Below are positions 1-21,972 of a stretch of 21,972 nt of DNA, piece by piece. Within the stretch, counting starts at the first letter, position 1. Every line of letters starts with the position of its first letter. This DNA comes from a virus, in IMG/VR virus record IMGVR_UViG_3300037200_000069, positions 1 to 21,972 of that record, one strand, 5' to 3'. The notes below the pieces were generated by a model, which was not told where the DNA came from, did no database searches, and worked only from the letters and a program-made list of their open reading frames with translations. Made by a program: the position numbers and the translations under genes.

Positions 1-167
1 TGAATTTCGAGTTGCCCCGACTGCACGTTCTGCTGCGCGGCCTGCGCCTGCAAGGGCTGCATCGTTTGTTGCTGTTTGATCTGCATCAGGCGCTGGTATT
101 GCTCCAGCGGGTCAGCTTGCTGGGGCGGGGGGGCGACATGAAGGGCTGGTAAGGGAATCGTGGCCAA
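1..167 (-). CDS. Gln-rich protein, N-terminal part (runs off left edge)
   Basis: A reading frame opens at a TTG codon (165-167) and stays open to the window edge, giving 55 codons. The start is supported by an AGGAG Shine-Dalgarno at 175-179, seven bases upstream, which overlaps the stop codon of the preceding gene. The visible protein begins MATIPLPALHVAPPPQQ and then becomes a Gln-rich, probably helical segment (LMQIKQQQTMQPLQAQAAQ). It directly follows the ejection-type gene, where short-tailed phages usually encode further internal or DNA-ejection proteins, so such a role is plausible. Nothing in the visible part proves it, and most of the protein lies outside the window. Confidence 0.6.
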   Translation of the reverse strand, partial: MATIPLPALHVAPPPQQADPLEQYQRLMQIKQQQTMQPLQAQAAQQNVQSGQLEI

Positions 168-177
168 TTGCTATCTC

Positions 178-1425
178 CTAAGGCCCATAGTTGTAGTTCT
201 GCCCGGCAGTTTCGCCGTTGTCTGTGGTGGTTGAATTGCCCAGCGAATTGAGCAGCATGAGGTTGCTAATCCCGCTGGTTCCACTTCCCAATGCTCCGCT
301 CCATGCATTGGCCGAACCGACGACGCCGGAAGCGTTCGCGGCCGCCGCGTTGTTGTAATCCTGCCCGATTGCCGAGGCCGTGCCCATCAGATTGCTGCTC
401 ACGTTGTTCGAAGCGCTTTGCCCAAGCGTTCCCAGCGTCTGCGCGGAAGTCTGCCCCATGCCAGCCAGAGAAGCCAGACGGTTGTATTCGTTCGTCTGCT
501 GCTGCTGATACTGGTTGTAGTTCGTGGCATAGGTGTTATAGGCGTTGTTGTAGGTATTCTGGTAGTTGGTCGAGGCTAGATTCTGCCCGTAAGCGTCAAG
601 CGCCTGCGCTGTTCCTCCGGTGAGCAAATTGCCTTGCGCCGCAGCGGATTGCTGCATCGCCTGATCGCCTAATTGCAATTGCGCTTGCTCGCCGGGAGAG
701 TTGAGGGCCTGCTGCGCAGTGGGGGCGGTGAAGGTGCCCTGGTAGGGCGCGAGAAGCGAACCGAAGCCGCCCAACGATGGATTGACGGTTGAACCGAGAT
801 TGGTCGATCCCGTCGGGCCGGAGGATGGAACAGACGGCACGGGCGTGTTTCCTGTGCCATTCGCTGACATGGCAGTTCCCTGAGCGGCCGGCATGGCGGT
901 TCCGGTTGGCATCTGTACGGTCCCGTGCCCTGGATTTGCCTGAGGGTTCCCGCCTCCATTGACCGTGCCGGTTTGAGTGGTGCCCATTGCAGCATTCCCC
1001 GGCGTAGACGTCGGCCCCATTCCGGCGCCCATCTGCGCAGCAGATTGTACCCCGAGCCTCTGAGCGGGGTTGGCTGGCGTCTGTGGGGCAGCCCCTTGGT
1101 TAGGAAAGCCCGTACTCCCCGCCTGTGGGCTGCCCGTCATCGCGCCTTGCGTCGTCGGAGGCTGAACGCCCAGCAGGTAATCGAGGTTCGCCAACCCAGC
1201 GGCCCCCGATTGCAGCCATGGAGCCTCATTAGCCTGATCCTGATTCCATTGCTGCTCCTGGAACCCTAGCGCGTTCTGAGAGGCTTGATACTGGAGATTC
1301 GCGGCATTGTTGGCAGCCGATTCCTGATCGCCCGCAGCGGTGGTGGCGGCATTCGAGCCAATCGCCGCGCCGCCGATGGAGCCAATCGCTCCTATGGTAC
1401 CGGCCGCAATCATCGCACTTGACAT
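178..1425 (-). CDS. putative DNA-ejection / internal virion protein (P22 gp7/gp20-like)
   Basis: A 415-residue protein of low complexity. Residues 1-35 are Gly/Ala/Ile-rich (AGTIGAIGSIGGAAIG), resembling a membrane-active segment. Next comes a Gln-rich helix with EQQWNQDQANEAPWLQSG, a long Pro/Gly/Thr/Gln linker (about 90-215), and a C-terminal half with LGDQAMQQSAAAQGNLLTGG and ALDAYGQNLASTNYQNTYNN. The arrangement of an 'aaaqGnllsGgt..aL..ygq.lAs..Y.n.y' stretch followed by 'NRLASLAGMGQTSA' is characteristic of proteins podoviruses eject with their DNA to span the cell envelope. ATG start with AGAGG about nine bases upstream. It follows the GNAT gene by a few bases and precedes another Gln-rich gene, as expected for an ejection-protein cluster. 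The family call rests on pattern and position only. Confidence 0.65.
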   Translation of the reverse strand: MSSAMIAAGTIGAIGSIGGAAIGSNAATTAAGDQESAANNAANLQYQASQNALGFQEQQWNQDQANEAPWLQSGAAGLANLDYLLGVQPPTTQGAMTGSPQAGSTGFPNQGAAPQTPANPAQRLGVQSAAQMGAGMGPTSTPGNAAMGTTQTGTVNGGGNPQANPGHGTVQMPTGTAMPAAQGTAMSANGTGNTPVPSVPSSGPTGSTNLGSTVNPSLGGFGSLLAPYQGTFTAPTAQQALNSPGEQAQLQLGDQAMQQSAAAQGNLLTGGTAQALDAYGQNLASTNYQNTYNNAYNTYATNYNQYQQQQTNEYNRLASLAGMGQTSAQTLGTLGQSASNNVSSNLMGTASAIGQDYNNAAAANASGVVGSANAWSGALGSGTSGISNLMLLNSLGNSTTTDNGETAGQNYNYGP

Positions 1426-1427
1426 GG

Positions 1428-1874
1428 TTAAATCCTCTTGATGAATGCATAATCGCTCATTTGATAGCCGAGCGATTCAAAGAGTTTGGTATGGTCTCGA
1501 TGAATCTTGCAGGAAATGTAGATCTTTATCGCTCCTAGGGCTTTGGCGGTCGATTCCATGAATCGAATCAGCTTGACCCCTGTTCCGTTTCGCGCATCGG
1601 GAGCAACATAATAAGCATCGACTATGAACATGGGAGGGGAACTGCGATAGTGAAGATGCGTAGCGAAAATCGCAAGCAGGTAGCCGACCATTACGCCCTC
1701 GTTTCGCGCCGTGATGGTCTTGAACATGCCAATCTCTTCCATCTTCCGCATCTTGGCTACATCGGGATCGATCTTCAAATCCTGATCTAATCCCAATTCT
1801 CGCCAATGCGCAATAACCAGCGGAGCCGCTTCCGAGGCCCATTTATCGACAGATTCCAACTGCAACTTGGTCAA
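1428..1874 (-). CDS. GNAT-family N-acyltransferase, phage type
   Basis: 148 residues with a GNAT fold signature. A beta-4-like strand FIVDAYYVAP (83-92) leads into the acyl-CoA pyrophosphate loop DARNGTGVKLIRFMESTAKALG (ARNGTG at 94-99), then a strand IKIYISC (116-122) and the C-terminal helix/strand KLFESLGYQMSDYAFIKRI. This is the usual length and layout of small phage GNATs. Such enzymes transfer an acetyl or longer acyl group from CoA or, in some branches, from acyl-ACP to an amine; the substrate here is unknown. The start is TTG, with TTGA overlapping the stop of the ACP-like gene immediately upstream, so the two are translationally coupled. That pairing makes an acyl-ACP donor worth considering. 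It sits in the tail/ejection cluster, so a virion protein or a host surface component could be the acceptor; this is inference. Confidence 0.8.
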   Translation of the reverse strand: MTKLQLESVDKWASEAAPLVIAHWRELGLDQDLKIDPDVAKMRKMEEIGMFKTITARNEGVMVGYLLAIFATHLHYRSSPPMFIVDAYYVAPDARNGTGVKLIRFMESTAKALGAIKIYISCKIHRDHTKLFESLGYQMSDYAFIKRI

Positions 1875-2068
1875 GAGAAGGCCCTCGCTAGATCGCCTAC
1901 CGTGTGAAGTTCCGCCAACTTGGAGTCAGGAACTTCCTTACCTGTTTCCTCCGCTAGTTTCATCAGCAATTCGGCAAACTCCAGCGAGTCGATGCCTAAT
2001 GCGTCCAGCGGCGTCTCCGCAGTGACGCTCTGCCCGGTTTCGCGTTCGATGATTACGTAAACATTCAT
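1871..2068 (-). CDS. acyl-carrier-protein-like (phosphopantetheine-binding) protein
   Basis: 65 residues. The central motif LDALGIDSLEFAELLMKLAE (21-40) matches the acyl carrier protein helix-II signature 'lG.DSL...el...lEe', with Ser28 of the DSL triplet as the predicted 4'-phosphopantetheine attachment site. It continues as in ACPs with an acidic helix, 'KEVPDSKLAEL' for the 'ipd....l.T' loop and helix III, and the terminal 'HTVGDLARAF'. Helix I (1-13) is shorter than the roughly 20 residues usual in ACPs of 75-80 residues. The frame is open further upstream, but the true start is the ATG at 2066-2068, which forms TAATG with the stop of the gene before it. It ends in TTGA with the GNAT start. 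A host holo-ACP synthase would have to activate it, since none is seen here. Alternative: a degenerate ACP-fold domain used structurally. Confidence 0.75.
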   Translation of the reverse strand: MNVYVIIERETGQSVTAETPLDALGIDSLEFAELLMKLAEETGKEVPDSKLAELHTVGDLARAFS

Positions 2069-2388
2069 TAGATCACCGAGTAGTAAGGCACAAGGTAGAC
2101 GTTGCCGTTGATCTGCATTTCCAGATAGCCTGCCGGGGTTGCCGGAAGGGCTGAGGACGTGCCTGCGACTGCGCTGGAGGCTGTTGTCGCGGAAGTGAGC
2201 ACCGAAGGCAGCGGCTGGGTCACTACGCCCGAGAAGGTGGGACTGGCCTGCGGCGCGAGAAGGTTGGCGACCGCCTGCCCAACAGCCGTGATCCACAGTT
2301 GGAAAATCTTCGTCGCCAGCCCGCTCTTGAGATCGACCAGCGGCGATTGAATGACTGCTTGAGGAGCTGTCTGCGAGAGGTTGCTCAT
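2068..2388 (-). CDS. small virion-associated protein downstream of the tail hub
   Basis: 106 residues. The N-terminal half contains a helix (LATKIFQLWITAVGQAVANLL, about 24-44). A Ser/Thr/Ala/Pro-rich linker with SPTFSGVVTQPLPSVL follows, and the C-terminus is LPATPAGYLEMQINGNVYLVPYY. Small proteins ending in a 'G.l...ingn.y.VPYy' strand pair are common beside tail genes of podoviruses, where they are of unproven structural role. It starts with ATGA overlapping the stop of the gp10-like gene and ends in TAATG with the ACP-like gene. It occupies the slot of the tail needle gp26 in P22, but nothing in the sequence resembles a needle. Confidence 0.7.
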   Translation of the reverse strand: MSNLSQTAPQAVIQSPLVDLKSGLATKIFQLWITAVGQAVANLLAPQASPTFSGVVTQPLPSVLTSATTASSAVAGTSSALPATPAGYLEMQINGNVYLVPYYSVI

Positions 2389-4934
2389 GGCGTCGCCGTG
2401 GAGGGTGAAGTCTTGAGATAAGCGTCCACTATCGCCCAGGGGATCGGGTCGCTGCCGCTGGCCTCATAGAGCCGGTAACGCGATACTCCAAGCCGGTTCA
2501 GTTTCGCGCGCGCTGTGTAGTCTCCCTGTGCGCCGAGGCTGACGATGTTTTCGTTCGACCAGGTTTTACCGCGAGTGTCAGAGAAACGAATCATGCATTG
2601 CGGGGGCCTTGGATTTCCATTGCCGTCTAAAAGCACTGGAGGAGGGCCGATATAGCTGTAATTCGGCATCGTCGGAGGAGCGTAAACCTGGATCTGCACA
2701 AGCCCGACAAATACACTCACTCCCAGCCCGGAGCTTGCGCTCGCCTGAATGCTCACTCCGAAAGCCGCGTTGTTAATGTCGGCCGCCGCCCAGTCTACGC
2801 CCCAAAGCGATTGCGATGTGCCGAAATAGAGGATGGTCGGGTTGGCCGAGATGGGAAGAGTAAGGATCGTGCCCACGTTTGGGAAAGCGCCGCCTGCCTT
2901 CAGGGATTGAACGATCAGCGAAGCTCCATCAACTGTGGCATAGGCTAAAATGCCGTAGATAATCCCATCGGGGGTGTTTGATGCGGGAATGGCGAAGGGA
3001 AAGCCTGAGACCCAGAGAGCATCTGAATACTGAACGATGGAAGGCACAGTGGCCGACCCGGTGTCGGCGATTGTGGCAAATACTGGAACGGAGGTCGGGG
3101 AGTAGTTGGCATTGCTCGTCTGCCCTATCCATACGCCAGAATTGTTGGGTGATCCTATGATTTCGTGCAGGTACATGGATGCCGACCCTAGAGGAGCCCC
3201 GATCAAAGCCGAGGTTGCTCCTGTGCCGGCTTGGGCCACTGCCTCATTTGCCACGAACGTTCCGCCGGTTACAGACCCCGTTACCACGTACCGGAGCGGT
3301 ATCGCAGTCGTTCCTAATTCGAAAAGCGCCTGCATTGCGCCAGGGACGGGAAGATACGCCCCGCCGCCCGCAATCGAAGTCGGCGTAGTGCCGTTCAGCG
3401 TTGGATAGCTAGTCAGGCCGGTGAAGTCGTAAGTATTCGGAATCGGCGGGACGTTTCCGGTAAAGGTGACGAGAACGAAATAGTTCTCGGGCCCCAGAGC
3501 CTCCCCCAGTTTCGATTCGAACGCTTCTACCGAAGCAACCTGGTAAGAAGTTCCCTGCAGGTTGGCTGATGTATAGACGCCGGGAAGTAACGCATTGCCG
3601 GGACTCTGCCACGATGCGGTCCCGTTATTCACGTCTACCGCCACGGTACCGGCATTTGGGCCGAAGAGCGATGGTGCGAAGTTCGGCAAATCCGAAGGCG
3701 CGACCGTATTCAGGTTTCCCATATCGAAATCTATAGTCAACTCACGGTGAAAGACCCGCTCCATTTCGCTCAAGATCGCCGGGGTTCTCCTAAGCCAGCG
3801 CTTCGTCTGCCCGTTGTCCATGAAGTTGTTGGCGCTCATGGTGTAGAGATTCCCAGAGTTCCAATCTCCTACCAAATGCTGGCCGAAAGCATAAACGTGA
3901 TTCCAACTGAAATGCGCCTGCCATGAGTTCGTTGCCGCGTTCCAAAAGGCTCTTTTGTGCCAGAGACTTTCTACCACGTCATAGCACCAGGACCATTGCG
4001 CACCCGGAACGTAGATAACCCAGAACAGATGCCCTCTGTCCTGATAGCTGTAAGACACCATTCCGTCTACGCTTGGATAGGAATTGAGGTCTGTTTCAAC
4101 TGCATATGTCGAGACGCGCGTCGGAGTGTAGCCGTTCGATCTCCACGCCATGCGCCCGCCGCGCTCGTCATTCGAGATCCAGAACAGCGAATTGTCGAGC
4201 CGGTCAACGCAGAATGGCGAAGCGATGCCGGACTCGATCAAAGCGCCCGGGATGACATCGAAGATTTCCGCGCTTCCCGTGTCTTGATAGGGCTGAGCGT
4301 GGTTCTGGCCGAACACCCACAATTCGCGGTGATTGACGGCGATGGAAACGATCTGATCGGAGAAAACGGAGACTTCATTGACCAACTGCCCCGGCCAGGT
4401 CGTACCGTCCAGAACCTGCGACATTTGAAATTCGTTGCTGTTCTGAAAGGAAACGATGAAGAAACTGTCTGAATACTGAACTTTGACGGGAATACCGGCT
4501 AATTGCCCCGTCACTTCGAGGATTGCTCCGGTGGCGAGAGTGAAGCAGTAAGCATGGCCGGCATAGACAATGAGTATCTGGGGGCCATTACAGGCCAGGG
4601 ATGCGGGGTTGGCGTCAGACGCTATCGACTGAACGACATTGAATGTTCCGTTACTGAAAAGCTCTGAGAACTGATCGCCAGATACCACAAAAACCCGCCC
4701 TTGAGGCGTCCTGATCGTGTTCGCAACAGAAGGGCCGCTGAAAGCGGCGAACACCGCAAGCCCCGGCGTCCCGAAATAGCTCCTCAGCCCCTGAGCATTC
4801 TTTCCCCCGTAAGCCGATGTTGGAACTATAGCGCCTTGCGATTCAACTGTCTGGGCGTAGAGGTTAATGCATTCCTCATCTGCGATAGAGGTCGAGGCAA
4901 CCGTGTACGAAGGGCCTACAAAGCCGAACCTCAT
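2385..4934 (-). CDS. P22 gp10-like tail hub / packaged-DNA stabilisation protein with large insertion
   Basis: 849 residues. The first ~400 look like a gp10-type beta-propeller/hub: NLYAQTVESQGA near the N-terminus, YFGTPGLAVFA, VQYSDSFFIVSFQNSNEFQMS, a VNHRELWVFGQ strand, CVDRLDNSLFWISNDERGG and FHRELTIDFDMG (~393-404). The last ~86 are the conserved end: MIRFSDTRGKTWSN, GAQGDYTARAKLNRLG, and SDPIPWAIVDAYL. P22 gp10 is about 470 residues; the extra length is an insert at roughly 405-763 (about 2643-3725) that is Gly/Ser/Thr-rich and contains 'QAGTGATSALIGAP' and 'DINNAAFGVSIQAS', styles seen in tail and head-fibre proteins. It should plug the portal/gp4 channel and hold the tail; the insert may be a surface-exposed binding domain (inference). 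ATGA overlaps occur at both ends. Confidence 0.85.
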   Translation of the reverse strand: MRFGFVGPSYTVASTSIADEECINLYAQTVESQGAIVPTSAYGGKNAQGLRSYFGTPGLAVFAAFSGPSVANTIRTPQGRVFVVSGDQFSELFSNGTFNVVQSIASDANPASLACNGPQILIVYAGHAYCFTLATGAILEVTGQLAGIPVKVQYSDSFFIVSFQNSNEFQMSQVLDGTTWPGQLVNEVSVFSDQIVSIAVNHRELWVFGQNHAQPYQDTGSAEIFDVIPGALIESGIASPFCVDRLDNSLFWISNDERGGRMAWRSNGYTPTRVSTYAVETDLNSYPSVDGMVSYSYQDRGHLFWVIYVPGAQWSWCYDVVESLWHKRAFWNAATNSWQAHFSWNHVYAFGQHLVGDWNSGNLYTMSANNFMDNGQTKRWLRRTPAILSEMERVFHRELTIDFDMGNLNTVAPSDLPNFAPSLFGPNAGTVAVDVNNGTASWQSPGNALLPGVYTSANLQGTSYQVASVEAFESKLGEALGPENYFVLVTFTGNVPPIPNTYDFTGLTSYPTLNGTTPTSIAGGGAYLPVPGAMQALFELGTTAIPLRYVVTGSVTGGTFVANEAVAQAGTGATSALIGAPLGSASMYLHEIIGSPNNSGVWIGQTSNANYSPTSVPVFATIADTGSATVPSIVQYSDALWVSGFPFAIPASNTPDGIIYGILAYATVDGASLIVQSLKAGGAFPNVGTILTLPISANPTILYFGTSQSLWGVDWAAADINNAAFGVSIQASASSGLGVSVFVGLVQIQVYAPPTMPNYSYIGPPPVLLDGNGNPRPPQCMIRFSDTRGKTWSNENIVSLGAQGDYTARAKLNRLGVSRYRLYEASGSDPIPWAIVDAYLKTSPSTATP

Positions 4935-5680
4935 GCGGGCTGGCCTGTTACCCAGTTGAAGCCGCCGCTGTTTCTGCCTCCCGGCATTCCGGCGTCAAGA
5001 GTCGTGCCTCGGGGCGACTTGATGTTATTCGAGAGCACGGCTAATTTGGCCTGCTGATAACGCTCTCGCAAATCCTGCGAAACCGCTGCCTGAAACGACG
5101 GAGCAAGCTCGATCGCCAGCTCGTAACTGATGAGGTTCCAATAGCCAGGCGGCATGGTGAAAGTGGCATTGAAGGCTGTCGGCTGAAGAACGACTGTTCT
5201 CTGCTGAAGCAGAACATTATTGGCGGCGGTGGGAACAGGCCAGAAGTAAATGCTTCCATTGGGCCAATCCGGCTCGTAATAGTACGCGGTCGGAAAGGTG
5301 GAAGTAACATTCTTGACGCGCACCGCTGCCCATTCGTCCGCGTTCATTGAATACATCGGAACTTCGCTGCCGGGCGTGCTGTCCGTCAGTTGGACGCTGA
5401 TCGATGGAATCTCGACCGGGCGCTGCGAGACCCCGAACGTTCCTGTAGGACCAATGGTATGCGGGGATAGATTGGGCGTGATGGGGAACGATGTGAAGGT
5501 GTTGGCATAGATCATCGTCCGCTTGGCGTTGTAGGTGTCAATCAGGCGTTGGAGCTTCTTCATCCCCCACGCCTGATCGTTCAAAGCCGCAGTCTCTCCA
5601 CCAGCCAGAACGCCGATTTCCTGCAAAGCGCCCTGAATCAATCCCAGCGCCGTATCGGTCTGAGAATTGGCTGTCGTCAA
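4931..5680 (-). CDS. P22 gp4-like head-tail adaptor (tail accessory factor)
   Basis: 249 residues. The N-terminus ALGLIQGALQEIGVLAGGET followed by GMKKLQRLIDTYNAKR is the helical adaptor signature of gp4-type proteins, which bind below the portal ring and start tail assembly. The middle has PVEIPSISVQL and YYEPDWPNGSIYFWPVP, and the C-terminal helix has ISYELAIELAPSFQ, also typical. P22 gp4 is about 166 residues; this one is longer, as in many environmental relatives. The start is TTG overlapping the previous stop as TTGA. It is immediately followed by the gp10-like hub (ATGA), the same order as in P22-like genomes. Confidence 0.85.
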   Translation of the reverse strand: MTTANSQTDTALGLIQGALQEIGVLAGGETAALNDQAWGMKKLQRLIDTYNAKRTMIYANTFTSFPITPNLSPHTIGPTGTFGVSQRPVEIPSISVQLTDSTPGSEVPMYSMNADEWAAVRVKNVTSTFPTAYYYEPDWPNGSIYFWPVPTAANNVLLQQRTVVLQPTAFNATFTMPPGYWNLISYELAIELAPSFQAAVSQDLRERYQQAKLAVLSNNIKSPRGTTLDAGMPGGRNSGGFNWVTGQPA

Positions 5681-6132
5681 CTGGCGAGAGCCTCAAGCTC
5701 TTCTTCCGCCTCACTCCAGTGTGGAGCTTCCATGCTCCATCCCTTTGCGAGAGCGGATTTCAGTTCCTTTTCGTTGGCAACGGTCTTTGAGTGGTAGACA
5801 GCATCGACAAAGACCTTCTGCTCTGTAACGATGTTGCCGACCTTGACGCCGCGTATTTCCTCGTGCGCCGGCGATGATTTCGCATGGTCGTAGACCATCA
5901 TCGGAAACTGCTGATGGCGGTACAACTCCTTCGGCGGGTTGTTAGGGTCCATCACCTGAATTGTGTTGCGGCTCTGGCCGTCGTGCTGCGCGAGAATCTG
6001 CCGCATTCGGGAAATGTCAACTTCGCTGAATTGGTCGGTCATAGGGACTCCATACACAGCGGCAAGCTCTTCCTGCTGCTGCTTCCTGGTAAGGGTTGAA
6101 CGGCTAGAAGGTCCAGGCGGCGGAATCGGCAT
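5677..6132 (-). CDS. conserved-type phage protein, unknown function
   Basis: 151 residues, hydrophilic, no membrane segment. The N-terminus is Pro-rich, then charged helices. Around 72-140 there is a pattern that also appears in the gene just upstream: a 'HQQFPMMVYDH' element, then 'VYHSKTVANEKELKSALAKGWSMEAP'. Proteins with this 'yPk.vyh..g....v.s.eel..a...GW' pattern occur in virion regions of many tailed phages, but I know of no established function. Starts with TGATG (one base shared with the previous stop) and ends TTGA with the gp4-like gene, so it is coupled to adaptor expression. It could be a head-completion or capsid accessory protein; this is not shown. Confidence 0.75.
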   Translation of the reverse strand: MPIPPPGPSSRSTLTRKQQQEELAAVYGVPMTDQFSEVDISRMRQILAQHDGQSRNTIQVMDPNNPPKELYRHQQFPMMVYDHAKSSPAHEEIRGVKVGNIVTEQKVFVDAVYHSKTVANEKELKSALAKGWSMEAPHWSEAEEELEALAS

Positions 6133-6671
6133 CAGGGCGCGGGTTCGATTTGAGCCTCGGGCGCATCGGCGCGTAGCGGAACAAATGGCTCCAGTCCCGT
6201 TCCGTAGGAATGGGCTGGGTAGTTTGTGCCGTCACTCTCCTGAGTCCAGTTGTCAACGTAGCGACCAGTTCCGCTGCCATCCGCGCCAGACAGCGCAACT
6301 TCGACAGAGCCGGAGGGAGCTACGGCGGTAATCTTCACCGCCTCACTCTCGCCCACAACTTGGCCCGCCGCATTCAGGAACTGCTTGCGATAGGCAACAA
6401 TTTCCCCTGAAGATAGCGCGGGCGCGGATTCAACCAGCGCGGGTGGAGTTTCGCTGAATCCTTCTCCCTTCGCCTTATCGAGCTGGTCTGAATCGTTGAC
6501 GGTGGTGGTCAGGAGCTTGCCGTCGGCCTGCTTATGCATAACCTTGGGGAATTCCTGGTAGGTGTAAGGCTCATTGACAAAAGCGTGCCTGGGGGTCAGT
6601 TCGCCCTTGTTCTTGAGCCCGTGAGGATCGAAGTTCGCGTGTTCTGCGGCAAGTTGCTCGGCAAGAGTCAT
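6132..6671 (-). CDS. phage protein with FPKVMHK / GEGF element, unknown function
   Basis: 179 residues. Residues ~38-77 (YQEFPKVMHKQADG, TVNDSDQLDKAKGEGFSETP) resemble the element in the following gene, suggesting the two share a domain. Residues ~90-150 are strand-rich (GEIVAYRKQFLNAAGQVVGE, SGSVEVALSGADGSGTGRY) and look like a small beta-sandwich. The C-terminus is Pro/Ala/Glu-rich. ATG start with a strong AGGAGG at the expected distance. It lies two genes downstream of the coat gene. Possible roles are capsid decoration or head completion; there is no direct evidence for either. Confidence 0.75.
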   Translation of the reverse strand: MTLAEQLAAEHANFDPHGLKNKGELTPRHAFVNEPYTYQEFPKVMHKQADGKLLTTTVNDSDQLDKAKGEGFSETPPALVESAPALSSGEIVAYRKQFLNAAGQVVGESEAVKITAVAPSGSVEVALSGADGSGTGRYVDNWTQESDGTNYPAHSYGTGLEPFVPLRADAPEAQIEPAP

Positions 6672-6680
6672 AAGTCCCTC

Positions 6681-7649
6681 CTAGTAGACGTACAGATAAG
6701 GGCCGCTGACGCTGTTGAAAGCCGTCGGGGCTGTGAAGTTGGTCAGCGTGCCGAAAGTTCCCGCCGGCGACTGATGGAAGGTAAGAATGTTGTCATCCTT
6801 GCCGGTAGTCACGGTGTCGATGGTCGCGGTGGTCCCATTCGATTGCAGGCATCCGAAATACTGAGCTGGGCCTACAGCGTAATAGGGCGCTGTGAACGCC
6901 GAAGCCTGCCAGGCATAGCCTGAGCCTACCGTGGCCCCTGCGACGGCGCTGTTAGCGAGCAACACGCCTGTAGAGTCATACAGGGCGACAATCCACTTAT
7001 CCGTCCCCCCCGTGGTTCCGATGTGAGGAGCAATCCCGGTAATCAACCTGCTGTACGGCAGCCTGATTTCCGTGCAGTAAAGCTCCGCCGCGACCGCCGT
7101 TGAATTGGTGCCGATGGCGCTCAGATTCGAGACTGCCCCAATGGTAGGCGATTCAAGCCGGTAGAAGGTTGCCCGGGTTGTTTGCCCTGAATCTCCATTT
7201 ACCCATTGACCGCCGATGCAGTCGGAAATCACCGCCTGCCCCGCCGTGACGGTTACCACAGGCAGCGCGATCTGGTTAGTACGTGTGCAGGAACCGCTTG
7301 GAGGCGGGCTGACGAAGTACGTAGCCAGATAAGCCGGAACCACCAGCACCAGAGCACCGGAGGCGTGGCTGCGGGCCTGAGTTCCACCGACCCCGCGAGC
7401 CACCGTGATGTTCGTACTGCTCACCGATACCACTTGCTGCATTTCGGCGTCGATAACCAGAAATGTCGCCTTGGTGGGGTCCGATGTGCTGGGAGCGGTT
7501 ACGCCAGTGGCAGAGGCCACGATAGCTAGGGTGGTCTTCGAATCGCTGATAGCGCTCGAAAGAGTTGTGTTGTTGAGGATGACCTGTGCTTGAATCAGCG
7601 GGCACAGGCCGAAGGCGAAGGCGATGAGGAATTTCAGTGTGCTCTTCAT
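6681..7649 (-). CDS. head-region virion protein with N-terminal signal peptide
   Basis: 322 residues. The first ~21 (MKSTLKFLIAFAFGLCPLIQ, then AQ) form a textbook export signal: basic start, hydrophobic core, A-x-A-like end. Residues ~65-105 carry VVSVSSTNITVARGVGGTQA plus a 'SHASGALV' ending, a module ('..tnitV.RG..GT.a..H.sGa') frequent in phage head or decoration proteins next to the coat gene. The C-terminal ~150 residues are beta-rich (KWIVALYDSTGVLLANS) and end in VSGPYLYVY. It lies directly behind the coat gene, with GGGAG as ribosome site inside the coat stop region. A signal peptide on a protein expected in the cytoplasmically assembled capsid is odd; it might instead be exported during infection. 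Confidence 0.75.
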   Translation of the reverse strand: MKSTLKFLIAFAFGLCPLIQAQVILNNTTLSSAISDSKTTLAIVASATGVTAPSTSDPTKATFLVIDAEMQQVVSVSSTNITVARGVGGTQARSHASGALVLVVPAYLATYFVSPPPSGSCTRTNQIALPVVTVTAGQAVISDCIGGQWVNGDSGQTTRATFYRLESPTIGAVSNLSAIGTNSTAVAAELYCTEIRLPYSRLITGIAPHIGTTGGTDKWIVALYDSTGVLLANSAVAGATVGSGYAWQASAFTAPYYAVGPAQYFGCLQSNGTTATIDTVTTGKDDNILTFHQSPAGTFGTLTNFTAPTAFNSVSGPYLYVY

Positions 7650-7652
7650 TGG

Positions 7653-8891
7653 TTATGCTCCCACCAGCGCGACCGCGCCGCGATCTTGATAGAGGTTTCC
7701 GAAGCCGCCCAGCGAGTCCATTCGATTGCCTCGCAGCGACCTTACAGGATCCCAGAAGGTGACCTTGCGGATGGACAGGCCCGTATCGGGGTCTTGCATT
7801 ACTCCAGACTTTTCCACCGCCGTCGGATGATACAGCTTCGTTCCGACCAGAGCGAAAGCCTCGCGGCTCAATCCGAGAGCCACCGTACCTGATTTTCCGC
7901 TCGGCGACGCGGTTCCAGGCCAGAGAGTCAACGCAGCGCCGTTGGCCGGCAGAGCGTCGACGTTCTGATACTGCGAACCAGGGCCATAGATCGGCGGAAG
8001 GAAGTTGATCGTATCCGCTCCGCCACCGGCTGCGGTAAGCGCCTGAGTGATAACGAAAGTGCGCACAGTCAGCGGTCCGGCGGTGCGGCGCGTCATTGCG
8101 TTGACCCGGTTCACGTTGGCGATCGAGAACTTGTCTCCCACCGCAACCGTATCCCCGGCGGTGAAGGTAACAATCATCGAGGTTCCGCTCTGAGCCGCTC
8201 CATTGACCGTGACTGCGCCAGCCCACGTTCCCGCAGTCTGCGCGTAGAGAGACTGAGATTCAAAGAACTCGAAGCCAGCCAGTTCTCCGATGTATCCCTT
8301 TTTCCACATCCGCGTGATTTCATCGCCCGGATGAAAGATGGTGGTGATGTTGGTTCCCAGAGTCGTCATCATGCTTGACGAGGTAATCATGCAGAGCTTG
8401 GTTGCGCTGCAAGCCGCCTCAAGGAGCTTCTGACGGGCCTGGTAATAGGTCTGCACGCTGGTGGGATCGGTTCCCAAAGCGCCTACAACCATGCTGGTGT
8501 TGTTTTTCGCGAATGAGGCGCAGCGCGAATCCCATTCCTGAGCCATCGCGGCGGCGGCGGGTTCGAAGTAGTTCTCCTCAAGCTCCTTCTCCGACCGCTC
8601 CAACTTGAGAGCCGTATCGAAGTCATCCCATTCAAAGGAAATCTGTACCCATTGGTCAAGGGTGACGGGAGTTTGCAGGCGGTTGATGCCCTGGGGCTGA
8701 TAACCCATGCCATCGGCGGGGATGTAGAGCTGAGGGAACTTCTTGTAAACGGTGGTTCCGTAGGCCATTTCCTTTTCGAATTCAGGCTGTACGGTGCGGT
8801 CGAAGTAGTCGGCGACTACGAGCTTATTCAGCATGAGGCGCAGAACCTTCGCACAGACTAGCGTTGTATTTGTGAAATTGTTCACTGCCAT
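7653..8891 (-). CDS. major capsid (coat) protein, P22 gp5-like
   Basis: 412 residues, close to the 430 of P22 coat. Family-typical features are an N-terminal AVNNFTNTTLVCAKVLRLM, the VQPEFEKEMAYGTTVYKKFP and WVQISFEWDDFDTALKLER strands/helices (E-loop and P-domain region of the HK97 fold), and a helix SEKELEENYFEPAAAAMAQE. An inserted strand-rich segment (TAGDTVAVGDKFSIANVNRV) lies near residues 220-290, where P22-type coats carry an extra domain. The last part has GLSREAFALVGTKLY and 'GLSIRKVTFWDPV', also family-typical. The scaffold gene lies immediately upstream and the portal before that, the canonical order. ATG start with GGAG embedded in the scaffold stop region. Expected to form the icosahedral shell. 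Confidence 0.92.
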   Translation of the reverse strand: MAVNNFTNTTLVCAKVLRLMLNKLVVADYFDRTVQPEFEKEMAYGTTVYKKFPQLYIPADGMGYQPQGINRLQTPVTLDQWVQISFEWDDFDTALKLERSEKELEENYFEPAAAAMAQEWDSRCASFAKNNTSMVVGALGTDPTSVQTYYQARQKLLEAACSATKLCMITSSSMMTTLGTNITTIFHPGDEITRMWKKGYIGELAGFEFFESQSLYAQTAGTWAGAVTVNGAAQSGTSMIVTFTAGDTVAVGDKFSIANVNRVNAMTRRTAGPLTVRTFVITQALTAAGGGADTINFLPPIYGPGSQYQNVDALPANGAALTLWPGTASPSGKSGTVALGLSREAFALVGTKLYHPTAVEKSGVMQDPDTGLSIRKVTFWDPVRSLRGNRMDSLGGFGNLYQDRGAVALVGA

Positions 8892-8894
8892 CGG

Positions 8895-9902
8895 TTATGC
8901 TCCTCTGCGGGCGCGTATCTCCTTGGCATTCTCCGCTCTCATGTATTCGCGGAAAGCCCGGTTATCGCCCTTCTCAAGTGCGGAAATCGCTCGCTGCGAC
9001 TCATCCATCGGACCGGCTCCCCGGTTGCCGATTTCAATAGGCGGCGGCGGTGCGCTTTCGGGGCCTCGTTTGGCAGGAATCTTGGGTTCCGGCTTGGAGA
9101 ACTGACCATTAGCGTCTCTGGCCACGGTTGTCTCTTTTGCTAGTTCCTCTTGGATGAGACTCTCGACCTTCGCAATGTACCGGATGGCCTTGCCGGGGTT
9201 TGTCTTCGCCATCTGCACGAACGATTCGCGGGCTTCCGCATCGCTGGCGATGGTGAAAACAAGGTCCGGCCAAACTTCCGATTCTGACACCATGACCTTG
9301 AGGGCCATCGGTATCTGTTGATCGTCAACAAACGCTTTTACGAAGGGCCTTGAAACCTCATCGAAGTTTTCATACCGGCTTTTCGCCTCGTTGACCTTGG
9401 CCTCGACAGCCTTCAACTGAGCCTGTTGCTGTTCCCGCTGACGCTCGGCCGCTAATTCCAGCCTGATTTCGTATCGAGCTTGAGCCTTGACGAATTCCTC
9501 ATAAGTCTTGAACTTGTGAGTTCCATCAGGGTTCTTGTCCTCGACAGTAGGCTCGCGATCACCTACTTGCGGTTGCTGAACAGGTTTCGGTTGTTCGGTA
9601 GCTGGCTTGGCCTTGAGCGCATCCAGTTCCGCCCTGAGCTGATTGCGCTCGGAAAGAATGTCCTGGAATCGCTTCTCGGTCTTCGGTTTGCCGGTACGCT
9701 CCTGCTGCTTTTGGGCTGGCGGGGCACCTGCGTCGGCCGTCGGCTCTTTCGCCGGGTCAGCGGTAGACGAATCCGCGGGAGGCGTCTTGTCTGGAATAGT
9801 ACCATGAAGCCGCCATTCGGCGTATTCCGGGGTTCCACTCGGGGGTAGCTCGATAGTAACATCTGCGGCTGACGGAGCCGCTACTGCCGTCTCTTCGCTC
9901 AT
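8895..9902 (-). CDS. capsid scaffolding protein
   Basis: 335 residues, highly charged, rich in Glu, Lys, Ala and Gln, with predicted long helices (RFQDILSERNQLRAELDALK; YEIRLELAAERQREQQQAQL) and few aromatics. The N-terminus is acidic and Pro/Ala-rich, and the C-terminus is basic (NRAFREYMRAENAKEIRARR), like the coat-binding end of P22-type scaffolds. Position between portal and coat is canonical. It would nucleate coat assembly around the portal and then leave the procapsid. Starts with ATGA overlapping the portal stop. No protease motif is visible. Confidence 0.88.
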   Translation of the reverse strand: MSEETAVAAPSAADVTIELPPSGTPEYAEWRLHGTIPDKTPPADSSTADPAKEPTADAGAPPAQKQQERTGKPKTEKRFQDILSERNQLRAELDALKAKPATEQPKPVQQPQVGDREPTVEDKNPDGTHKFKTYEEFVKAQARYEIRLELAAERQREQQQAQLKAVEAKVNEAKSRYENFDEVSRPFVKAFVDDQQIPMALKVMVSESEVWPDLVFTIASDAEARESFVQMAKTNPGKAIRYIAKVESLIQEELAKETTVARDANGQFSKPEPKIPAKRGPESAPPPPIEIGNRGAGPMDESQRAISALEKGDNRAFREYMRAENAKEIRARRGA

Positions 9903-12016
9903 TGGTTTCCTTCCGCCGGGGTGGCGAGTTGTTGCTGCGCGGCGTCCTGTGCGCTTTGCTGGCTCTGCGCAGCCGCCTGTTGCTGCTGCATATTGGCCTC
10001 GTGACCCTGCTGGTGGGCCTGAAGGGCTACATCGTGGGCCTGCTCATGGAACTGGGATTGCAATTCGTCGTAGGACTGCTGGCGCTCCTGAGCGCTTTGA
10101 GCCTTCGTCTGGATCTCGGCCACCGCAATCTTCGTCTCTCGGTCCATATTGGCCTCTGAGAGATTGGCCTGGTGTTCGATGTTGGCGAGTTGCATCTTCG
10201 CCTGCATCTCAACGACCTTGCCTTGCCGCTCGGCCATAAGTTTCTGCACCAGGCCGGTGAGTTGCTGAATCTGCTCGCCCTGCGCCTGGGACTGCTGATG
10301 CAGTTGCGCCATTTGCTGCTGTTGCTGCGCTGTGGCGTTCGGGGGAGAGAATATATCCGCCATCTGATCGCCCAGCGGACCCATCTGCTTCGACTTGATT
10401 CCCAGCGCCATGATTTGAGCGGCAGGAGATCCGGGAGCGGGAAGGTTTTGCAGGTTGCTCATCATCTGGCTCACAAACTCGCTGGCTTCTTCGCGCTGGG
10501 ATTCGTGCGAAGGACCGGCCGAGATGGTGACTTGGTAGCGACCTTCATCATCGGCAATCGGAAAGTGGTACTGGTGGTCGCCTTCAATCACAACCTCGTC
10601 TGTGTTGATCTTGACGAGCTGATGTTTGCCGTCAGCCTTCCGAACGGGCTTCGTGCCGGTACCCAAATCCGTCTCTGACAGCCATTCGTTCATAATTCTG
10701 CCGGTGAGTTTGATGGCTCTGTCGTAGGCGTCCACTAGATGGTAAGAGCCAATCGACTGCTCAGACTGAATCTTTTCAAGAGCCACCCCGGATTTCTGGT
10801 TCTGCCGCTGCGCCTGGGTGGGAAGAGCGTTGACTCCCATTGCGGATTGAATCGCGCGGCGGCAAATGTCGGTGCCGGTCGAGTATGCCTGGAAATCTGG
10901 AGTGAGTTGAACGCGCGTAGGGGCGGGAACAGGATTCCCTAAGGCATCGGTAACCATGTCGTACTGCGCGTAGGGATGATAAACCATGTTGATTTCATCC
11001 CACGTATCCTTGTCTGAACTAAACTGTCCTGACGCGCCGATCCATGTGGCCTTGGGGAGCTGCCCGCAATTCTCCAGCATGGAACTCATCACATAGGCCA
11101 GAGCCTTTTGCGGATCGCGGGCCAGGCTCACGAGAGAAATCAGCACCCGCACAGCATTGCCATCCCCGAAATCAACCCACAATTCCTTGCCGAACACCGG
11201 CACGATGGGAATATAAGGGCCTGGCTGGACAGCGCCCTTCTTGAGGATCTCGACCCCGTTGGTTACATACTGCTGAATCGTTCGCTGCCCAACGGCACGG
11301 CCTGATTCAGTTTTCTTCTGGCTGGTTCTTACTTCCCAATACGACGCGACGACAATGGAATCCCCATCCCACCAATCCCCTGAATCAGCCCCGAAGTCAT
11401 CCGCTGTGAAACTTGTCTTTTCGGCGTTTGGGTATTCTTCCCTGAAATCGTCCAGCGGGAGCTTTTCAAGTTCGAATGCCCACTTTATATCCGAGCCGTC
11501 AAGCTCTTTGTAATCCGGGTCGATCAGGACGGAATCAGGATTGTTGACCGGAAGGACGTTGATTTCCTGCTCGTCGGTCTTATCGGAAACGTAGAATCGG
11601 CTTACCTTCCAATAGCCGATATTCCGCTCGACAGCCCCTTGCAGGCCGTTGATATAGATCTGAGAAGCGTCGCATGCGTACTCAATCGCCCGGATGCGGT
11701 TCTCGCGATATTCCGCGAGTTTTTCGGTGGCATCGTCGCCGGCCGGGTCAACCTTGATGCCGCGCGGATTCTGCCGGGCTGTGTTGACTACCTGATTGAC
11801 GTACTGATTAAGCTCGTCAGGGCAAACCGTTGGTCTACCGGCCCGCTGCCTCTTGTCTTCCTCATCCCAGGGGTCGCCTGAGACGTAGCGCATGTTCTTC
11901 TTGCCCTCTTCACGATTGCGCCGCCATTTGTCCATGCCATAGCGGTAGCGTTGGCGTATTTTCTTGAGCAGCGCCTCGTTGCCGGTGCCGAGATCAATAT
12001 CCCTCTGCTCAGGCAT
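9899..12016 (-). CDS. portal protein, P22 gp1-like
   Basis: 705 residues, near the 725 of P22 portal. The start has LLKKIRQRYRYGMDKWRRNR and MRYVSGDPWDEEDKRQRAGR, then CPDELNQYVNQVVNTARQNP, all typical of the P22 portal family. The middle carries FYVSDKTDEQEINVLPVNNP, PYIPIVPVFGKELWVDFGDG and the channel helix region SVALEKI-like (KSGVALEKIQSEQSIGSYHL). From about residue 560 to the end the protein is extremely Gln-rich and helical, matching the C-terminal barrel of P22 portal, which extends into the head and acts in DNA-amount sensing. It forms the 12-subunit ring through which TerL packs DNA. Eight-base overlap with the gene before and ATGA with the scaffold after. Confidence 0.92.
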   Translation of the reverse strand: MPEQRDIDLGTGNEALLKKIRQRYRYGMDKWRRNREEGKKNMRYVSGDPWDEEDKRQRAGRPTVCPDELNQYVNQVVNTARQNPRGIKVDPAGDDATEKLAEYRENRIRAIEYACDASQIYINGLQGAVERNIGYWKVSRFYVSDKTDEQEINVLPVNNPDSVLIDPDYKELDGSDIKWAFELEKLPLDDFREEYPNAEKTSFTADDFGADSGDWWDGDSIVVASYWEVRTSQKKTESGRAVGQRTIQQYVTNGVEILKKGAVQPGPYIPIVPVFGKELWVDFGDGNAVRVLISLVSLARDPQKALAYVMSSMLENCGQLPKATWIGASGQFSSDKDTWDEINMVYHPYAQYDMVTDALGNPVPAPTRVQLTPDFQAYSTGTDICRRAIQSAMGVNALPTQAQRQNQKSGVALEKIQSEQSIGSYHLVDAYDRAIKLTGRIMNEWLSETDLGTGTKPVRKADGKHQLVKINTDEVVIEGDHQYHFPIADDEGRYQVTISAGPSHESQREEASEFVSQMMSNLQNLPAPGSPAAQIMALGIKSKQMGPLGDQMADIFSPPNATAQQQQQMAQLHQQSQAQGEQIQQLTGLVQKLMAERQGKVVEMQAKMQLANIEHQANLSEANMDRETKIAVAEIQTKAQSAQERQQSYDELQSQFHEQAHDVALQAHQQGHEANMQQQQAAAQSQQSAQDAAQQQLATPAEGNQ

Positions 12017-12521
12017 TGGCTCTCAGCGACGTTGGGCAGCCAGGACAGATCTCAACGGGAGGATCGGCAGTGAAATCGTATACCCATCCGGCGCGGCGGG
12101 CCTTGAGAATCGCGGCTATTTTTGTCTCTTCGCCTACCGCATGGAATTGCGCGGTAAATGTGCATTTCGCGCAAACTAAAGTGAGGGTGAGCTTGGCTAG
12201 CGAATTGGCGACTGCGTTTTCAGCGTCAAGGATAGCTTCCGGCTTGTGGAAGTGCTCCAGTTGCCCATCCTTGCCCATTGTGGGCAATTGCTCGTGTTCT
12301 GCCCTAACCCCGGCCCGCGCAATGTAAATGTCGAGCGGATAAGGGATGAAGCGCAACTTTGGGCGCACAGTGTCGTAGATGATCTGTCTGAGATGAGGAG
12401 GGGCACTGGCAAGTTTGTTCTCCAGATCGCGGTGATCGATGATTTTACACGCAAGCCTCGCCAACACGCGCCGCGCCATATCTTCGTTGCCTTGCAGTGC
12501 CTTCAGATCATCGATTAGCAA
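12009..12521 (-). CDS. unknown protein with C-terminal CxxC pairs
   Basis: 170 residues. The first ~70 contain charged helices and HLRQIIYDTVRPKLRFIPYP, followed by LDIYIARAG. In the C-terminal part, VCAKCTFTAQF and EICPGCPTSL supply two Cys pairs about 40 residues apart, suggesting a zinc-ribbon. The start is TTG (12519-12521); TAGGAG five bases before it is a good ribosome site, better than anything before the internal ATG at residue 15. It overlaps the portal gene by eight bases. A role alongside terminase or portal is possible but there is no direct evidence. Confidence 0.72.
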   Translation of the reverse strand: MLIDDLKALQGNEDMARRVLARLACKIIDHRDLENKLASAPPHLRQIIYDTVRPKLRFIPYPLDIYIARAGVRAEHEQLPTMGKDGQLEHFHKPEAILDAENAVANSLAKLTLTLVCAKCTFTAQFHAVGEETKIAAILKARRAGWVYDFTADPPVEICPGCPTSLRANA

Positions 12522-12651
12522 CGCCGCTCCTATCGCCCGACGACAATGTTCGCGGGGAAGCGTAGACAGGTCTGGGCAACGTGGGAGGATGCCACGCCGG
12601 GGCTTGAGGCAGCCTTTGCAGCATCGTTGCGATCTTAGGCGCGGTCCACAT
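12508..12651 (-). CDS. short coupled reading frame, 47 residues, unknown
   Basis: This reading frame fills an otherwise empty 130-base gap. It starts with TGATG sharing one base with the stop of the gene before it and ends 14 bases inside the next gene. The protein begins MWTAPKIATMLQRLPQAPAW, is Pro-rich in the middle (HPPTLPRPVY) and basic. The exact coupling at the start, of the same kind used throughout this operon, is the main support. No family is recognised, and it may be untranslated. Confidence 0.45.
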   Translation of the reverse strand: MWTAPKIATMLQRLPQAPAWHPPTLPRPVYASPRTLSSGDRSGVANR

Positions 12652-12899
12652 CAGCCCTCGTCCTCCTCCGGCTCATCGGCTTCACCACGCTCTGGAATGC
12701 TGAGGTGATTCGCGATGTGTGCCAGCATCTCGTGGCCTTCGTCCGGCCCGAAGACGTGCTTCTCGGGCTCCTGGTAGGCCATACTCATGCCCATCTTCGA
12801 ACTGTGCTGAGGCATTTCTTTCATGTGGTGCGTGACCATGTGGCCGCCATTCTCGGCAGGCTCAATCTCCATGCGGCGGATTGCTCTCTTATTGTCCAT
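12651..12899 (-). CDS. small His/Met-rich phage protein
   Basis: 82 residues with IEPAENGGHMVTHHMKEMPQ and a Met/His/Ser-rich stretch. A 'PEKHVFGPDEGHEMLAHIAN' element follows, then an acidic tail (ADEPEEDEG). Small proteins with 'pAeNGGh.V.H' and 'e.hvFg..e..e.laHia.HL' patterns are frequent between terminase and portal or coat genes of podoviruses; their function is not established. The ATG is preceded by GAGGAG, an excellent ribosome site. It is followed by the 47-residue frame with a one-base overlap. Confidence 0.8.
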   Translation of the reverse strand: MDNKRAIRRMEIEPAENGGHMVTHHMKEMPQHSSKMGMSMAYQEPEKHVFGPDEGHEMLAHIANHLSIPERGEADEPEEDEG

Positions 12900-12914
12900 T
12901 ACGCTCCTCGTTTT

Positions 12915-13271
12915 TCATTGTCCACTCTCGCAAGTCACATCGATTTTGTCGCCAGAAGTCCCGGCTACATACCACAGCGTCAGATTCGCGTTTGGCGGTC
13001 CCGAAGTTCCAGATTGAGGCGCGTCGTAGAACGAAGTGCCTGGAACCAGCAGCATACCGCGCACAGTCGAGGTCGATTTGTCGCCTATTCTCATCGTGTG
13101 CGTTGCATTGTTCTGAAACACCACCCAGCGGCAAATAAACTGCGCGCCAGATGGAATGATCGGCGTGTTGCCGGATGCGCCGATGGTGACCTGAAAGGTC
13201 TGAACGTCGGCAAACGCAGGGATTGCGAGGAATATGAGGGTGAACGCAGCGATGCGCAGGATACGCTTCAT
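12915..13271 (-). CDS. small secreted-type virion-region protein
   Basis: 118 residues. The N-terminus MKRILRIAAFTLIFLAIPAF with ADV after it is a clear signal peptide (basic start, hydrophobic core, AFA-type cleavage near residue 21). The mature part is a small beta domain: FICRWVVFQNNATHTMRIGD, then STSTVRGMLLVPGTSFYDAP and LTLWYVAGTSGDKIDVTCES. The 'm.iGD..vs.trG..l..g......' plus 'yvaGt.gDkidV' pattern is familiar from small phage structural proteins that normally lack a signal. Starts in ATGA overlap with the previous gene. Two Cys remain in the mature part and could form a disulfide after export. A secreted or membrane-exclusion role is an alternative. Confidence 0.75.
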   Translation of the reverse strand: MKRILRIAAFTLIFLAIPAFADVQTFQVTIGASGNTPIIPSGAQFICRWVVFQNNATHTMRIGDKSTSTVRGMLLVPGTSFYDAPQSGTSGPPNANLTLWYVAGTSGDKIDVTCESGQ

Positions 13272-13468
13272 TTGCCGAGCACCGCGTCTGCCTTGCGCCT
13301 GACAGTGGCAGCCTGAGATGCCGAAAGAGTGCCACGCTTAACGCCCTGCGTGGCACGAGCCTTCGCATTGGCGGCGTGAGCACGGTCCTCGACTGGGAAG
13401 CGCCGGCCTGGTAGCGCGAACTTGCCCTCAGGGATTGACTTGCGGGCTGCGGTTGTCAGTTTTGCCAC
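13268..13468 (-). CDS. small basic protein, DUF6582-like
   Basis: 66 residues, strongly basic. The sequence KLTTAARKSIPEGKFALPGR followed by RFPVEDRAHAANAKARATQG has the 'lt...R..ip...FalPg...yPi.D..HA.nA.aRa' pattern of a family of small phage proteins that I recall as DUF6582, with no known function. The frame starts with GTG; GGAGGAG lies just before it, inside the end of the previous gene, giving a 13-base overlap. It ends ATGA with the secreted-type gene. Confidence 0.78.
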   Translation of the reverse strand: MAKLTTAARKSIPEGKFALPGRRFPVEDRAHAANAKARATQGVKRGTLSASQAATVRRKADAVLGK

Positions 13469-13848
13469 GACTCCTCCGAACTGCCGAACAAACTTTTAGG
13501 CCCAGGCAGCATATCTGCGCATTGACGAAAGACCTTGCGTGCGGCTGGCGAATTTAGTTCTGACATTCCCTGCCTAAAAACAGGAAGAAATGAAGTAAAT
13601 AAGTTGCTGAGCATTTCCTCATGTCCCTGCGTTGGTAGACTTTCCCATTTCTCGCGTCCGATGCCAGTCATGCGCCAGGAGAGGCCACTCACATTTTGTT
13701 CTGGCCGCATGTCCTCAGCGAAGCCAACCCGCATGGCGAAGAATGGAGCGTCTTCTGGCCCCCGCGTTCCCAACTGCCTGCGGAATTGACACAGAATGCC
13801 TCGCGGCGGTCGCCGATCCTCATAACTAATCCATCCGTCCATGCTCAT
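13456..13848 (-). CDS. unknown phage protein beginning MSMDGWISYEDRRPP
   Basis: About 130 residues. The start WISYEDRRPPRGILCQFRR resembles the opening of small phage proteins of the DUF551 kind ('W.s..d..P..g..v'), but the similarity is short. The rest has EDAPFFAMRVGFAEDM, a SWRMTGIGREKWE element, and a helix NLFTSFLPVFRQGM. I place the start at ATG 13846-13848, which shares one base with the previous stop (TGATG). GAGAGG also sits well before a second in-frame ATG at 13842, and a GTG at 13851 is possible. Function unknown. Confidence 0.65.
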   Translation of the reverse strand: MSMDGWISYEDRRPPRGILCQFRRQLGTRGPEDAPFFAMRVGFAEDMRPEQNVSGLSWRMTGIGREKWESLPTQGHEEMLSNLFTSFLPVFRQGMSELNSPAARKVFRQCADMLPGPKSLFGSSEESWQN

Positions 13849-14054
13849 CACCTCTCTAAAACCAGCCGTAACCGATAAATCTTTGTTGCTTGAACCGGAT
13901 CAAATACCTCCGAGTATTCAGCTATCAGCGGTTTTCCCAGCTTCTGCTGCTTCTCGAAAGCATCCTTCACGGCTTTGGCAAACTCACTCCGGCCTTCCAT
14001 AGCCAGATCAACATATTTATCGCTGGGAACCGTTATTTCTTGCGCAATCTTCAT
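13848..14054 (-). CDS. small unknown protein next to TerL
   Basis: 68 residues, charged, with EFAKAVKDAFEKQQKLGKPL as a likely helix and a C-terminal strand pair ending KIYRLRLVLER. The ATG lies one base after the TerL stop. It couples to the next gene through TGATG. It has no recognised family. Its place directly behind TerL suggests a packaging or head accessory role, which is inference. Confidence 0.68.
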   Translation of the reverse strand: MKIAQEITVPSDKYVDLAMEGRSEFAKAVKDAFEKQQKLGKPLIAEYSEVFDPVQATKIYRLRLVLER

Positions 14055-14055
14055 C

Positions 14056-15540
14056 TCACCCCCATGCCGATAATACTCGCCTCGGCTCCTGCTGTCGCCT
14101 CTTCATAGGTTCAACAATCATCTGGTCAATGCGGCTTTCAAGGTACCGCGTGGCATCCATGAGATGATCGTTCTGCTTCACTACATGGCCCTTTTCGTCG
14201 CGCCTGTACAACCTGAATTCCTCCAGCCACTTGGTCATTGAGCGAAACACGCGCATTTGGCCCGTGGACATACGATTCCAACACGTATATAGCCCAGATT
14301 CGACCCCATTGTCAGCGACGCTGAGTTTCAAGCCCTGCTGCTGGTAATCGTTAAGCAGCTGCTCTCCATCTTTCTGGCTTCGCCCTCGACTGGCTGGGTC
14401 AATGAAGCCTGGAATCCACGCCCCAGGGGCCTTGAATGCGTGAGCGTGTACGCTGGGTTCTACTTCGCCACGCTTGTACTCGTGAACCAAATAGAGCGTA
14501 GTCGTCTGCCGATCGTAGGCACCCCAGATCCCCGCTGTGAAGTTCCACCCAACATCCATGCCATACCCGCGCGGCCAATGAGGGGGAATTTGGAACGGGT
14601 CAACTAGAACGTCAGATTCGGGAACGGGATAGATTGCTCCCGCCCCCAGCTGAGGAACACCCTTTGAACGGGCATCGCGCTGGTATGGAGGAATGCTGGA
14701 TAGGAGATCGCGCTTGGCTTCGGGAGAGAGGTGGGGGGCATCGTCCCATGTCGCCATTACAACAAATTTGGTTCCATCCGCTCTTTCGGCAAGTTGTCCA
14801 CCCGGCAGAAACTGCAACACTACGTCGCTCATGCCTAAAAGGGGGGTAAACGTGAGCAGCATCAGGCCATTGTTAGTCATCGTGCGCATCAGAGCTTCGG
14901 TGTAGACATTGAGCGGTGGCTCCTCGTCAAACCAGATTCCGTCGCGCTCTGTGCCCTGGAAACTCTCCGGCCCTTGCTCATACGATTTGAATGTGCATTG
15001 CGATTCCCCGCCGCTCGTATGCCTGACCCAGAGCGTATCAACCGCGTCAGCCAATCCGGCCCGTCTGCTGTAATGCGCGATTGCGTCTCCTGGGATTAAG
15101 CCAGTTCCTACATTAAGAATTGGCCCCATGAGCTTGGCTTGGATAATATCCCGAGCTGTAAGGTTGGTATCGCCGGCCGCCCACCAGGAAACAGGTTTAT
15201 TAAACCTGCGCCCCTCCCACCAATCAGGATACTGGCCCGTCAGATGCAAAGCGGTCTCGTAGCCACCAACGCCTTCTGTTTTCCCAACTCGGTTAGCGGC
15301 CAACATCAGGCGTTCTCTATAGCGGGCACCAGCTCGAAAGAATTCGCAATGCTTAACGTAAAGCTCACGCCGAAGCGGGCCATCTTCAGGATAGTAATTA
15401 GCCAACTTGCGTCTACTTTGCCGCCTCGCCTGCTCCTGCCGGAGTTCCTTGATCTGCTCCAACAGCGTCAACCTGCGCCGCAAGTCCGAGGTCGCAGACA
15501 AGTTCGTTGACTCTCCGCTCAAGATCATCGTCTGACACAT
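14056..15540 (-). CDS. terminase large subunit (TerL), P22-type virion system
   Basis: 494 residues from the first ATG. The ATPase domain has Walker A AANRVGKT (81-88; Lys87, Thr88), Walker B GIWFDEE (201-207), and a coupling strand LLTFTPLLG (228-236). The nuclease domain has GMDVGW (Asp329), FIDPASRG (Asp381) and NDHLMDATRY (Asp458/462), the usual acidic residues for cutting concatemers. The stretch RKLANYYPEDGP through KHCEFFRAGARYRERLML and YPDWWEGRRF is strongly family-typical. TerL powers packaging through the portal. The first 128 bases overlap the end of TerS; the ATG at residue 5 or TTG codons near residues 24-27 would shorten the overlap, but residues from about 27 on look authentic, so a long overlap is real. 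Confidence 0.92.
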   Translation of the reverse strand: MCQTMILSGESTNLSATSDLRRRLTLLEQIKELRQEQARRQSRRKLANYYPEDGPLRRELYVKHCEFFRAGARYRERLMLAANRVGKTEGVGGYETALHLTGQYPDWWEGRRFNKPVSWWAAGDTNLTARDIIQAKLMGPILNVGTGLIPGDAIAHYSRRAGLADAVDTLWVRHTSGGESQCTFKSYEQGPESFQGTERDGIWFDEEPPLNVYTEALMRTMTNNGLMLLTFTPLLGMSDVVLQFLPGGQLAERADGTKFVVMATWDDAPHLSPEAKRDLLSSIPPYQRDARSKGVPQLGAGAIYPVPESDVLVDPFQIPPHWPRGYGMDVGWNFTAGIWGAYDRQTTTLYLVHEYKRGEVEPSVHAHAFKAPGAWIPGFIDPASRGRSQKDGEQLLNDYQQQGLKLSVADNGVESGLYTCWNRMSTGQMRVFRSMTKWLEEFRLYRRDEKGHVVKQNDHLMDATRYLESRIDQMIVEPMKRRQQEPRRVLSAWG

Positions 15541-15865
15541 CCTCGTAGCGGTGGGTTACTTCCCGCGATTCCTTGAGCTTACCAAAGCCTCGATCTGCAA
15601 GAACCTGAAAAGCATAGGCGTTGCCACCCTGCAAAGCCCGCCCGAATGCTTGGTAAATCAATTCAGAGTTCTGACTGAAGATGGCCCGCGCGATTTCCGA
15701 GGCAATATCGTTCTTTGGTCGGCCCGCCGGATTGCCGCTCTGACCAGGCTTCCACATCCTCAGTTGAGCCATAGACCGAGGATTTTTATGCCCTTTTCGC
15801 TTGATCTTTGCAACTGGCTTTGCTATGTCAGCCGCAAGGGCCTCTATTGTCGCAGCCGTCCTCAT
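15413..15865 (-). CDS. terminase small subunit-like protein (DUF5681-type N-terminus)
   Basis: 150 residues. The motif WKPGQSGNPAGRPKN (38-52) is the hallmark of DUF5681-type proteins. These often occupy the TerS position in phages and have a basic, probably DNA-binding N-terminus. A helix-turn-helix-like region follows (IASEIARAIFSQNSELIYQA), then LADRGFGKLKESREVTHRYE, a phrase common in small-terminase-like proteins, and an acidic helix DDDLERRVNELV. I choose the ATG at 15863-15865 because GAGGTGA sits at the right distance; an upstream TTG at 15889 has no such site. It lies directly before TerL, with a 128-base overlap. It should recognise phage DNA and recruit TerL. Confidence 0.78.
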   Translation of the reverse strand: MRTAATIEALAADIAKPVAKIKRKGHKNPRSMAQLRMWKPGQSGNPAGRPKNDIASEIARAIFSQNSELIYQAFGRALQGGNAYAFQVLADRGFGKLKESREVTHRYEDVSDDDLERRVNELVCDLGLAAQVDAVGADQGTPAGAGEAAK

Positions 15866-15869
15866 GGAG

Positions 15870-15980
15870 TCACCTCTCGTGGAGTTCAATCTTTACCGGC
15901 ACGTCATTTGCGGCGTTGGAAATCCACTCTAGGAGTTCTGTTTCCAACTCTGGGGTCCATCTTATTGCCGCAGCACCCAT
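15870..15980 (-). CDS. 36-residue coupled peptide before TerS
   Basis: An in-frame 36-residue reading frame exactly fills the gap between two genes. It starts with TGATG, sharing one base with the previous stop, and its TGA stop lies inside the GAGGTGA ribosome site of TerS. The protein starts MGAAAIRWTPELETELLEWI and ends VPVKIELHER; it has one amphipathic helix. The precise fit at both ends supports real translation, perhaps to hand ribosomes on to TerS. No family is recognised. Confidence 0.55.
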   Translation of the reverse strand: MGAAAIRWTPELETELLEWISNAANDVPVKIELHER

Positions 15981-16273
15981 CACTGCACCGCACACAGCAG
16001 GTTTGCCGCCTTAATCAGGGGATAGCGCTCTCGCATCGACTTGTCACTTGCCGGGGGATCGTAGGTCAGCCCGTAAATCTCGGCCAAAGGGAGTGGTTCC
16101 CGATTCCTGGCTTGCTCATTGCGCTTAGCTATTGATTCGGCGAGAGTTAGATCGCGTATCGCTTCCCCTTCGACAACCCATGTAGCCGCACAATTCTCGA
16201 TTGCCCGCAATGCCTGCGGGTATTTGAGACGTATGCCTTTAGTGAGATTTAAGACGCGGTGAGGTTTTGACAT
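15980..16273 (-). CDS. unknown protein at the head of the packaging operon
   Basis: 97 residues, helical and charged. It begins SKPHRVLNLTKGIRLKYPQA and has LAESIAKRNEQARNREPLPL and YGLTYDPPASDKSMRERYPL, the last two looking like conserved elements. No membrane segment or metal site. The ATG has no convincing ribosome site (the leader before it is GC-rich), so it may be translated from a structured leader or the true start may differ. It is coupled to the 36-residue frame by TGATG. Function unknown. Confidence 0.65.
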   Translation of the reverse strand: MSKPHRVLNLTKGIRLKYPQALRAIENCAATWVVEGEAIRDLTLAESIAKRNEQARNREPLPLAEIYGLTYDPPASDKSMRERYPLIKAANLLCAVQ

Positions 16274-16318
16274 GCGGGGAGCCGTAGCCTATCGGGGCTC
16301 GGAGCCGTGTACGAATTA

Positions 16319-16347
16319 ACCCTATTACCACTGGCTAGGCTTGTCAA
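16319..16347 (-). promoter_or_regulatory. possible leftward promoter for the packaging/virion operon
   Basis: On the minus strand, TTGACA (16342-16347) is followed after 17 bases by TAGGGT (16319-16324). The -35 hexamer is perfect but the -10 matches only three of six bases. It lies just after the stop of the truncated terminase and before a GC-rich leader of the 97-residue gene. This is suggestive, not proof. Confidence 0.3.
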
Positions 16348-16611
16348 TTACTCGAATTGTCGGAGATTTCCACAAAATATCCACAAATGCCTATTGACAG
16401 CGCAGAACAGACCGAACACCGTATCGCGCACTCCGTGCCAGGTGAAGGCGTGGATTGAAGTCAGAACCGCAAACCAGCGCAGAATGTAGGATTTTCCCCC
16501 GCCGGCCGCCCCGCCGAACAGCACAAAACAGTGCGTGGCAATGGTGTCGAGGAAAATCTGCTGTTGCCTGGTCGGGTTGATGGCTTCACGAAGGGAGAGT
16601 TCGCGGCTCAT
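16348..16611 (-). pseudogene. truncated large terminase N-terminus (relic of a second TerL)
   Basis: 87 codons. Residues 12-69 read as the N-terminus of a large terminase of a different family from the intact TerL: NPTRQQQIFLDTIATHCFVL leads into the P-loop FGGAAGGGKSYILRW (32-46; Lys40, Ser41), where TerLs have 'lyGGa.GGGKS..lr'. From Ala71 the coding sequence runs into a 37-base repeat also found near 17942, and the remaining residues (AVNRHLWIFCGN and a few more) do not look like terminase. Walker B and the nuclease domain are absent, so it cannot package DNA. ATGA coupling to the gene before it is retained, so it may still be translated. A short P-loop protein with a new role is less likely. 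Confidence 0.75.
16365..16401 (+). repeat. 37-bp direct repeat, copy 1, with two DnaA-box-like 9-mers
   Basis: Runs from GATTTCCACAAAATATCCAC to GCCTATTGACAGC and is identical to 17942-17979 except for one inserted G in that copy. It contains ATTTCCACA (16366-16374) and ATATCCACA (16377-16385), each eight of nine matches to the DnaA box TTATCCACA/TTWTNCACA, 11 bases apart. It coincides with the break in the truncated terminase, encoding its residues 71-82. Confidence 0.85.
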
Positions 16612-16820
16612 CCGAGTGAAGGCCAGCGGGGAGATTCACGCATTCCCGGCACAAGCTGATCGAATATGTGACCAGCAGCATTACCTAAAACGTGTTGCGG
16701 GTTGGCCGTTACTTCTCCAACTGTACGCGGTCCCCAATCCTGTCGGCCATCGAACTCACGATAAATGCTATTGATAATCCGGTACGCGTCATCGAGATCA
16801 GCTTCGTAAAGCGTGGTCAT
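16608..16820 (-). CDS. small unknown protein upstream of truncated terminase
   Basis: 70 residues: a helical start (TLYEADLDDAYRIINSIYRE), then DGRQDWGPRTVGEVTANPQH and HIFDQLVPGM. The ATG is preceded by an excellent AGGAGG, which overlaps the stop of the regulator gene, and the end overlaps the truncated terminase as ATGA. No family recognised. It was probably part of the same older packaging segment. Confidence 0.7.
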   Translation of the reverse strand: MTTLYEADLDDAYRIINSIYREFDGRQDWGPRTVGEVTANPQHVLGNAAGHIFDQLVPGMRESPRWPSLG

Positions 16821-16829
16821 CTTCGCCTC

Positions 16830-17114
16830 CTATCGCTTCGAGCAGAACTTCTGGTGGCCGCTCAACGATCCGCACTCAAGACAGGATTTGGTCGGGGAGG
16901 CCGGATTCGACACCGGCAACGTGGGGCCAATGCGCTGTGGCTTATCCACTACAGATGACTGCTGCGTCTCTGATTCGCCACTCCCCGCTAATTGAGCGCA
17001 CCGATGACCGATCATCCAAGCGAGGCTTCTGCCTGCTAGTCCAGCCTGCTGCCGTAATTCATCGACCAACCGCTTAGGAAGCCTAATAGATATGTGCTCG
17101 GTTGTGTTCGCCAT
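16830..17114 (-). CDS. ribbon-helix-helix regulator with C-terminal zinc knuckle
   Basis: 94 residues from the ATG at 17112-17114. Residues 6-43 (EHISIRLPKRLVDELRQQAG, then RSLAWMIGHRC) match the ribbon-helix-helix fold: a strand that inserts in the DNA groove and two helices. A Ser/Thr/Pro linker (44-75) leads to CLECGSLSGHQKFCSKR, a CxxC...H...C zinc-binding end (Cys78, Cys81, His87, Cys91). The frame is open back to a TTG at 17195, but that has no ribosome site and would put operator-like DNA inside the gene. Upstream lie near-palindromic TTGG-TTAG-CCAA-type sites, so self-regulation, and perhaps control of the flanking tRNA and terminase genes, is likely (inference). Confidence 0.75.
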   Translation of the reverse strand: MANTTEHISIRLPKRLVDELRQQAGLAGRSLAWMIGHRCAQLAGSGESETQQSSVVDKPQRIGPTLPVSNPASPTKSCLECGSLSGHQKFCSKR

Positions 17115-17141
17115 GAGCACATCGTAGCACAGGCGACTACA

Positions 17142-17167
17142 GGCAATAAATACCTTGGCTAACCCAA
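17142..17167 (+). repeat. 26-bp inverted repeat, left arm
   Basis: GGCAATAAATACCTTGGCTA then ACCCAA; its reverse complement recurs at 17443-17468 with one mismatch. The two arms bracket about 275 bases that include the tRNA. The last 13 bases (17155-17167) are themselves nearly palindromic. Confidence 0.85.
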
Positions 17168-17195
17168 CGACTTCGGCTACTATTGGGTTAGTCAA
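17155..17195. promoter_or_regulatory. paired operator-like sites upstream of the RHH regulator
   Basis: TTGGCTAACCCAA (17155-17167) faces TTGGGTTAGTCAA (17183-17195), an inverted pair matching at 12 of 13 positions and separated by 15 bases. Each 13-mer is also a partial palindrome (TTGG....CCAA). They lie 40-80 bases upstream of the ribbon-helix-helix gene start. Ribbon-helix-helix proteins bind such paired sites as dimers of dimers. No T-run follows on either strand, so a terminator is less likely. Confidence 0.55.
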
Positions 17196-17293
17196 AATAG
17201 AAAGCGTGGCATTTTCATCACCACCTTTCTCTTGGCATCACTCCCGAACTGATCAGGGACGACGAGTGATTCCCAAGGCTGCAAAAGGTTGAG

Positions 17294-17380
17294 TGGCCCA
17301 GGCCGGAATCGAACCGACATCCCTGGCTGGGGTTTTGACCGTTTACGAAACGGCTGCCTTATCCATTAGGCGACTGGGCC
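17294..17380 (-). tRNA. tRNA, anticodon CGU (Thr by anticodon), long variable region
   Basis: 87 nt on the minus strand. The acceptor stem GGCCCAG pairs with CTGGGCC. The D-arm is GCCTAATGGATAAGGC, with the typical GG in the loop. The anticodon stem is GCCGT/ACGGT with loop TTCGTAA, so the anticodon is CGT, decoding ACG. The T-arm is GTCGG-TTCGATT-CCGGC. The variable region is 19 nt with a possible CCC/GGG stem, as in class II tRNAs, although Thr tRNAs are class I; D-arm sequence resembles tRNA-Arg. CCA is not encoded. There are about 90 bases on each side without a gene; in 17196-17293 I see nothing beyond a tiny frame, and in 17381-17442 nothing. Confidence 0.85.
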
Positions 17381-17442
17381 ATGAAACCTACTGAACTGCA
17401 ATATTCTCGATAGATAGGCAAACTTCCAGAGTACGCGATTTC

Positions 17443-17468
17443 TTGGGTTAGCCAAAGTATTTATTGCC
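17443..17468 (-). repeat. 26-bp inverted repeat, right arm
   Basis: The plus strand reads TTGGGTTAGCCAAAGTATTT then ATTGCC, the inverted partner of 17142-17167 with one mismatch. It contains a third TTGGGTTAGCCAA site (17443-17455), just past the stop codon of the orphan small terminase. Confidence 0.85.
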
Positions 17469-17471
17469 CGA

Positions 17472-17918
17472 CTACATATCCACCTTTATAACAATCGGCG
17501 ATTCCCCGTCTGGGCCTGAGTGAATCTGCTTCTCACCGTATTTCTTGGGGTCCAGCTGGCCAGCGCGCCGCAATAAAGTCTGCACAATCAGCTTGCTACG
17601 CTCCACGTTGTCGCCTTCCGTGATTTCCGTGCCTTTTGCGCTGCTTATGGTTTTTACCCCAATGCGGTCCGTCTTCGCCTCTTTAACTGCAAGCGACACA
17701 ATATAATCGGCTTGCATCTCGCGCGCGCGGGCGGAATTCTCTTGCATTTCGGGGGTTGAACGAAGCCAGACATACCACACAGCGCGCGACGGAACGACGA
17801 CCCCCTGGTTTGCAAGGGTTTCGAGAACTTCGTCTAATCCGACATCGTTTTGTGCGATGCGATCCCAGACCATCTCCGCAATGACTGGATCGTAAGGGAA
17901 TGCTTGGCCTGCTGGCAT
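17472..17918 (-). CDS. orphan small terminase subunit (second TerS)
   Basis: 148 residues. It starts MPAGQAFPYDPVIAEMVWDR, with a helix-turn-helix-like region continuing NDVGLDEVLETLANQGVVVP and AVWYVWLRSTPEMQENSARA. Then come REMQADYIVSLAVKEAKTD and VERSKLIVQTLLRRAGQLDP before KKYGEKQIH. This order (cyclic 'g.sl..il...g.p....v..Wl....ef...yarAr..qad', then 'R.kl.v.......kl.PkkYGdk') is the common phage TerS plan and differs from the DUF5681-type TerS beside the intact TerL. Its original partner is most likely the truncated TerL at 16348-16611. It is the first gene leftward of the divergent promoter region. It may still bind DNA even if its large partner is lost. Confidence 0.8.
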   Translation of the reverse strand: MPAGQAFPYDPVIAEMVWDRIAQNDVGLDEVLETLANQGVVVPSRAVWYVWLRSTPEMQENSARAREMQADYIVSLAVKEAKTDRIGVKTISSAKGTEITEGDNVERSKLIVQTLLRRAGQLDPKKYGEKQIHSGPDGESPIVIKVDM

Positions 17919-17941
17919 GGCAGCATTCTATCTCATCCTCC

Positions 17942-17979
17942 GATTTCCACAAAATATCCACAGAATGCCTATTGACAGC
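17942..17979 (+). repeat. 38-bp direct repeat, copy 2, in the divergent promoter region
   Basis: Same sequence as 16365-16401 with one extra G. DnaA-box-like 9-mers are ATTTCCACA (17943-17951) and ATATCCACA (17954-17962). The right end supplies the TTGACA -35 hexamer of the rightward promoter. Confidence 0.85.
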
Positions 17980-18007
17980 ATTGTACGCAACGGATACATT
18001 GTATACA
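17972..18007 (+). promoter_or_regulatory. rightward early promoter with TGTATACA palindrome
   Basis: TTGACA (17972-17977), a 17-base spacer, then TACATT (17995-18000, four of six matches) gives a sigma70-like promoter placed about 30 bases before the ribosome site of the first rightward gene. A perfect 8-base palindrome TGTATACA (18000-18007) covers the predicted start point and could be a repressor site. Two DnaA-box-like 9-mers lie just upstream. Confidence 0.6.
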
Positions 18008-18034
18008 GATCAGCCGTAACCAGCGGAGGAATCA

Positions 18035-18394
18035 ATGGGAATCGCAGCTTACAACCGTGGCAGTCGCGCTATCAGAGAGCAGATCGATGCTGAGACAAAG
18101 GGTAAACCTACATTCATCGCCTATGAACCAAAGTGGACTCCCGATGTTGAACCGGCTCCACAAAAGGGTGTTCTCGGCTACTGGAATCTAACCCAAGACC
18201 CTTCTTTCGTGAAGGTGGGGGACCGTGTTTATTGCACCGTATTCGCTTGCCGTGGGTGGGATGAGGTAACAGCCGTCAAGGGTGCCCGCAACGACCTGCG
18301 CATAAAGACGCTGATGAACTGCCCCCGTAAATGGGCATACGCGCACAATTTCACGCATGAGCCTCCTCCATGGATGCTTAGGAGCACGCTATGA
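18035..18394 (+). CDS. first rightward gene, unknown early protein
   Basis: 119 residues, soluble, no recognised family. It begins MGIAAYNRGSRAIREQIDAE, then has ETKGKPTFIAYEPKWTPDVE, a GDRVYCTVFACRGWDEV strand pair, and LRIKTLMNCPRKWAYAHNF near the end. Cys are scattered and not in an obvious metal site. GGAGGA lies five bases before the ATG, and a promoter lies just upstream, so it is probably expressed early. It ends in ATGA with an in-frame start for the next gene, though a better start lies further on. Confidence 0.75.
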   Translation: MGIAAYNRGSRAIREQIDAETKGKPTFIAYEPKWTPDVEPAPQKGVLGYWNLTQDPSFVKVGDRVYCTVFACRGWDEVTAVKGARNDLRIKTLMNCPRKWAYAHNFTHEPPPWMLRSTL

Positions 18395-18444
18395 GCCGTT
18401 CGACCATCAGCACTTTTCAAAAGAGGCAAACACCTGGAGGAACC

Positions 18445-18597
18445 ATGCCGAACATCTCAATCCGCAACGTGCCAGCCGATGTAAAGAAGGCCCTGGCCGT
18501 TAAAGCTGCGCTCAAAGAAGTGACCCTGCCTGAGTTCTTGAGGCAGGCTCTCGCTGAACTGGCGAAGGCCAACACCATCACAGCCGCGCTCAAGTAG
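18445..18597 (+). CDS. small ribbon-helix-helix protein (FitA/Arc-like)
   Basis: 50 residues: PNISIRNVPADVKKALAVKA followed by KEVTLPEFLRQALAELAKAN. This is the FitA-like ribbon-helix-helix plan: 'isiRnvp.dv...L..rA...g.slseylr..L..'. I choose the ATG at 18445 because GGAGG lies just before it and because the fold starts there; an upstream ATG at 18391 overlaps the previous stop (ATGA) and would add 18 residues. FitA relatives usually pair with PIN toxins, but the next gene is not a PIN protein, so a plain phage regulator is more likely. The TGTATACA palindrome in the promoter is a candidate target. Confidence 0.78.
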   Translation: MPNISIRNVPADVKKALAVKAALKEVTLPEFLRQALAELAKANTITAALK

Positions 18598-18630
18598 CAG
18601 AATCAGTGCAAGATAAGGAGAAGCAGCCCG

Positions 18631-18825
18631 ATGAAACACGAATTGATTGAGTATGAAAGCGACTTCCTTGAACCTGGATATAAGGCGGTCTGTTCCTGTG
18701 GCTGGCAGTCAACCAACTCGGGAACGATGAATGATGCGAATTTGCTGCATTCTGCCCATGCCGAGATAGAAAATGGAATTGGCAAGGAACAAACAGCTCC
18801 GCAGTTGAAGGGACGGAAGCCATGA
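18631..18825 (+). CDS. small CxCGW phage protein
   Basis: 64 residues. EPGYKAVCSCGWQSTNSGTM is followed by ANLLHSAHAEIENGIG. The 'y.a.CsCGW.s......A...a..H' pattern is common in tiny phage proteins and may bind zinc through two Cys and two His. AAGGAGAAG precedes the ATG at a slightly long distance. It ends ATGA with the next gene. Function unknown. Confidence 0.7.
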   Translation: MKHELIEYESDFLEPGYKAVCSCGWQSTNSGTMNDANLLHSAHAEIENGIGKEQTAPQLKGRKP

Positions 18826-18959
18826 AAGACAAAATCATCGCCACAGGTATTGCGCGCGCCCTGACGCTGCCTCAGTTCCTGGCGCTGGCCGTGACGCTAT
18901 CGACCTGGGCTTGGTACGGGATCTATCGGTTGACGTTGTGGGCGTGGAGGTTGATGTGA
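18822..18959 (+). CDS. 45-residue single-span membrane protein
   Basis: MKDKIIATGIARALTLPQFL then ALAVTLSTWAWYGIYRLTLW and WRLM. One hydrophobic segment covers about residues 15-41, with a basic N-terminus and Arg near the other end, so one membrane span is likely. It starts in ATGA overlap with the previous gene and ends in GTGA overlap with the next. Role unknown; holin or host-membrane-modifying peptide are possibilities without direct support. Confidence 0.65.
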   Translation: MKDKIIATGIARALTLPQFLALAVTLSTWAWYGIYRLTLWAWRLM

Positions 18960-19234
18960 GCGATACGAAGCGGTATGGGCAGGAACCAGCCGCATGTGGC
19001 GATCCATCTTGCTGTTGGCTGGTGGAATGCACTGAGGGAGAATGGGTAGAGTGGGCAGATTACGGCCGCCTGCAAGCCCAGGTCAAGGCGCTGAAAGAGG
19101 CGCTGAATGAGGTTCGCGCCCACTTGGTCTATTACCAGCAGCAGCCAATGTTTGGCAATGAGTGCGACGACTCAATCCAAAAAGCCTTAGATGAGGCGCG
19201 CGCAGCTCTCGCACTCACGGAGGAGCCAAAGTGA
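18956..19234 (+). CDS. Cys-rich start plus coiled-coil, unknown early protein
   Basis: 92 residues from a GTG start that shares GTGA with the previous stop and has GGAGG five to six bases ahead, much better than the in-frame ATG at 18911. The N-terminal ~25 residues have EPAACGDPSCCWLVECTEGE (five Cys in all). Next come WVEWADYGRLQAQVKALKEA and LNEVRAHLVYY, a coiled coil starting near residue 38. The C-terminal helix is KALDEARAALALTEEPK. No family recognised. Confidence 0.72.
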   Translation: MSDTKRYGQEPAACGDPSCCWLVECTEGEWVEWADYGRLQAQVKALKEALNEVRAHLVYYQQQPMFGNECDDSIQKALDEARAALALTEEPK

Positions 19235-19332
19235 CCATCCTTAGAATGTTCGATCACTTCTCCTACGGCCTGGTGGTGGGCGCCGTGGGGGTCATGCTGG
19301 CCATGAGCCGGAGAGTTGGGAGGATCAAATGA
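19231..19332 (+). CDS. 33-residue single-span membrane peptide
   Basis: GTG start overlapping the previous stop (GTGA), with GGAG a few bases before it, and a stop overlapping the next start (ATGA). Sequence MTILRMFDHFSYGLVVGAVG then VMLAMSRRVGRIK: a hydrophobic segment at about 12-25 followed by a strongly basic end, so the C-terminus is probably cytoplasmic. Too short to classify. Confidence 0.6.
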   Translation: MTILRMFDHFSYGLVVGAVGVMLAMSRRVGRIK

Positions 19333-19523
19333 GCGACCCCGTAGACTGGCGCGAGATATGCGACCGCAACCCGCTGTATCAGCCGATTGAGGAGCCGGAA
19401 TTGCCCGCCTGGTGGATGCGCCTATGGTCCGCCTTGTGGCCCTGGCTGGTAGTCGCGCTGTACCTGTACCTGGCTAACGAGATGGCGAAGCAGCTTGCCC
19501 AGTGCGAGTGGCCGCAGTGGTGA
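19329..19523 (+). CDS. 64-residue Trp-rich single-span membrane protein
   Basis: The acidic soluble start SDPVDWREICDRNPLYQPIE is followed by EPELPAWWMRLWSALWPWLV and VALYLYLANEMAKQLAQ. A single membrane helix spans about residues 33-50, with six Trp around it. Coupled to the peptide gene before it (ATGA). It is the last rightward gene before the convergent block. A lysis role (holin- or spanin-like) is possible but there is no lipobox, endolysin or spanin partner. Confidence 0.68.
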   Translation: MSDPVDWREICDRNPLYQPIEEPELPAWWMRLWSALWPWLVVALYLYLANEMAKQLAQCEWPQW

Positions 19524-19635
19524 GCCTCAATCCCACCCCGCCGCTTTGATCGCCGCCAACTCCCGCTCTAAATCCTCAAGAGACTCGCCCCGGTGCAATC
19601 CCTCATTTCCTTCCCTCGGACGCCGCCTAGGTGGC
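19524..19635 (-). other. convergent junction, possible tiny C-terminal-like frame
   Basis: 112 bases between convergent genes. I see no strong terminator hairpin. On the minus strand a frame open from 19646 to 19527 ends EDLERELAAIKAAGWD, which looks like a natural protein end. It has no ATG; a TTG at about 19598 with AAGGA nine bases before it would give 23 residues. It could be the remnant of a lost gene or a tiny gene. Confidence 0.25.
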
Positions 19636-20391
19636 TCAGGACGCGATTACGGGGCATTCTGGCGCAAACGCGAATACCTCTTGGCTCAGGCGCTTGGCCG
19701 CGATCTCGCAATAGCGCTCCTCGGTCTCGATGCCGATTGCCTTGCGGCCCAGATTCTTCGCCGCTACCAGCGTTGTGCCGCTGCCCATGAATGGGTCGAG
19801 GATGGTCCATTCTGGAAGCGAGTACGTGCTGACCAGATAGCTGAATAGAGTAACTGGCTTCTGTGTGGGATGGTCCCCCTCTTGGCAGTTCGGAAAACGC
19901 ACGATACTCTGCGGGTAGGTTTCCTCAAGTCCGATTGTGCGAGTTCGCTTCTCACTGAAAGAGCCGTAGTTGCTAGACTGGGCCGTGTCACCATGGGGCC
20001 TCACGTTCTCAGATGGCTTGCGGGTGATTTGGGGAGTGTACTGCATCCGGCCAGTGCAGAGAACCACTATGTCCTCATGCTTGCGTAGTGGCATCACCTT
20101 TGCATTTAGAAATCCGACCGCTTGCGTCTTCTCCCAAACGTCCGCCCACTTGAACCGGAAACTGTACCTGCAGATCAAGTAAGCCGTAAACGGATTCTGA
20201 GCCGTGCAGACAATCGGGCAAATGGTGGAATCGAAGACATCAAACACCGCGGCTGTGTCATCCCACACGTTCTGCGTTACCCCATATGGCGGGTCCGTGA
20301 GCAGCAGGTCATACTTCTCCAGCGTGGGCAGGATTTCCCTGCAATCGCCGTGGTAGATCGTGATTCCGGAATGTTCGTAGTAGGGCTTCAT
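19636..20391 (-). CDS. beta-class DNA methyltransferase (N4-cytosine or N6-adenine)
   Basis: 251 residues from the ATG at 20389-20391. The catalytic motif IV LLLTDPPYGV (30-38, DPPY) comes first and the AdoMet-binding motif I LDPFMGSGTTLVAAKNLGRK (198-217) comes near the end, which is the beta-class order. HPTQKPV (174-180) is the usual conserved link, and GIETEERYCEIAAKRL follows motif I. Length is typical of phage orphan enzymes. It methylates exocyclic amines of A or C in phage DNA, often to evade host restriction; DPPY favours adenine but does not settle it. The start overlaps the stop of the nuclease-like gene (ATGA). The frame is open much further upstream, but that part is a shadow of the neighbouring genes. 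Confidence 0.9.
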   Translation of the reverse strand: MKPYYEHSGITIYHGDCREILPTLEKYDLLLTDPPYGVTQNVWDDTAAVFDVFDSTICPIVCTAQNPFTAYLICRYSFRFKWADVWEKTQAVGFLNAKVMPLRKHEDIVVLCTGRMQYTPQITRKPSENVRPHGDTAQSSNYGSFSEKRTRTIGLEETYPQSIVRFPNCQEGDHPTQKPVTLFSYLVSTYSLPEWTILDPFMGSGTTLVAAKNLGRKAIGIETEERYCEIAAKRLSQEVFAFAPECPVIAS

Positions 20392-20735
20392 CGCAGCGCC
20401 TCCGCCACCTGAGCTATGGCCGTTCCCGCCTTGACCATCGCAGGGGTGTACCGCAGCACTGTAAATCCCATCAGGACCGCCGCGTTGTGCTTCTCTAAAT
20501 CGCGCTCGAAGCGATCCTTGATGCGGTGAACGCCGCCGTCGATTTCCACAGCCAGACTCTTGGCCTCGAAAAAGAAGTCGAACCTCCAGCCGCGCTCGAT
20601 GTGGAAAGCATATTCCCGGATCGGGTGCAGGCCGGCCAATTTGCATTGGAAAGCGAAATCCTCTTCGCCCCGGTTGAGCGCCTTCGGGATTTTGTAGTGG
20701 GGTGTACGAATTATTTGCGGAAATGGGCGTGGCAT
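20388..20735 (-). CDS. DUF559 / Vsr-like PD-(D/E)xK endonuclease
   Basis: 115 residues from the ATG at 20733-20735, which has GGAGG five bases before it and shares TAATG with the previous stop. It has a Glu in a first helix (EEDFAFQCKLAG, Glu25) and a core WRFDFFFEAKSLAVEIDGGV (50-69) with Asp53, Glu64 and Asp66. HRIKDRFERDLEKHNAAVLM then leads to GFTVLRYTP. This is the DUF559/Vsr fold: '.R.DFyf...klaIEiDG..H......D..R...l...G..vlR.t'. Such proteins nick or cut DNA. It is translationally coupled to the methyltransferase, an arrangement reminiscent of vsr with dcm or of compact restriction-modification pairs; activity and specificity are unknown. Confidence 0.82.
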   Translation of the reverse strand: MPRPFPQIIRTPHYKIPKALNRGEEDFAFQCKLAGLHPIREYAFHIERGWRFDFFFEAKSLAVEIDGGVHRIKDRFERDLEKHNAAVLMGFTVLRYTPAMVKAGTAIAQVAEALR

Positions 20736-20983
20736 TAGTCCTCCAATATTCCATGAGACTTGCTCTTTTTGATCGGCAGGATGACCACCTCCCCATGCGC
20801 CTCCGGGTACTTCGCAATGATCCGCTGCTTCTCTGCTTCCGCCGCACTGAAAGTGGGGAAGACGAGTATCGTGTGGCTCCAGTTGAGCCGGTTCTGCTTG
20901 CCGTCCACAAACTCGCCGCCTGAATAAAACAGGCCGGTGGCGGGAACCCATAGCAGCGTGAATCCGCCTGCGCTACTTGGCAC
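20735..20983 (-). CDS. small unknown protein before the nuclease-methyltransferase pair
   Basis: About 82 residues: SSAGGFTLLWVPATGLFYSG, then EFVDGKQNRLNWSHTILVFP, and a helix FSAAEAEKQRIIAKYPEAHG before a basic end. It looks like a small alpha/beta protein. I take the GTG at 20981-20983, since AAAGAG lies six bases before it; a TTG at 20998 would add five residues but has no ribosome site. It ends TAATG with the nuclease gene. Unrecognised. Confidence 0.65.
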   Translation of the reverse strand: MPSSAGGFTLLWVPATGLFYSGGEFVDGKQNRLNWSHTILVFPTFSAAEAEKQRIIAKYPEAHGEVVILPIKKSKSHGILED

Positions 20984-21164
20984 GGGGTTCTCTTTCAAAG
21001 AAGACGATCTGAGCCTGGGAACACATCTCCGCTGATCGATCCAAGGCTTCGTTTCGGGTGCATCCCTCTACTTTCATGATGTAGGCGCAAAAGGCCGCTA
21101 TAAGAACGTAGATTTTGATGTCGTCAGGCAAATCGTTTGGCAAAGTATATCCGCTAGTCGGCAT
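20973..21164 (-). CDS. 63-residue unknown protein
   Basis: Sequence TSGYTLPNDLPDDIKIYVLI and AAFCAYIMKVEGCTRNEALD; helical, with a moderately hydrophobic stretch near residues 17-30 that is too charged at its edges for a sure membrane span. AAGGAAG precedes the ATG. It overlaps the HNH gene before it by 11 bases. No family recognised. Confidence 0.65.
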   Translation of the reverse strand: MPTSGYTLPNDLPDDIKIYVLIAAFCAYIMKVEGCTRNEALDRSAEMCSQAQIVFFEREPRAK

Positions 21165-21438
21165 GTTGCTTCCTTTCCATGCGTGCTTGCTCTAAGGGCC
21201 TGCCGCCGCAGTTGTGCTCCTTCATGTGGCACTCACCGCAGAGTAAACGAGTGTTTTCTGGAGTGTCCGGTCCGCCTGCCCCTCGGCTAACGATATGCGC
21301 AAGGTGTCCCGTCACCCAACTGCACGACATGCCGCAAGCCTGACAACACCAACGATCCCGGACGAACACGCGGCGGCGCAAGATGGCCATCGCCGGCCCT
21401 TTCAAGCGAATGATGCCCGGCTTGGGGAACATGGTCAT
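21154..21438 (-). CDS. HNH endonuclease
   Basis: 94 residues. The first zinc knuckle is CCQACG (Cys32, Cys35), the catalytic region GHLAHIVSRGAGG (His45, His48), then Asn62 in ENTRLLCGECHMKEH (Cys67, Cys70, His71, His75). This is the compact HNH plan with two CxxC pairs, as in McrA-type and phage HNH nicking proteins. Many phages use an HNH protein beside the terminase during packaging, but this gene lies in the other block, so a homing or restriction-like role is equally possible. ATG start with GAGG eight bases before; a second ATG two codons on is possible. It overlaps the gene before it as ATGA. Confidence 0.88.
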   Translation of the reverse strand: MTMFPKPGIIRLKGPAMAILRRRVFVRDRWCCQACGMSCSWVTGHLAHIVSRGAGGPDTPENTRLLCGECHMKEHNCGGRPLEQARMERKQHAD

Positions 21439-21599
21439 GCCGTCGCCTCGAGGTGCGCGAGTTTGTGTTCCGTGAGGATGTTCCTCACCCTGGTTATGTC
21501 CTGCTCCAATATGCGCTCTCCCCTTCTAGCGGCATGGTCCCTCGATAGCCGCAAGTCCCTGAGCCGCCATTCCCACCATTTGCAAATTTCACAGGTCAT
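21435..21599 (-). CDS. 54-residue coupled protein with CxxC start
   Basis: Starts MTCEICKWWEWRLRDLRLSR with a CxxC (Cys3, Cys6), then a charged helix with ILEQDITRVRNILTEHKLAH, probably a coiled coil. It begins with ATGA on the previous stop and ends with ATGA on the HNH start, and GGAGGC lies just before the ATG. The fit at both ends makes it very likely real. Function unknown; a DNA-bound or HNH-partner role is possible. Confidence 0.65.
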   Translation of the reverse strand: MTCEICKWWEWRLRDLRLSRDHAARRGERILEQDITRVRNILTEHKLAHLEATA

Positions 21600-21868
21600 T
21601 CAGCCTCCAGGAACTGCCGCCAGTCGCTAACGCCGTACTCCCGCTCAGGCAGTACATCGTTTGGCCTAAAAGGTCTCCCAACGCCTAGAAGTAACCGCCG
21701 CGCGGAATTGGTTTTACACTGCCGCAACTGCTGCGCAAGCCGCCCAATTTTACGGCTGTTGAAATCACTTGTGCGGAACCCGAAGGTTTCAATGATCGCC
21801 GTGCGGAAGGGGGATACTTTCCGCCCTGTCTTTCCCCACGGCTGCCCATCCTTGCGTAGTCTGCTCAT
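21596..21868 (-). CDS. basic unknown protein, 90 residues
   Basis: Strongly basic: SRLRKDGQPWGKTGRKVSPF, then RTAIIETFGFRTSDFNSRKI and LAQQLRQCKTNSARRLLLGV. The helical middle could bind nucleic acid. The acidic C-terminus ends GVSDWRQFLEAE. The ATG shares ATGA with the previous gene; the ribosome site (AGGTT) is weak. It ends ATGA with the 54-residue gene. No family recognised. Confidence 0.68.
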   Translation of the reverse strand: MSRLRKDGQPWGKTGRKVSPFRTAIIETFGFRTSDFNSRKIGRLAQQLRQCKTNSARRLLLGVGRPFRPNDVLPEREYGVSDWRQFLEAE

Positions 21869-21972
21869 GGCTGAACCTGTGGTCTCTCACCCTCTACCTC
21901 AACCACCCACAGCATGTATCTGCCGGGATTGCAGTCGAAGCATTCGCACCGATCCCAAATAGGACCGGAGAC
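21865..21972 (-). CDS. C-terminal end of a Cys-containing protein (runs off right edge)
   Basis: 35 in-frame codons enter from the right edge and stop at 21865-21867, overlapping the next start as ATGA. The visible end has CECFDCNPGRYMLWVVEVEG, with a CxC..C set that may bind zinc, and finishes RPQVQP. The frame has no stop up to the edge. It is probably the previous gene of the same small-gene train. Confidence 0.55.
   Translation of the reverse strand, partial: VSGPIWDRCECFDCNPGRYMLWVVEVEGERPQVQP

Follow-up and report, generated by a model that had tools for sequence, protein, structure and literature searches.

Probable truncated second terminase cassette upstream of a complete terminase pair in a metagenomic phage contig

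Introduction

Why should a phage that possesses a complete terminase pair also carry, just upstream of it, a second terminase small subunit (TerS) gene and the beginning of a second TerL gene? The question is raised by a metagenomic contig of 21,972 bases, a complete linear IMG/VR record that we call the window. Its late genes lie on the minus strand and run down from about 17.9 kb in the order Sf6-type TerS, tRNA-Thr, ribbon-helix-helix (RHH) protein, 70-aa ORF, TerL stub, orf97, DUF5681 protein, TerL, orf66, orf82, orf170, and portal (Table 1). With a probability of roughly 0.7, we consider that positions 16365-17979 represent the 5' portion of an additional terminase cassette, which lies upstream of a complete, packaging cassette of another type. 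An earlier note on this DNA had described two terminase systems but did not mention the tRNA-Thr gene, the mobile element that bears it, the RHH gene, or the 37-bp direct repeat that marks the break.

The window derives from a soil phage whose host is probably a member of the Acidobacteria. We infer the host family to be Acidobacteriaceae because genomes of this family harbor the ends of the mobile element, the portal lineage, and a TerL that belongs to the family of the stub. Elsewhere in the window, at positions 19636-20951, a site-specific DNA methyltransferase frame overlaps an ORF that resembles a DUF559-type nuclease, both judged by eye.

Table 1. Features of the terminase region and the conserved backbone, with the evidence for each.
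Feature	Position	Strand	Evidence
P22-like portal, anchor of conserved backbone (with orf66, orf82, orf170)	9899..12016	-	PF16510, 5.7e-102
Complete working TerL, 494 aa	14056..15540	-	Terminase_6N, 3.4e-20; Terminase_6C, 1.1e-5
DUF5681 protein, presumed TerS of working pair	15413..15889	-	PF18932, 7.6e-7
orf97, backbone gene bordering terminase slot	15980..16273	-	56% identity to ORF two genes upstream of terminase pair in L183
TerL stub: TerL-homologous codons 1-70 (16402-16611), then 17 unrelated codons mostly through repeat	16348..16611	-	Identity and profile
Direct repeat copy 1, starting at base where TerL homology ends	16365..16401		Repeat search and TerL alignment
70-aa ORF of unknown function, stop overlapping TerL stub start	16608..16820	-	ORF only
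RHH (Arc-like) protein with Cys-rich tail, putative cassette part	16830..17114	-	Identity to RHH of L122 and L179
8-bp target-site duplication CGACTACA, RHH side	17134..17141		Flank comparison
327-bp non-autonomous IS1595-family element; terminal inverted repeats 17142-17167 and 17443-17468	17142..17468		Repeat search; ends in Acidobacteriaceae genomes
tRNA-Thr(CGT) gene with long variable loop, inside element	17293..17380	-	ARAGORN; Rfam RF00005
8-bp target-site duplication CGACTACA, TerS side, spanning TerS stop codon	17469..17476		Flank comparison
Intact Sf6-type terminase small subunit, putative relic cassette	17472..17918	-	PF20901; Sf6 gp1 fold; identity to phage TerS
Direct repeat copy 2, GATTTCCACAAAATATCCACA(G)AATGCCTATTGACAGC; holds -35 box of candidate + strand promoter of ORF 18035-18394	17942..17979		Repeat search; promoter scan

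Results

The old TerS matches the Pfam family Sf6_terminase (PF20901) with a score of 54.1 bits and an E-value of 1.8e-14 (curated cut-off, 27), and it matches PHROG 1482, a terminase small subunit family, with an E-value of 7.6e-11. It is 31-33% identical to the TerS proteins of BPP-1, SR18, and EBPR podovirus 2. The AlphaFold model of the protein contains predicted helices at residues 11-23, 28-37, and 45-54, a long helix at residues 56-83, a beta hairpin, and a helix at residues 103-122, and it resembles Sf6 gp1 (3HEF/4DZP; Foldseek E-value 2.3e-5). Superposition of the model on Sf6 gp1 gives a VIA Z of 11.8 and an rmsd of 3.4 over 106 residues, with the next unrelated fold at 4.8. The Pfam family, the fold (HTH, long helices, beta hairpin), and the length of the protein are those of Sf6-type TerS proteins such as Shigella phage Sf6 gp1, Bordetella BPP-1 Bbp26, and EBPR podovirus 2 gp15. 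By profile and predicted fold, then, this is a real, complete Sf6-type TerS, and the earlier note was right to call it intact-looking. However, known Sf6-type TerS genes normally lie directly upstream of a complete TerL gene, whereas this one is followed by the tRNA element, the RHH gene, and a truncated TerL. Conservation was insufficient in a widened alignment search with the old TerS, and an NCBIfam scan of the old TerS and the TerL stub yielded nothing useful.

The TerL stub is 49% identical over 65 residues to the 483-aa TerL of soil contig L003, 44% and 40% identical to the TerLs of soil contigs L092 and L093, and 43% identical to a TerL in one Acidobacteriaceae genome. We built a TerL profile from six full-length relatives, leaving the stub out. 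Against this profile the stub scores 71.5 bits over positions 5-73 of 479, as compared with 8.5 bits for the best of 1000 shuffles of the stub. The Walker A sequence FVLFGGAAGGGKS is almost invariant in the alignment, with the P-loop reading GGAAGGGKS. Homology stops at residue 70: the full-length relatives continue with EDYP and later reach the Walker B sequence AVDEL, whereas the stub continues with AVNRH and so on, read through the direct repeat. The Walker B box and the C-terminal nuclease domain are missing. The stub shares its N-terminal 70 residues and the P-loop with a TerL group that comprises those of HMO-2011-like phages, Roseobacter CRP phages, and L003, L092, and L093, but it keeps just 70 of the about 480-510 residues of these proteins. 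Within this group, the L092 TerL is 31-34% identical to the TerLs of HMO-2011 and the CRP phages. Profile and identity together indicate that the stub is a fragment of a true TerL gene and not a TerL, which bears out the earlier description of it as a TerL N-terminus that lacks Walker B and the nuclease domain.

We searched the window ORFs with the same profile for the rest of the old TerL and found none; the sole other match is the nuclease half of the TerL at 14056-15540. This result bears on whether the stub might be one half of a TerL gene split by an intron or an intein. TerL genes of the Terminase_6 family, the family of the working TerL, are indeed interrupted in L038, L039, L050 (6362-7440), and L051, but the missing 85% of the old TerL is encoded by no ORF of the window. 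We therefore dropped the split-gene reading, which is nearly excluded for this contig. As for L050 itself, the gap in its TerL holds an ORF that resembles an HNH endonuclease by sequence, and an intron with a homing endonuclease is therefore suggested there.

Since the working TerL fits the profile of the stub's family only in its nuclease half (24.7 bits), the two TerLs are best described as distant homologs of different groups, rather than as unrelated, which is how they had been characterized before. PHROG 2 is matched by the working TerL and by the full-length relatives of the stub alike.

The genes that lie between the old TerS and the stub have counterparts in other phages. In L122, the order is Sf6-type TerS (PF20901, 3.3e-23), RHH, small ORF, TerL; in L093, it is a TerS of another type, an RHH with a Cys-bearing tail, a small ORF, and a TerL of the stub's own family. 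Because the order TerS-RHH-ORF-TerL recurs in this way, the corresponding genes in the window are taken to be a truncated second terminase cassette. The comparisons support the view that the old TerS and the TerL stub are parts of a single terminase cassette of foreign origin, which appears to have been cut off by recombination. The window RHH is 66% identical over 59 aa to the RHH that follows the Sf6-type TerS in L122, and the DNA of the two loci is 81% identical over 95 bp, starting just ahead of the RHH start. It is 32% identical to the RHH of L179, a locus from an Acidobacteriaceae genome in which an RHH with a similar Cys-rich tail lies directly before a PBSX-type TerL. The score of the window RHH against Pfam RHH falls under Pfam's cut-off, and no relatives of it were found in the phage collection. 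Its structure model is poor, with a mean pLDDT of 66.6 and confidence only in two helices, and was left out of the evidence. The 70-aa ORF at 16608-16820 returned no family from Pfam or PHROG. In the window (16830-17114), L122 (6004-6453), L093 (4257-4616), and L179 (2769-3188), genes for Cys-tailed RHH proteins occupy either the interval between TerS and TerL or the position immediately preceding TerL, and such a protein is possibly a candidate regulator of packaging genes.

The working TerL contains its ATPase and nuclease domains in one intact ORF. The DUF5681 protein encoded next to it is 42-46% identical to the product of an ORF just upstream of related TerLs in L050, L051, L010, and L009. 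Thus, the complete TerS/TerL pair reported previously stands, at 14056-15889, as a TerL with Terminase_6N and Terminase_6C domains and a DUF5681 protein as presumed TerS. The presence of a DUF5681-type partner for the working TerL argues against a reading in which the old TerS, with the RHH, has been kept to bind DNA as a regulator or to serve the Terminase_6 TerL as an alternative TerS. Such retention would be consistent with an intact gene, a complete predicted fold, and a stop codon spared by the insertion of the mobile element, and Sf6-type TerS genes do lie directly upstream of working-family TerLs in L079 and L056. Nonetheless, we regard retention as improbable, and a regulatory role for the old TerS is speculation.

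We then compared the terminase locus with those of relatives that share its portal. The portal is 62-72% identical to the portals of L182-L184, L008, and L179 (71% for L179). In these relatives, the slot between orf97 and orf66 holds differing terminases, and the orf66-orf82-orf170-portal backbone is preceded by three arrangements other than that of the window. L008 has a TerS of PHROG 51 and a TerL that is 76% identical to the working TerL of the window. L179 has the RHH and the PBSX-type TerL, followed by orf66, orf82, orf170, and the portal. L183 has orf97, a small ORF, a TerS, and a PBSX-like TerL, where the type names come from reading its sequence beside those of L008 and L179. In the window, the slot that follows orf97 is filled by the working pair (DUF5681 protein, Terminase_6 TerL), and the relic is found on the upstream side of orf97, immediately outside the slot.

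These comparisons bear on the proposal in the earlier note that the packaging module was replaced by recombination. The part of that proposal that stands is that a foreign cassette was apparently cut off by recombination and that the slot is exchanged among phages with the same portal. The part that is less secure is that the relic is the displaced former resident, because capture of a foreign fragment fits as well: L183, with the same backbone, has orf97 upstream of its terminase slot, and the relic lies beyond orf97. In a capture, the resident phage would always have had orf97 and the DUF5681/Terminase_6 pair and would have gained a 1.58-kb fragment of a foreign cassette through a homologous crossover within the 37-bp element together with an illegitimate join. 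The position of the relic outside the slot, together with the direct repeats that bound it as they would an insertion, is in keeping with this. However, capture requires two events instead of one, and no relative with an empty site was found. Capture is a variant of our best explanation, and its share, reckoned out of the total for all readings, makes it a tentative, minority account. Nor did any sister genome turn up with the complete old cassette at this locus, which counts against our best explanation.

The relic is bounded by two copies of a direct repeat, 37 and 38 bp in length, that differ by one base and are otherwise identical. TerL homology stops with codon 70 at base 16402 and the repeat begins at 16401; the break therefore lies at the edge of the repeat. 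The second copy is located 24 bp upstream of the old TerS and contains the -35 box of a candidate promoter, TTGACA-17-TACATT, at 17972-18000 on the plus strand, which matches at 10 of 12 positions and would serve the divergent gene at 18035. The scan returned one site as compared with 2.5 expected in shuffles, so the promoter call follows from position, not from the scan. No exact match to the repeat was found in the viral contig collection, nor any match with up to three mismatches in 120 Acidobacteriaceae genomes; among the compared loci, repeat-like sites (at most four mismatches in 19 nt) amounted to one weak match only. We take the repeat to be a putative control element between early and late genes, which would have been present in both parents. 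The repeat (16365-16385 and 17942-17962) also holds two tandem 9-mers, ATTTCCACA and ATATCCACA, that are 11 bp apart and each one base off the DnaA box (TTWTNCACA); they may be an origin or operator element.

An abrupt break with one repeat copy sitting on it, in a linear metagenomic contig, is also what would be seen if two related phages had been fused at 16401/16402 during assembly or library preparation. However, the two repeat copies differ by one base and are therefore not a simple duplicated assembly k-mer. Moreover, an RHH of this kind and the backbone of the window co-occur in L179, and GC content shifts little across the 16401/16402 join. A chimera seems unlikely.

The spacer between the old TerS and the RHH gene is occupied by the 327-bp IS1595-family element. 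Its 26-bp arms are complementary at 25 of 26 bases, and it is flanked on both sides by a perfect 8-bp duplication, the target duplication length that is usual in the IS1595 family (PMC8101967). The element is inserted at the stop codon of the old TerS, and the stop codon is spared. Once the element and one duplicate are left out, the distance from the TerS stop to the RHH start is 22 nt; in L122, which has neither the element nor the tRNA, it is 28 nt. A search pattern for the element end that fixed only 18 of the 26 bases occurs in 14 of 300 Acidobacteriaceae genomes (reversed control, 0/300), and four Acidobacteriaceae genomes plus one phage contig yielded the full 26-bp end. The 8-bp duplications are perfect in each of five full-length Acidobacteriaceae copies (2.7-3.7 kb), and four of these copies (L174, L175, L176, and L178) contain an IS1595-type transposase ORF. 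Pfam places an IS1595 transposase domain in L129, which is the L176 copy, and in L123. The flanks of two shorter copies, 288 bp and 820 bp, match at 7 of 8 positions. The window element therefore has in common with the IS1595 family and its derived short elements the 8-bp target duplication and the ends of the transposase-bearing Acidobacteriaceae copies, but it differs in being without a transposase and in carrying a tRNA-Thr gene.

Several further observations concern the element ends. A third copy of TTGGGTTAGNCAA is present at 17183-17195, immediately internal to the element end. Three Acidobacteriaceae copies show 81-85% identity over the first 54 bp of the element, as does a fourth over bases 5-54; the TTGGGTTAGNCAA copies and the conserved start are perhaps a transposase-binding arrangement. 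Phage contig L132 (7494-8068) has the same IS1595-type end beside the N-terminal half of an IS1595 transposase. Matches to the end pattern in L125, L126, L128, L130, and L131, which are unrelated genomes and contigs, fall short of the full end and were attributed to chance.

The tRNA-Thr gene scores 54.2 bits against Rfam RF00005 (cut-off, 29) and forms a cloverleaf with a 16-nt insertion in the variable loop. No close relative of it was found in the phage collection, and none of the other element copies with both ends found contains a tRNA; one tRNA-Leu lies outside the element ends in L146/L155. It is conceivable, if doubtful, that the element is a transposable tRNA cassette with a working tRNA-Thr(CGU) that moves between Acidobacteriaceae and phages. 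If so, phage tRNA genes would be acquirable by transposition.

Discussion

How might this arrangement have arisen? In our best explanation, an illegitimate crossover would have fused an internal point of the old TerL with the margin of a 37-bp element, another copy of which is found upstream of the old TerS. This element would be a shared control region, present as well upstream of the incoming late block (orf97-TerS-TerL-portal). If the incoming block had its own copy of the element, then a single crossover would yield exactly the present structure. Since the repeat was found nowhere else, we can only infer this copy. Independently, the 327-bp tRNA-Thr element would have inserted by transposition in the spacer that separates the old TerS from the RHH gene, duplicating 8 bp and sparing the TerS stop. 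As for the order of events, displacement, which takes one event, would be preferred over capture, which takes two. Under either route, the stub and the old TerS would presumably have no packaging role.

Transfers are reported to be enriched for packaging genes in some classes (PMC8136500). The window resembles mosaic phages whose packaging modules have been exchanged by illegitimate recombination in that a conserved backbone is combined with a swapped terminase cassette; it differs from them in that one can still recognize the outgoing or foreign cassette, edged by a 37-bp repeat. As mosaicism, the relic is ordinary and of a known kind, and it offers a clear but not unprecedented example of part swapping. 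In a limited, incomplete literature search, we found no report of a comparable terminase stub or of an IS1595 element with a tRNA as its cargo. The locus resolves, to the base, the junctions of a terminase-cassette exchange in a phage group about which little is known, and the break of this exchange is at the edge of a short repeat that adjoins a candidate divergent promoter. The more unusual part of the region is the tRNA-bearing IS1595-type element: a tRNA gene as cargo of a small element of this type in a phage suggests a concrete route by which phages could gain tRNAs.
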